Shown here: one piece after another, positions 1-64,000 of the stretch
Layout: the number at the start of each line of letters is the position of its first letter
Numbering within the stretch: the stretch's first letter is position 1
IMG/VR virus record: IMGVR_UViG_3300028844_002501
Location: 34,867-98,866 of that record
Source of the DNA: a virus
Strand: one strand, 5' to 3'
Length of the DNA: 64,000 nt
The notes under the pieces: generated by a model
What the model was told of the DNA's origin: nothing
Databases searched by the model: none
What the model saw: the letters and a program-made list of their open reading frames with translations, nothing else
Translations under genes and position numbers: made by a program

Positions 1-85
1 CTAAGAACGTACCGTTGGGTGTTATCACATTAAGTGGTAACTGTATATAATTTAACAATGAGCCTTTTCTTTTATCGTATATCAT
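1..85 (-). CDS. Partial unknown protein, N-terminus only
   Basis: An open frame begins with ATG at 85 and runs off the left edge without a stop, giving 28 residues that start MIYDKRKGSLLNY. It starts 3 nt after the gp5 stop on the same strand, so it is probably co-translated with the baseplate genes. I do not recognise the family. A baseplate or tail role is suggested only by position. Confidence 0.55.
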   Translation of the reverse strand, partial: MIYDKRKGSLLNYIQLPLNVITPNGTFL

Positions 86-88
86 AAT

Positions 89-1372
89 TTATCCCATGTT
101 TTTCTTGCCATCTTCACTGGCATATGCTTTTGCGTAATCGCTTGTAGACAAATCTTTTGCATGTGGACGAATAAATGGTTCGTGGGTTGGCATCTCAGAA
201 ACTATTGTACCTTTCACTTCCGTATTCTCTGCATTTTGCATGTCTGGTTTTGAATCTACTTGAATTAGTTCTGATTCTGCCGCAATAGGACCATTCAAAT
301 GTAATAGTCCTCCAGTAGACACAACACAGTTTACACCAACTGATATATTCATTTGGGCTTCAGTTTGAATAAATTGAGTACCTTTGCTTCTTATATGCAA
401 TTCATTGTCTGAGTTGAGTTTTGTATTTCCAATACTATGTATATTGATATTTTCTGCGGCTTCTAAATTAATATTTTTGTCTGCACGAACATTGAAATCT
501 TTTTCAGTTCTCACATTCATAGAGCCTTTTGCATAGACCATGACTTCACCATTTGCACCTATTTCTATCCAGCCAGAACCATCACTATTCACTGCGTAAA
601 TAAAGTCATTACTGCCATCTAAAATAATACCAGAACCAGATGCTGTTGTAATTCTTATTTGTTCAGGATGAAGTGTACCATCATCAGCAACACTTCCATC
701 ATCCATTGATATTGCACAACCACTTGGAGTTTTAAATCCAGTAACTTTATTTTGTTGTGGAATAGGATATCCAGCATCTCGTGTTGGCGATGCAGTAGAT
801 GGTCCTCTTAGAGGGTCAGAATAAGTTCCTTGATTTGCTAATACTGTGTTTCTTACACTGTTATCTCTTTCGTTAACTGAAAGAACAGATGCATCTCCTC
901 TAGTCACTGGTGTATCTTTACTTGCATGAATATCTTTATATAGTCCTTCGCCTTGTCCGTCGCCTGTAACTTTCGCTTTGCCCGATGAACCACCACTAAC
1001 TACATCTGGAATCTCTTGTGCTACTGCAAACCAATAACCTTCTTTGCCGTTATCAGCAAAAGTGACAAGAATGGTTACACCCTCATCAACGGGTGCTCCA
1101 AAAAATCCATAACTACCGCCTGCTCCAGCGCCACCAAATGGACTAGCATATTCAAAGAAATATGGGTCAAATGGGTCGCCATTTAATGATGGAATATATG
1201 CGGCTAATCTACCTCTTCCCTGTGGGTCAATATATTTTTCACCAGTCTTTGGATTATTAAAAACAGTCTTTGCTTTGAATACTCCTCTTCCAACTGTCTT
1301 AGATATAGGAGAACCAATCGTTTTACGTTCTTTATTAATTGTATTTGCAAATGCGTTGCCTCTATTAAGCAT
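89..1372 (-). CDS. gp5: Baseplate central spike protein, gp5-like without lysozyme domain
   Basis: This 427-aa protein is the likely central spike at the tip of the tail tube. The N-terminal 120 residues look like the OB-fold region of gp5/VgrG proteins (GRGRLAAYIPS, then a segment rich in Gly and aromatics). Residues about 215-330 show the short-period repeats of a triple-stranded beta-helix (MNVRTEKDFNVRADKNINL). T4 gp5 carries a lysozyme domain between these parts. Here the linker (about 130-200) is Ser/Gly/Asp-rich, and I see no lysozyme-like catalytic Glu/Asp/Thr arrangement. It is the last complete gene of a minus-strand baseplate cluster probably transcribed from the late promoter at 6792. 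Confidence 0.8.
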   Translation of the reverse strand: MLNRGNAFANTINKERKTIGSPISKTVGRGVFKAKTVFNNPKTGEKYIDPQGRGRLAAYIPSLNGDPFDPYFFEYASPFGGAGAGGSYGFFGAPVDEGVTILVTFADNGKEGYWFAVAQEIPDVVSGGSSGKAKVTGDGQGEGLYKDIHASKDTPVTRGDASVLSVNERDNSVRNTVLANQGTYSDPLRGPSTASPTRDAGYPIPQQNKVTGFKTPSGCAISMDDGSVADDGTLHPEQIRITTASGSGIILDGSNDFIYAVNSDGSGWIEIGANGEVMVYAKGSMNVRTEKDFNVRADKNINLEAAENINIHSIGNTKLNSDNELHIRSKGTQFIQTEAQMNISVGVNCVVSTGGLLHLNGPIAAESELIQVDSKPDMQNAENTEVKGTIVSEMPTHEPFIRPHAKDLSTSDYAKAYASEDGKKNMG

Positions 1373-1382
1373 ATTATTCTCC

Positions 1383-4300
1383 TTATGGCGTTGTTGCGTC
1401 TATATAAAATTTATCGGCAGTAATAGTTATCTCAAGTGCGCCACTAGTTGTGTTTAGTTTGCCGTCTACGTTTTGACTTTTTTGACCAGATTTAATATCT
1501 GGAAATAAATCTGCAATTTTTCCTTTTATAGCATCGTAGTCTCCTAGATACATTGGGTTCATATCATTATATGTCATTGTATATACACCAAAGAAGTTAC
1601 TAGGGTCACTAATCGTCTGTGATACTCCATTTGCATCTGTGTATATTATTGGTGCTATATTATTATAATCTATAACCGTGTGCTTGATTCCATCATCATC
1701 TTCTACCTCAACTTTAGGTCCATTTTCCCAATCTACCACTGATTTATAAATTTTTCGTGCTTCATCATATTGTGCAACTTTATCCGGATTAGCCATTGCA
1801 TATTCAAAACCTACACCAGCACCGTCAAGTTTGTCTCTTAAACTTCCAGGTAATATAATATCACGGGTGTTTGTTGCTGTTTTTACTAGTATGGGCACTT
1901 CTTCGGTGTCTATCGGTACGACTGGATTTTTTATTTGTATAACCTCATTATTTACAACTGCTACACTTGTAAGTTTTTCTCCTGGTAACGAAAGTTCATT
2001 TATTGCTGTTTCGGTTTCAACCCTTTCTAGTTCTCTTTTATGTGCTTCTCTTAATACACCATCAAAGTAATAACCGTCAAGATTCGTATTTAATTCTGTA
2101 GATTCAGTAGATAGTTCCTTTAATTTTGTTTCAGTTTTTTTAACATTTACAGATGTTGTAATATCTCCTCTATGTCCGGTTTGTGTATTTTCATTTATAC
2201 TGTTAATTGCTCCCGCGGCAGCCTCAACTGTTTTATAGTCTTCTACTGAAAGAGAATCTAGTATTACTGACTGTCTGATTTTCGCCGCCGCTCTGAAATT
2301 CATTGCTTTTCTCACATCATCTGATACTACAATTTCTTCTTTTTTAATATTTTCATCTATCGCTTTAACTGTGCTGTCATACCAAGCCTCTTCTCTAGCC
2401 AAATCTTCTGCTGATAGATTCTCACCTGTTAGTATATTGTTTATTTGTTCACCTAACATATTCACATCACTTGTTTCTGAAATTGTCAATGTATCTGGTT
2501 CAATCTTTTTAATTTCAAGTCTTCTTGTCGTAGGATTAAATACCTTTTCTTCAGTGACAACGGCATCGACATTTTCTTCAAACCAATGAGTGTTCTTCCA
2601 GTCATTATTAGCATTTGGATAATATATTTGGTCTCTATACAATTTTTCGTCCCATGTATAAGTTGGAAGATTAATTATTGTATCGGGAATTCCTGCGTTA
2701 AAAAGTGCATCTGTGTTAGAGCCATCTAGTATTTGATTGTCTGCATTTTTAAATGTAGATTCTCCGTATGTTCCATTATTCACTTCTTGTATAATGATTG
2801 TTGGTGTTCTTTCTCCTGTCGCATCTACAACTATTTCTTGTATATCATCAGGGTCATGTCCAGTGATAGATAGTTCGCCACCTACAGCAATTTGATATGC
2901 CGCTACTTCTTGTGGTGATAAGATAAAATCTGCATTTGTAGATGGGTCTGCAATAATATCATTGAAGTATGTGTTTACTGCTGTTATGGTTGCCGGTTTT
3001 CCTTTATCATCTAATGTAAGACCAAGGTGACCAAGTAATGCTTTTTCTTGGTCAACCACTGCTTTACAACTATCAGGAGAGCCCTCTTTACATGCGATAC
3101 GCAAATCTTTTGTATCTTCCAACCAGAATAACGCCTGATTTCTTCTAGCCACATTATCCAGAAATGGAGCGGCATGTTGTCCTAAAACACCTGTTAGATT
3201 ATTAGGATTTACAGAAAGCACGTCATTCCAATCATCATTGATTGTTTCTGCATCATCGATAGTCCATTTCATTTTTTCATCAAGTGTTTTGTTGAATACT
3301 CTTCCTATCCAAGAACGTGTGTCTTCTGGCTTAACGGGGATAGGGCGTGGTTCGATTACATCTAACCCAGGCGGAAGTTCTGATAAGTCTGGATTAGTCG
3401 CAGTAGGTTCATCCAATAAGGTTAAGTTTTCTAAATCTCCTACAACTCCAGTTTCTGGATTAAGATATTCTGCTTCTGTCTTCTTTATCATACTCAATGT
3501 TTGAGTGAAAATACCATTTTGAAAATTACTAGTAATAGTTCTTACTAAGTACAGACTTGTTATAAGATTTCTAGTAATAACATTTTCATATGCATCTACT
3601 CCGTCTGCTACATTTGATATTAAAACAAGTCCATTTCCACCATTTATAGTAGTCATTGCATTTAGTCCTGGTCGACCACCTGTGATTCCAAACTCTTTTA
3701 GTTTCATTTGTGGTGGCATATAACCTTCTAACCAATAGGGGTCTCCCTTGATAGTCATATTTGCTCGAACCATACTTATATTAAACTGTTTTGATTCATA
3801 ATATTTCTCTCTTGCAAGATACAAGTGTTCTGGATCCGTTGGCTTGATTGTGTATAATTCTTCGTCACCTAATGTTCTCACTAGTCTTTTAAACACAATA
3901 GGATTATTTGCCTGTGCTTTTAACATAATTTCAAATTGTTCATTTGACATTCTGCTTACAATATCATTATCCAAGTCTTCTATTAGTATAATTCTATTAG
4001 CATTACTAATTGCATTAACATCTGTGTTGCCTTTAAAGATTATATCGTCATATACGTTTTGATTAGCCTTCCACTGATGATTAAAGGCACTACTTACCTT
4101 ATCAGCAAGGGCATCTTGTATAAGATTATCTCTATTTTCTTGTGACAATCTCGCTTGATTCGTATTAAGTTGATTAGAATCACGGGCTATTTCTATACCC
4201 TTTTCAAGTTTTGATATATTTTCTATCATATGAGAATAGTTTAATTCTTTAGAAATATCAGAGGTAAAGTTACCATCTGGTCCAGCCTCGCCAGTTGCCA

Positions 4301-5855
4301 CCATCAACTCTACTAAAGTTCTTCCAGCATACATATCAGCAACATCATTCGGTGTGGATCCACCATCACGTGCAACTAAAGCCTGTATGATTTCTGCTTT
4401 ATAACCATCTTGTGTTTTTAATTTCTTGTTTCTTAAGTTTGTTAGTTGGTCTTGGGATTCATCTTTAAGTTTTAATAGTTCTTGGAGATTTGCTTCTTCT
4501 TCATCGATAATTTTTTTGTATTCATCTAAGATTATACTGCCTTCTTGTCCGTCTGGTAACAGAAAATTTTCAAATGCATAATAATCAGATGGCACACTAT
4601 ATGTTTTGGCAAGGTCAGCATCTAATGAAACATTAAAATCTATCACTTGGTCGTTCTTTCCAGTAAATTGGTAATCATACTTTTTGCCCACATGTAGGTC
4701 ATCAAAATACTCTTGTATCACCGCTCTAACATTTTTTATCTTATTAACTTGGTCTAATCCATTTTGAACAATTGGTTCTTTCTCCCAATGAAAATGATAC
4801 TCAATATCGTATGCGTCTGTTCCTTTTATCGGATTATATCCATTTTCTTTTGTGACAATCCATGGAGTAATTTTAAATAATTTACTCCAACTCTCAGATG
4901 ATTTTGTTAATTCTTCTTTAATAATTTTTGAGTTAAAACATATTTCTAATAAAATTGAATATATGTCTTTGCCGGGCAATACCTGCCCTATATTTTTGCC
5001 GGTGTTTGTAGTTGTTCCTGTTTCCATATTTTGAGAACCATGGGCAATATCTCCATCGATTGATGAACCCGAGGCGAAATCTTTAAACTCATCTGAAAAC
5101 GAAACTGAATAAGTATGTTGAAGTCTTTCTGGTAAAGTTGGATGTGCCTTCTTAACAGATTCATTCAATCTATCTACAAAGTGTTCTACAGTTTCTTGTA
5201 ATGTCGGTCTTATTTCATATGAGAAATTATCTTCAGTCATACTAACGTCTAAGTCCATCACTGTTTTATCTGGAGGAATAATACCTTCAATTACTGTAGA
5301 TGTTCCTCTTGCATCGGTTGATGTAGATAGTCCAGTATATTGTGAAATAACAAAGGGTATAACTTTTGTTGAGTTTTCTATTTGAAATTCTTTTCCAGAT
5401 TCATCATAGCCAACAAAATTAATTTTAATATAAAATGTTGTTTGTGGTATTGAATAGAATCCAGATAAAGCGATTGCATTATGTAAATTATCAACTAGAC
5501 TAGTTTCGCCAACCTGTGTAATACTAAAACTTAAAGATACCGCGGTGCCTGCTATTTTGCTATTTGTCGCATTACCGGCATGTATTGATTCTATAGATAA
5601 GTCTGTTATGTTAAATTCTGTTGAGGCACCAGTCTTTGCTATAGTGATATAATTATCATCTACCGACGGCCATTCGTTATTAGAAATGCCTTCAATATTA
5701 AAGCCTTCGAATTGTTGAAATCTTCTATCAGTTTCACGGTCAACTACAATCCACTCTAGGTTGTAAGTAAATGACGTATATTGGTCTAAAGGATTTGAGA
5801 TAAATTCTGTGGCATCTACGATATCTTGCAGAGTACTCGCTTTTGTATTATCCAT
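1383..5855 (-). CDS. Very large baseplate hub/structural protein
   Basis: A 1490-aa protein between gp5 and gp53, in the position where marine T4-like phages carry one large baseplate structural protein. The first 300 residues are beta-rich (LEWIVVDRETDRRFQQFEGF) and could correspond to a gp27/gpD-type hub domain that seats the gp5 spike; that match rests on position. A charged helical, probably coiled-coil stretch lies around residues 445-600 (IIDEEEANLQELLKLKDESQ), and a proline-rich hinge around 810-830 (LPPGLDVIEPRPIPVKP). No enzymatic motif was found. It is far larger than T4 gp27 (391 aa), so it may combine several hub functions. Confidence 0.7.
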   Translation of the reverse strand: MDNTKASTLQDIVDATEFISNPLDQYTSFTYNLEWIVVDRETDRRFQQFEGFNIEGISNNEWPSVDDNYITIAKTGASTEFNITDLSIESIHAGNATNSKIAGTAVSLSFSITQVGETSLVDNLHNAIALSGFYSIPQTTFYIKINFVGYDESGKEFQIENSTKVIPFVISQYTGLSTSTDARGTSTVIEGIIPPDKTVMDLDVSMTEDNFSYEIRPTLQETVEHFVDRLNESVKKAHPTLPERLQHTYSVSFSDEFKDFASGSSIDGDIAHGSQNMETGTTTNTGKNIGQVLPGKDIYSILLEICFNSKIIKEELTKSSESWSKLFKITPWIVTKENGYNPIKGTDAYDIEYHFHWEKEPIVQNGLDQVNKIKNVRAVIQEYFDDLHVGKKYDYQFTGKNDQVIDFNVSLDADLAKTYSVPSDYYAFENFLLPDGQEGSIILDEYKKIIDEEEANLQELLKLKDESQDQLTNLRNKKLKTQDGYKAEIIQALVARDGGSTPNDVADMYAGRTLVELMVATGEAGPDGNFTSDISKELNYSHMIENISKLEKGIEIARDSNQLNTNQARLSQENRDNLIQDALADKVSSAFNHQWKANQNVYDDIIFKGNTDVNAISNANRIILIEDLDNDIVSRMSNEQFEIMLKAQANNPIVFKRLVRTLGDEELYTIKPTDPEHLYLAREKYYESKQFNISMVRANMTIKGDPYWLEGYMPPQMKLKEFGITGGRPGLNAMTTINGGNGLVLISNVADGVDAYENVITRNLITSLYLVRTITSNFQNGIFTQTLSMIKKTEAEYLNPETGVVGDLENLTLLDEPTATNPDLSELPPGLDVIEPRPIPVKPEDTRSWIGRVFNKTLDEKMKWTIDDAETINDDWNDVLSVNPNNLTGVLGQHAAPFLDNVARRNQALFWLEDTKDLRIACKEGSPDSCKAVVDQEKALLGHLGLTLDDKGKPATITAVNTYFNDIIADPSTNADFILSPQEVAAYQIAVGGELSITGHDPDDIQEIVVDATGERTPTIIIQEVNNGTYGESTFKNADNQILDGSNTDALFNAGIPDTIINLPTYTWDEKLYRDQIYYPNANNDWKNTHWFEENVDAVVTEEKVFNPTTRRLEIKKIEPDTLTISETSDVNMLGEQINNILTGENLSAEDLAREEAWYDSTVKAIDENIKKEEIVVSDDVRKAMNFRAAAKIRQSVILDSLSVEDYKTVEAAAGAINSINENTQTGHRGDITTSVNVKKTETKLKELSTESTELNTNLDGYYFDGVLREAHKRELERVETETAINELSLPGEKLTSVAVVNNEVIQIKNPVVPIDTEEVPILVKTATNTRDIILPGSLRDKLDGAGVGFEYAMANPDKVAQYDEARKIYKSVVDWENGPKVEVEDDDGIKHTVIDYNNIAPIIYTDANGVSQTISDPSNFFGVYTMTYNDMNPMYLGDYDAIKGKIADLFPDIKSGQKSQNVDGKLNTTSGALEITITADKFYIDATTP

Positions 5856-5858
5856 TGT

Positions 5859-6149
5859 TTATACCATTCTATTAATATTTTCAAGACTCGGAAGTTTAAT
5901 AACTTTTCCAGCAGAAAAGTCTCTAATTGGGTCAGCCATAATATCAGGATTTCTATGTGCGAATATCCACCAATACTTAGAACTGCCATACATATTGTAA
6001 CTACAAAGGTCTGGTCTTTCATCGAATTCTTGTGGTATCGTATAATCCTCATCATACGGGTCTTTGAATATAAATCTCTTTTTCATTATATCTAAGACTG
6101 TATCTTTGATAATCGTAGTTCTATTCCATGGTGAAGTTTTCTTATACAT
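5859..6149 (-). CDS. gp53: Baseplate wedge protein gp53-like
   Basis: This 96-aa protein matches the small gp53 baseplate wedge family of T4-like phages. The recognisable core is ERPDLCSYNMYGSSKYWWIFAH followed by NPDIMADPIRDFSAGKVIKLP, a Trp-rich segment and a DP-(I/L)-xDF motif. T4 gp53 is about twice as long; marine phage versions are shorter. The start overlaps the end of the upstream tube-cap gene by 8 nt (6142-6149), consistent with translational coupling. Confidence 0.75.
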   Translation of the reverse strand: MYKKTSPWNRTTIIKDTVLDIMKKRFIFKDPYDEDYTIPQEFDERPDLCSYNMYGSSKYWWIFAHRNPDIMADPIRDFSAGKVIKLPSLENINRMV

Positions 6150-6756
6150 AGCCTTTGTCCTTTAAGTTTCCCTTAAGATATTCTTTAACACTAAAATTAT
6201 CTCTAACATCTTTTGGAGAATATGTAGTAGATAATGACAATACAAAGTTGTTTGTCACTGGCACTCGAATAGGGTCACCATCAATATTTGCCTCAACGTA
6301 GTCTATATCTGAATCTAAATTCCAAGTAAAGTCTCGAATCACACATGGAACATTCTTATATAGATTGTAAGAACTAAATCTTAAAATTGGAGGTGGCATT
6401 CCAGGTTTATCATCTGATGCCCATGACATTTTCATTGTACTTCTAATCCACAATGCCGCTTTATATACATATTCTGCTTCTTCAGTACTTCTTACAATCA
6501 TTGGGGCTGTAATATTAAGTTCCATATTTGTATGACTATCAAATGCACGTTGTTGGAAATTAGTATGCGATAAGTCATACTGATTATAGTTTGTACTTTG
6601 AATCACTGAAATCGTAGGAGTAAACGGAAAGTTTAATCTTGTCGATGTAGAATCAGCATATCCTGTTCTCTGGTGGTTTCGATTCAAAATATTATCAAAT
6701 CGACCACTAGGGTCTTCTAAGAACACTGGTTGTTTTGTATAATATGGGGTTGCCAT
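6142..6756 (-). CDS. gp48: Baseplate tail-tube cap protein, gp48/gp54-type
   Basis: A 204-aa protein at the head of the minus-strand baseplate operon. The C-terminal half (PCVIRDFTWNLDSDIDYVE, then FVLSLSTTYSPKDVRDNFS) has the pattern of tail-tube cap proteins gp48 and gp54, which close the hub and start tube polymerisation. It is shorter than T4 gp48 (364 aa). The start has a good ribosome site (AGGAG, 7 nt before ATG) and a late-promoter box 27 nt upstream. The choice of gp48 over gp54 rests on proximity to gp53; another gp54 candidate sits beside gp19 at 55780. Confidence 0.6.
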   Translation of the reverse strand: MATPYYTKQPVFLEDPSGRFDNILNRNHQRTGYADSTSTRLNFPFTPTISVIQSTNYNQYDLSHTNFQQRAFDSHTNMELNITAPMIVRSTEEAEYVYKAALWIRSTMKMSWASDDKPGMPPPILRFSSYNLYKNVPCVIRDFTWNLDSDIDYVEANIDGDPIRVPVTNNFVLSLSTTYSPKDVRDNFSVKEYLKGNLKDKGYV

Positions 6757-6782
6757 AACATTACTCCTAAATCATTATAACA

Positions 6783-6792
6783 GTATTTATCG
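6783..6792 (-). promoter_or_regulatory. Late promoter for the gp48-gp53-hub-gp5 operon
   Basis: Minus-strand CGATAAATAC, one base off the T4 late consensus TATAAATA, 27 nt upstream of the gp48 ATG. No other promoter is visible in the 6.7 kb cluster. Confidence 0.75.
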
Positions 6793-6830
6793 TTGTATTA
6801 TGTGCGTATATTACGCCAGATATACAATTT

Positions 6831-6844
6831 TGCTATATATAGCA
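6831..6844. promoter_or_regulatory. Perfect 14-bp palindrome between divergent promoters
   Basis: TGCTATATATAGCA is a perfect palindrome between the late promoter of the baseplate operon and the -35 box of the gp55 promoter, ending 9 bp before that -35. Position and symmetry suit a dimeric regulator site. No regulator is identified. Confidence 0.35.
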
Positions 6845-6853
6845 TTATACCAC

Positions 6854-6883
6854 TTGACAAGTGCAACTTTTATGTGTTATAAT
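6854..6883 (+). promoter_or_regulatory. Sigma70-type extended -10 promoter of gp55
   Basis: TTGACA (6854-6859), 18-bp spacer, TGTTATAAT containing an extended -10 TGn and perfect TATAAT (6878-6883). It lies 25 nt before the gp55 ATG. Host-polymerase control makes sense for a gene that must be made before late transcription. Confidence 0.85.
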
Positions 6884-6908
6884 AGGTCTAACATTAGGAG
6901 AATAGACT

Positions 6909-7778
6909 ATGGCAAGACGACAAAACTACTTAAATAACAAGGATATGTTGAAACAGATACATATTTCTAAGTCAAACTATTGTTGGTTTGAAGACAGAGA
7001 TATGCACCATCAACATGACATTATTCTTTATGAAACTAAAGAAATTGCAGATGCAGTAGAACAGGCAAGACAAAACAAAGCAAAACGCCTACAAAAATTG
7101 GCGTGGGATGCTAACACAGATAAAAAGAAAAAACAAGTTGATTTTGAGGTCGACCCGACTTCTTTCACCGAAGACGAGATTGTCTTTCGTGTGATGACAT
7201 TTGAACATATTCCAGATGAACCTGGACGCAAAGCCAATCCTAAAACTGTTGCTGACCATAAAGTAAAATTGCCATTTCCTTCATTCAAGCACTATACATA
7301 TGTAGACGGAAAAATCAACGAAGTCGGTATTTCACACTTCAACAAAAATAAAGAATTTGATTTGAGTGCTGGTAAGATTACTGCTATTTTGGCGACAATG
7401 TATATTAAGTTAGTAGAACGCTATTCTCAAAGGTCTAACTGGCGTGGATATACATATATTGACGAAATGCGTGGACAAGCATTACTACAATTAGCACAGA
7501 TTGGATTACAATTTAACGAAGACAAGAGTGATAATCCCTTTGCTTACTACACAACAGTAGTAAACAATTCATTCACTCGTGTTCTCAACATAGAAAAGAA
7601 AAATCAAGGCATACGTGATGACTTGCTCGAAAAAGCAGGACAGGCGCCAAGTTGGACAAGACAACTGGCACACGAAATGAAATCTCAGGAGCGTTGGCAG
7701 AAAGTCGTAAAAACAAAAATTACAGACGATGCTATTCCAACAGAAACCATTAAAGAGATTTATGCCGACAATGACTAA
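6909..7778 (+). CDS. gp55: Late-transcription sigma factor gp55
   Basis: A 289-aa protein matching the T4 gp55 family, the small sigma-like factor that directs host RNA polymerase to TATAAATA late promoters. The core at residues about 175-245 contains YSQRSNWRGYTYIDEMRG, LLQLAQIGLQFNEDKSDNPF and YYTTVVNNSFTRVLNIEKK, equivalent to sigma region 2. T4 gp55 is 185 aa; this one has an N-terminal extension of about 100 residues containing a Lys-rich helical stretch. It is expressed from its own sigma70-type promoter with AGGAG 8 nt before ATG. Its presence fits the many GATAAATAC boxes in this window. It overlaps gp47 by 8 nt. Confidence 0.93.
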   Translation: MARRQNYLNNKDMLKQIHISKSNYCWFEDRDMHHQHDIILYETKEIADAVEQARQNKAKRLQKLAWDANTDKKKKQVDFEVDPTSFTEDEIVFRVMTFEHIPDEPGRKANPKTVADHKVKLPFPSFKHYTYVDGKINEVGISHFNKNKEFDLSAGKITAILATMYIKLVERYSQRSNWRGYTYIDEMRGQALLQLAQIGLQFNEDKSDNPFAYYTTVVNNSFTRVLNIEKKNQGIRDDLLEKAGQAPSWTRQLAHEMKSQERWQKVVKTKITDDAIPTETIKEIYADND

Positions 7779-8790
7779 TAATTTATTCAAAAAAGCCGCT
7801 TGTTTTACAGATATCCATTGGGGTCTAAAGAACAATGCAAAACAACACAACGAAGATTGTTTAGATTTCGTTGATTGGTTTATCGAGGACGCAAAGAAAA
7901 GAGATTGCGAAACTTGTATATTCTTAGGCGACTGGCATCATAACAGGTCAAGTCTAAACATATCAACAATGAAATACAGCCTTGCTGGTCTACGTAGACT
8001 AAGTGCGGCATTTGAAAAAGTTTATGTTATTCTAGGTAACCACGATTTATTCTACCGTGAAACACGTGATGTAAACTCAATGGAATTCATTGATGATTTG
8101 CCTAACATTGTATTAGTACGAGATACACTCATTGAAGGTGATGTCGGTATTGTGCCATGGTTAGTCGGTGATGAATGGAAGAAGATTCCTAAGATAAAGA
8201 CAAAATACATCTTTAGTCATTTAGAGTTGCCAACATTTAAACTCAATGCAATGATTGAAATGCCTGACCACGGTGGTCTTAAAGGCAGTATGTTTAAGAA
8301 CCAAGATTATGTATTCACTGGACACTTTCATCAACGTCAGATAAAAGACAATGTAATTTATATTGGTAATGCGTTCCCTCATAACTTCTCAGACAATTGG
8401 GATGACGATAGAGGTTGGATGTACTTAGAGTGGGATAAAGAACCAGAGTTCTTCACTTGGCAAGATGCACCAAAGTACAGAACAATTGCATTATCAAAAC
8501 TATTAGATGACCCAGATAAGTTTCTACTGCCAAAAACAACAGTAAAGATAACACTAGATATCGATATTTCTTATGAAGAAGCAAATTTTATTAAGGATAC
8601 ATTTGTAGAAACATACAAATTACGTGATGTAACTCTAGTACCAGTTAAATCTAATGAACATGAAAACGATACTGGCGCCGAAATACACTTTGAAACTATA
8701 GATGAGATTGTAGTATCACAGTTAGCATCATTAGATAATAACGGCAGTTTTGACAAAAATGTACTTATAGAAATTTATAATAACTTATGA
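7771..8790 (+). CDS. gp47: Recombination nuclease gp47 (SbcD/Mre11-like)
   Basis: Catalytic subunit of the phage gp46-gp47 recombination nuclease, a Mre11/SbcD-type Mn-dependent phosphoesterase. Metallophosphoesterase motifs appear in order: DIHWG at residues 14-18, GDWHH, GNHD, then HLELP and GHFHQ. The start at 7771 (MTNNLF) overlaps the gp55 stop in ATGACTAA; an in-frame ATG at 7762 is an alternative with GAGA 4 nt before it. The gene ends in a 4-nt ATGA overlap with the next gene, a dehydrogenase that separates it from gp46. Confidence 0.93.
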   Translation: MTNNLFKKAACFTDIHWGLKNNAKQHNEDCLDFVDWFIEDAKKRDCETCIFLGDWHHNRSSLNISTMKYSLAGLRRLSAAFEKVYVILGNHDLFYRETRDVNSMEFIDDLPNIVLVRDTLIEGDVGIVPWLVGDEWKKIPKIKTKYIFSHLELPTFKLNAMIEMPDHGGLKGSMFKNQDYVFTGHFHQRQIKDNVIYIGNAFPHNFSDNWDDDRGWMYLEWDKEPEFFTWQDAPKYRTIALSKLLDDPDKFLLPKTTVKITLDIDISYEEANFIKDTFVETYKLRDVTLVPVKSNEHENDTGAEIHFETIDEIVVSQLASLDNNGSFDKNVLIEIYNNL

Positions 8791-9383
8791 AGAAAATACT
8801 AATAACTGGAAGTCGTAAGTATGGCTTATGTGAGGCTATTTGTAATCTATTCGATACAATACCTGATATAGAATACGAAACTGCAAGTAGAAGCAATGGT
8901 TATCATTTAGATACAAACGATGGACAGAAAAAATTGGCAGAGAAATACATTGAAGGTGACTTTGATGTCTTTATTAATAATTCTGCAATATGGAAGTTTC
9001 AACAAGTTATAGTTGTCGAGGCAGTATATAATGCTATGGAAGAAGCAAACAGAGATGGACACATTATAAACATTGGTTCAACTGCTGATACTGGAGTTAA
9101 AGGCAGAACTTGGAGATATCCAACAGAAAAGAAAGCACTCAAGGCTTACAATAGAGACTTAACTTATAAAGCAATGGGTGGCAGTAATATCAAAACAACA
9201 CTAATTTCACCAGGAAGTTTAACAACAACAAGTGTAATGAAGAAACATCCTGATAGAAAACTGATTGATGTCGAATATATAGCAGAGTTAGTCGTATGGA
9301 CAATCAATCAACCAGAGTACATTAATGTCAACGAGTTATCGATTGACCCTATACAATTAGGAACTTACGCAAGAGAGGTATAA
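8787..9383 (+). CDS. Short-chain dehydrogenase/reductase (SDR)
   Basis: A 198-aa Rossmann-fold oxidoreductase. SDR landmarks are present in order: cofactor loop TGSRKYGLCEAI at residues 7-18, NNSA at 64-67 (family NNAG), Ser98 in INIGS, Tyr111-x3-Lys115 (YPTEK) and the PG turn in ISPGS at 141-143. All expected catalytic residues are therefore visible, and the protein is near the short end of the family's size. The substrate is unknown. It overlaps gp47 by 4 nt and precedes gp46 by 2 nt, so it is translated within the recombination operon. Confidence 0.85.
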   Translation: MKKILITGSRKYGLCEAICNLFDTIPDIEYETASRSNGYHLDTNDGQKKLAEKYIEGDFDVFINNSAIWKFQQVIVVEAVYNAMEEANRDGHIINIGSTADTGVKGRTWRYPTEKKALKAYNRDLTYKAMGGSNIKTTLISPGSLTTTSVMKKHPDRKLIDVEYIAELVVWTINQPEYINVNELSIDPIQLGTYAREV

Positions 9384-9385
9384 GT

Positions 9386-16916: not shown

Positions 16917-18611
16917 ATGACTTGGAAAAAGTACTTTAAAACATATGATGGTGTTCCACGCCCATCTGCGGAATCTGGACCCGCTACAAATAATGCGTCT
17001 AGTTCAAAATATAGCAGTTGGTTACCTGAAGTCTATATGGGACAACCCAATAGAGTACAGCGTTATGGACAATATGACCAAATGGATATGGATTCTGAAG
17101 TCAATGCGGCATTAGATACGATTGCCGAATTTTCTACACTATTCAGTGAAACTACTAAATTGCCATTTAACATTCAATACAATGATGACCCATCGTTTAC
17201 TGAAAACGAAATTCTTCAGAAATCACTACGTCAGTGGTGTTCAATGAACAAAATGAACCAACGCATTTTTAGAATTTTTAGAAATACAGTTAAATATGGT
17301 GACCAATTATTCGTAAGAGACCCAGAAACATATAAGTTATATTGGGTAAATCCATCAAAAGTTGAAAAAGTTGTCGTAAACGAGGGCAAAGGTAAAAAGA
17401 TTGAAGCATATTACATTAAAGATTTAGATATCAATATGCAAAGTCTTAACATCACAGCAGACACAGTTAAATTATCACAGACGGGCCATCAAAAGATGGG
17501 TATTCCTAACTCGACTGCTGGTATGCAACAAAGTTATTCTTCTGGTGCTCCAGAAGGTTCACGTTTCGCACATGATGTTACTACAACAGCAATTGATGCC
17601 AAGCATGTTATTCATGTATCTTTAAGTGAAGGTATCGACCAATACTGGCCTTTCGGCACAAGTATGCTTGAGCCTGTATTTAAAGTATACAAGCAAAAAG
17701 AATTATTAGAAGACTCAATTATTATCTATCGTGTGCAACGTGCGCCAGAACGTAGAGTATTTTATATTGATGTTGGTGATATGCCGACACATAAAGCACG
17801 TCAACACTTAGAACGTATTAAGAATGAAATTCATCAACGTAGAATCCCATCTAAAACTGGTGGCGGTGCTAACGTTGTTGATAGTGCATATAATCCACTA
17901 TCAATTATGGAAGATTACTTCTTTGCTCAAACGGCTGAAGGTCGTGGTTCTAAAGTTGAAACACTTCCAGGTGGTGAAAACTTAGGTCAAATTGATGACT
18001 TGAAGTTCTTTAATGACAAACTACTAAGAGGTTTGCGTGTTCCACCAAGTTACTTGGGTGGCATGGATGCAAATGGTTCTGCATTTAACGATGGTAGAAC
18101 TGGTACTGCAATGATACAAGAGTTTAGATTTACAAAATATTGTGAAAGACTACAACAACTTATTGTTGAAGAACTAGATAACGAATTTAAGATGTTCTTA
18201 AAACACCGAGGTGTTCAGATTGAAAGTAGTTCTTTCGACTTATCATTCAATGTTGTTCAGAACTTCGGTAAGTATCGTCAAGCAGAAGTAGACCAAGTAG
18301 CAATGAATGTGTTTACGAGTGTTGAAGGCGCAGATTACATCAGTAAGCGTTTTGCAATGAAGCGTTTCTTAGGATTATCTGAAGAAGAAATCTTAGAAAA
18401 CTCAATGCTATGGAAAGAAGAACGTAACGTTGATGACCCACTTCAAGGAAGCGATGACGGACTTAAGGGTGTTGGAGCATCTCCGGGACCAGCAGGTGGT
18501 GACTTTGATATGGGCGGTGAGGACTTTGATGACTTAGAAGATGAAACCGAAGAAGGCTCAGTAATATCTGGTGATGAGAATACAGAAGCAGAAACCGATG
18601 ATATTGCATAA
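16917..18611 (+). CDS. gp20: Portal vertex protein gp20
   Basis: A 564-aa portal protein of the T4 gp20 family, forming the dodecameric ring through which DNA enters the head. Diagnostic stretches include SSWLPEVYMGQPNRVQRYGQ near residue 30, MDSEVNAALDTIAEFST, YRVQRAPERRVFYIDVGDMP near residue 275 and DLKFFNDKLLRGLRVPPSYLG near residue 360. Its length is close to T4 gp20 (524 aa), with an acidic tail (EDFDDLEDETEEGS). The stop codon is embedded in the next late promoter. Confidence 0.95.
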   Translation: MTWKKYFKTYDGVPRPSAESGPATNNASSSKYSSWLPEVYMGQPNRVQRYGQYDQMDMDSEVNAALDTIAEFSTLFSETTKLPFNIQYNDDPSFTENEILQKSLRQWCSMNKMNQRIFRIFRNTVKYGDQLFVRDPETYKLYWVNPSKVEKVVVNEGKGKKIEAYYIKDLDINMQSLNITADTVKLSQTGHQKMGIPNSTAGMQQSYSSGAPEGSRFAHDVTTTAIDAKHVIHVSLSEGIDQYWPFGTSMLEPVFKVYKQKELLEDSIIIYRVQRAPERRVFYIDVGDMPTHKARQHLERIKNEIHQRRIPSKTGGGANVVDSAYNPLSIMEDYFFAQTAEGRGSKVETLPGGENLGQIDDLKFFNDKLLRGLRVPPSYLGGMDANGSAFNDGRTGTAMIQEFRFTKYCERLQQLIVEELDNEFKMFLKHRGVQIESSSFDLSFNVVQNFGKYRQAEVDQVAMNVFTSVEGADYISKRFAMKRFLGLSEEEILENSMLWKEERNVDDPLQGSDDGLKGVGASPGPAGGDFDMGGEDFDDLEDETEEGSVISGDENTEAETDDIA

Positions 18612-18615
18612 ATAC
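18607..18615 (+). promoter_or_regulatory. Late promoter overlapping the gp20 stop codon
   Basis: CATAAATAC includes the gp20 TAA (18609-18611). Predicted start near 18620, about 49 nt before the next ATG. Confidence 0.6.
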
Positions 18616-18668
18616 AATGAGCCAAGGACGTAATTGTTCAACTACTAATTCAATCAAGGAGAAAGCAA

Positions 18669-18971
18669 ATGGCAGTAACACAAACAATAACCATATCGAA
18701 AGACGATGGTACAGCATATTCGGCTATGAATGACCTAACATCAGCAATGTTCACCGAGTGTTCAATGCCTGATGAAGTTAACAATTTTATAGCAACATGT
18801 ACTTCAGAAGGAACATGTTCCAATTCTACAGTTTTATCAGAAGATGGCACAACTGTAACTATTACAAGAGTTTGGGATGACGCAAAATGGGCAGAATTTG
18901 ACGCAATGTCAAGTGGTGATTTTGATGCGGCAGCCGCAGGCTGGACAGTAACATCTTCAGACGACTCATAA
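18669..18971 (+). CDS. Unknown 100-aa acidic protein
   Basis: A 100-aa protein with a good ribosome site (AAGGAGAAAGC). It begins MAVTQTITISKDDGTAYSAM, is rich in Thr/Ser/Asp, has two Cys around residues 64 and 70 (TCTSEGTC), and ends in an acidic Ser-rich tail. The family is not recognised. It lies between the portal and prohead-core genes and has its own late promoter, so a head or virion role is plausible by position only. Confidence 0.7.
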   Translation: MAVTQTITISKDDGTAYSAMNDLTSAMFTECSMPDEVNNFIATCTSEGTCSNSTVLSEDGTTVTITRVWDDAKWAEFDAMSSGDFDAAAAGWTVTSSDDS

Positions 18972-19006
18972 TCGTATTAAGAAATTTTTAAAGACGGGCA
19001 AGTATA

Positions 19007-19237
19007 ATGAAATATATTGAGATAAACGAAAATTATTCTCCAGAGGATGATGAATTCAACAGTATTGACCTAGAAGACACTCGTAAGACACGTTTGACTC
19101 TTGCCCATCTTTCTAAATTAAGAAAAATAAGAGAATACAGAAAGTTTCAGAAAGCATCAGAAGATGCACAAGTTAAAAAACAGTACGGCCCATCAGAAGA
19201 ATCATCAGGTGGTTCTGCTGGCTCACTCGACTTATAA
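19007..19237 (+). CDS. gp67: Prohead core protein, gp67-like
   Basis: A 76-aa protein in the slot that T4 uses for gene 67, between portal and protease. The N-terminus is acidic, the centre is a basic helix (TRKTRLTLAHLSKLRKIREY, then RKFQKASEDAQVKKQYG) and the tail is Ser/Gly-rich. Similar short proteins with the THL-x-KLRK-x-RE pattern are found here in marine T4-like phages. Assignment as gp67 rests on position and charge pattern. It starts 35 nt after the previous gene, within the same transcript. Confidence 0.55.
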   Translation: MKYIEINENYSPEDDEFNSIDLEDTRKTRLTLAHLSKLRKIREYRKFQKASEDAQVKKQYGPSEESSGGSAGSLDL

Positions 19238-19481
19238 CGCTGTAAATCTCATTATTAAGTATAGTTTTAAATAATATCAAAACTTACTAAATATCTTAAG
19301 TTCGGTGAAAAAACCGAAAAAAATGCTCATTTCCGAGTATTTTCCCAATGTACTTACATAATCCCCATAAATACTTGTGTATGAAACCCATATATACTAT
19401 TTCGTAGTATATGTAAGTTCGTTTCTATAACCCGCCGCAATTGTAGTGGCTATGAAGAAAATATTATTAAGGAGACTTATA
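19238..19481 (+). other. 244-nt intergenic leader with two hairpins
   Basis: No gene is seen. A TTCGGT/ACCGAA hairpin (19301-19318) is followed by A residues and is not a terminator on either strand. A late promoter lies at 19366. An 8-bp hairpin ATATACTA/TAGTATAT (19392-19412) follows about 12 nt after the predicted start. AAGGAG precedes the next ATG. Confidence 0.6.
19366..19374 (+). promoter_or_regulatory. Late promoter of the acidic core protein
   Basis: CATAAATAC, about 108 nt before the ATG at 19482; the same variant as at 18607. Confidence 0.6.
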
Positions 19482-20267
19482 ATGTCAAGAAGTACACTAG
19501 AACAAGTGCTAGAATTGTTAATCAATGAAGAGAATGCAAAAGCAGAATCGCTTTTACATGACTTTGTTGTTGAACAGGCACGACAAATCCACGAGGATTC
19601 TCTTAACGAAAGCGACACAGTTGTAGAAGAAGAACTTGAGGAAATTGAAGAAACAGAAGAGGTCGAATCTTTAAACGATGATATCGAAGAAGATTCTGAC
19701 GAAATCGAAACAGAAGAAATCTTTGACGATGAAGACGTTTCTGATGAAGAGGCTGAAGAAGACTTAGAAATGAGTGATGAAGAGCCAGCAGAAGAAATCG
19801 AAGACAGAGTTGAAGACCTAGAATCAGCACTATCAGACCTAGAAGCAGAATTTGAAAAAATTATGGCTGGCGAAGATGATGCAGAAGATGAAGGTGAAGA
19901 AATGGATATGGGCGATATTGATTTAGATATCGAAGAGCCTGAAATGGAAGAATCAGTTGAAGAAGTTGTCGAAGAAGCAGACGAAACTGAGGAAGACGCT
20001 GTTGAAGAAGCCGCATCTGAAGATTTGGACGAAGAAACAGAAGAAAAGTTGGAAGAGTATACTATTCCAGCAACTGCTAAAGAAGGCGATGATGGAGAAG
20101 GTTCTTCACCAGTAGCCAAAGATGGCGGCGCAGACGAAAGTGGCGCGGCACCAGTTGGACAAAACGATGGTAACACATCAGGCGGTTCAGCATCAGCAGA
20201 AGATATGAAAACAGGTAATGTAAACACAGTTGGCAACAAGAAAGCGCCAGCACCGAAAAAAGCCTAA
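19482..20267 (+). CDS. Highly acidic prohead core-type protein
   Basis: A 261-aa protein starting at 19482, where AAGGAG lies 7 nt before ATG; an in-frame ATG at 19446 has no ribosome site. Residues about 40-200 are an almost continuous run of Glu and Asp with some hydrophobics, likely helical or disordered. The tail is Gly/Asp/Ser-rich and ends in KKAPAPKKA. Strongly charged proteins in this position (gp67, gp68) form part of the prohead core in T4 and are removed by gp21. That role is inferred from position and composition. Confidence 0.65.
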   Translation: MSRSTLEQVLELLINEENAKAESLLHDFVVEQARQIHEDSLNESDTVVEEELEEIEETEEVESLNDDIEEDSDEIETEEIFDDEDVSDEEAEEDLEMSDEEPAEEIEDRVEDLESALSDLEAEFEKIMAGEDDAEDEGEEMDMGDIDLDIEEPEMEESVEEVVEEADETEEDAVEEAASEDLDEETEEKLEEYTIPATAKEGDDGEGSSPVAKDGGADESGAAPVGQNDGNTSGGSASAEDMKTGNVNTVGNKKAPAPKKA

Positions 20268-20293
20268 GTAATAAACTCTTTTAGGAGAAACCA

Positions 20294-20923
20294 ATGACAG
20301 TTCTTATTGAAAAATATACACATAATCAAGCAAACGTTAAGTCACGTATTGTTGAGAACGAGTCAGGTGAAAAGAATATGTTCATGGAAGGCATTTTCGT
20401 TCAAGGTAACGTTAAGAATGCTAACCAAAGAATGTATCCTGTAGACGAAATCTCTAAAGCAGTGGAATCAGTCCAAAAAAGAATTAAGGAAGGATTTCCA
20501 GTTTTAGGCGAATGCGACCATCCACCTGAATTAACAGTCAACGTTGACCGTGTTTCACACATTATTGAAAATATGTGGATGGACGGCGCTGACGGATTTG
20601 GTAAACTAAAGATTGTTCCTACGCCAATGGGTAACATTATCAGAACATTAATCGAATCGGGTGCCACTTTAGGTGTCTCATCTCGTGGTTCTGGTGAAGT
20701 TGACCACGCTGGTAAAGTGAGCAATTATGAAATTATCACTGTAGATATTGTGGCACAGCCAAGTGCCCCGGATGCATATCCGAAAGCAATATATGAGGGA
20801 TTAATGAATATGAACGGCGGTTACGATACTTGGAAACTAGCCCAAAGTGTTCAAAACGACAAGTCTGCACAAAAGTACTTGTCAAAAGAAATAGTTAAGT
20901 TCATTAGAGAACTTAAACTTTAA
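20294..20923 (+). CDS. gp21: Prohead core protease gp21
   Basis: A 209-aa serine protease of the T4 gp21 family that degrades the scaffold and trims gp23 during head maturation. The conserved GECDHP block gives the catalytic His at residue 76, and GVSSRGSG gives the catalytic Ser at about 129-130. The segment DIVAQPSAPDAYP is also typical. Length matches T4 gp21 (212 aa). TAGGAGAAACC precedes the ATG. It lies directly upstream of gp22 and gp23 as in T4. Confidence 0.95.
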   Translation: MTVLIEKYTHNQANVKSRIVENESGEKNMFMEGIFVQGNVKNANQRMYPVDEISKAVESVQKRIKEGFPVLGECDHPPELTVNVDRVSHIIENMWMDGADGFGKLKIVPTPMGNIIRTLIESGATLGVSSRGSGEVDHAGKVSNYEIITVDIVAQPSAPDAYPKAIYEGLMNMNGGYDTWKLAQSVQNDKSAQKYLSKEIVKFIRELKL

Positions 20924-20943
20924 TAGAAGAAGGAGAACCAACA

Positions 20944-22065
20944 ATGGCAACAAATGAAATCCTTGCTGGTCTTCTTGAGTCTGATATTATAGGTGAAGAA
21001 GTTTCAACTCAAATATCAGAGGCTTGGGAAGCACAAATAAATGAAGCAAGAGAGGAGATAACAGCCGAGTTGCGTGAAGAGTTTGCACAGAAGTTCGAAC
21101 ATGACAAATCAGTAATTGTAGAAGCCATGGATAACATGCTTTCAACAGCAATTAAAACTGAAATGGATGAGTTCAAAACTGACCGTGAAGCCCTAATCGC
21201 AGAACGTGTTGCATATAAGAAAGCAATTTCTGAACATGCATCTCTCCTTGAAAAATTCATTACTTCTCAATTAGCAAATGAAGTTAAAGAATTACGTGAC
21301 GACCGTGCTAAAGTTAACGAACATTTAGATAGAACTAAAGATTTCGTTGTTAAACAACTTTCACGTGAACTTGCGGAATTCCACGATGATAAACGTGATT
21401 TAGTGGAAACTAAAGTACGTATGGTAGCAGAAGGTAAAGAGATTCTTAATAAGACTAAGAATTCATTTATCAAGCGTTCAGCAGAGTTAGTCGAAAAGAC
21501 TATCGATAAGGCTTTACGTTCTGAATTGGCTGTTCTTAAAGAGGACATCCAAGCGGCTAAAGAAAACGAGTTTGGCCGTAAAATTTTTGAAACATTCGCA
21601 GGCGAATTTATGACCTCACAATTAAGTGAAGGTACTGAAGTTGCTAAGATTACTAAAAAATTAGAAGAATCTGCATCCGAGATTGCTAAATTAGAAGCAA
21701 CAATTACTGAAAAAGAAGAAGCCATTTCTAGCGTTGAAACTGCAAAGAAAGTGTTAGAAGACAGAATTGACCGAAACAAGGTCATGGAAAGTCTTTTATC
21801 GCCTCTAGGCAAAGAAAAGCGTACAGTTATGGTTGATTTGCTTGAAACAGTAAAAACAACTAATTTAAAATCTGCATTTAAGAAATATCTACCTGCAGTT
21901 TTGAATGAGAGTGTCTCAACAGAGGCAAAACAATCGTTAAATGAAGGCAAAGTAACAGAACACACTGGCGACAGAGATGAACAAGTGGTTATTTCATCAA
22001 AAGCGTCAGATGATAGCGATGCCAATAACATCATCCAGTTAAAGAAATTGGCTGGACTTAAATAA
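20944..22065 (+). CDS. gp22: Prohead scaffold core protein gp22
   Basis: A 373-aa charged, almost entirely helical protein, the internal scaffold around which gp23 assembles. Coiled-coil heptads are evident from residue about 20 to 290. Several Leu-x-Glu sites (LSEG, LNEG) could be cut by gp21. The C-terminus, NIIQLKKLAGLK, carries a short motif that recurs in the acidic protein at 59358. AAGGAG precedes the ATG, 20 nt after gp21. Confidence 0.9.
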   Translation: MATNEILAGLLESDIIGEEVSTQISEAWEAQINEAREEITAELREEFAQKFEHDKSVIVEAMDNMLSTAIKTEMDEFKTDREALIAERVAYKKAISEHASLLEKFITSQLANEVKELRDDRAKVNEHLDRTKDFVVKQLSRELAEFHDDKRDLVETKVRMVAEGKEILNKTKNSFIKRSAELVEKTIDKALRSELAVLKEDIQAAKENEFGRKIFETFAGEFMTSQLSEGTEVAKITKKLEESASEIAKLEATITEKEEAISSVETAKKVLEDRIDRNKVMESLLSPLGKEKRTVMVDLLETVKTTNLKSAFKKYLPAVLNESVSTEAKQSLNEGKVTEHTGDRDEQVVISSKASDDSDANNIIQLKKLAGLK

Positions 22066-22087
22066 TAACCAGATACAGGAGAAAAAG

Positions 22088-23260
22088 ATGGAAAATCTTT
22101 TTGAAGGAAATAACTGGGACACTACACGTGAAACACTTTTAGACGGTTTAGAAGGTAACAAACGTGACGTAATGTCTTCAGTTTTAGAAAACACAAAACA
22201 AGCACTTACTGAAAGTGCTACAGCGGGTGCATCACAGGCTGGTAATATTGCTACGTTAAACAAAGTTATTTTACCAATCATCAGACGTGTTATGCCAACT
22301 GTTATTGCAAACGAAATTATTGGTGTTCAACCAATGACTGGTCCAGTAGGACAAATTCACACATTGCGTGTAAGATATGCTGAAACTGCCGGTGGCGCAA
22401 CAGCAGGTCAAGAAGCATTATCACCTTTTGATATTGCTAACGCATATTCTGGTGACGCGGCAGGGGCTCCGGCTTCAACTGCATCATTAGAAGGTGAAGC
22501 AGGTAACAAAATGTCAATTCAAGTGTTGAAACAAACAGTTGAAGCGAAAACACGTAAGTTATCAGCACGTTGGACATTCGAGGCGGCACAAGATGCTAAC
22601 TCAATGCACGGACTAGACGTTGAAGCAGAAATCATGGCAGCACTTGCTATGGAAATCACTGCTGAAATCGACCAAGAAATCATCGGTTCATTAAAGAACC
22701 TAGCAACAGGTACAGCGTCATATGATATGGCAGCGGCGGCTGGTAATGCAGGACACGTAAGTGGTAATGCAACATTCGTTGGTGACAGACATGCGGCACT
22801 AGCCACAATGATGAACAGAGAAGCAAACCTAATTGCACAACGTACTCGTAGAGGCGCGGCAAACTGGGCAGTAGTTTCTCCAGCGGCATTAACTGTACTA
22901 CAGTCTGCTACTACATCAGCATTTGCTAGAACAACTGAAGGTACTTTCGAAGCACCTACAAACACTAAGTTTGTTGGAACTTTAAACGGTACTATGCGTA
23001 TCTATGTAAACACATACGCTTCAGACGATAACGTTCTTTTAGGCTATAAAGGTCAAGGCGAAATTGACGCGGCTGCGTTCTATTGCCCATACGTTCCATT
23101 AATGTCATCAGGCGTTGTGGTTGACCCAGGCACTTTTGAGCCAGTAGTATCATTCATGACTCGTTACGGGTATGTTGAATTGAACAACACTGCATCATCA
23201 CTTGGTAATGCGGCTGACTACGTTTCAAAGATTGCACTAAGCAACCTTTCATTCCAATAA
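22088..23260 (+). CDS. gp23: Major capsid protein gp23
   Basis: A 390-aa HK97-fold capsid protein of the T4 gp23 family. Recognisable parts are NKVILPIIRRVMPTVIANEI with GVQPMTGPVGQIHTLR near residue 70, RKLSARWTFEAAQD near 160 and TRYGYVELN near the end. A likely gp21 cleavage site is Leu40-Thr-Glu42/Ser43, which would remove a 42-residue propeptide. It is shorter than T4 gp23 (521 aa), as in marine relatives. It is followed by a strong terminator, so it probably ends the gp21-22-23 transcript. Confidence 0.97.
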   Translation: MENLFEGNNWDTTRETLLDGLEGNKRDVMSSVLENTKQALTESATAGASQAGNIATLNKVILPIIRRVMPTVIANEIIGVQPMTGPVGQIHTLRVRYAETAGGATAGQEALSPFDIANAYSGDAAGAPASTASLEGEAGNKMSIQVLKQTVEAKTRKLSARWTFEAAQDANSMHGLDVEAEIMAALAMEITAEIDQEIIGSLKNLATGTASYDMAAAAGNAGHVSGNATFVGDRHAALATMMNREANLIAQRTRRGAANWAVVSPAALTVLQSATTSAFARTTEGTFEAPTNTKFVGTLNGTMRIYVNTYASDDNVLLGYKGQGEIDAAAFYCPYVPLMSSGVVVDPGTFEPVVSFMTRYGYVELNNTASSLGNAADYVSKIALSNLSFQ

Positions 23261-23282
23261 TATTATATTATTATATGAATAT

Positions 23283-23312
23283 AAAAAGCCACCTTCGGGT
23301 GGCTTTTTTATT
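23283..23312 (+). terminator. Intrinsic terminator after gp23
   Basis: AAAGCCACC and GGTGGCTTT form a 9-bp stem with a TTCG tetraloop, followed by T6. Confidence 0.93.
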
Positions 23313-23338
23313 GCCTGCTTTCCTGGTATAGAGATAAA

Positions 23339-23347
23339 GATAAATAC
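23339..23347 (+). promoter_or_regulatory. Late promoter of the first fibre gene
   Basis: GATAAATAC, 39 nt before the ATG at 23387 and just after the gp23 terminator, so this gene is a separate transcription unit. Confidence 0.75.
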
Positions 23348-23386
23348 ATATAATATAACTTATTAGTATTTTTTTGGAACAATATA

Positions 23387-24844
23387 ATGGCAGAGCAAAT
23401 CAAATTTGGGGATAAATTATTCCTTAAGGGCGAAACGTTAATACTAGACAATGGTGCTTCTGATGCCATAATTAAATCTGGTAACGGCACACTTAAGATT
23501 GATGGAAATCTCACTGTCTCAGGCACAACTACTACAGTAGAATCGGAAACTGTAACAATTGCTGATAACATACTTCTTATAAATTCAAATGCAACAGGCA
23601 CTCCATCAGAGAACGGTGGTATTGAAATTGAAAGAGGCACCGAACCAAACGTAGAGTTGTTATGGGACGAAAGTGCTGACAGATGGTCAGTGGGCGCCCA
23701 AACATTTCATGCTGGTGCAATAGTTACAACTACATTTACTGGTAATGTAACTGGTGATGTAACGGGCAATATTACATCTAATGGACTATCAACATTTTCA
23801 AGCATCGACATTAATGGTGGTAACATTGACGGAACAGTCATAGGAGCATCAAACCCTCAAGTAGGTACGTTCACAACTCTAACTGGTACATTAGATTATA
23901 GTAATTTGATAAATGTACCCGCTAATTTTACTGAATTAGTAGAAGACACAACACCTCAACTAGGTGGTAATTTAGATTTAAATACATTTGACCTTACTAC
24001 AACTGATAATTTTGCTACACTGACAACATCAAAGTCTTCAGGCAATACGGCAACCGTTGTCGCAACAACTGAAACAAATTTATCTAACACAACAATTTCT
24101 TTCGCAGATGATACGGGTAACGTTCAAACAGCCACGAGTGCTTATACAACACTTACTAGTACTGAAATAAACAATTTAGGATTTAAAGGAGAGGTATCAT
24201 TAACTTATTTTGGTGCCGCGGCTCCGACAAGTAATTTCGTTTTCAGAGATGTATCTGATAATGCAGAACAAAACGATATGATTACTGTTTACTCATCATC
24301 TTTAGATGAGTATACATTTACATTAGACCATGAAATATTATGGCAAATAGATTCAACCGATACTGATGTTTTCTTCAAGCAATATGCTTACGGAGAAATG
24401 ACAGTAACAAGTGCAACGGCACTTACAACATCAAACACTCAATTAAGAGATTCTAATGGATTTGATATTGATGTAGACCACGTTACAATTACAAATACTA
24501 GTGGCACAAATTATAAGATTGTATTCTGGACACACGATGTTAGTGTGGGAGATGTTATTACAGTTATTCATCCTTCTGAGGAAAATACGATATTTGGTTG
24601 GGGTGGTATAACTACAACTGATGGAAGACTTACATTACTTGATTCTTCTGGTGATTTAATTTATAAATTACCTGCTACAGACGGTACAGCAAACCAAGTA
24701 TTAAAAACAGACGGTTCAGGAGACTTATCTTGGGTTGCACAATCGGGCGGTGGTACTCCTACAATAACTTTATCAACATTAAAAAGTGTAGTTGCGGCAA
24801 GTAGTGACTTTGCAGACTTCCAATCACGTATAGCGGCATTATAA
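23387..24844 (+). CDS. Modular tail fibre/adhesin protein, short form
   Basis: A 485-aa structural protein with the module set of marine myovirus fibres. Residues 1-30 (MAEQIKFGDKLFLKGET) are nearly identical to the start of the next gene. Residues about 35-110 hold the LTVSGTTTTVES / IEIERG / RWSVGAQ module, also present in other proteins of this array. Residues about 184-450 hold the VEDTTPQLGGNLDLNT to SGDLSW module, found twice in the next protein. It lacks the C-terminal GRVPC domain of its neighbour, so it looks like a short paralogue. Attachment specificity is unknown. Confidence 0.7.
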   Translation: MAEQIKFGDKLFLKGETLILDNGASDAIIKSGNGTLKIDGNLTVSGTTTTVESETVTIADNILLINSNATGTPSENGGIEIERGTEPNVELLWDESADRWSVGAQTFHAGAIVTTTFTGNVTGDVTGNITSNGLSTFSSIDINGGNIDGTVIGASNPQVGTFTTLTGTLDYSNLINVPANFTELVEDTTPQLGGNLDLNTFDLTTTDNFATLTTSKSSGNTATVVATTETNLSNTTISFADDTGNVQTATSAYTTLTSTEINNLGFKGEVSLTYFGAAAPTSNFVFRDVSDNAEQNDMITVYSSSLDEYTFTLDHEILWQIDSTDTDVFFKQYAYGEMTVTSATALTTSNTQLRDSNGFDIDVDHVTITNTSGTNYKIVFWTHDVSVGDVITVIHPSEENTIFGWGGITTTDGRLTLLDSSGDLIYKLPATDGTANQVLKTDGSGDLSWVAQSGGGTPTITLSTLKSVVAASSDFADFQSRIAAL

Positions 24845-24854
24845 GGAATAAAAG

Positions 24855-27800
24855 ATGGCAGAACAAATTAAATTCGGTGATAAGTTATTTCTTAAAGGTG
24901 AAACTTTAATAATAGACAATGGTGCATCTGATGCCATAATCATGTCTAAAAATGGCACACTTAGAATTGAGGGTGACTTAACGGTTCAAGGTGTAACTAC
25001 AACTGTACTCTCTGAGACAGTAAATATCCAAGACAATCAAATATTACTAAATTCTAATTTTACTGGACCAAATCCAACTGAAGATGCTGGTATTGAAATC
25101 GAACGTGGTGATGAAACTAACTCTCATTTTCTTTGGCAAGAAGCATCTAGTAGATGGACAACTGGCGCACACGGCCTTCATTCAGGCTCAACAATTTCTG
25201 CAACTACATTTTCTGGTAATCTTACCGGCTCAGTAACAGGCGATATAACATCAACTGGAATATCAACTTTTACAAGTGTAGACATTAATGGTGGCAATAT
25301 TGATGGAACAGTTATTGGTGCAACAAATCCTCAAGCAGGCACTTTCACAAATCTAAATGCTACTACTATAAACGGAGCAGTAACAGGAACAGTTTCTAAT
25401 ATTAGTAACCATGATACTGATGATTTAGCAGAAGGAACAAATAATCTTTACTATACACAGGCTAGAGTTGATGCAAGATATGCCCAACTACAAGCAGATG
25501 CGAATTTTATAGAAACGTTAGATGGTCAAGCGGGTTCATACTACTTAGATTATACAAATTTCACAAACACACCAACAACAATTGCAGGATATGGAATCAC
25601 AGATGGACTAAGTGATGTTGATGTCATATCAGTTGCTCCAACAACCGGTCAAACTGTAATTTGGAATGGAGCAACTTGGGCACCAGGTGATAGTTTCAGT
25701 CAAGCAGATTTTGATTCAGCATTCACTGCCAAAGACACAGACGACCTTAGTGAAGGTTCAACAAATTTATATTATACAGATGCAAGAGTTGGCAGTGTAT
25801 TTGATACAAGATTAGCAACAAAGTTTACAGACGACCTAGCAGAAGGCTCAACAAATTTATATTATACAGATGCAAGAGCCGATGCAAGGGCACAGTTAAA
25901 GATTGATTCATTAGTTGATTCTGCACCAGGAACGTTAGATACATTAAACGAACTGGCAGCCGCATTAGGTGATGATGCGAATTTTAGTACTACGATAACA
26001 ACTTCGTTGGCAGGTAAAGAACCAACAATAACTGCTGGCACAACTTCTCAATATTGGAGAGGTGATAAATCTTTTCAAACACTAGATACACTTGCAGTTG
26101 CAGAAAATACAAATTTATATTATACAGATGCAAGGGCACAAGCAGTATCTATAAACAACATCGTAGAAGATACAACACCGCAATTGGGTGGTAATTTAGA
26201 TTTAAACACTTATGACCTTTCTACAACTGACCCTACAGTATCACTAACAACTACAACGACAGCCGTTACTACGCAAGGAACTGTTGGTGCATCAACAGAA
26301 TCAAATTTATCTAATGCTACAGTTACAGTAAATGATGACGGAGATTATGCAAATGCTGTGAGTAGTTATGTAACACTTACAAGCACAGAGATTGATAATC
26401 TAGGATTTAAAGGAGAATCTTCTTTAACATATTTTGGTTCAGCGGCAACTACAAGTAATTTCGTTTTCAGAGATGCATCAGACAACTTTGAACAGAATAA
26501 TATGATTACTACTTATTCTCCGCCAACAGATACATATACGTTTACCTTGCCAACAGACGCATCAACTCCTGTTAATTCAGCAGATGCAGATATAAACTTT
26601 AAGCAATATGCTTATGGAGAAATGACAGTAACAAGTTCAGCAGTTCTTAGTGGTAGTACTATTCAACTTAGAGATTCTAGTGGTTTTTATATTGATAAAG
26701 AACATGTTGAAGTTTCTTCTTTAGGTGGAACAAGTTATAAAATTATTTTCTGGTCACAAGATGTTAGTGTGGGAGACGTTATTGATGTTATAGCCTCATC
26801 GGCACAAACAGCACTGTTTGAATGGGGTACATCATCTTATTCTGAAACTGGATTAGTTGCTACTGCTGAAAGTTTCTCTTTACAATCTTCTACAAATGAT
26901 ATATTTGCAATGGGTGATTTGGAAATCACAACAGGCACAACAACTGGCGAAGTAGTAGGAACGCTAATTTATGATTCTCCTACTAACAACACTATTGTTT
27001 CTGGACTAACAACGGTTACGATAGATGGAACTGGATATCAATCTGCATTAACAGTTACCGAAGTCCCAATCATAATGACTGGTAACGCTGATACTTCAAA
27101 TGAACTTTCTATTGCAGTTGGCTCGGCAACAGATGCAAGACTTTGGTTGCTGAATAGTTCTGGAGATTTAATTTATAAATTCCCAGCGGCAGATGGCACA
27201 GCAAATCAAGTAATGAAGACTGATGGTTCAGGTGACATTTCTTGGGCAACACAAAATACAGATTACGTCACAGAAGGCTCAAATTTATATTATACAGATG
27301 CAAGAGCAGACGCAAGGGCACAATTAAAGATTGATTCGTTAGTAGATTCGGCACCTGGAACATTAGATACATTGAACGAGTTGGCAGACGCACTTGGCGA
27401 TGATGCTAACTTTAGTACAACGATGACAAACTCTCTTGCTACTAAACTCGCAATAGCAGATTTTAATTCTACGTTTGATACAAGACTTGGCACAAAAACA
27501 ACATCTGATTTGACAGAAGGTACAAATTTATATTACACAGATACTAGAGCGAGAGCCTCTATAAATGCAACTGGTTCTTTAAGTTATAACAGTTCTACTG
27601 GTGTTATATCTTATACACAAGGTAACACTGATACCGTGACTGAGGGTTCAAGTAATTTATATTACACAGATGCAAGAGCCTTAGCGGCAACAGATGGTGA
27701 AATAGTTAAGTTTGCAAATATGTTTGCAACAGAAGGCGACTTGCCTAGTGCTTCAACATACCACGGTATGTTTGCTCATGTGCATGGAACAGGAAAAGGT

Positions 27801-30287
27801 TACTTTGCACATGGTGGTAACTGGATTAAATTGATAGATGAAACATCATCAACGACAACTGATTTAACTGAAGGTGCAAATCTATATCACACAACAGCAA
27901 GAGCAAGAGCATCTATTAGTGCTACTGGTAGTTTAAGTTATGATAGTGCTACAGGTGTAATTTCTTACACACAAGGAAACACAGACACAGTAGCAGAGGG
28001 TTCTACTAATCTTTACTTTACAGATGCTAGAGCAAGAAGTTCAATATCAGTGGGTGGTGATTTATCTTATAACTCAACAACTGGTGTTATTAGTTTCTCG
28101 GAATCCGCATCACAAGTAACAAGTGTTAACACACAAACCGGTGCAATTGTATTAGATACAGATGACATAACAGAAGGTTCTAACTTATACTACACAGATG
28201 CAAGAGCGAGAGCAGTTTCGATAGAGAACATCGTAGAAGATACAACACCACAATTAGGTGGTAATTTAGATTTAAATACATATGACCTTACTACTACTGA
28301 CCCAACAGTTACATTAACAACGACAACAACACCAGTCACAACACAAGGAACAGTTAGTGCATCATCAGATACAAACTTATCAAATACTACAGTTACAGTA
28401 AATGATGACGGAGATTATGCAAACGCAGTAAGCAGTTATGTAACACTTACCAGCACTCAAATTGATACCTTAGGATTTAAGGGTGATATATCCCTAACAT
28501 ATTTCGGTGAAGCATCATCGTCTAGTAATTTTGTTTTCAGAGACACTGGAGACTCAATAGACCAGAATCAAATGATTACGACTTATGCTCCGCCAACAGA
28601 TACATATACATTTACATTATCAGCCCAACACGCAGATACAGATTCAGGTACTCCTGGAAATCAGAATCCATTAAATATTTCTTCAGCAGATACGGATATA
28701 AAATTCAAACAGTCTGCATATGGAGAAATGACTGTAACAAGTTCAACAGTTCTTAGTGGTAGTACCATTCAACTTAGAGATGCAGATGGATTTTACATTG
28801 ATAAAGAGCATGTAGAAGTTACTAGTTTGGGCGGAACAAGTTATAAGATTACTTTCTGGACACACGAAGTTAATGTGGGAGATGTAATTGATGTAATAGG
28901 TACATCGGCACAAACAGCAATATTCGAATGGGGCACATCTACTTTCTCTGAAACAGGATTAGTTGCTACCGCAGAAAGTTTCTCAGTTTCATCATCTACA
29001 AATGATATATTTGCAATGGGTGACTTAAACTTCACAACAGGTAGTACGACTGGTGAAGTAGTAGGTACATTGGTTTATGACTCACCGACTAACAACACTA
29101 TTATTTCTGGACTATCATCAGTAAGTATAGACGGAACAACATATCAATCAGCAATAACTAACACGCAAGTTCCAATCATAATGACTGGTAACTCAGGAAC
29201 TTCTAACGAATTAAGTTTAACAGTTGGTTCAGGAACAGATGCAAGATTGTGGTTACTTGATAGTTCTGCTAATCTAATATATAAATTCCCAGCGGCAGAT
29301 GGCACAGCAAATCAAGTAATGAAGACAGACGGTTCTGGTGATATATCTTGGGCAACACAAAGCACTGATTACGTTACAGAGGGTTCTAACTTATATTATA
29401 CAGATGCAAGAGCAGATGCAAGGGCACAATTAAAAATTGATGCATTAGTTGGTGGTGCTTCATCAGCCTTTGATACACTATTAGAAATTGAAAATGCAAT
29501 GGCAACTGATACTGAATTGACTAACGCAATTTCGGCATTAAACCATGACAGTCTTTCTGGAATTGTAGCAAATGAACACATTGATTGGACTTCAGCATCA
29601 GCAGGAACTATTCACGCAAGTAACTATAATAATACTGGAGATACAACATATACTGCTGGTTCTGGGTTAAGTTTAGTAGGAACAGAATTTTCAAACTCTG
29701 CTCCAGACCAAACAGTATCATTAACAGGAGCAGGCGCAACAACAGTTTCGGGAACATATCCTAACTTTACTATTACAAGTACTGATACGAATACAACAAC
29801 TGATATTACGGGAACAATCATTCCAGCAACAGACAACACTTATGACTTGGGTAGTACTTCTAAGAAATATGCAAATATTTACGGTCATACAGTAGAAGCA
29901 ACATATGCCGACTTAGCAGAACGATATGCTTCAGATGCCATATACGAGGCAGGAACAGTTGTAGTATTTGGTGGCGAAGCAGAAATCACAACAACACAAC
30001 TTGCAGGTGACGTATCTGTTGCAGGTGTAATCTCAACAAATCCAGCACTCAAATTAAATGCAGAGGCTGGTAATTCACAGACACATCCTTATGTTGCATT
30101 AAGAGGAAGAGTGCCATGTCAAATTATTGGCCCAGTATCTAAGGGTGATTTGATTATAACAGCACACGATGAGCCAGGATATGCCAAGAGTAATGGCAAG
30201 TTTGACGCAGGTCGTTCAGTCTTTGCAAAATCCATAGAAACAGACCTATCAGAAGGCAAAAAAGTAATAGAAGTAGTCATCTTATAA
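24855..30287 (+). CDS. Giant modular tail fibre/adhesin protein (1810 aa)
   Basis: The largest protein here. The N-terminus duplicates that of the preceding gene. A module of about 400 residues occurs twice (26160-27334 and 28230-29441), separated by copies of the ENTNLYYTDARA motif and the TLDTLNELAAALGDDANFS segment typical of marine phage fibres. The C-terminal 130 residues (ATYADLAERYASD, GTVVVFGGEAEIT, VALRGRVPC, GPVSKGDLI) form a domain shared with the next fibre gene. Such proteins are expected to project from the baseplate and bind the host. It starts 10 nt after the upstream gene, with AAGGAAT as ribosome site. Confidence 0.75.
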   Translation: MAEQIKFGDKLFLKGETLIIDNGASDAIIMSKNGTLRIEGDLTVQGVTTTVLSETVNIQDNQILLNSNFTGPNPTEDAGIEIERGDETNSHFLWQEASSRWTTGAHGLHSGSTISATTFSGNLTGSVTGDITSTGISTFTSVDINGGNIDGTVIGATNPQAGTFTNLNATTINGAVTGTVSNISNHDTDDLAEGTNNLYYTQARVDARYAQLQADANFIETLDGQAGSYYLDYTNFTNTPTTIAGYGITDGLSDVDVISVAPTTGQTVIWNGATWAPGDSFSQADFDSAFTAKDTDDLSEGSTNLYYTDARVGSVFDTRLATKFTDDLAEGSTNLYYTDARADARAQLKIDSLVDSAPGTLDTLNELAAALGDDANFSTTITTSLAGKEPTITAGTTSQYWRGDKSFQTLDTLAVAENTNLYYTDARAQAVSINNIVEDTTPQLGGNLDLNTYDLSTTDPTVSLTTTTTAVTTQGTVGASTESNLSNATVTVNDDGDYANAVSSYVTLTSTEIDNLGFKGESSLTYFGSAATTSNFVFRDASDNFEQNNMITTYSPPTDTYTFTLPTDASTPVNSADADINFKQYAYGEMTVTSSAVLSGSTIQLRDSSGFYIDKEHVEVSSLGGTSYKIIFWSQDVSVGDVIDVIASSAQTALFEWGTSSYSETGLVATAESFSLQSSTNDIFAMGDLEITTGTTTGEVVGTLIYDSPTNNTIVSGLTTVTIDGTGYQSALTVTEVPIIMTGNADTSNELSIAVGSATDARLWLLNSSGDLIYKFPAADGTANQVMKTDGSGDISWATQNTDYVTEGSNLYYTDARADARAQLKIDSLVDSAPGTLDTLNELADALGDDANFSTTMTNSLATKLAIADFNSTFDTRLGTKTTSDLTEGTNLYYTDTRARASINATGSLSYNSSTGVISYTQGNTDTVTEGSSNLYYTDARALAATDGEIVKFANMFATEGDLPSASTYHGMFAHVHGTGKGYFAHGGNWIKLIDETSSTTTDLTEGANLYHTTARARASISATGSLSYDSATGVISYTQGNTDTVAEGSTNLYFTDARARSSISVGGDLSYNSTTGVISFSESASQVTSVNTQTGAIVLDTDDITEGSNLYYTDARARAVSIENIVEDTTPQLGGNLDLNTYDLTTTDPTVTLTTTTTPVTTQGTVSASSDTNLSNTTVTVNDDGDYANAVSSYVTLTSTQIDTLGFKGDISLTYFGEASSSSNFVFRDTGDSIDQNQMITTYAPPTDTYTFTLSAQHADTDSGTPGNQNPLNISSADTDIKFKQSAYGEMTVTSSTVLSGSTIQLRDADGFYIDKEHVEVTSLGGTSYKITFWTHEVNVGDVIDVIGTSAQTAIFEWGTSTFSETGLVATAESFSVSSSTNDIFAMGDLNFTTGSTTGEVVGTLVYDSPTNNTIISGLSSVSIDGTTYQSAITNTQVPIIMTGNSGTSNELSLTVGSGTDARLWLLDSSANLIYKFPAADGTANQVMKTDGSGDISWATQSTDYVTEGSNLYYTDARADARAQLKIDALVGGASSAFDTLLEIENAMATDTELTNAISALNHDSLSGIVANEHIDWTSASAGTIHASNYNNTGDTTYTAGSGLSLVGTEFSNSAPDQTVSLTGAGATTVSGTYPNFTITSTDTNTTTDITGTIIPATDNTYDLGSTSKKYANIYGHTVEATYADLAERYASDAIYEAGTVVVFGGEAEITTTQLAGDVSVAGVISTNPALKLNAEAGNSQTHPYVALRGRVPCQIIGPVSKGDLIITAHDEPGYAKSNGKFDAGRSVFAKSIETDLSEGKKVIEVVIL
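26160..27334 (+). repeat. Fibre module, copy 1
   Basis: Encodes the IVEDTTPQLGG to ARAQLKID module of the giant fibre. It matches copy 2 at 28230-29441 over nearly its whole length, with an 11-13 residue insertion in copy 2. A shorter third relative lies at about 23937-24748. Confidence 0.8.
28230..29441 (+). repeat. Fibre module, copy 2
   Basis: Second copy of the module at 26160-27334. The last about 90 bp of each copy (around ATTTATATTATACAGATGC) are close to identical in DNA, while the middle has diverged. Confidence 0.8.
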
Positions 30288-30441
30288 TTAACTATAAGTA
30301 TTGCATTTTGTCTGGTTTCGATAAATACATTTAGAGGGAAACTCGCCCTCTAAATAAAAACCGAGGGTCCAAATAATCCTCAATGATAATTCAGAATTGG
30401 TCCAAATAATCGATTTTATATAAAATAACGGGAGAAAATAA
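30288..30441 (+). other. Intergenic region with late promoter, hairpin and direct repeat
   Basis: No gene. It contains the late box at 30320, a hairpin ATTTAGAGGG/CCCTCTAAAT (30329-30338 and 30346-30355) directly after the box, and a 13-bp direct repeat GGTCCAAATAATC at 30366-30378 and 30399-30411. The following ribosome site is GGGAGAAAA. Confidence 0.7.
30320..30328 (+). promoter_or_regulatory. Late promoter of third fibre gene
   Basis: GATAAATAC, predicted start 30333, giving a leader of about 109 nt that begins with the AGAGGG/CCCTCT hairpin. Confidence 0.75.
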
Positions 30442-32904
30442 ATGGCAGCATATGCAATTCAGTTCCGTCGCGGTACAACAGTAGAACACAACTCATTCAC
30501 AGGCCTTTTGGGTGAAGTTACTGTAGATACAACCAAAAATACGGTTGTAGTCCACGATGGTTCAACAGCAGGTGGATACGCCTTGGCACTAGAGGGTGCC
30601 GCAGTATCATCATCGACTGGTTCGTTCTCAAGTAACGTAACAGTAGGTGGAACATTGGGTGTTACCGGTTTGACTACTATGTCAGGCGCGGCGGCAGTCA
30701 CAGGAGACCTAACAATGACTGGTCACATTTTGCCAAGTGCAAACGTGACTTACGACTTAGGTTCAACTACAAAAATGTGGAGAGATGTTTACGTTGGTCC
30801 AGGTTCATTATACATTAACGGTAAGAAAGTTATTGAAGATGATTCAGGTACAATTAGTATAACAACAGATGCAAACGAAGACCTTAAGTTCACTACAAGT
30901 GGAACAGGTACTTTAAAACTAATTTCAAGTAACGGTATTAACTTTACTGGTGAATTAGGTGCAGTATCAGGTGATTTACAAATCGGTGACCACATCGATA
31001 TGAATTCAAATCTAATTAAAGAAGTAGCAACTCCGGTTTCTACTACTGATGCGGCAAACAAAGCATACGTTGATTCAACATCGGCTTCAGCAGTAACAGG
31101 CGGCTCAAACGCTGTTTCTGGTACTACTGGCGCATTTTCTAGTAACGTAACAGTTGCTGGTAACTTAACAGTTTCGGGTACAACTACTACAGTTAACTCA
31201 GAAACAATTACAATGGCTGATAACCTATTCATAATCAATTCAAATGCAACTGGTGTTCCTACTGAAAACGGTGGTTTTGAAGTTGAGCGTGGTGATTCGT
31301 TAAATGTTCAGTTCTTATGGAACGAAACAGATGACAGATGGTCAGTAGGCGCACAAGATTTCCACGCAGGTGGTGAAATTATTGCGGCTGGTGGTATTGA
31401 TGCATCAGATATTACTGTTACAGGTACTTTAACAGGTGCTGTGACTGGTAACGTTACAGGTAACGTTACAGGTAGTGCTGGTACAGTTACATCTATCGCA
31501 TCTCATCTTTTAGATGAAGATAATATGGCTACAGACAGTGCAACTAAGGTTCCATCACAACAGTCGGTAAAGGCTTATGTAGATTCAGCAGTAGCGGGTA
31601 AAGACAACACTGATGAAATTACCGAAGGTTCAACAAACCTATACTATACAGATGCGAGAGTTGATTCTTATATCAACGCTTCTATTCTAACTACAGATGT
31701 ATCTGAGGGTTCAAACCTATATTATACAGATGAAAGAGTTGATGACCGTGTAGGTGCTTTAATCGTAGGCGGTACAAATGTTACTGCAACTTATGATGAT
31801 GCGAATGGTACATTAACTTTGGCTTCTACAGATACTAACACTACTTATTCAGTTCAGGATGGTGAGTTATCACAAAATAACTTTACTACTACTTTAAAGG
31901 ATAAGTTAGATGGTATCGAAGCAAGTGCGACAGCAGACCAAACTGATGCAGAAATCAGAGCGGCAGTTGAAGCGGCAACGGACTCAAACGTATTCACTGA
32001 TGCAGACCATAGCAAATTAAATGCTATCGAGGCAACAGCGGATGTTACTGATGCTACTAACGTAGCGGCAGCCGGTGCAGTTATGGAATCAGATTCAACT
32101 ACAGCGGCAATGTCGTTTGTTATTGATGAAGACAACATGGCATCAGATAGTGCTACTAAAGTTCCAACTCAACAATCTGTTAAAGCATACACAGACTCAC
32201 GTGAAACTGCAATTACAACTGCATACCAATCATATGCAGATACGGCAGAAGCAGATGCTAGAGCGTATACTGATACAGAAATTACAGCATTAGTTGATAG
32301 TTCACCAGCGGCAATGAATACGCTGAACGAATTAGCGGCAGCCTTAGGCGATGATGCTAACTTTAGTACAACAGTTACTAACTCTATTGCTACTAAACTA
32401 CCACTAGCAGGTGGTACAATGTCTGGTAACATCGCAATGGGTGGTAATGATATCACTGGTGGCGGTGACGCAACATTTACTAACTTCAACGGTACGGCGA
32501 CATATGCAAAATATGCCGACCTTGCTGAAAGATATGCGGCTGACGCAACATATGAAGAAGGTACAGTAATGTCATTTGGTGGTGAAGCAGAAGTTACTTC
32601 AGCACAAGGCTATGGTTCAACTAAGATTGCAGGCGTAGTTTCTACTAAGCCAGCATTCGCAATGAACGATGCGGCTGGTAACTCAGAAACTCATCCTTTC
32701 ATCGCTCTACAAGGTCGTGTACCATGTAAAGTTGTTGGAACAGTTTCTAAAGGCGACATCCTAGTAGCATCTGATATTTCAGGTACTGCTACAGTATGGA
32801 CAGAATCAACAGTAGACCCACGTATGACAGCATATGTTGGTATTGCTATTGAAGACAAGACTACTGATGGCGAAGGTTATGTTGAAGTTAAAGTAGGTAA
32901 GTAA
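30442..32904 (+). CDS. Modular tail fibre/adhesin protein (820 aa)
   Basis: An 820-aa fibre. The N-terminal 50 residues (AYAIQFRRGTTVEHNSFTG, then EVTVDTTKNTVVVHDGST) form the short domain that begins many marine phage fibres. It is followed by the LTVSGTTTTVNSETI module (about residues 235-310), LYYTDARV copies, TLNELAAALGDDANFS and the C-terminal ADLAERYAADATYEEGTV/GRVPC domain shared with the giant fibre. It has its own late promoter and terminator, so it is transcribed alone. Confidence 0.75.
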   Translation: MAAYAIQFRRGTTVEHNSFTGLLGEVTVDTTKNTVVVHDGSTAGGYALALEGAAVSSSTGSFSSNVTVGGTLGVTGLTTMSGAAAVTGDLTMTGHILPSANVTYDLGSTTKMWRDVYVGPGSLYINGKKVIEDDSGTISITTDANEDLKFTTSGTGTLKLISSNGINFTGELGAVSGDLQIGDHIDMNSNLIKEVATPVSTTDAANKAYVDSTSASAVTGGSNAVSGTTGAFSSNVTVAGNLTVSGTTTTVNSETITMADNLFIINSNATGVPTENGGFEVERGDSLNVQFLWNETDDRWSVGAQDFHAGGEIIAAGGIDASDITVTGTLTGAVTGNVTGNVTGSAGTVTSIASHLLDEDNMATDSATKVPSQQSVKAYVDSAVAGKDNTDEITEGSTNLYYTDARVDSYINASILTTDVSEGSNLYYTDERVDDRVGALIVGGTNVTATYDDANGTLTLASTDTNTTYSVQDGELSQNNFTTTLKDKLDGIEASATADQTDAEIRAAVEAATDSNVFTDADHSKLNAIEATADVTDATNVAAAGAVMESDSTTAAMSFVIDEDNMASDSATKVPTQQSVKAYTDSRETAITTAYQSYADTAEADARAYTDTEITALVDSSPAAMNTLNELAAALGDDANFSTTVTNSIATKLPLAGGTMSGNIAMGGNDITGGGDATFTNFNGTATYAKYADLAERYAADATYEEGTVMSFGGEAEVTSAQGYGSTKIAGVVSTKPAFAMNDAAGNSETHPFIALQGRVPCKVVGTVSKGDILVASDISGTATVWTESTVDPRMTAYVGIAIEDKTTDGEGYVEVKVGK

Positions 32905-32932
32905 TTATCTAGTTTACTGAAAATAAACAACG

Positions 32933-32961
32933 AAAAAGGGAATCTTAGGGTTCCCTTTTTT
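32933..32961 (+). terminator. Intrinsic terminator after third fibre gene
   Basis: AAAAAGGGAA and TTCCCTTTTT form the stem, 8-nt loop, T run continuing into 32961. Confidence 0.9.
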
Positions 32962-33004
32962 ATTACCAAATCGTTAACAAACATCTTAATAAACCTCACT
33001 TTTA

Positions 33005-33013
33005 GATAAATAA
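33005..33013 (+). promoter_or_regulatory. Late promoter of the 85-aa protein gene
   Basis: GATAAATAA; predicted start 33018, immediately followed by a TAGGGTT/AACTCTA hairpin (33019-33036). Confidence 0.65.
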
Positions 33014-33099
33014 GAGTGTAGGGTTATGAAACTCTAACAGAACAACTAAGAGATACTATCTCGAGGTTAAACACATAACATTTCTTAAGGAGAAATAAC

Positions 33100-33357
33100 A
33101 TGGCAGCAAAAGCAACTAACGGTAACGGCTTAGGTTCGATTACAACAATTTTAGATTCAGACGCAGTAGTGGCAGACCAAGCGGCATTAGACGCAATCTC
33201 GGCAGCACTACAAAATGCAGGTCACACAGTGGTAGGTATTGATGGCGCACTAGCGGCAGTAATGCACTTCGCAATTCAAGGTGGTCCAGATGCATCAGGT
33301 TACGCGGCAGAAGTTATGGGTCAGGCTCTTTCAGCAGTTTGTACTTTTAACAACTAA
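33100..33357 (+). CDS. Unknown 85-aa protein in fibre array
   Basis: An Ala-rich 85-aa protein with an excellent ribosome site (AAGGAGAAATAAC). It contains DQAALDAISAALQNAGHTVVG and AAVMHFAIQGG, likely two helices. It has a private late promoter and terminator, implying a high and separate dose, as for a small virion or decoration protein. The family is not recognised. Confidence 0.75.
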   Translation: MAAKATNGNGLGSITTILDSDAVVADQAALDAISAALQNAGHTVVGIDGALAAVMHFAIQGGPDASGYAAEVMGQALSAVCTFNN

Positions 33358-33376
33358 GAAATCTTTTAATTAAGTG

Positions 33377-33405
33377 AAAAAGCCCTCTTTATGAGGGCTT
33401 TTTTT
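33377..33405 (+). terminator. Intrinsic terminator after the 85-aa gene
   Basis: AAAAAGCCCTC and GAGGGCTTTTT stem with a TTTAT loop, followed by T residues. Confidence 0.93.
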
Positions 33406-33410
33406 ATGTC

Positions 33411-33646
33411 TAATGATATCTTTTTTTATATTTTGTATAAATAGATATGTAAGTGATAAAGAAAAACACTTACGATAGTTGAGATATCTTCCGACTAATC
33501 AAATGCATGAGACTTTTCCGTGCAGTACATTGAGAATCCTTCCGATGTATAAAAAATAAAAATAAGTAAAATAAACGTTATGTATATTATTTCATGGAAT
33601 GGTCCGTGGAGTAATCAATAACAATGGCTAATTATAGGAGATAATA
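33411..33646 (+). other. Long 5' leader of the 1587-aa fibre gene
   Basis: Contains an exact late promoter and about 198 nt of leader without a supported gene. The leader opens with a 7-bp hairpin GTAAGTG/CACTTAC (33449-33455 with 33467-33473). A six-codon upstream frame (ATG at 33624, MANYRR then stop) runs through the TAGGAG ribosome site of the fibre gene. Confidence 0.55.
33436..33444 (+). promoter_or_regulatory. Exact T4-consensus late promoter
   Basis: TATAAATAG, a perfect match to TATAAATA; predicted start 33449 coincides with the first base of the leader hairpin. Confidence 0.8.
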
Positions 33647-36600
33647 ATGGCTGATATTAAAAACTTTGGAATCCGCGGAATCGGTTCTGATGTTCAGTTT
33701 GGTAAGTCGGGTGGCCGAGTCGTATATGATTCAGGTAATTCACTTTTCAAAGTAACAACAGACGGTTCAACGTTGGGCAACATGAATGTTGCAACTCCAA
33801 CTTCGGATAACCATGCGGCAAACAAGAGTTATGTTGACTCAGTTGCTTCAGGACTTGACGTTAAACAGTCAGTTCGTGCGGCTTCTACAGGTAACGTAAC
33901 TATAAGTGGTCCAGGCGCTTCAGTTGATGGTGTTTCACTATCATCGGGTGACCGTGTACTACTAAAGAACCAGTCTTCTGGTTCTGAAAACGGTATCTAT
34001 GTATGGAATGGTTCGGCGTCAGCAATGACACGTGCAACTGACATGGATGGAGCCGCTGAATTTGTTGGTTCATTCTTCTTTGTTGAAGAAGGTACAATAA
34101 ACTCAGACCAAGGCTTTGTATGTTCTACTGACGGTACAATTACTGTTGATACAACTGCAATCGCCTTTACACAATTCACTGGTACTGGTCAGTTAACAGC
34201 AGGTAATGGTTTATCTAAATCAGGTAACACATTCAATGTTAATGTTGATGATGTATATGTGAAAATTGATGGTTCAGACAATCTAACTGTTAAAGGTACT
34301 ACGACTACTGGTCAAGTACTTCGTTCAGACGGTTCAGGTGGCGTGGCTTATGGCGCGGTTAACTTGACATCTTCAGACGCAGTTACTGGTGCTTTACCAT
34401 TAACAAACGGTGGTTTAGGTGTTGATGCATCTGATGCCGCTGGTAAAATAACTGCTCGTTCAAACTTAGGTTTGGGCTCAATGGCTACTCAGGACGCTGG
34501 TTCTGTTGCTATTACAGGCGGTTCAGTAGACCTTTCAAGTGGTACTTTAACTCTAGCAAACGACCAAATCTCTGGTGACAAAATCTCTGGTGGTACAATT
34601 GACTCAGCGAACCTTTCAGGTGGCGCAGGCAAGACTATCTCTGGTTTCGATGTTACTATTGCATCTGGTAAAACACTAGACGTTGACGGTGCAGTTGATA
34701 TTGACGCTTCATCTGGTAACATGGACGGCGTTGCTATCGGTGGAACTACTTCAGCGGCTGGTACGTTTACTACTATGCAGTCTGACTCAGTTGATATTAA
34801 TGGTGGTGCTATTGATGGCTCAACTATTGGTGCTAACGTGGCGGCAGCAGGTACATTTACAAACGTAGATGCTACTGGTACAATCAAAACTGATACACTA
34901 GACAACTATTCTGGTACAAACATTGCGGTTAATGCCCCATTGGATGTTACTGGTGATGTTGGTGTAACTGGTTCAGTTACGGCTACTGTTGCAATGGTTT
35001 CTGACACAATTAGTGAAAGAACTGGCGCGGCTGGTGTTACTGTTGATGGCGTATTATTGAAAGATAATGGCGTTACTGCAACAGGAACTTCAAACCTAAC
35101 AACTGCAACAATCGGTACTGCTGATATTAACGGCGGTGCAGTAGATGGAACAATCATTGGTGCTAACTCATCAGCGGCTGGTACGTTTACAACAATGACT
35201 ACTGCAAGTGCAAGTATTACTGGTGGTTCTGTCTCAGGAACAAACGTTAACATGACTGGTCAAACTTTGACCCTTGCTAACGACCAACTTTCTGGTGACA
35301 AAATTGACGGTGGTACAATTAGTAACTTCGCTTCAACTGGTATTGATGATAATGCTGACCAAACAGTCCTAACTTTAGGTGCTGACGAGTCTGCTTCATT
35401 TGCCGGTGCAGTTACAGTTACTGGTGACTTAACAGTTAACGGTACTTTAACTTCAATCAATACTACTAACACTGAAATCACTGACAACACAATTGTTTTA
35501 AACAATGGTGAGTCTGGTGCTGGTGTTACTGAAGGTTCAGCAGGTATTACTATCGACCGTGGTACTGCGGATGACGCAACTTTCCTATGGAATGAAACTA
35601 CTGATAAGTTTGAATTCAAGGTTGGTTCTTCATTAGCAGACCTAACAGTGGCTAGCCTAGCAATGACTGGCATTGATGTAGATACTATCGGCGACCTTAG
35701 TGGTGGCGGTATTACTGTAAACGATGCTATTAACTTTGATGGTGCGGCAACGTTTGATACTACAATCGGTGTTGACACAATTAATGAACTAAGTTCAGGC
35801 GTTGGTGTTACTGTTGATTCAGTATTACTAAAAGACGGAAAAGTTACTGGTAGTTTAACTGCGGAAGCAGGCGACACAGTTGACGTTTCTGCGGCAACTC
35901 TAACTTTGGCTGATAACCAGATTTCTGGTGATAAAGTTGAAGGCGGAACAATTGCAGGCATTACAATTACTAACTTAGTGGCAACTTCGGCTGACATTAA
36001 TGGTGGTACTGTAGATGCGGCAGTAATTGGTGGCGCTACTTCGGCAGCGGCAACATTTACAACTATGGCTTCTGACTCGGTTAATATCGATGGCGGTGCT
36101 GTTGACGGAACAATCATTGGTGCTAATACATCAGCGGCTGGTACATTCTCTACTTTAACATCTGCTTCAGCAGATATTAATGGTGGTGCAGTTGACGGAA
36201 CTATCATTGGTGCGGCAGCATCAGCGGCTGGTACATTCACTACAATGACTTCTGATACAGTTGACATTAATGGTGGTGCTATCGACGGCGTAACATTGTC
36301 TTCATCTTCAGTAAATATTGATGGTGGTGCAGTAGACGGTACAGTAATTGGTGCAAATTCATCAGCGGCTGGTACTTTCTCAACATTGACATCAGCATCT
36401 GCGGCCCTTACAGGCGGTACTGCTACTGGCATGACAACTGTTACAGCAACAAACCTAAACTCAGGCAATGCGACAATTACTGGTGGTTCAATCTCTGGTA
36501 CTTCAATCGACTTGACTGGTCAGACCCTAACACTAGGTAATGACTCAATTTCAGGTGACGTAATTCACAACGGTACTATTTCTGGTGCATCATTGGCAGG

Positions 36601-38410
36601 TTCTGCTGACACGATGTCTGGTTATGATATTACTGTGGGTGCGGGTCGTACAATTGATGTTTCTTCAGGTACAATTACTTTGGCTGATAACCAGATTTCT
36701 GGTAATAAAGTCCACAGTGGTACTATCTCTGACTTTGCGTCAACTGGTATTGATGATAATGCAACTTCAACGAAGTTAACATTGTCAGACACTACTGCAA
36801 CATTTGGTGTAAATGGTGACTTCGGTTCTAACACACTAGATGCAGGTGCTTCTACTTTAGCATCATTATCTGTAACAGGTAATGCTTCTGTAAGTGGTAA
36901 CCTAACAGTTTCAGGTTCAGTAACTACTACTCTATCTGAAACAGTGAACATTGAAGATAACGAAATCGTTCTTAACTCAAACGAAACTGGCGCTCCTTCA
37001 CAGGACGGTGGTGTTGTTGTAGAACGTGGTACATCTGACAATGCGGCACTAAACTGGAACGAAACTTCAGACAAGTGGGAACTTAATGTAGGCGCGGCTA
37101 AGGCTGACTTACATGTAGCAGACCTAACTGTTTCTGAAATCGCTCTAACAAACGCACTTCCATTATCAATGGGTGGTACGCATACTGATACTTCAGGTTT
37201 TGCGGCTGATTCAATGATGACAATGGACGGTTCAGGCGCAGTATCAGAACTTGCTAAAGGTTCTAACTCGACTGTACTTAAAGTTGCGGCAGACGGTACT
37301 CTTGGTTACGGTAAAGCAGATTTAACTGCTGACGTAACTGGCACTCTTCCTATAGCGAATGGTGGTACAGGTATCACATCAGCAGGTTCTGATAATAAAG
37401 TTATGATGTCAGACGGTTCTGCATTAGGTATGGAATATGTACAGCATGTACGTAATTCATCTGGTGTAGTTGCGTTAGACGGTTCAGGCGTTACTTCAGG
37501 TTCTGGTGAATATGTTGCGATTACTAACGCAACTGGTAAAGTAACACTAACTGCCAAAAACGCGGCTAACTCTGGTGCTGTAGATATGTATCTACAAGGC
37601 CAAGGCGGCGGTGATGTATTTATTGTTGGTCAATCTGGCGAAGCCTTAATTCAAGGTGAAGACGATACAGACTTAACAGTTGCAGGTGGTGATGCTTCAG
37701 GCGCCGATGCTGGTGACTTAATCATCAAAGGTGGTAACGGAACAGGCGGTAACGCTTCAGGTTCAGTTGTCATTAAAGGTGGTAATGGTGGCTCAGCAGA
37801 CGGAAACGTACAGATTAAAGGTGCAGATGACACAACAATCGCTACTTTTGTAGAGACTGGTAGTGCAACTGACTCTTTAACTGTTACTAACGGTACTGGC
37901 GGTGTAGAACTAGCAATGGCTGGTGGTACAAACGTCAACATGACATTGGCTCCAAAAGGTTCAGGTATTATTCTTGCTCCTTCGAACTATGACATGTCAT
38001 CTGCGGCAGATGAAGCCCTAGCAACTAAAGAATATGTAGATGACAAAGCGTCAACTTCAGGTTCTTCTGGTACTAGACGTGTATCATTTACTGCTAATGG
38101 TTCTTCATCATTCACAATCGGCACAATGGCTAACATTTCAGGCAAGTCTTACTATGTAAAACGTGTTACTGCTAAAGTTACTACTCCGTTTGTTGGTGCT
38201 GATGAGTTAATCGTTTCTGACGGTACAAATACTCTAATGTCTACAACTGAGGCTGACCTTTCTGAGGGCGGTTTGTATATTGTTGACTTAGGTTTTGAAG
38301 ATGCAACAACAGGTGGTGCAACTATTACTGGTACAATCCAGAATGGCGGCGCATCTGCTTCACCTACAACTGGTGTTGTGATTGTTACTGTAGAATACAA
38401 GCAAATCTAA
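33647..38410 (+). CDS. Giant repetitive tail fibre/adhesin protein (1587 aa)
   Basis: A 1587-aa fibre. Residues about 60-190 hold a domain common in marine phage fibres (GLDVKQSVRAASTGNVT, then SGDRVLLKNQ and NGIYVWNGS). The centre is built from repeats of roughly 30 residues with the core INGGAVDGTIIGANSSAAGTF, most regular around residues 780-930. Two LTV/IERG/WNE modules lie near 590-660 and 1085-1150. The C-terminal 110 residues start RRVSFTANGSSSF and end VTVEYKQI. The repeats suggest a long beta-structured shaft. It is a single-gene unit with its own promoter and terminator. Confidence 0.75.
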   Translation: MADIKNFGIRGIGSDVQFGKSGGRVVYDSGNSLFKVTTDGSTLGNMNVATPTSDNHAANKSYVDSVASGLDVKQSVRAASTGNVTISGPGASVDGVSLSSGDRVLLKNQSSGSENGIYVWNGSASAMTRATDMDGAAEFVGSFFFVEEGTINSDQGFVCSTDGTITVDTTAIAFTQFTGTGQLTAGNGLSKSGNTFNVNVDDVYVKIDGSDNLTVKGTTTTGQVLRSDGSGGVAYGAVNLTSSDAVTGALPLTNGGLGVDASDAAGKITARSNLGLGSMATQDAGSVAITGGSVDLSSGTLTLANDQISGDKISGGTIDSANLSGGAGKTISGFDVTIASGKTLDVDGAVDIDASSGNMDGVAIGGTTSAAGTFTTMQSDSVDINGGAIDGSTIGANVAAAGTFTNVDATGTIKTDTLDNYSGTNIAVNAPLDVTGDVGVTGSVTATVAMVSDTISERTGAAGVTVDGVLLKDNGVTATGTSNLTTATIGTADINGGAVDGTIIGANSSAAGTFTTMTTASASITGGSVSGTNVNMTGQTLTLANDQLSGDKIDGGTISNFASTGIDDNADQTVLTLGADESASFAGAVTVTGDLTVNGTLTSINTTNTEITDNTIVLNNGESGAGVTEGSAGITIDRGTADDATFLWNETTDKFEFKVGSSLADLTVASLAMTGIDVDTIGDLSGGGITVNDAINFDGAATFDTTIGVDTINELSSGVGVTVDSVLLKDGKVTGSLTAEAGDTVDVSAATLTLADNQISGDKVEGGTIAGITITNLVATSADINGGTVDAAVIGGATSAAATFTTMASDSVNIDGGAVDGTIIGANTSAAGTFSTLTSASADINGGAVDGTIIGAAASAAGTFTTMTSDTVDINGGAIDGVTLSSSSVNIDGGAVDGTVIGANSSAAGTFSTLTSASAALTGGTATGMTTVTATNLNSGNATITGGSISGTSIDLTGQTLTLGNDSISGDVIHNGTISGASLAGSADTMSGYDITVGAGRTIDVSSGTITLADNQISGNKVHSGTISDFASTGIDDNATSTKLTLSDTTATFGVNGDFGSNTLDAGASTLASLSVTGNASVSGNLTVSGSVTTTLSETVNIEDNEIVLNSNETGAPSQDGGVVVERGTSDNAALNWNETSDKWELNVGAAKADLHVADLTVSEIALTNALPLSMGGTHTDTSGFAADSMMTMDGSGAVSELAKGSNSTVLKVAADGTLGYGKADLTADVTGTLPIANGGTGITSAGSDNKVMMSDGSALGMEYVQHVRNSSGVVALDGSGVTSGSGEYVAITNATGKVTLTAKNAANSGAVDMYLQGQGGGDVFIVGQSGEALIQGEDDTDLTVAGGDASGADAGDLIIKGGNGTGGNASGSVVIKGGNGGSADGNVQIKGADDTTIATFVETGSATDSLTVTNGTGGVELAMAGGTNVNMTLAPKGSGIILAPSNYDMSSAADEALATKEYVDDKASTSGSSGTRRVSFTANGSSSFTIGTMANISGKSYYVKRVTAKVTTPFVGADELIVSDGTNTLMSTTEADLSEGGLYIVDLGFEDATTGGATITGTIQNGGASASPTTGVVIVTVEYKQI
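35980..36420 (+). repeat. Tandem coding repeats in the fibre shaft
   Basis: Several consecutive copies of a roughly 90-nt unit encoding (S/D)INGGAVDGTIIGAxxSAAGTFTT. The copies differ mostly by synonymous changes and small substitutions, as expected for an expanding or recombining shaft. Confidence 0.75.
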
Positions 38411-38455
38411 TTTGTGAGTAATCTAAGGTAATTATTACCATCATGGTGATAATAG

Positions 38456-38483
38456 AAAGGGGGACTTCGTGTTCCCCTTTTTT
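38456..38483 (+). terminator. Intrinsic terminator after the 1587-aa fibre
   Basis: AAAGGGGGAC/GTTCCCCTTT 10-bp stem with one G-T pair and a TTCGT loop, then T6. A separate near-perfect 11-bp hairpin (ATTATTACCAT/ATGGTGATAAT) lies just upstream at about 38431-38453. Confidence 0.9.
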
Positions 38484-38526
38484 ACGTCTACAGAAAAGTA
38501 CAAAACATAGTAATATTTGCATATTA

Positions 38527-38535
38527 GATAAATAC
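38527..38535 (+). promoter_or_regulatory. Late promoter of the 610-aa fibre gene
   Basis: GATAAATAC, 77 nt before the ATG at 38612. A small TTAC/GTAA hairpin follows directly. Confidence 0.75.
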
Positions 38536-38611
38536 TTACAGAAGTAAAATCTTTAACGACAGACTTAATTTATTAGGGCTGACTTTATAAACAGAACGTT
38601 GAGGAACGATA

Positions 38612-40444
38612 ATGGCTGTAACTATTAATGCAAAAGGGACCAGTGTCCCTTATTTTAAGATTGGTAAATCTGGAACTACCTTCTATCAAGGAGATTCCGA
38701 CCCGAGTGGTACTTATACAATAAACGCAAATGATGTTTGGTTTGATACATCAAACAACACGGTAAAATTTCGTGTATCAAATGCTTGGTCAGGTATAACA
38801 ACTGCCTCAGACTTAACTGTAACCGGTGACTTAACAGTTCAAGGTACAACTACAACCGTAAACTCAACAGAGATACAAGTTCAAAATTCTTTAAAGTTTG
38901 AAGGCGCAACTTCAAATGATTATGAAACAACTTTAACAGTTGTTGACCCAACCGCAGACCGAACTCTTCAATTACCAAATGCGACAGACACATTAGTTGC
39001 AAGAGCAACGACAGATACGTTAACAAATAAAACTATAGATTTAGACTCAAATACAGTCTCAGGTACACTTGCAGAATTTAATACTGCTATGCAAGATGAT
39101 AGTTTTGTTTCTTTAACAGGAACAGAAACACTCACAAATAAAACGTTAACATCACCTAACTTAAATGCTCCAGTGTTTGGCACAGGCACAAGTAGTCCAT
39201 ATTTTACAGAAGTTAGATTTAATACTTCGAATATGATGAAGTTTAATCAGATGTACACAGGTGCATCTACTGGCTCATACTTTGACCCAAATGAATATCA
39301 AAAAGTTGTTACTATTATCCCAGCAGGTAATAGTGAAAACTATCAAATTATTGGACGAATTACGGCACAAAATGCTGGCGAAACACATATAGTAAATTTC
39401 AATGCCGCACTCAGAAGTGGTGACCCATTACCAGATTTAAGTTGGACTGTAGAGTATTCAGAAGAATATAATGGGCAAAGATATATTGACCCACAGTTAT
39501 GGACAAAAGAAACAACTACTGCTGGATTTGTTTTTGCATTTAAAGTACTATCAAGGATATATGGAACAGTAACAGTTGACATGGATGTTATTCCAAGAAC
39601 TAGTTCTTTATTAAGTAATGTTTCAGTTAATAGCACACAGAATAGTGAACAATCATCTGTAGATACTGGCTATACTGCAAATGATATGACTAGAGTGCTT
39701 AGAAGACAAGGTACAACACATACATTCTCAGGAAATATATTACCAGATACTACTGAAACATATGATATTGGTTCAAGTACAAATCGATTTAATGACATCT
39801 ATCTTGCTGGTAGCACAGTTGATATTGGTGGTACAAAACTTTCTAAAGATAGTGACGGCAATATCGATATTAAAGATTCAAGTGATGTTAGAAAAACAAT
39901 CAAAGCCGCGGCGATTGAATTATATGATACTGACGGTAAAAAGATTAAAATTGAACGTGATGCTACGACAGGTAAAATGAAATCACGTAAGTTTGATTCG
40001 AGCGGTAATGCTGAATCCGATACAGATGATGTTTTAGAATTAATAGACGACAAGACACCAAAATTAGGTGGTGATTTTGATGTAAATGACAATAAGATAA
40101 CATCAACATCGAATGGCGATATTACAATAGCACCACATGGAACTGGTAATGTAAACATTACAAGCACAGGTGCTATCGTTATGCCAGTAGGAACAACAGC
40201 ACAACGACCAGGAACAGCAGTTGTTGGCATGATGCGTTTTAATTCTGACATAGATTCTTTTGAAGGTTATAATGGTGTATTTTGGGTTAAACTTGGCGGC
40301 ATGACTCCATCAAATGATTCCAGAGACAATGGTTTAATTACTGATACTGAAGTCTTTGATGTAGACTATGGTGCTATTACTGATACTGATACAGCCTCGT
40401 ATACACTAGATAGAGGTCTTGTATCTAATAGTGACACAGTATAA
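38612..40444 (+). CDS. Tail fibre/structural protein (610 aa)
   Basis: A 610-aa member of the fibre array. It contains the LTVQGTTTTVNS module near residue 75, the TLTNKTIDLDSNTVSG / TETLTNKTLTSPNLNAP repeats typical of marine phage fibres at about 130-195, and a PGTAVVGMMRFNSDIDSFEGYNG segment near 530-555. The last 40 residues contain NGLITDTEVFDVDYGAITD, a motif echoed by the small protein at 60718. It has its own late promoter; the next gene also has one. Confidence 0.72.
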   Translation: MAVTINAKGTSVPYFKIGKSGTTFYQGDSDPSGTYTINANDVWFDTSNNTVKFRVSNAWSGITTASDLTVTGDLTVQGTTTTVNSTEIQVQNSLKFEGATSNDYETTLTVVDPTADRTLQLPNATDTLVARATTDTLTNKTIDLDSNTVSGTLAEFNTAMQDDSFVSLTGTETLTNKTLTSPNLNAPVFGTGTSSPYFTEVRFNTSNMMKFNQMYTGASTGSYFDPNEYQKVVTIIPAGNSENYQIIGRITAQNAGETHIVNFNAALRSGDPLPDLSWTVEYSEEYNGQRYIDPQLWTKETTTAGFVFAFKVLSRIYGTVTVDMDVIPRTSSLLSNVSVNSTQNSEQSSVDTGYTANDMTRVLRRQGTTHTFSGNILPDTTETYDIGSSTNRFNDIYLAGSTVDIGGTKLSKDSDGNIDIKDSSDVRKTIKAAAIELYDTDGKKIKIERDATTGKMKSRKFDSSGNAESDTDDVLELIDDKTPKLGGDFDVNDNKITSTSNGDITIAPHGTGNVNITSTGAIVMPVGTTAQRPGTAVVGMMRFNSDIDSFEGYNGVFWVKLGGMTPSNDSRDNGLITDTEVFDVDYGAITDTDTASYTLDRGLVSNSDTV

Positions 40445-40460
40445 TTATACGACAAATTTA

Positions 40461-40469
40461 GATAAATAC
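40461..40469 (+). promoter_or_regulatory. Late promoter of the 136-aa protein gene
   Basis: GATAAATAC with an ACTATT/AATAGT hairpin overlapping its 3' edge; predicted start 40474, 23 nt before ATG. Confidence 0.7.
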
Positions 40470-40496
40470 TATTAACAATAGTTTGGAGATATTATT

Positions 40497-40907
40497 ATGG
40501 CAAGAATACACGGAGCCGCATCGGCAAGTGAAGCAGTTTCAGGAAATCTTAACTTTTACACAATGTATGTAACTGAGAAAGTAAACGCAGTTCCAGGAGT
40601 GGATATTGATGCTACTGGTGATATATTAGACCAAACACAGCAAAACTTAGATGATATTGTAAATATTATATCATTAGTTGCACAACCTATCATTATGAAT
40701 GCTCCGGTTCAAGTATCACTTGGTGGTGTTGCTCCAACACTAACAGGCAATGGTTATGCTTTTAAATTTGCTGTAGAGCATGGACAAGTTTTTGAAAGAG
40801 GAGGCGATAATGTCTCAATCTTAAAAGAAATATTCTTTGGTACAACAATTGACGGAGTTACATTAGAACCCGCAAATGTAGAATTTGTAATGTCAGATAT
40901 ACTTTAA
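40497..40907 (+). CDS. Unknown 136-aa protein at end of fibre array
   Basis: A 136-aa protein with TTGGAGAT before ATG. It begins MARIHGAASASEAVSGNLNF and has a central hydrophobic segment (DIVNIISLVAQPIIM) followed by beta-like sequence ending EFVMSDIL. No family recognised. A private late promoter and a terminator suggest a virion or fibre-accessory protein. Confidence 0.7.
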   Translation: MARIHGAASASEAVSGNLNFYTMYVTEKVNAVPGVDIDATGDILDQTQQNLDDIVNIISLVAQPIIMNAPVQVSLGGVAPTLTGNGYAFKFAVEHGQVFERGGDNVSILKEIFFGTTIDGVTLEPANVEFVMSDIL

Positions 40908-40930
40908 TTATTTTATTAAGATTTAAAATG

Positions 40931-40960
40931 AAAAAGGGAACCGAAAGGCTCCCTTTTTTT
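40931..40960. terminator. Bidirectional terminator: 136-aa gene (+) and RNA C (-)
   Basis: AAAAAGGGA and TCCCTTTTT form the outer stem, with an inner CC-GAAA-GG hairpin. T7 follows on the plus strand; TTTTTCATTTTAAAT follows on the minus strand, ending candidate RNA C. Confidence 0.88.
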
Positions 40961-41180
40961 ATATAAAGTAAAATAGGTAGGACTTGGTTACACCTACAAG
41001 CACGGACCGAAATACCATTTCTAAACCGTACAACCTAACCCCGAAAGTGACTTCGATGTGACTCCCTCCGTTTTCCGGGTAAAGCCTGGGTACCACCCCT
41101 GGTTAGTCAAGTTCGACTCTTTTGGTAGGAGCCTCTTCCTTGCACTATTAACAAAAGTTAATTAGACTTTTGCTACTTAT
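40935..41180 (-). ncRNA. Candidate noncoding RNA C (about 245 nt)
   Basis: On the minus strand a consensus promoter and an intrinsic terminator bracket about 245 nt with no reading frame worth calling. Hairpins include CAAAAGT/ACTTTTG near 41151-41173, AGTC/GACT near 41105-41120, GGGT/ACCC near 41090, a nested ACGG-GAAAT/ATTTC-CCGT arm (about 41005-41035) and GTAGG/CCTAC near 40977-40997. CTAACC and GGTTAG could close a long-range helix. The composition is GC-richer than the flanks, as expected for a structured RNA in an AT-rich genome. Function unknown. Confidence 0.6.
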
Positions 41181-41186
41181 AATACT

Positions 41187-41215
41187 AATATAGCACAAGT
41201 GATTCGCTTTGTCAA
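41187..41215 (-). promoter_or_regulatory. Sigma70-type promoter of candidate RNA C
   Basis: Minus strand: TTGACA (41215-41210), exactly 17 bp, TATATT (41192-41187). It begins 13 nt after the stop of the upstream gene. Confidence 0.8.
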
Positions 41216-41228
41216 CAACTTTTTTTAA

Positions 41229-41927
41229 TTATTTGAATATTTTTTTGATAGTTGAGCAGAAGTTGTTCCCTTTCGGCTCAGTAGGTAATGAATTCTCTTC
41301 TATCCATTCAGGAAACTTCTCAAACAGTGTTTTCCACTGAATCATTTCATTATATAAATCTACTATTCTTTTTAGATGCTCAGTGGTGTTTGGATAGTTA
41401 TGTTCAGTTTTCAATTTATTGACTCTTTGTTTACATTCATTCAAATCTGCCAAATCACGGTCAACTGCTACATTTATCTTTTCAAAAGATTCAGCATCTT
41501 TAAATTTGTTAATTAAGAATATGTGATGCTTATTCTTTGGCTTGCCATCATAAAGAAACATAATCTCTTGTAAATCATAATATAATGCTTTGACTGGATT
41601 AATACTTTCTCTGTATCTTTTCATTATTTCTTCGATAGCAAATTCTGAACCTTCAGTAGATAAGTTTTCGAGTACACTTATAGCCAGTATATTAATACGC
41701 TGGCTACTTGCGGATAATGCTTTCTTTGATTCTTCTTTGACTTTCGCAATCACAATGTCAACAAGACGTGCTTCGGTAACATCTAAATCTCTCTTTAGAT
41801 ATTCTACATGTCCTGGACTCGAATGAATGATTGTTCTTCTTAGGCTATCTGAAACTCTGTCACCTTTAAGAACTTTTTTACAGTCACGGATGAATCTTTG
41901 TCTTTCTAAATTAATAATATGATTCAC
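41229..41927 (-). CDS. Unknown 232-aa helical protein
   Basis: A 232-aa charged, helical protein with a GTG start preceded by GAGGAG. It contains LERQRFIRDCKKVLKG at the start, long Lys/Glu-rich helices in the middle and a basic C-terminus (STIKKIFK). No motif or family is recognised. A weak late-like CCTAAATAA lies about 30-40 nt upstream of the start. It lies downstream of the Nudix gene and upstream of RNA C on the same strand. Confidence 0.65.
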   Translation of the reverse strand: MNHIINLERQRFIRDCKKVLKGDRVSDSLRRTIIHSSPGHVEYLKRDLDVTEARLVDIVIAKVKEESKKALSASSQRINILAISVLENLSTEGSEFAIEEIMKRYRESINPVKALYYDLQEIMFLYDGKPKNKHHIFLINKFKDAESFEKINVAVDRDLADLNECKQRVNKLKTEHNYPNTTEHLKRIVDLYNEMIQWKTLFEKFPEWIEENSLPTEPKGNNFCSTIKKIFK

Positions 41928-41980
41928 TGGGTCTCCTCAAAACTTCTCTTACAGTATTATTTAGGAGTAAATAGTGGATA

Positions 41981-42418
41981 TCAAAGTGACGATATAATAT
42001 CTTTTATAATTTTTAATTTCTTTTTTCGAAACAATGTACGTCTTGTTCCAGGATGTAGTGGTTTGGGTATATAATCTGCTTCTACCCATGTATATCCACC
42101 AGATTCATAATTCAATGTTGGTATAAATTCATTTTCTACTAGTACTACAAAAGAGTAGTAACTGAACTCTGAATTTCGTGTATGATATTGGTCTAGGGGA
42201 TATATTTTAACAACATCATCTTCAATATTTAAATCGATTTCTTCGGATAGTTCACGTAATAGGGCTTGTGCTATATTTTCATTTTCTTCAACTTTACCAC
42301 CAAAGAATGCCCAGTTTCTAGGAAACGAACCTTCTATTGTTCTTTGTTGAAGAAGTAGTCTATGAGTGTCTTTAGCGATGATGCAACCACCAGTCGCTCT
42401 AATCTTTGATACTTTCAT
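41981..42418 (-). CDS. Nudix hydrolase
   Basis: A 145-aa Nudix pyrophosphohydrolase. The complete Nudix box G-x5-E-x7-RELSEE is at residues 41-60 (GKVEENENIAQALLRELSEE), supplying the metal-binding glutamates. The ATG at 42418 overlaps the gp15 stop in TAATG, and the family normally begins just before such a KIRATGGCII strand, so the start is preferred over the in-frame codon 30 nt upstream. The substrate cannot be told; phage Nudix enzymes act on nucleotides such as dGTP analogues, NADH or mRNA caps. It is expressed with the neck genes. Confidence 0.88.
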   Translation of the reverse strand: MKVSKIRATGGCIIAKDTHRLLLQQRTIEGSFPRNWAFFGGKVEENENIAQALLRELSEEIDLNIEDDVVKIYPLDQYHTRNSEFSYYSFVVLVENEFIPTLNYESGGYTWVEADYIPKPLHPGTRRTLFRKKKLKIIKDIISSL

Positions 42419-43794
42419 TACGGAGTCGTTACTAATTCTAGCCTCCAATAACCACCTTCATATATTCCTTGATATGTATCAGTCCATTCACCCTTTTCAA
42501 ACTTGAATTGTTGTGTTGTGAATGTATTTTGTACATACTCTCGTGTAGAATTAGAACTAGCATCGAAACTTTTTACCCATTCTGTGCCATTATATTCTAT
42601 GATGTCATTAGCAGAAACATCAATGCCCCATACACTACTACTATCAGCCTTATTCAATGTTAAATATCGTTGACCCATTGCGACATTAGGAATATTATTA
42701 AATCCTGGCTTTGCTGTAGAGGCATTAATAATTCTGTCTACGGCAGTCACAGTGTTTGTTGGTAGAGTGTCAGTGTCAATTGTAAATGCAAGTGTATCTA
42801 CTGTGCCAGTAGACGATAATGTTCCGATAACATCAGCATTAAGGTCTTCTATTTCACCATGATATTTTAATCTAAGCCTTGATACACCAGAATCTAGTGT
42901 TCCGTAATTCTTAAGAACGGTGTCCCATGAAATACTAGCATCATAATTTCCATTTGCATATGGTTTAGCAAATACGTCTGAACCATCTTGGTATATTTTT
43001 AATGCATAGTTATCTGGTGTAACGATTACACTCGATTGTGCATTTAAATCTGCAAAAAACTCAAAGGCATCTGGGTCATAATCAATGCTATCTAAATCTG
43101 AATATGTATAAATGTTATTGATAATATTTCTAATTGTATTTTGTCTTGTTACTTGTGCTGGTGGATTAATCCAAACAGGGATTTGGAATATCATTGTTGC
43201 AATATCAATTTGGTCTTCAATGCCTGCAGGTATTCCTCTGCTTGTCCACTGTAAGTCAGTCATTTCTACTGTAGTGATTGTTGTCCAATCTATTGGATTA
43301 TCGTTATGTTGAATTTCTAATGCTGGATTAAATAGTACTAATATTTGTTCAAGTAGTTGAAGTTTTTGGTCAGTGTTTGAAGTCCAAATATCAACTTGCA
43401 TATTAAGTAAGTATGGAACTGGCATTAATCGTTTTACACTATATTTCTGTCCAGGTTCGCTAGTATAAGCATTTGTAGTAGAATCAAATGCTCTTTCATT
43501 AACACTTACAGCATCATTGAAAAATGGCTCTTGTAGTCTTTGTCTATCTGGTTGTAAACTTTGTACCCAACATGCAATAAATGGGGCAGAGGATACTACA
43601 TTTTCAGAGTTGCCTTTAAGAATAGTTGCCGCCATACGAGATACATCTCCATACCTTGAAGGAACTCGAATATAATAATCAGTTGTGCCATCGTTCATTT
43701 TTCTTCCAGTTTTAACTGTGAAGCCACTGAACATTCTTACAAACTGTAAAATGTATCTTCTAATCTGATTGTCATAGAAATGATTTTGTGCCAT
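42418..43794 (-). CDS. gp15: Tail sheath stabiliser/completion protein gp15
   Basis: A 458-aa protein whose N-terminal part matches T4 gp15, the hexameric ring that caps the finished tail and joins it to the neck. Matching features are FYDNQIRRYILQFVRMFSGF with YYIRVPSRYGD at the start, PYLLNMQVDIWTSNTDQKLQLLEQIL and LFNPALEIQ in the middle, and a WTSRGIP region near residue 180. T4 gp15 is 272 aa; the extra roughly 180 residues here are a beta-rich C-terminal extension. It lies directly downstream of gp14. Confidence 0.82.
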   Translation of the reverse strand: MAQNHFYDNQIRRYILQFVRMFSGFTVKTGRKMNDGTTDYYIRVPSRYGDVSRMAATILKGNSENVVSSAPFIACWVQSLQPDRQRLQEPFFNDAVSVNERAFDSTTNAYTSEPGQKYSVKRLMPVPYLLNMQVDIWTSNTDQKLQLLEQILVLFNPALEIQHNDNPIDWTTITTVEMTDLQWTSRGIPAGIEDQIDIATMIFQIPVWINPPAQVTRQNTIRNIINNIYTYSDLDSIDYDPDAFEFFADLNAQSSVIVTPDNYALKIYQDGSDVFAKPYANGNYDASISWDTVLKNYGTLDSGVSRLRLKYHGEIEDLNADVIGTLSSTGTVDTLAFTIDTDTLPTNTVTAVDRIINASTAKPGFNNIPNVAMGQRYLTLNKADSSSVWGIDVSANDIIEYNGTEWVKSFDASSNSTREYVQNTFTTQQFKFEKGEWTDTYQGIYEGGYWRLELVTTP

Positions 43795-43795
43795 A

Positions 43796-44803
43796 TTAGT
43801 CTACCTTTGGTCTTACTGCTTTTGACAGATTGACCTTTGAAGTAATAGTGGTTCCATCGTCTAAAACTACTGTTCCACTATTGTTAATAAATTGATTATG
43901 CAATGCATGTCCAACTTCCCATGCTCCATCGTCATCGTTAATTCTGAACCACTTGTTATCTCTATATTGAAATAACCTTGATGGTGTGTAGTCTGTTCTT
44001 AAGAAGTAAGAATCTGCCGCTGGACTATCAGGAAATGTTTTTCCATATGCAACAGTGGCATAGTCTACATCGTCTGGATGATTACTTTGTGTAGCATACT
44101 GTAGATTGTTCGTTCTATAATCCCAGTATTTTCCAGGAACATTATCTTGTGCTTCTTGTACGACAGCATCAGTAATTTGAAGTTCTTTATTGTATGTTGA
44201 TAAGATATTCTTCAAGTCATCTGCTTCTTCACCAGTACCAAGAATATCTGAGTATTCTTGTGTATCTTGTAATTGTTTACAACGAACACGCCAAATATGT
44301 GGCCACCAACCAGCATCAAATCCTTCAGCACTCTTTGTTGCTTCTTGTACAACCCAATATTGATTTACCGCATCAGGTTCAGTACCATCATTGCCTTCTA
44401 GCATCATGTCTTCACGCATATGAGGAAGTTCGATTACGTCACCAGTCATTAGTTTGCGACCTAGTAGATTAACCATTTCATTTAAATGAAGAGTGAATAC
44501 TTGTTGGTCATTTCCTAAAAACATTCCGAATTGTGATAATTCAAAGTCTTGGTCAGATACAGTGTATACTCCTCTTAAGTCGAATACATCTTTTTCATAT
44601 TTTCTATCACGGTTCTCTAAGAATAACAAGTCTTGTATTGCCGGAGAGGCAGGGTCATAATCTGCTGAACCCTTATCTTGTGAACCGATATACTTATGGA
44701 CCAATAGGGATGTGCCGCCATGGTCAAAATGTGCTTTGACTGTTTTGTCGATAAATTTGTAATCGTTACCCTTTTTAGGATTCCAGAGGCTTAATCTTGC
44801 CAT
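43796..44803 (-). CDS. gp14: Neck protein gp14
   Basis: A 335-aa head-tail neck protein. The segment LLFLENRDRKYEKDVFDLRGVY, then FELSQFGMFLGNDQ and LLGRKLMTGDVIELPHMRED, is the conserved core of gp14-type neck proteins of marine T4-like phages, which join gp13 at the head vertex. It has a strong ribosome site (TGGAGAAAA) and a late promoter on the minus strand. It leads the gp14-gp15-Nudix unit. Confidence 0.8.
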   Translation of the reverse strand: MARLSLWNPKKGNDYKFIDKTVKAHFDHGGTSLLVHKYIGSQDKGSADYDPASPAIQDLLFLENRDRKYEKDVFDLRGVYTVSDQDFELSQFGMFLGNDQQVFTLHLNEMVNLLGRKLMTGDVIELPHMREDMMLEGNDGTEPDAVNQYWVVQEATKSAEGFDAGWWPHIWRVRCKQLQDTQEYSDILGTGEEADDLKNILSTYNKELQITDAVVQEAQDNVPGKYWDYRTNNLQYATQSNHPDDVDYATVAYGKTFPDSPAADSYFLRTDYTPSRLFQYRDNKWFRINDDDGAWEVGHALHNQFINNSGTVVLDDGTTITSKVNLSKAVRPKVD

Positions 44804-44822
44804 AAGTATTTTTCTCCATAAG

Positions 44823-44851
44823 TTGACTTCTTGTTGTATTTATCATATAAT
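44823..44851 (+). promoter_or_regulatory. Sigma70-type promoter of the dioxygenase gene
   Basis: TTGACT (44823-44828), 17 bp, TATAAT (44846-44851). The spacer contains, on the other strand, the late box of gp14. Confidence 0.75.
44836..44844 (-). promoter_or_regulatory. Late promoter of gp14, inside an opposed early promoter
   Basis: Minus-strand GATAAATAC lying wholly between the -35 and -10 of the plus-strand sigma70 promoter, so the two cannot be occupied together. Confidence 0.75.
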
Positions 44852-44873
44852 AGAGTGATATAATTTTAAAATT

Positions 44874-44881
44874 TATAAATA
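44874..44881 (+). promoter_or_regulatory. Second, late promoter of the dioxygenase gene
   Basis: TATAAATA, exact T4 late consensus; predicted start 44887, 18 nt before the ATG. Confidence 0.65.
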
Positions 44882-44904
44882 ACCCTTTAGGAAGGTATAT
44901 AATA

Positions 44905-45606
44905 ATGAATGAACAAGGTTACTTATCAGTAAAAGAGTTAATTTCTCCTTTTACAGTTAGACAGTTTAAAATGTGGGCAATGAACCCAGACAATATACAT
45001 CGTGGAAACGCTGTAAATGGGGAATACTACGGGAAACATCGTAAAGGTAGAGAATATAACGTCTGGTGGACTAGAGTCCCACCAAGAGAGATGTGGCAGC
45101 CCATTGTAGATAACTTAAGTAGATACTTTGATACTTTCTTTCAAGGAAAAGAATGGGACATTCACGTAGTAGATTGTATTACGACTCGACCAGCAAGTTC
45201 AAAGATTAGGGCACATATTGATACGCCTTATAGATTTGAAGAATATGCTCGTATATCAAATGATGAAACGTTTGGTGTACAATGTATAATACCATTAGAT
45301 AATTTCACACTTGAGAATGGAGCAACGTGTGTTCTTCCAGGTTCACACCATGAAATGTATTATTATAAAGATATTGAAGAGAATCAGAGTGACTATGATG
45401 AGATGTTAGTCAGAGATGGATTTCAATTTGTTTCAAATCCTGGCGATGCATTGATGTATAATGCAAGAACTTTACACAGTACGATGCCAAATAAGAGTGA
45501 AGATTTTAGAAGTGCGTTACTGATAAATGCACTTGATATCAACATCTTAAGAAGAATTAGAGAACTCGACCAGAACACTAAAACAGCCCGAAAAATAAAA
45601 AAATGA
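44905..45606 (+). CDS. 2OG-Fe(II) dioxygenase (PhyH-like)
   Basis: A 233-aa oxygenase of the phytanoyl-CoA dioxygenase/2-oxoglutarate group that is common in marine T4-like phages. The iron triad is visible as His104-x-Asp106 (AHIDTPYRF) and His191 (TLHSTM), with Arg202 placed to bind 2-oxoglutarate. GATCVLPGSHH at about 139-149 is the usual pre-triad strand. The substrate is unknown. It carries both a sigma70-type and a late promoter, suggesting use early and late. AGGAAGG precedes the ATG. Confidence 0.83.
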   Translation: MNEQGYLSVKELISPFTVRQFKMWAMNPDNIHRGNAVNGEYYGKHRKGREYNVWWTRVPPREMWQPIVDNLSRYFDTFFQGKEWDIHVVDCITTRPASSKIRAHIDTPYRFEEYARISNDETFGVQCIIPLDNFTLENGATCVLPGSHHEMYYYKDIEENQSDYDEMLVRDGFQFVSNPGDALMYNARTLHSTMPNKSEDFRSALLINALDINILRRIRELDQNTKTARKIKK

Positions 45607-45614
45607 CGGAAAAC

Positions 45615-45643
45615 TTGACAAAATGACCAATCTCACTTATAAT
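45615..45643 (+). promoter_or_regulatory. Full-consensus sigma70 promoter
   Basis: TTGACA (45615-45620), 17 bp, TATAAT (45638-45643): a perfect consensus, 30-40 nt upstream of the next gene. Confidence 0.88.
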
Positions 45644-45679
45644 AACTCTTATTGATGATATATAAAGGATGAGAGAACA

Positions 45680-46963
45680 GTGACAATGAAGACAATGATA
45701 AGAAAAAAGAAAAAAACAAAATCATCTGGATATTCTGACGAATCCTTTATCGGTTTAGAGCCTGATTGGAAAGGCTCAGAAAAGTGGAATGCTGAACAAT
45801 ATTATAGAGAACGTGCTAGAACACCATATTGGTATAGTTACTACTACAAATCTAAAGATTATATTCCTTGGGTTGTTGATTGGATGAAAGCCAATGATTA
45901 CACTAAAGAAGATATTAAGTCATATAAGGCAGCCGAAGACTGGAGAACTAAGAGTACTCTTGCTGGATATGTTAGAGCATTGACTAAGGGTATGCCTGAA
46001 AACCACGACGGTCTTACAGAATACTTCAAAACACTTCCTGGAATTACAGCGACACATATGTCTGATGCTTCTGTATCAGTTAGAAAAGAATTAGAGATTA
46101 TCATAGAAGCAGGAAGTAAAATTAAGGCGGAGAAAAAAGAAGAACAAGAAATTGTTTCTACTAAGTATAAGCCATCTATACAGCAACTTCTGTTCAATAA
46201 ATCTTTAGAAATGTCAGATGAAATTGAGGACTTTATTGAACAGTTTGATGGTTCAGCGTCAATGTTGACAAAATTTGACCCACAGAGAATGCTATTGATT
46301 GTTGGTGCTAAACCAAATCACGCTAAGATAATTGCATCTATATACAAGCCTCAGTTTGATGATTTCTCAGAACTTGTAAATCCTCCTAGTACTAAAAAAA
46401 TGAATGAAACTGAGAAAGATTTGCACGAACAACTTAAAGAGGGATATTCTCATCTATCTAAAGATGCCATAAAGAATCAGTTTAAGATGTACAAGACTAT
46501 TATGGATGCTTGTGATAACATCGTATTAAAAGGTAAAGTGACAAGAAAGCCTCGCAAGAAGAAGATAATAAGTGCTGAAAAACAAGTGAAGAACTTCAAG
46601 TATCTTGACCACCATTCAGAAACAAAATCAATTAGTGTCAATCCAGCAGACTTGGTAGGGGCAAATATTGCCATAGTATATAATTCTAAGACAAGAAAAC
46701 TAGGAGTATATCACGCATCAAATGTTGACCCGATGGGACTAAAGAGAGAGGGCTCAGGATTGAGTGTCAAAGGCACTACTATTCAAGGATTTGATGAAGA
46801 AAAAAGTGTATGTAAGACACTTAGAAAGCCAATAGAACAATTAGCAACGTTTAAGAAGGTAGCAAAACGCTCATTAAACAAAGAATTTGATGCTATCAAT
46901 AGTGTTGAAGTTAAAATGAATGGTAGATTTAATGCCCATAGCCTGATTATCAAAGTTTTTTGA
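45680..46963 (+). CDS. Unknown basic 427-aa protein
   Basis: A 427-aa Lys-rich protein. The first 20 residues are very basic (MIRKKKKTKSS). Then come Trp/Tyr-rich (RARTPYWYSYYYKSKDYIPW) and helical stretches, and a beta-rich C-terminal half (VGANIAIVYNSKTRKLGVYH). The start may be GTG 45680 or ATG 45686 or 45692 after AAGGATGAGAG. The family is not recognised by name. A perfect sigma70 promoter implies early, strong expression, unlike the virion genes on either side. A DNA- or RNA-binding role fits the charge but is speculation. Confidence 0.7.
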   Translation: MTMKTMIRKKKKTKSSGYSDESFIGLEPDWKGSEKWNAEQYYRERARTPYWYSYYYKSKDYIPWVVDWMKANDYTKEDIKSYKAAEDWRTKSTLAGYVRALTKGMPENHDGLTEYFKTLPGITATHMSDASVSVRKELEIIIEAGSKIKAEKKEEQEIVSTKYKPSIQQLLFNKSLEMSDEIEDFIEQFDGSASMLTKFDPQRMLLIVGAKPNHAKIIASIYKPQFDDFSELVNPPSTKKMNETEKDLHEQLKEGYSHLSKDAIKNQFKMYKTIMDACDNIVLKGKVTRKPRKKKIISAEKQVKNFKYLDHHSETKSISVNPADLVGANIAIVYNSKTRKLGVYHASNVDPMGLKREGSGLSVKGTTIQGFDEEKSVCKTLRKPIEQLATFKKVAKRSLNKEFDAINSVEVKMNGRFNAHSLIIKVF

Positions 46964-46970
46964 TAAATAC
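46962..46970 (+). promoter_or_regulatory. Late promoter of gp13 overlapping a stop codon
   Basis: GATAAATAC shares bases with the TGA at 46961-46963. It is followed at once by a hairpin TGTTATA-GTG/CAC-TATAACA (46971-46994). Confidence 0.75.
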
Positions 46971-47010
46971 TGTTATAAGTGTTTCACTATAACATACTTG
47001 AGGGTCAAAA

Positions 47011-47763
47011 ATGGCAAAACAACGCAATAAAATAAAAAACGATGTAATTAAACAAATCAGACTATTGCTTGGCGACGGAATGGTCGACATTGAATTGGAC
47101 CCAGAACACTATGACCTTGCAATTGATATTGCTTTAGATAAGATTAGACAACGTTCAGAGAATGCAGTAGAAGAAGACTTTTATACAATTCAACTTAAAA
47201 AAGACCAAGACGAATATACACTACCTGCAGAGATAACAGAAGTAAAGAAAGTACATCATCGTTCTTTCGGTCATGGTATATCTGCTGGTGTTGATATGGA
47301 TCCATTTGAATTAGCATACGCAAATTCGTATTTCTTTATGAACAACCACGTTGGTGGTATATCAACTTATGAATTATTTGCTCAGTACCGTGAAACTCTG
47401 AATAGAGTTGCGGCAACCGATATTCAATTTATCTGGAATCCAAATACTCATAAGATTAAACTTTTAAGAAAAATGAGAGCAGATGAAATAGTTCTTCTTC
47501 ACGTTTACTTAGAAAGACCGGACGACCAATTACTAGTAGACCCTTACTTAAAATCTTGGATGAGAGATTACTCATTAGCATATTGTAAGAAAATGATTGG
47601 TGAAGCCCGTTCTAAATTCGCTACACTTCCCGGCGCACAGGGCGGAGTTGCATTAAACGGTGATACATTAAAAGCAGATGCCGCGGTAGATATAGAAAAG
47701 TTAGAAACTGAATTGAAGTTATATATTGACGGGTCAGCACCGCTAGGTGTTATGATTGGCTAA
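47011..47763 (+). CDS. gp13: Neck protein gp13
   Basis: A 250-aa neck protein. DPFELAYANSYFFMN, GGISTYELFAQYRETLNR and the segment YLKSWMRDYSLAYCKKMIGEA followed by PGAQGGVALNGDTLKADA are characteristic of the gp13-type neck/connector proteins of marine T4-like phages. The product forms the ring between portal and gp14. It starts after GAGGG, 36 nt downstream of the predicted late transcription start. Confidence 0.78.
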   Translation: MAKQRNKIKNDVIKQIRLLLGDGMVDIELDPEHYDLAIDIALDKIRQRSENAVEEDFYTIQLKKDQDEYTLPAEITEVKKVHHRSFGHGISAGVDMDPFELAYANSYFFMNNHVGGISTYELFAQYRETLNRVAATDIQFIWNPNTHKIKLLRKMRADEIVLLHVYLERPDDQLLVDPYLKSWMRDYSLAYCKKMIGEARSKFATLPGAQGGVALNGDTLKADAAVDIEKLETELKLYIDGSAPLGVMIG

Positions 47764-47765
47764 GA

Positions 47766-47954
47766 GTGGCTTTTCATCCACTCAACACTAAAAGTCCTTG
47801 TGTAAGTGTATGCAAGTATAACGAGAAAAACTTCTGTATCGGATGTAAACGTCATATGAACGAAATATTCGATTGGCTTGATTATACTGACGATATGAAA
47901 GACGCTATTCTAAAAGATTTAAAAACCCGAGACATAACCTCAGAAAACGGTTGA
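47766..47954 (+). CDS. DUF1289-family small protein
   Basis: A 62-aa protein with GTG start 2 nt after the gp13 stop. Cysteines C12, C16, C24 and C27 in the pattern SPCVSVC then FCIGCKRHMNEIFDW match DUF1289, a small bacterial family probably binding a metal. The family is mostly cellular, so this is likely an acquired host gene. Its role in the phage is unknown. Translation probably depends on reinitiation after gp13. Confidence 0.82.
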   Translation: MAFHPLNTKSPCVSVCKYNEKNFCIGCKRHMNEIFDWLDYTDDMKDAILKDLKTRDITSENG

Positions 47955-47980
47955 CAACCAGACATTTTTTGTGATATAAT
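47951..47980 (+). promoter_or_regulatory. Sigma70-type extended -10 promoter of dNMP kinase
   Basis: TTGACA (47951-47956), 18 bp, TGATATAAT with TATAAT at 47975-47980. It has the same architecture (18-bp spacer, TGn extension) as the gp55 promoter. The -35 overlaps the DUF1289 stop. Confidence 0.85.
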
Positions 47981-48014
47981 AAAGTATTACAAAATGACAA
48001 TGAGACACAATCAA

Positions 48015-48635
48015 ATGATAATCGGTATTACAGGACTAATCAGTTCAGGTAAAGGCACAGTCGCCGACATTCTAGTCGAAGAACACAATTACATTAAACT
48101 AAGTTTCGCAGATAAACTCAAAGATGGAGTCGCAACTGTATTCGGTTGGGACCGTGCTATGCTAGAAGGCGATACAGTAGAAAGCAGAGAATGGCGTGAA
48201 ACTGTTGACGAGTTTTGGACTAATGAAACAGGTAGAGAAATAACACCTAGACTTGTACTACAAGAGTTTGGTACAGACTGTATGCGTAATGGATTCTATA
48301 ATGGCATTTGGGTTAGTCTAGTTAAACAAGAGATTATCAATAATCCTCAAAACAACTACATAGTTCCTGATGTAAGATTCGCAAATGAGATAGAAATTAT
48401 AAAATCTCTAAACGGTGAAGTTTGGAATGTCAGAAGAGGCGAACTACCAGAATGGTGGGGAGTTGCGATATTAGATAATACTACAAACTCATCACTTATG
48501 GCAAAGAATTATCCAAAGGTACATCAAAGTGAGTGGAGATGGATTGACACAAATGATAAGTTCGATTTCATACTTTACAATGACGACACAATAGAGACAT
48601 TATATAGTAAAGTTTCAGATGAGTTGTCTACGTAG
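48015..48635 (+). CDS. gp1: Deoxynucleoside monophosphate kinase (T4 gp1-like)
   Basis: A 206-aa P-loop kinase phosphorylating dNMPs to supply replication. P-loop GLISSGKGT lies at residues 6-14, and KLSFADKLKDGVATVFGW, LQEFGTD and VPDVRFANE follow as in phage dNMP kinases. The start at 48015 (MIIGITG) is chosen because it is the usual family start and has GAGA 9 nt upstream; in-frame ATGs at 47994 and 48000 lie only 7-14 nt from the predicted transcription start. An early-type promoter fits its role in nucleotide metabolism. Confidence 0.88.
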   Translation: MIIGITGLISSGKGTVADILVEEHNYIKLSFADKLKDGVATVFGWDRAMLEGDTVESREWRETVDEFWTNETGREITPRLVLQEFGTDCMRNGFYNGIWVSLVKQEIINNPQNNYIVPDVRFANEIEIIKSLNGEVWNVRRGELPEWWGVAILDNTTNSSLMAKNYPKVHQSEWRWIDTNDKFDFILYNDDTIETLYSKVSDELST

Positions 48636-48669
48636 TTAACCCTAAAAACAGTGTTTTTCCGTGTTTTTG

Positions 48670-48678
48670 ACTAAATAC
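48670..48678 (+). promoter_or_regulatory. Late promoter of gp18
   Basis: ACTAAATAC; predicted start 48683, where an AACG/CGTT hairpin with one internal mismatch begins. Confidence 0.65.
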
Positions 48679-48732
48679 AAGTAACGAAATACATTTACGT
48701 TTAGTAATTTAATCAACCAAGGAGAAAATACT

Positions 48733-51420
48733 ATGGCTACATTAGTATCACCGGGTGTATCAGTAACAGTTAGTGACGAGTCGCAATATGCGGCAGCCAC
48801 TCAAGGTACCCTACCATTATTAGTTATTGCGACAGCAAGTAACAAAGCAGATGCATCAGGAAGTGCAACGGCGTCTGGAACAATTCCAGCAAATGCCGGT
48901 GTTGCCTACTTAGTATCATCACAAAGAGAGTTAGTCGAAACATTCGGCGAACCTAAATTTCATCAAGTTGGCGGTTCAGTTGTTCACGGCGCTGAAACAA
49001 GTGAGTATGGCTTATTAGCGGCATATCAATATCTAGGAGTTTCAAATAACGCATACGTTATTCGTGCAGATGTTGACTTATCAGAACTAGAAGCATCTTC
49101 AACAGCACCAGCAGGTGTTATCACAAACGGAACACACTGGCATGATACTTCGAAAACAGATTTCGGATTGTTTAAGTGGTCAGGTACTGCTTGGGCAGCC
49201 CAAACAGTTTCAGTTTTAACTGACACACCGGGAACAGGATTAGTAGAAACAGTAAACGCATCAGGTTTTGCAGACCCAGTTGCAACACACGGTTCTGTTG
49301 GTGATTTTGCAGTTGTTACATCTACTGCTAAAGTTACATATTATGAAAAAACAGTTTCAATGGGTTGGGTTGTATGTGGTGACACAGGCTCAGCAGACTT
49401 CCAATTCTCTATGTTTGCTCCAACAACACAATCAGACGGTTCAGCACAAGAAGTCGGTGATATGTATGTTCGATTAGCGACTGCAGGTGGCGGTTTAGAT
49501 GTAGATGTTTCATCTTTTAATTCAACATCAGGATTATTTACATCAATTCAAGCACCAATTCACACAAGCGATGATGCGGCTCAGACAGCCAATAACGATA
49601 TGGGTGATATCTATACAAAGTATAACACAGCGGCTGACGGACTTGGTTTCTGGGAACTAAGAAGACATTCAGGTGCAACTACTACAGTTGTTACTTCAAG
49701 TGCAGTTCCTAGTACAACAAGTATTACTGCTGATTTTACAGTTGAGGGTATACAGTTTACTCCTTCAGGTATCACTTTAGATGCGTTAATCACATCTCTA
49801 CAAGCAAGTGTACCATTAAATACAGCAAATGTTAGTATTGAGAAAATCGGAACAGATAAAATTCGTTTCACTAAGACAGATGGCAAAGAATTAAATATTG
49901 TTTTCTCTTCAGGTAAAGCGGCAGTTGGTTTCGCAGATGATGAGACTATTGAATCGGTTTACGAAGCACTATCTTATCAAGCAAGTAATACACAAATCAC
50001 AGGTACGATTGCAGAAGGTACACTTTGGTTCAACGCAAATCTTAATATTGAGATTATGAAGAACGTTAATAATGGCGGTACTATGGAATGGCAGAAGTAT
50101 GCGTGGTCAGAAGACACAGATGGTCTTGCTCCAAGCGAATGTCAACTAGTTTCAGGTGCTCCAACAAAACGCAAAGACGGTACATCATCATTAGTAACTG
50201 GCGACATTTGGGTAGACGGTGATGCAGTTCCTTATGCAACAGTATATCGTTGGTCAGGTTCAGCGTGGGTTAAATTAGACAACGCAGACCAATCATCTAC
50301 AAACGGAATGGTATTCAGTCATTATTCACATGATGCACCTTACGATTCAAACGGTGTAGCAAACAGCAGAACAGCACATACAGATACAGCCAATCCAGAT
50401 TTACATCCAGAAAATATTCTGATGATTAACATGGATTACTCTACTTATAACGTTAAGAAATATACAGGCGGTAAATGGGCATGGGCTTCAGGTGTTAATA
50501 CAGATGGTTCAGGCAAGTTTGGTCCAGATGCACAGAGACATATGGTTGTTGAAGCAATGCAATCAGCAATTTCATCAAATGACGGAATTCGTTCAGAAGC
50601 AGTTTACTTTAACTTAATTTCTGCTCCAGGATACTATGAGTTAATGGATGAAATGATTACATTGAACAAAGACAAAAAAGAAATCGCATTCGTAATTGGC
50701 GATACTCCTATGTCATTGAAATCAGATTCAACATCATTGAAAGCATGGGCATCAGCGAATGTTCCAGCAGAAACTTACGCGGCAATTTACTATCCACATG
50801 GTTTATCAAGTGACTTATCTGGTAACGATGTAGTTATGCCTTCGTCAGCAATCGCTCTTAGAACAATTGCATTCTCAGACCAAGTTTCATTCCCATGGTT
50901 TGCACCAGCAGGTCTTACACGTGGTGTAGTTTCAAACGCAACACAAGTTGGTTATATCAACTCAGAAGATGAGTTTGTTAAAGTACAACTTAGCGAAGGT
51001 CAACGTGACGTTCTTTATGGACAGCGTATTAACCCAATCGCAGACTTCCCATCAACAGGAATGGCAGTATATGGTCAGAAGACTACACAAGCAACTGCTA
51101 GTGCCTTAGATAGAGTTAATGTTGCTCGTTTGACAAACTATATGCGTCATAACTTAGACCAATTATCTCGTGCATTCTTATTCGAGCAAAACGATAAGAT
51201 TACACGTGACAATATGAGAGATGCAGTAGAACGTTTCTGTGGCAATCTTGTTACTCAAAGAGGTTTATTTGATTTCTTAGTAGTATGTGATGAGTCAAAT
51301 AATACACCAGCAAGAATTGATAGAAATGAATTATGGGTAGATGTCGCAATTCAACCAGCGAAAGCAGTTGAGTTCATTTACATCCCACTTCGTATCAGAA
51401 ATACTGGCGAAACATTATAA
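48733..51420 (+). CDS. gp18: Tail sheath protein gp18
   Basis: An 895-aa contractile sheath subunit. The start ATLVSPGVSVTVSDES and the C-terminal region (FPWFAPAGLTRGVV, RINPIADFPSTGMAVYGQKT, LDRVNVARLTNYM, AVEFIYIPLRI) are diagnostic of gp18. T4 gp18 is 659 aa; the extra length lies in the variable, surface-exposed middle (about residues 130-560), which carries repeats of a WHD/WVDG-type beta pattern. AAGGAGAAAATACT precedes ATG. A terminator follows, so it is a single-gene unit. Confidence 0.95.
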   Translation: MATLVSPGVSVTVSDESQYAAATQGTLPLLVIATASNKADASGSATASGTIPANAGVAYLVSSQRELVETFGEPKFHQVGGSVVHGAETSEYGLLAAYQYLGVSNNAYVIRADVDLSELEASSTAPAGVITNGTHWHDTSKTDFGLFKWSGTAWAAQTVSVLTDTPGTGLVETVNASGFADPVATHGSVGDFAVVTSTAKVTYYEKTVSMGWVVCGDTGSADFQFSMFAPTTQSDGSAQEVGDMYVRLATAGGGLDVDVSSFNSTSGLFTSIQAPIHTSDDAAQTANNDMGDIYTKYNTAADGLGFWELRRHSGATTTVVTSSAVPSTTSITADFTVEGIQFTPSGITLDALITSLQASVPLNTANVSIEKIGTDKIRFTKTDGKELNIVFSSGKAAVGFADDETIESVYEALSYQASNTQITGTIAEGTLWFNANLNIEIMKNVNNGGTMEWQKYAWSEDTDGLAPSECQLVSGAPTKRKDGTSSLVTGDIWVDGDAVPYATVYRWSGSAWVKLDNADQSSTNGMVFSHYSHDAPYDSNGVANSRTAHTDTANPDLHPENILMINMDYSTYNVKKYTGGKWAWASGVNTDGSGKFGPDAQRHMVVEAMQSAISSNDGIRSEAVYFNLISAPGYYELMDEMITLNKDKKEIAFVIGDTPMSLKSDSTSLKAWASANVPAETYAAIYYPHGLSSDLSGNDVVMPSSAIALRTIAFSDQVSFPWFAPAGLTRGVVSNATQVGYINSEDEFVKVQLSEGQRDVLYGQRINPIADFPSTGMAVYGQKTTQATASALDRVNVARLTNYMRHNLDQLSRAFLFEQNDKITRDNMRDAVERFCGNLVTQRGLFDFLVVCDESNNTPARIDRNELWVDVAIQPAKAVEFIYIPLRIRNTGETL

Positions 51421-51442
51421 TATAAACTAGAGAGTTTAGTTT

Positions 51443-51471
51443 AAAACCCCTCCATCAGTGAGGGGTTTTTT
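51443..51471 (+). terminator. Intrinsic terminator after gp18
   Basis: AAAACCCCTC/GAGGGGTTTT 10-bp stem with a CATCAGT loop, followed by T residues. Confidence 0.93.
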
Positions 51472-51492
51472 ATGGGCGCCATTAACGTAACT

Positions 51493-51501
51493 GATAAATA
51501 C
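51493..51501 (+). promoter_or_regulatory. Late promoter 4 nt before a start codon
   Basis: GATAAATAC ends 4 nt before the ATG at 51506. With T4 late spacing (TATAAATA at -13 to -6) transcription would begin on the A of that ATG. Confidence 0.75.
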
Positions 51502-51505
51502 AGTT

Positions 51506-53977
51506 ATGCGTATTAATGAAGTCATATTACACGAAGAATTGCTAGACGTAAAGTCTGTAATAACTTCGCCTATTAAAAAACTAGATAAAGTTTTTAAGAG
51601 TAACAACTATGAATTAAGAATAGTTGGTGGCGCAGTACGTGACCTTGCATTAGATAAAACACCAAAAGATATTGATTTGGCAACTGATGCAACGCCAGAT
51701 GAAATGATGGAGATACTTGATAAAGCAGATATCAGACATATACCTTCTGGTTTAGAACACGGTACTATTACTGCAATACTAGACAACGAACCATACGAAA
51801 TCACAACACTAAGAGCAGACAAAGAAACAGATGGCAGACACGCAGAAGTCGAGTTTGTTAAGAGTTGGGAAGAAGATGCTCAACGCAGAGACTTAACATA
51901 CAATGCTATGAGCATGGATATGGAAGGCAATGTATTTGATTACTTCGGTGGTATGGATGACTTACAAGATAAAGTCAGTAAGTTTGTTGGTGACCCAGAA
52001 GAAAGAATCACAGAAGATTATTTAAGAATATTAAGATACTTTCGTTTTCAAGGCAGACTATCAACACCTACTTGGGACAAAGATACACTAAAAGCAATCA
52101 GTTCAAATGTAAAAGGTTTACAAAAGATAAGTGCTGAAAGAATATGGCAAGAAATGGGCAAAGTTCTTTCAGGTAATAATGTTGCAAATATATTAGATTA
52201 TATGGCTAAGACTGGTGTTAGTAAAGTTATAGGATTATCAACTAATGACTTGAACAAGGTAAAAGATAATGGTAATTCTATTGTTGCATTAGCACAGACA
52301 GGCAACACAATAGATATAGCAAAGCGTTGGAAATTAAGCAAAGTTCAAGCAACTATGTTAGACTTTCTAGTTAAGAATAAGAATAACACACTTGACCAAA
52401 AGAAAGTAGAAGATATGATTGCTGATGGAGTTGATAAGACTTTAATTACAGCACTAGCAACACTACAAGGCAAAGAAGTAAACATAGACGCAGAAGTTCC
52501 AAACTTTCCGGTAACAGGTGCTGACTTGATTGCCAAAGGCATGAAACCAGGACCAGAAATTGGTGCTAAACTTGGACAATTAAAACAGAAGTGGAAAGAT
52601 AGTAACTTTAAATCAACTAAAGATGAGTTGTTAAAAGAAAATGCAGATTTATCTACAGAAAGAGGTAGACTAGAATATTATCTAAACAAGCCTGTTCCAG
52701 AAGGAATGTTACTTCGTTTATACAAATTAGGAAAATTTCATCAAGGTGCAGACCCATTAGCAGAACTAGTACCAGAAAGAAATGGTATGTATGCTTTACA
52801 TCCTGATAAATGGGAAAGCACATTCTATAGTTTAACAAATAAAGACTTCAAAAAAATAGGATATTATAAGCCAATATTAATAAAAGCACCAGCAGATATG
52901 ATTGTTGCTGATATGGCTATTGCAAATCAATTTTATAGAACAGATAATCCCAATGAACGTCATAGACTTGCAAGAGAATACAAAGACAGTATGGGCAAAG
53001 ATATTTCTAGTATGAAAATGCCAGAGGTTCTTATGCCTAGTGCAGTAGTAGAAAAAATTACTAAACGTACTCCGATGGGTGATGTTATTGATGACTTCTA
53101 TAAAAGCGATGCGCCACAATTCAAAGGCAAGAGCAAAGCAAAAAGAAGAGAAATGGCTATAGCGGCCAAGTTATCTAAGATGAATGAAGCAGTACATCAG
53201 TTTATGACAGGACATGGCGTAACTTTTGCTGGCAAGAAATATGATGAGATAGAGATTGAAGTAACTGGCACTGATAATGTGAATAAACAGTATCACGTTA
53301 CGATACTTGCACCAAAAGAACTATTTGGCAAACAAACTAAAATATCTTCTAGGTATATGAACAGAGGACCGTGGACTAAGACAAAAGTAGATAACGTCTT
53401 TGAAGGACCAGAAAGTAAACCTATTGTTTATGTTGATATGGATGGTGTATTAGCAGACTTCTTTTCAGAATGGGCTAAAATGGCAGGAGTTAAAACAGGC
53501 AATTACAAAGATATTCCACCAGCAAATGTTGACCCAACACTTGACAAAATGATTGGTACAGATTTCTTTGCTCAGTTACCAAAATTCCCTACAGCAGACA
53601 AACTAATTCAAATGATTATTAATCATTATGGCTCATATAAGATATTAAGTTCGCCGCTCAGAAATGACCACGAGAATAGTAAGAAACATAAAATAGATTG
53701 GATTGGTAGAAAATTAAAAATTAAACCAGAAGAGACTATCATATCTAGTAACAAAGGTGCATATGCTACTCAGCCAGATGGTACACCAAATATATTAATT
53801 GATGATTTAGGTAGAAATATACAGAACTGGATGAATAATGGAGGACTTGGAATTAAATATCAAGCAGATGAAGACCCATTATCAAAGGTACAAAGATGGT
53901 TATCTCAGTTTAAAAAGGGAGCAGAAACACAAGAGATTGTTGCTGAACGAGAAGAACGCATATTTGGAGATGAATAA
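51506..53977 (+). CDS. CCA-adding/poly(A) polymerase-like nucleotidyltransferase fused to HAD nucleotidase
   Basis: An 823-aa multidomain protein between sheath and tube genes. Residues about 35-190 hold a class II nucleotidyltransferase head and neck: GGAVRD (41-46), DIDLATDATP with Asp55 and Asp57, EHGTI, RRDLTYNAM and ERITEDYLRILRYFRF, all features of CCA-adding enzymes. Residues about 400-560 form an unknown domain. From 641, VYVDMDGVLADFF (Asp644, Asp646) opens a HAD-type 5'(3')-deoxyribonucleotidase domain, with ILIDDLGRN as the late acidic motif. The late promoter makes the mRNA apparently leaderless; no alternative start exists nearby, since a TAA lies in frame at 51488. Function in the virion or late cell is unknown. 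Confidence 0.85.
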   Translation: MRINEVILHEELLDVKSVITSPIKKLDKVFKSNNYELRIVGGAVRDLALDKTPKDIDLATDATPDEMMEILDKADIRHIPSGLEHGTITAILDNEPYEITTLRADKETDGRHAEVEFVKSWEEDAQRRDLTYNAMSMDMEGNVFDYFGGMDDLQDKVSKFVGDPEERITEDYLRILRYFRFQGRLSTPTWDKDTLKAISSNVKGLQKISAERIWQEMGKVLSGNNVANILDYMAKTGVSKVIGLSTNDLNKVKDNGNSIVALAQTGNTIDIAKRWKLSKVQATMLDFLVKNKNNTLDQKKVEDMIADGVDKTLITALATLQGKEVNIDAEVPNFPVTGADLIAKGMKPGPEIGAKLGQLKQKWKDSNFKSTKDELLKENADLSTERGRLEYYLNKPVPEGMLLRLYKLGKFHQGADPLAELVPERNGMYALHPDKWESTFYSLTNKDFKKIGYYKPILIKAPADMIVADMAIANQFYRTDNPNERHRLAREYKDSMGKDISSMKMPEVLMPSAVVEKITKRTPMGDVIDDFYKSDAPQFKGKSKAKRREMAIAAKLSKMNEAVHQFMTGHGVTFAGKKYDEIEIEVTGTDNVNKQYHVTILAPKELFGKQTKISSRYMNRGPWTKTKVDNVFEGPESKPIVYVDMDGVLADFFSEWAKMAGVKTGNYKDIPPANVDPTLDKMIGTDFFAQLPKFPTADKLIQMIINHYGSYKILSSPLRNDHENSKKHKIDWIGRKLKIKPEETIISSNKGAYATQPDGTPNILIDDLGRNIQNWMNNGGLGIKYQADEDPLSKVQRWLSQFKKGAETQEIVAEREERIFGDE

Positions 53978-54129
53978 TGAAACTAACTGAAAAACAATTT
54001 AAGCATTATATTGAAAAATACAAAGAACACGAAGAAAACAAAACTAGTACAAATGAAAGAAACAGATACTGGAAAAAATACTTTTCTCCTAGTAGAACAG
54101 AGACTAGTTTTAATATGAATAAATTTTAA
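53977..54129 (+). CDS. Small basic/acidic 50-aa protein
   Basis: A 50-aa protein linked by TAATG overlaps to both neighbours (53975-53979 and 54127-54131), which strongly suggests real translation. It begins MKLTEKQFKHYIEKYKEHEE, a charged helix, and continues with NRYWKKYFSPSR. The family is unknown. Confidence 0.65.
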   Translation: MKLTEKQFKHYIEKYKEHEENKTSTNERNRYWKKYFSPSRTETSFNMNKF

Positions 54130-54551
54130 TGATAAACTGGAAATGCAAACATACATGGAAACGAAGTAGAGTTAACACACTCTGGTGCTTATTAGGATGC
54201 TCAATTGGAGACTTTGGTACTATCTTTGTATTTCAAAATATAGAACATACTTGGGCAATATGGCAAGTTATGAGTCTTGCAATTCTAAATGGAATACTAA
54301 CTAGTATCGCATTAGAGACAGTTATTCTAAGTAGACAGATGATACTTAGTATTGCGTTTAAAACTGCAATAGGTATGAGTCTTATATCAATGATTGCAAT
54401 GGAACTAGCAATGAACTTAACTGATGTGTTACTTACTGGTGGTGCTATGTTAACTTGGTGGGTAATCCCATTTATGTTATTAGCAGGATTTGTCACTCCA
54501 TTGCCTTATAACTACTGGCGATTAAAAGCATTAGGAAAAGCATGTCATTAA
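54129..54551 (+). CDS. DUF4396-like membrane protein
   Basis: A 140-aa membrane protein with about four helices (residues about 18-36, 43-62, 70-95, 103-122). LGCSIGDFGTIF, GILTSIALETV, AMELAMNL and PLPYNYWRLKALGKACH match the DUF4396 family of small bacterial membrane proteins. These are mostly cellular, so acquisition from a host is likely. Its start overlaps the previous stop by 1 nt. A role in the envelope of the infected cell can only be guessed. Confidence 0.75.
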   Translation: MINWKCKHTWKRSRVNTLWCLLGCSIGDFGTIFVFQNIEHTWAIWQVMSLAILNGILTSIALETVILSRQMILSIAFKTAIGMSLISMIAMELAMNLTDVLLTGGAMLTWWVIPFMLLAGFVTPLPYNYWRLKALGKACH

Positions 54552-54697
54552 GCAAAAAAACTATGGAACTATTACTTGTAAACTACAAGAACATACACAG
54601 TGCGATGTTAAAAGATTGTGCTGACAAACAAAAGTTTACTAAGTTAATTGCTAATTTAGAAAAAGATATAGAGGAGTTTGAAGATGCAAGTTTATAA
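54542..54697 (+). CDS. Small helical 51-aa protein
   Basis: A 51-aa protein overlapping the end of the DUF4396 gene by 10 nt and the next gene by 14 nt. The sequence (MSLSKKTMELLLVNYKNIHS, then KFTKLIANLEKDIEEFED) looks like two charged helices. Its 3' part contains the GAGGAG ribosome site of the next gene. Unknown family; support comes from tight packing and coding-like composition. Confidence 0.5.
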   Translation: MSLSKKTMELLLVNYKNIHSAMLKDCADKQKFTKLIANLEKDIEEFEDASL

Positions 54698-55082
54698 AGA
54701 AACAATCTGGCATTTCACTTGTCAATCTTGTAGTGGCTTTTGGTCAATTGCTGCCTCAGACAAATGGATTCCAAAAGAGTTGTACTGTACACATTGTGGT
54801 TCAAAGAGAACACATAGTCCAGAAAAGATTGAATGGGTAGATGACAATGATTATCAACCTACAGAAAATGATACTCCACAACAAAAATACTTTCAGTTTG
54901 AAGAAGAGTTTCTCAAAGATGAGTTTAATATCAATGGAGAACTTAAAAAAAGTACGATTACGCCAGACCCAGATATAATATATTCAGATGAATGGTGTTC
55001 TTGTGGACATAAAAAGATAAATTGTGACTGCAAAGCAGGGTGCAAATGTGAGTGTAATAAGAGATATTTAGAGGCATATTAA
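54684..55082 (+). CDS. Zinc-ribbon protein with Cys-rich metallothionein-like tail
   Basis: A 132-aa protein starting at 54684 with GAGGAG 7 nt upstream. The N-terminal domain (IWHFTCQSCSGFWSIAA, then ELYCTHCG) is a zinc ribbon of a type common in marine T4-like phages, with Cys pairs around residues 12-15 and 35-38. The last 30 residues hold eight more cysteines (WCSCG, then NCDCKAGCKCEC), a density like metallothioneins. The first half could be regulatory or nucleic-acid-binding; the tail suggests binding of several metal ions. Functions are inferred from motifs only. Confidence 0.72.
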   Translation: MQVYKETIWHFTCQSCSGFWSIAASDKWIPKELYCTHCGSKRTHSPEKIEWVDDNDYQPTENDTPQQKYFQFEEEFLKDEFNINGELKKSTITPDPDIIYSDEWCSCGHKKINCDCKAGCKCECNKRYLEAY

Positions 55083-55108
55083 CTTACGACTTAATTATTA
55101 ATAAAATA

Positions 55109-55117
55109 GATAAATAC
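55109..55117 (+). promoter_or_regulatory. Late promoter of gp19
   Basis: GATAAATAC with a 7-bp hairpin TAGTGTT/AACACTA beginning at the next base (55118-55144); ATG is at 55163. Confidence 0.78.
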
Positions 55118-55162
55118 TAGTGTTAAAACCATAATCGAACACTATTATAGGAGATAAAGAAA

Positions 55163-55759
55163 ATGGCAAGAACATTAAACAATTTTGGTGTACCTACTGA
55201 TTCAGGCAATGAAGCCGTTGGTACTGGTATATTACAACCAAAACTAAACTATAGATTCCGTGTAGTAGTTGCTGGTTTTGGTGGAACTGGAACAAGTTCA
55301 CAAGAATTTACAAGACAGGTTATGAACGTATCAAGACCTAAAGTATCACACGAGTCGATTCCATTAGATTCATACAACTCACGTATGTATGTTATGGGTA
55401 AGCACACTTGGGAACCAATCACAATTACATTGCGTGATGATATAGCAAACAATCTAACTAAACTAGTTGGTCGTCAAGTACAATCACAGTTAGACCATAA
55501 AAATCAAAGAGGACCTTCAGCAGGTACTAATTATAAGTTTTCAACATTGATTGAAATCTTAGATGGTAACTCTGGTGATGCGACTGAACAATGGCAGTTA
55601 GAAGGATGTTTCATCACAAACGCTGACTATTCACAGTCTGATTACGCAGTTTCAGACCCAGTAACTATCACTGTAACTCTACAGTATGATAATGCTGTTC
55701 TGAATGATGACATTATGCCTCCAATGGACTTTGTATCGGACTCTACAATCGCAGGTTAA
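55163..55759 (+). CDS. gp19: Tail tube protein gp19
   Basis: A 198-aa tube subunit. The gp19 features are LNYRFRVVVAGFG near residue 30, VSRPKVSHESIPLDSYNSRMYV near 65, WEPITITLRDD and a C-terminal SDPVTITVTLQYDNAV. Length is close to T4 gp19 (163 aa). TAGGAGATAAAG precedes ATG. It is the first gene of a unit that continues into a tube-related paralogue. Confidence 0.93.
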   Translation: MARTLNNFGVPTDSGNEAVGTGILQPKLNYRFRVVVAGFGGTGTSSQEFTRQVMNVSRPKVSHESIPLDSYNSRMYVMGKHTWEPITITLRDDIANNLTKLVGRQVQSQLDHKNQRGPSAGTNYKFSTLIEILDGNSGDATEQWQLEGCFITNADYSQSDYAVSDPVTITVTLQYDNAVLNDDIMPPMDFVSDSTIAG

Positions 55760-55779
55760 TTTAACCGGGAGTAGGCTCC

Positions 55780-57354
55780 ATGTCGTTTAAAAGAAAAAGT
55801 GCTAAAGATACGGCTAGACGAGTTCTAGCCGATAGTGCTAACGCAAAACATAGATTTGGCTTCGCAGGAGAGCATGGCTCTCCTATTACAACTGCCCCAA
55901 AACTCTCTGACTTATGGTTCATAGAGTATACACCGGTCGTTGATGGAAGTAAAGCGGACGCAACTCAGTTTTCTTCTCTGGCTAAATCAGTTTCTCCTAT
56001 CTCTATATCAACTGCTTCTATGCCTATTGACCAATATGGCAAAAGAATTTATGTCCCTACTCGTGTAGATTTTCCTGAATCAACTATCACAATGTATGAT
56101 ACAGTTGACGGTAAGATGTTTGATATGGCATCGTCTATATACAGTAAGTTTTTCAAAAACCAAGATGCTAACGTCAATGGCGCTAATGCAGAAGAGGTAC
56201 TAACAAGTAATAATATGCATGGTAGAAAAGTACCAGATATGAAACATGATTATTATCATCAGCATTTTGAAAAGATTACGGTATATCACTTTTTTGGTAA
56301 CCTTGATAGAGCGGGTCCACCAGATAATATTTCACAAAACGCAGGAAAAGGTTCGATTCAAAAAATCGAATTAATAAATCCATTAGTCACCAATATTTCT
56401 TTTTCTGGCAGTGATTATAGTGCTACTGAATTAAGAACTGTAGACTTGACTGTTCAGGCAGAAAACATAATAATAGGCAACGTAGCCGATAATATAGCAT
56501 TCCCGTCATGGATGACATTAGGAATGGATTATATGTTAGATGAACTAAGCCCACAACTTAAGAGAAGAGCGGGCAATCTTTATCCTGATAAATTTGCAGA
56601 AGGTCCAAGAGGTGAATACTCTAGGTTTAAGTCAGTTAGTAGAACAGACGGTAATGAAAATTATGAAGATTCTTTGGGCGAGCAAAGAGTTAATCAATAT
56701 GGTAATGATGACAGAACACAGGCTGAAGGTCTTACAGACCCAGCAAGAATAGAACAACAAGAGTATAACGATACGAATAGAAAACTCAACGAACTAATGA
56801 GATTGTATAATGCTCAAATTCAAAATCCTAATGAACAAGGAAATGAAGCATTATCGGCCGCATTAAAAAGTCAAATTGGAACAATTAATGCCGCAAGACA
56901 GAGTAGATTTATAAGAGGACAAGAGGCTGGTGGTAATCAATTTCAAACTGATTACGAAGCAACATATACTAATCCAGATATCCCGACATTTGGCGGAATA
57001 GGAGATAGTAATCCACCAACCAATAAATATCCAAGATATTCTACTGATTTGGGTGGAGCAATGGTAAGAGAGTTAGTTGGTGCATTCTTTGGAAATCGTT
57101 CATTTAACGCACAAAATATTAAAGGCACGTTGGTAAATAAGATTATTGGTAATGATGGTACATCACAAAGTAGAAAGATTTTAGGTCAAATACTCACTGA
57201 TGGTGCAGTTTCGTCTACAAGTGGTGCATACGAAACAACAACACCAGCAAATAATAATACAGAAACAGTTGAAACAGTTCCAGTATTCAAAACTGATTCT
57301 CCTCCTGGTAGTTACGGAGCAAGTAGGTTTATAACTAATAGGAGAACGAAGTAA
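55780..57354 (+). CDS. gp54: Tail tube initiator/baseplate protein, gp54-type, with long C-terminal extension
   Basis: A 524-aa protein whose first 250 residues repeat the layout of gp19: LWFIEYTPVV, then SISTASMPIDQYGKRIYV aligns with gp19 IPLDSYNSRMYV, FPESTITMYDT with WEPITITLRDD, and a later DLTVQAENIII strand with TITVTLQYDN. Tube-fold paralogues of this kind (gp54, gp48) connect baseplate and tube. The C-terminal 270 residues are polar, Asn/Gln-rich and not recognised. Assignment as gp54 is by fold and position beside gp19. Confidence 0.65.
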   Translation: MSFKRKSAKDTARRVLADSANAKHRFGFAGEHGSPITTAPKLSDLWFIEYTPVVDGSKADATQFSSLAKSVSPISISTASMPIDQYGKRIYVPTRVDFPESTITMYDTVDGKMFDMASSIYSKFFKNQDANVNGANAEEVLTSNNMHGRKVPDMKHDYYHQHFEKITVYHFFGNLDRAGPPDNISQNAGKGSIQKIELINPLVTNISFSGSDYSATELRTVDLTVQAENIIIGNVADNIAFPSWMTLGMDYMLDELSPQLKRRAGNLYPDKFAEGPRGEYSRFKSVSRTDGNENYEDSLGEQRVNQYGNDDRTQAEGLTDPARIEQQEYNDTNRKLNELMRLYNAQIQNPNEQGNEALSAALKSQIGTINAARQSRFIRGQEAGGNQFQTDYEATYTNPDIPTFGGIGDSNPPTNKYPRYSTDLGGAMVRELVGAFFGNRSFNAQNIKGTLVNKIIGNDGTSQSRKILGQILTDGAVSSTSGAYETTTPANNNTETVETVPVFKTDSPPGSYGASRFITNRRTK

Positions 57355-57617
57355 TGAAATTAGATATTTTAAGTGCTAAACTATTAAAAAAAGGTTTTAC
57401 TAAAGAGAAGGCAGAAGCATATGCGGTAGAACTTACTAACATAGCAAAGATTTATGGCGTAAATCCATATGACTTTGTTGATGAACTTTCAGAGGACTTC
57501 TCTTTCAATGACTTGGGTTCATTTGTTATGAATAATGCATTGCGATTTGGATATAAGACAGGTAAGATGACTCCTAGAACTCCTACACCTTATGTTGAAA
57601 GAGCAATCATTAAATAA
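57354..57617 (+). CDS. Unknown 87-aa protein
   Basis: An 87-aa protein joined by TAATG overlaps to both neighbours (start at the stop of the gp54-like gene, stop at the start of gp4). It begins MKLDILSAKLLKKGFTKEKAEAYA and is helical in the first half, with a basic proline-rich tail (KTGKMTPRTPTPYVER). Family unknown. Tight coupling suggests a role in head or tail completion. Confidence 0.68.
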   Translation: MKLDILSAKLLKKGFTKEKAEAYAVELTNIAKIYGVNPYDFVDELSEDFSFNDLGSFVMNNALRFGYKTGKMTPRTPTPYVERAIIK

Positions 57618-58090
57618 TGGCAAAATTCCACAAAGGCAAATACACAGTAATAAACGAAGAAAAGTACTCAGGAAGTGGGACACCAGTTTACAGGAGTAGT
57701 TGGGAGCAGACGTTTATGCAGTTCTGTGATAATAATCCAAACGTTATGGCATGGGCAAGTGAGCCTGTAAGAATATCATATCAACATCCTTTAACAGGTA
57801 AAATAACAGCATATGTTCCTGATTTTATTATTGTATATAGAGATTCTAAAGGAAGTAAAAATGCAGAGTTAATAGAAATTAAACCTGCTAATCAATCAAA
57901 TCCTAAATTTGCAAAAGGCAGGGCACAACAGGCACAAGTTGTAGTAAACTATGCTAAGTGGGAAGCCGCAACACAGTGGGCAAAAAAACGAGGTATGAAG
58001 TTTAGAGTTCTTAATGAGGGCGATATATACGCCAATACTAAGAAACCTAAAGCAGTTAAAAGACCTAAGAAGCCTATTAAACCAAGATAA
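57617..58090 (+). CDS. gp4: Head completion protein gp4
   Basis: A 157-aa protein of the T4 gp4 (gp50/gp4) head completion family. PVYRSSWEQTFMQFCDNNPNV, WASEPVRISYQHP, YVPDFII and AELIEIKPANQ are the core motifs. They form a TnsA/restriction-like nuclease fold with D-(x)n-E-x-K (PDF then EIK). It protects or seals DNA ends in the filled head in T4. It starts within TAATG at the end of the preceding gene and has a Lys/Pro-rich tail. Confidence 0.9.
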   Translation: MAKFHKGKYTVINEEKYSGSGTPVYRSSWEQTFMQFCDNNPNVMAWASEPVRISYQHPLTGKITAYVPDFIIVYRDSKGSKNAELIEIKPANQSNPKFAKGRAQQAQVVVNYAKWEAATQWAKKRGMKFRVLNEGDIYANTKKPKAVKRPKKPIKPR

Positions 58091-58229
58091 CACACCTTAG
58101 GACCGATATAAGTTACTTATATCTAAGGTGAGGATGCCATTATCCATTATTCATATCGCTACTATGTCTACAAAAAATGGCAACTTTATTTTTGATAAAT
58201 ACGTATATAATTAATTAAGAGTGTATATT
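58091..58229 (+). other. Intergenic region with a compound hairpin and late promoter
   Basis: No gene. Starting 3 nt after the gp4 stop, CACCTTAG/CTAAGGTG (58093-58100 with 58123-58130) encloses a second stem ATATAAG/CTTATAT (58106-58112 with 58116-58122) and a GACCG bulge. No T run follows, so it is not a standard terminator; mRNA 3'-end processing or protection is possible. Confidence 0.6.
58194..58202 (+). promoter_or_regulatory. Late promoter of gp16
   Basis: GATAAATAC; predicted start 58207, 23 nt before the ATG at 58230. Confidence 0.75.
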
Positions 58230-58754
58230 ATGACAAAGAAATTAGAAGAAACGTTTAATATCAATCCAGAAGAGGATGAGATATCTGAAACAGAAACAAC
58301 AGAAGAAGAAGTTCCTTCTATTGAAGAATCAAAAGAACTCACTGAACTTTTATATTCAGAGTTAAAAACTACTGAAAAGATTGATAGTGCGTTGCCACTA
58401 GTATCAGACCTTAATCAACACGATAAAGAGATGGATGATATTCATCAAAAGGCATTAGATGCGTTTAATGACTTAGTTCAATTAGGCATGAACGTAGAAG
58501 TACACGCTGGTGCAAAGTTGCTAGAAACAGCGAATCAGATGCTAAAAACGGCTATGGAAGCAAAAGATAGTAAAGTTGATAGAAAATTGAAGATGATTAA
58601 CCTACAATTGCAAAAAGCCAAGTTGGACCATAGCGTTAAGAAGTCATTACCAGAGGGTACGGAACTAGAAAGTGACGGAGCAATCACAATTGACAGAAAT
58701 GAGTTGCTAAAACGCATAGACAATGCCGAAAAAGAGATTAAAAATGATAAATAA
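58230..58754 (+). CDS. gp16: Terminase small subunit gp16
   Basis: A 174-aa small terminase that recognises DNA for packaging and stimulates gp17. The start at 58230 is preferred over GTG 58221 because AAGAG lies 8 nt before it. An acidic N-terminal 50 residues are followed by helices HAGAKLLETANQMLKTAMEA and KVDRKLKMINLQLQKAKLDH, the conserved core of gp16 in marine T4-like phages. The C-terminus (ITIDRNELLKRIDN) is typical too. Length is close to T4 gp16 (164 aa). Confidence 0.85.
   Translation: MTKKLEETFNINPEEDEISETETTEEEVPSIEESKELTELLYSELKTTEKIDSALPLVSDLNQHDKEMDDIHQKALDAFNDLVQLGMNVEVHAGAKLLETANQMLKTAMEAKDSKVDRKLKMINLQLQKAKLDHSVKKSLPEGTELESDGAITIDRNELLKRIDNAEKEIKNDK
58746..58754 (+). promoter_or_regulatory. 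Possible late promoter inside the gp16 3' end
   Basis: GATAAATAA overlaps the gp16 stop codon (58752-58754), 42 nt before the next ATG. It could be coincidental coding sequence. Confidence 0.4.
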
Positions 58755-58795
58755 GAATAGAACAATTATACTTTAAAACATATTTGGAAAGCGTT

Positions 58796-59365
58796 ATGAA
58801 AACATTTAAACAATATTTAACAGAGTCCACTAAAGAACATAAGTTTACACTAAGATTCTGTTGTGACTTAGATGAAGCAGGTGCAAACCGTATTGAGGCA
58901 TTCTTGTCAAAATATGACCTTAAGTCGATGTCAAAAACATCTACTACACCAATTACTAAGAATCCAATGTTTTTCAAAGACGTAGAGAACTCAAAAGTTT
59001 CAAAAGTCGATATCGCAACAGGATATCCATTATCAGCAGACATTTTAAGACAACAACTAAGTGATTTACTTGGTATGCATCTTACACACGTTGCTGTGCA
59101 TCCAGAAGGATGGGAACCTGAAGAAGAAGTAGTAGATGAAGATAAAGAGGCATTACTAGTATCAGATTATGATGAGACAGCAGATGATGGTAAAACTTAC
59201 GGTAAAACTTTTGTAGATAAATTTTTAAATGATTTAGAGAAAAAAGAACATGAGGTTGTAGAGAATGAAATGAGCGTAACGCCAAAATCTGACCCTGCAC
59301 CAGAGCAAATGGACAAAGAAGAAAAATCTACTCCATCTGTAATTTCAGGAGACGAAAATGACTAA
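58796..59365 (+). CDS. Unknown 189-aa virion-type protein
   Basis: A 189-aa protein starting at 58796 (MKTFKQYLTES), with TGGAAAG upstream. The MKTFKQYLTE opening is common in marine T4-like virion proteins. The first 110 residues look like a compact alpha/beta domain (LRFCCDLDEAGANRIEAFLSK, then LGMHLTHVAVHPEGW); the rest is acidic and low-complexity. It overlaps the next gene by 8 nt (ATGACTAA). No function can be assigned. Confidence 0.68.
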   Translation: MKTFKQYLTESTKEHKFTLRFCCDLDEAGANRIEAFLSKYDLKSMSKTSTTPITKNPMFFKDVENSKVSKVDIATGYPLSADILRQQLSDLLGMHLTHVAVHPEGWEPEEEVVDEDKEALLVSDYDETADDGKTYGKTFVDKFLNDLEKKEHEVVENEMSVTPKSDPAPEQMDKEEKSTPSVISGDEND

Positions 59366-60386
59366 GAAATATACATTAACAACATCAGAAGAAACTGTTA
59401 CAGAGAATCCAGAGGATATCATCAGATTGATGAAACTAGCAGGTCTTACAAATGCACAGCCAGTTGCTGAAGAAGAAGTAACTGAAGAAGTAGAAGCAGA
59501 AGTTTATGAGCCTACTGAAGCAAATGACGAACTAGACTTAGATGATTTTTCTAAAAAGTCTCCAGAAAGCATTTCAAAACAAAAGAAATCAATTCAACCA
59601 ACTCTTGGTGATAACCCATTAGAGTATTCATTAGATGAAAATGAAATCTATGAAGCGATGATGAAAGAATTCAACGAAATCGAAGAAGGCAAACTTCCTC
59701 CTGGATTACAAGCATATCAGGATAAGAAAAATGGCAAAAAATCTGACAAAGAAGAAACAGATGAGTCAATTGAAGAATCAAAGCCAGACTTTTTAGATTT
59801 AGATAAAGATGGCGACAAAGAAGAGTCAATGAAAAAAGCCGCTAAAGATAAAAAAGAAAAAGCCGATGAGTCAGTTGAAGAAGTTAACGAGGGAACTGAC
59901 GGTTGTGCTGATTGTGAATGGATAAAAGACGAAACAGACGGCGATATTGATACATGTGATGAATGTGCGGCAGAAAAGAATGAATCTGTTGTTACTGAAG
60001 ATGAATCAGTATGGAATCAATTCAAAGAACTACATGATAAAATGGATCCAGAATCTGAAGATAGAATCTTTTTTAGTCTAAAAAATCACCCAAAACATCG
60101 TTTTGAATTACATGGTGATATTGATGGGAAAGATACTAAATCAGGTAAAGTAAACGTAGGTGTATTTCTTGCCAGCAAAGAGGACGATGGTGACGATTTT
60201 CTTCAAAATATGTCTATCTCACAAGATGAGATTAAAGCAAATATTACCGGAGCGGGATGGGTAGGATCGGATCCTGCTAAAGGCGAACTAAAAGGAACGG
60301 CTGGAGATTATAAAGAGTTCGGTGATGTTATACCAGAGCCAAGAGATGAAGACCAAGACAGACTTAAAAAATTGGCAGGTATCTAA
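59358..60386 (+). CDS. Acidic virion-type protein with KLAGL motifs
   Basis: A 342-aa acidic protein. It carries DIIRLMKLAGL at residues 21-31 and ends DRLKKLAGI; gp22 ends IIQLKKLAGLK, so this is a shared short motif. PDFLDLDKDGDKEESMKKA near 145-165 is an EF-loop-like Asp-rich motif seen in many marine phage structural proteins. Two Cys pairs (GCADCEW, then TCDECAA) near 182-206 could bind zinc. The C-terminal third looks folded (DRIFFSLKNHPKHRFELH). A role in the prohead or head interior is inferred from the motif shared with the scaffold. Confidence 0.68.
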   Translation: MTKKYTLTTSEETVTENPEDIIRLMKLAGLTNAQPVAEEEVTEEVEAEVYEPTEANDELDLDDFSKKSPESISKQKKSIQPTLGDNPLEYSLDENEIYEAMMKEFNEIEEGKLPPGLQAYQDKKNGKKSDKEETDESIEESKPDFLDLDKDGDKEESMKKAAKDKKEKADESVEEVNEGTDGCADCEWIKDETDGDIDTCDECAAEKNESVVTEDESVWNQFKELHDKMDPESEDRIFFSLKNHPKHRFELHGDIDGKDTKSGKVNVGVFLASKEDDGDDFLQNMSISQDEIKANITGAGWVGSDPAKGELKGTAGDYKEFGDVIPEPRDEDQDRLKKLAGI

Positions 60387-60410
60387 TAATTAACTAATAA
60401 CAAAAGATTT

Positions 60411-60512
60411 ATGGAAACTAAATTAGTTTTATGGATAACTGCTTGTATGGCATTTATGCTCAGTTTTATGTACATGGCAGTAACTTTTATAGGTAGTTTT
60501 ATTCAATATTAA
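60411..60512 (+). CDS. 33-aa single-span membrane peptide
   Basis: A small frame, METKLVLWITACMAFMLSF..., with one hydrophobic segment spanning residues 5-30. It lies between the acidic protein gene and a terminator. There is no strong ribosome site (ACAAAAGATTT precedes ATG). Peptides of this size and type are frequent in phages. Family unknown. Confidence 0.45.
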   Translation: METKLVLWITACMAFMLSFMYMAVTFIGSFIQY

Positions 60513-60525
60513 ATTTTAAATAAAG

Positions 60526-60552
60526 AAAGTCTCCTTAGTGAGACTTTTTTTT
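60526..60552 (+). terminator. Intrinsic terminator of the gp16-region transcripts
   Basis: AAAGTCTC/GAGACTTT stem, CTTAGT loop, T8. It abuts the 3' CCA end of the convergent tRNA gene. Confidence 0.9.
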
Positions 60553-60628
60553 GGCCTGCCCGACAAGATTCGAACTTGTGACCTTTGGTTCCGCAAACCA
60601 ATGTTCTATCCAACTGAACTACGGGCAG
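60552..60628 (-). tRNA. tRNA-Arg (anticodon GCG), CCA encoded
   Basis: A 77-nt cloverleaf on the minus strand: 7-bp acceptor CTGCCCG/CGGGCAG, D-arm GTTC/GAAC with AGTTGGATA loop, anticodon arm TTGGT-TTGCGGA-ACCAA giving GCG, 5-nt variable loop AGGTC, T-arm ACAAG-TTCGAAT-CTTGT, discriminator G and encoded CCA. All stems are perfectly paired. It would read CGC and CGU. It is the only tRNA seen in the window. Confidence 0.93.
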
Positions 60629-60665
60629 TTGTTAATACTATACATTATTTTGGATTTTTGTCAAT

Positions 60666-60693
60666 AAAAAAACCCGACATAAAGCCGGGTTTT
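60666..60693 (-). terminator. Terminator between the 97-aa gene and tRNA-Arg
   Basis: AAAACCCG/CGGGTTTT 8-bp stem. On the minus strand it is followed by a T7 run, so it should end the transcript of the gene at 60718. It also has T4 on the plus strand. Confidence 0.85.
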
Positions 60694-60717
60694 CTAAATA
60701 TCAGAGTTGATTATCAA

Positions 60718-61011
60718 TTAATATGCATACGTTCCGTCATTGTTTCTAACAGTTGTTGATGCAGTATCAGTAATTGAACCGAAGTCTTGTGCATCAATTC
60801 TAGTACCAGTAACTAAACCCAGTGAAGTGTAACCACGAGTTCTTCCTGTTGAACCTAACGCCGCAGAACTATGTCCTGCACCTCTAGTTGGTAAATCATC
60901 ACCACTGTCTGTTATAACTCCAAAGTCATCCATCTCTCTTAAATCGATAGTACGTCTAACTTTGACCTTACGCATTCCAGCGATTGCTCTTAAACCTCTA
61001 TATCTTGCCAT
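60718..61011 (-). CDS. Small 97-aa fibre-tail-like protein
   Basis: Start at 61011 (MARYRGLRAIAGM) is chosen because GGGAGAAAT lies 6 nt before it and the upstream in-frame ATG at 61062 is at or before the predicted transcription start. The N-terminus is basic (RKVKVRRTIDLREM). The rest holds two FG-(V/S)-ITD repeats (DDFGVITDSGDD, then DFGSITDTAS), the same motif found at the end of the 610-aa fibre. It is a single-gene unit with late promoter and terminator, probably a virion protein. Confidence 0.65.
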   Translation of the reverse strand: MARYRGLRAIAGMRKVKVRRTIDLREMDDFGVITDSGDDLPTRGAGHSSAALGSTGRTRGYTSLGLVTGTRIDAQDFGSITDTASTTVRNNDGTYAY

Positions 61012-61064
61012 TTTTATTTCTCCCATGTGATTGATGTTGAAGTGGGAATCTCCAATCATCAATA

Positions 61065-61073
61065 GTATTTATC
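61065..61073 (-). promoter_or_regulatory. Late promoter of the 97-aa protein gene
   Basis: Minus-strand GATAAATAC; an ATTGATG/CATCAAT stem (61063-61057 with 61036-61030) begins 2 nt after the box. Confidence 0.75.
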
Positions 61074-61104
61074 GAATATCACAGATTATTAAGTTCTAAC
61101 CAAT

Positions 61105-61113
61105 GATAAATAC
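61105..61113 (+). promoter_or_regulatory. Late promoter of gp17
   Basis: GATAAATAC; predicted start 61118, 19 nt before ATG. It is divergent from the late promoter at 61065, 32 bp away. Confidence 0.78.
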
Positions 61114-61136
61114 TATTATAATTAAGTGAGTATTTA

Positions 61137-64000: not shown

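Follow-up and report, generated by a model that had tools for sequence, protein, structure and literature searches.

A divergent manA-family RNA with its own promoter and terminator in a viral genome, probably encoded as a free-standing RNA gene

The window analysed here is a whole stretch of 64,000 nucleotides (positions 34,867 to 98,866) of the IMG/VR virus record IMGVR_UViG_3300028844_002501, a 98.9-kb record that may be a fragment of a larger genome. Its region of interest lies between an upstream gene and a convergent gene (40497-40907, 136 aa), neither of which gave a match in Pfam or PHROG; the features of the region are collected in Table 1. The original prediction had placed a promoter of the form TTGACA-17-TATATT on the minus strand, and it is indeed present there, agreeing with the consensus at 11 of 12 positions and carrying an extended -10 (TGn). 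At the other end lies a predicted terminator with a stem of 12 pairs and a 4-nt loop, in a layout that would function on either strand. The proposal that the RNA shares this terminator with a convergent fibre gene holds for the bidirectional terminator, whereas the word 'fibre' was an inference from a neighbouring gene and found no counterpart in Pfam or PHROG. Judged by these signals, a start near 41180 and an end near 40931-40927 are likely for the transcript, which gives about 250 nt in place of the 245 nt first suggested. The enrichment in G+C is borne out (44.7% in the RNA against 36.7% in the window and approximately 0.24-0.34 in the other long intergenic gaps), as is the absence of a notable reading frame: coding potential within the RNA went no further than one 45-codon GTG ORF, and a protein-coding reading of the stretch was dropped.

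Elsewhere in the window we noted a perfect TTGACA-17-TATAAT promoter (45615-45643, plus strand) ahead of a 427-aa ORF at 45680, and three long intergenic stretches (12889-13338, 62700-63050 and 63489-64000; 351-512 nt, G+C 0.31-0.34) without an Rfam match. A minus-strand gene at 42418-43794 encodes a gp15-like tail sheath stabiliser, whose nearest annotated relatives belong to Pseudomonas jumbo phages of the PA5oct type (38%) and not to cyanophages.

Table 1. Features of the RNA locus in window coordinates
Feature	Position	Strand	Basis or remarks
Sigma-70-type promoter, extended -10 (TGn)	41187..41215	-	Near-fixed distance in essentially all relatives too
Transcript start and 5' leader AUAAGUAG	41173..41180	-	Inferred from spacing to the -10 box
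5' strand of terminal helix, AAGUA	41178-41174	-	Minimum-energy fold; covariation among relatives
manA-family RNA core (RF01745, model 1-192)	40967..41172	-	43-sequence covarying alignment
P0, 5' hairpin CAAAAG..CUUUUG	41151..41172	-	6 of 8 tested pairs with double changes, 71% of cells paired, variable register
P1 5' strand, closing helix (partner 40976-40973)	41145..41148	-	100% of cells paired, 1 of 4 pairs with double changes
P2 (41142-41139 with 41111-41108) and P3 (41133-41129 with 41119-41115)	41108..41142	-	Alignment
P4-closed domain, CUAACC/GGUUAG (41106-41101 with 41040-41035), containing P5, P6 and P7	41035..41106	-	5 of 6 P4 pairs with double changes
Kissing loops, GUGGUA (41096-41091) with P7 loop (41052-41045)	41045..41096	-	Covariation
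P8 (41031-41028 with 41003-41000) and P9 (40997-40993 with 40981-40977)	40977..41031	-	7 of 9 pairs with double changes
3' strand of terminal helix, UACUU	40966..40970	-	Joins both transcript ends; fold and permutation
Intrinsic terminator, bidirectional, common to RNA and convergent gene	40931..40958	-	Kept in relatives without the RNA
Upstream gene, 232 aa, separate from the RNA gene	41229..41927	-	Relatives carry the gene with and without the RNA behind
Present/absent unit: promoter and RNA without terminator	40966..41217	-	Alignment with empty sites L013 and L015

An Rfam search (release 15, E computed for the window against the library) identified the region as manA RNA (RF01745), with a match over the full length of the model of 56.7 bits (E = 8e-12); a covariance-model search of this kind had been proposed along with the original prediction. 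The gathering score of the family is 55.2 and is exceeded by a margin of just 1.5 bits, and membership is further supported by the covarying structure and the loop-loop contact described below. The manA RNA dates from a 2010 description based on marine metagenomes, cyanophages and two gammaproteobacterial copies, in which it was classed as cis-regulatory and a probable riboswitch and placed in the 5' UTRs of genes concerned with sugars, nucleotides, chaperones and photosynthesis (Weinberg 2010, PMC2864571); the family was corrected in Rfam 14 (PMC7779021), and its Rfam type is Cis-reg. The family is already known, and membership in a described family catalogued as cis-regulatory was information not available to the original prediction.

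Relatives were gathered from 80 viral loci with genes like the upstream gene, from 120 further stretches containing a 16-base core pattern, and from another 120 stretches containing a second core pattern for the cyanophage type. A profile search then yielded 67 distinct cores of a pelagic type and 108 of a cyanophage type, or about 175 distinct relatives, where both labels denote sequence types coined in this analysis and not hosts. Carriers among isolates are Mosig EXVC030M, P-SSM2, P-SSM4 and P-HM2. In searches of 33 and 50 records the Rfam model detected manA at E <= 0.001 in 8 and 36, respectively, and above the gathering score in only 7 and 10; the window copy falls in a divergent branch largely missed by the current cut-off, which many copies of its type do not reach.

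A 54-pair structure was evaluated on an alignment of 43 sequences, with shuffles and slid partners as controls. In this alignment 94% of cells are paired and 34 of the 54 pairs change on both sides, with 374 cells carrying double-sided changes against 110 in the shuffles and 49-87 in the slid controls. This is the covariation in related phages that the original prediction had proposed to look for, and the long-range CTAACC/GGTTAG helix it had singled out corresponds to P4, in which five of six pairs covary among the 43 relatives. P2 and P3 enclose an invariant internal loop, GAAGA/GAA. That the locus is a chance G+C-rich stretch between convergent genes, a reading with which the folding energy by itself is compatible (a modest z = -2.4 against dinucleotide shuffles), is refuted by the covariation and, given also the Rfam match and the 175 or so distinct homologues, deserves practically no weight.

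Two further contacts, tertiary or long-range, also covary. The kissing loop forms at least three Watson-Crick pairs in 41 of the 43 relatives, which realize it as GGUA/UACC, UGU/ACA, UGC/GCA or UAU/AUA. Outside the Rfam model, the first bases of the transcript pair with the last bases before the terminator in a terminal helix, which the window RNA forms as AAGUA/UACUU in its minimum-energy fold and which occurs elsewhere as AUAAGCAA/UUGCUUAU, AUAAGUAA/UUACUUAU, AAUGC/GCAUU and AAUAUGC/GCAUAUU. The permutations used here keep shared ancestry, and their outcomes (0 of 5000 reaching the observed kissing-loop mean, with 17 distinct loop pairs, and 0 of 500 with swapped partners matching leader to tail as well as observed) are to be read as indications from several compensated types, not as clean probabilities. 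In the 2010 figure of manA a pseudoknot carries a question mark (PMC2864571), and by our own reading it is the GUGGU/ACC contact found here. A T-box-like GGUGGUACC had been considered as a tRNA-binding element and is explained instead by the kissing loop. As a separate observation, RNA arms appear to have been exchanged as blocks between lineages in a recombination-like manner, one core occurring with new hairpin combinations (alignment columns 88-140 and 143-178).

A sigma-70-like promoter matching at least 10 of 12 consensus positions is found close ahead of the RNA in 63 of 67 pelagic-type and 97 of 108 cyanophage-type copies, compared with 1.2-1.3% of random windows of the same contigs. 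In the pelagic type the -10 box nearly always ends 39-41 nt ahead of a conserved AGUG, and cyanophage-type copies have 5' hairpins of different lengths. The exceptions comprise four pelagic-type copies with a TTGC-type -35 and cyanophage-type copies that mostly have TATAAA for TATAAT; only two copies (L370 and L318) lack any promoter, and these lie directly behind a tRNA. In many copies of the L260-L379 set, the terminator-like hairpin of the upstream gene includes the manA -35 box (GAGGGTTGACACCCTCTTTTTTT), a single element that may both terminate the preceding transcript and initiate the following one. The distinction between a leader and a free RNA cannot be drawn from a promoter by itself, but it can be drawn from the 3' end.

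In the window the RNA is followed, behind the terminator, by the convergent gene and not by a same-strand gene of which it could be the 5' UTR. For the pelagic type (n = 66), a terminator stands within 110 nt in 46 copies (control 3.2%), and the remainder have a TAAATA motif before the next ORF (15 of the 20 copies without a terminator), an ORF within 60 nt (4) or none of these (1). The terminators begin 5-12 nt behind the RNA in 41 of 45 cases, show 30 different sequences in their arms, and in 30 of 45 have TAAATA within the next 60 nt, versus 4% of random windows; we take this motif to be a T4-type late promoter. Pairing of terminator arms with the RNA, as an antiterminator would need, came to 5.40 bp for own arms and 5.40 bp for swapped arms across the 45 relatives. 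Because own arms pair no better than swapped ones, the pelagic-type terminators are unlike the expression platforms of riboswitches.

The 3' contexts of the cyanophage type (n = 107) are more varied, with 23 terminators by scan, 18 late-promoter motifs, 7 tRNAs, 44 ORFs within 60 nt with no intervening terminator or late-promoter motif, and 15 others. Some 15 further copies have a branched AGACC..GGTCT hairpin, part of which would add to the terminators found by the scan, and these hairpins are spread over several of the classes. A conserved branched hairpin, AGACCUAAGAUGCAACU..AGU.GGGCAGAUGGUCU, was seen 3-11 nt behind manA, often with a T run after it, at 23 cyanophage-type loci (e.g. L274, L308, L310, L316 and L358); it occurs 25 times among all loci collected, 23 of them right behind manA, and had no Rfam match at the gathering score in the scanned loci.

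These contexts bear on whether the RNA acts in cis, as a riboswitch-like leader controlling the next gene, as the Rfam type and the 5' UTR placement in Weinberg 2010 (PMC2864571) would have it, which we consider unlikely for the window copy. Such a leader would agree with the 44 cyanophage-type and the Mosig-like copies directly before an ORF (a rubrerythrin gene of the Mosig phage begins approximately 17 nt behind the RNA, as expected of a 5' UTR element), and with the commonest downstream proteins, which resemble gp32 and talC. On the other hand, a terminator separates the window RNA from the next gene, which is convergent, relatives have different convergent genes, no antiterminator pairing links the terminator arms to the RNA, and several copies are directly flanked by tRNAs; the downstream proteins fall into 42 clusters, which fit a free RNA better than one regulon, although they are still compatible with a riboswitch. 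A riboswitch too would start at a promoter and could precede a terminator, and neighbours are less telling in compact phage genomes than in bacteria. Control in cis may still apply to those copies that stand directly before an ORF, i.e. 4 of 66 in the pelagic and 44 of 107 in the cyanophage type.

A convergent next gene is present in the window and in L002, L003, L006, L009 and L019, amounting to three different genes, with a neighbour of the same kind as in the window in L002 and L003 and others in L006, L009 and L019. The RNA of the window points at the 3' end of its convergent gene, and on this geometry, which applies to the window locus only, it might act as a switch on antisense transcription by letting read-through of the terminator run against that gene. 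We regard this as highly improbable, in view of the strong 12-pair terminator, of which a similar one is found in relatives without the RNA, the next genes of most relatives, which are not convergent, and the missing antiterminator.

Two relatives (L013 and L015) keep the upstream gene and a similar terminator and are devoid of the promoter and the RNA, with a clean edge on both sides; because they retain gene and terminator, the unit whose presence varies at the window locus is the promoter together with the RNA. This comparison also speaks to the idea that the RNA belongs to the upstream gene, as a structured 3' UTR or a processing element. Read-through into it would be possible in that no terminator lies between the stop codon of that gene (41229) and the RNA. 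This reading is nonetheless quite improbable: a near-consensus promoter stands between gene and RNA, relatives keep the gene and lose promoter and RNA together, elsewhere the RNA follows other genes, and the upstream gene of many cyanophage copies has a terminator of its own, overlapping the promoter's -35 box.

In isolates, manA is found behind pstS in P-SSM4, regA in P-SSM2 and a phycoerythrobilin gene in P-HM2. In S-CREM1, where the RNA begins 1 nt behind tRNA-Leu, its other end reaches 1 nt into the start of tRNA-Asn; the RNA of S-SSM7 is directly adjacent to tRNA-Gly, and S-SSM7 and six more cyanophage-type copies have a tRNA within 14 nt behind. At seven pelagic-type loci a phage tmRNA lies 1.5-2.6 kb upstream on the same strand. 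tmRNA genes were noted in the marine phage contigs L094, L114, L117, L119, L124, L179, L185 and L199, with tags such as ANFTEYALAA and GNENFALAA; none was found in the record to which the window belongs. The proximity to tRNAs and tmRNA gives weak hints at translation, concerning a minority of copies and perhaps reflecting mere gene order.

Under strict filters manA was found in none of 274 sampled Shewanella-class genomes, a count that came with a silent positive control and is not proof of absence, and in 1 of 194 sampled cyanobacterial genomes. The latter is a Prochlorococcus single-cell contig, and the 8 kb around its RNA match, in part, only cyanophages and marine phages in the phage set searched. 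A carrier assigned to Nonlabens xiamenensis (L390, NZ_RMVE01000006.1) shares 99% identity with cyanophage P-TIM40 across the 8 kb compared and looks like contamination. Apart from the genomes sampled here, the 2010 paper mentions gammaproteobacterial copies, reportedly from Photobacterium. The bacterial matches that we inspected look like phage DNA, with no independent copy seen in the sampled genomes.

Taken with its sequence signals, the window feature is probably a whole RNA gene, encoding a structured, free-standing member of the manA family that acts in trans. The candidate noncoding RNA with its own promoter and terminator, as originally predicted, is supported by strongly covarying homologues, a promoter at a near-constant distance in essentially every copy and a terminator after most copies of its type, and its own promoter and terminator are what a free-standing small RNA gene would present. 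Action in trans is favoured because nothing regulable follows in cis at the window locus, and because, across relatives, what bounds the RNA is a promoter or tRNA on its 5' side and, in many cases, a terminator, late-promoter motif or tRNA on its 3' side. The comparison of about 175 relatives indicates that manA often has the layout of an independent RNA gene, and what is new here is this context, namely an apparent layout as a free-standing gene at the window locus and in most copies of its type. Within our partial coverage of the literature, no paper treating manA as free-standing was found.

We envisage that the host RNA polymerase would use the sigma-70 promoter, with a start site a few bases ahead of the 5' hairpin, and that the RNA would fold, as the covariation suggests, into a closing helix, several arms, the kissing loop and a terminal helix between its two ends. 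Transcription would stop at the terminator some ten bases past that helix, releasing a free molecule of about 250 nt, presumably made early in infection, that may bind a host or phage partner. The translation machinery as that partner is a first guess and no more, taken from the tRNA and tmRNA proximity in part of the family. More broadly, we would give even chances to the proposition that the whole manA family consists of noncoding RNAs that act in trans and are widespread among marine T4-like and related phages, and is not made up of riboswitches; such RNAs would be transcribed early from their own promoters or excised from tRNA arrays, and would target a conserved host process, possibly translation.

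Since 2010 manA has been listed as cis-regulatory and a probable riboswitch, and if it is free-standing, a search for a ligand ahead of sugar genes would be misdirected. A frequent structured RNA of ocean viruses would then also be a candidate tool for taking over SAR11 and cyanobacterial cells, and the isolates Mosig EXVC030M, P-SSM2, P-SSM4 and P-HM2 make the free-standing reading testable in laboratory hosts.

Among known systems, 'RNA C' and 'RNA D' of the T4 tRNA cluster are small stable phage RNAs encoded with tRNAs, and their likeness to manA is one of genomic context only. GOLLD and ROOL work as RNAs in their own right and, unlike manA, are much larger and belong to different families; PMC12286853 presents them as large structured RNAs of bacteria and phages. 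The S-CREM1 ncRNA (PMC9964418, OP535465) is of the manA family (96.6 bits) and was annotated as cis-regulatory (PMC9964418), and unlike the window copy it sits inside a tRNA array with no gap to the flanking tRNAs. With manA as described (RF01745, PMC2864571) the window RNA shares the full-length model match, the same arms, the loop-loop contact and the occurrence in marine phages. It differs from typical manA in being divergent, near the family cut-off and without a gene in cis, and from the manA of cyanophages in its phage lineage, whose gp15 is nearest (38%) to that of Pseudomonas jumbo phages of the PA5oct type. Compared with the Rfam model, the sequence signals outside it, i.e. promoter, terminator and terminal helix, would delimit the whole transcript.
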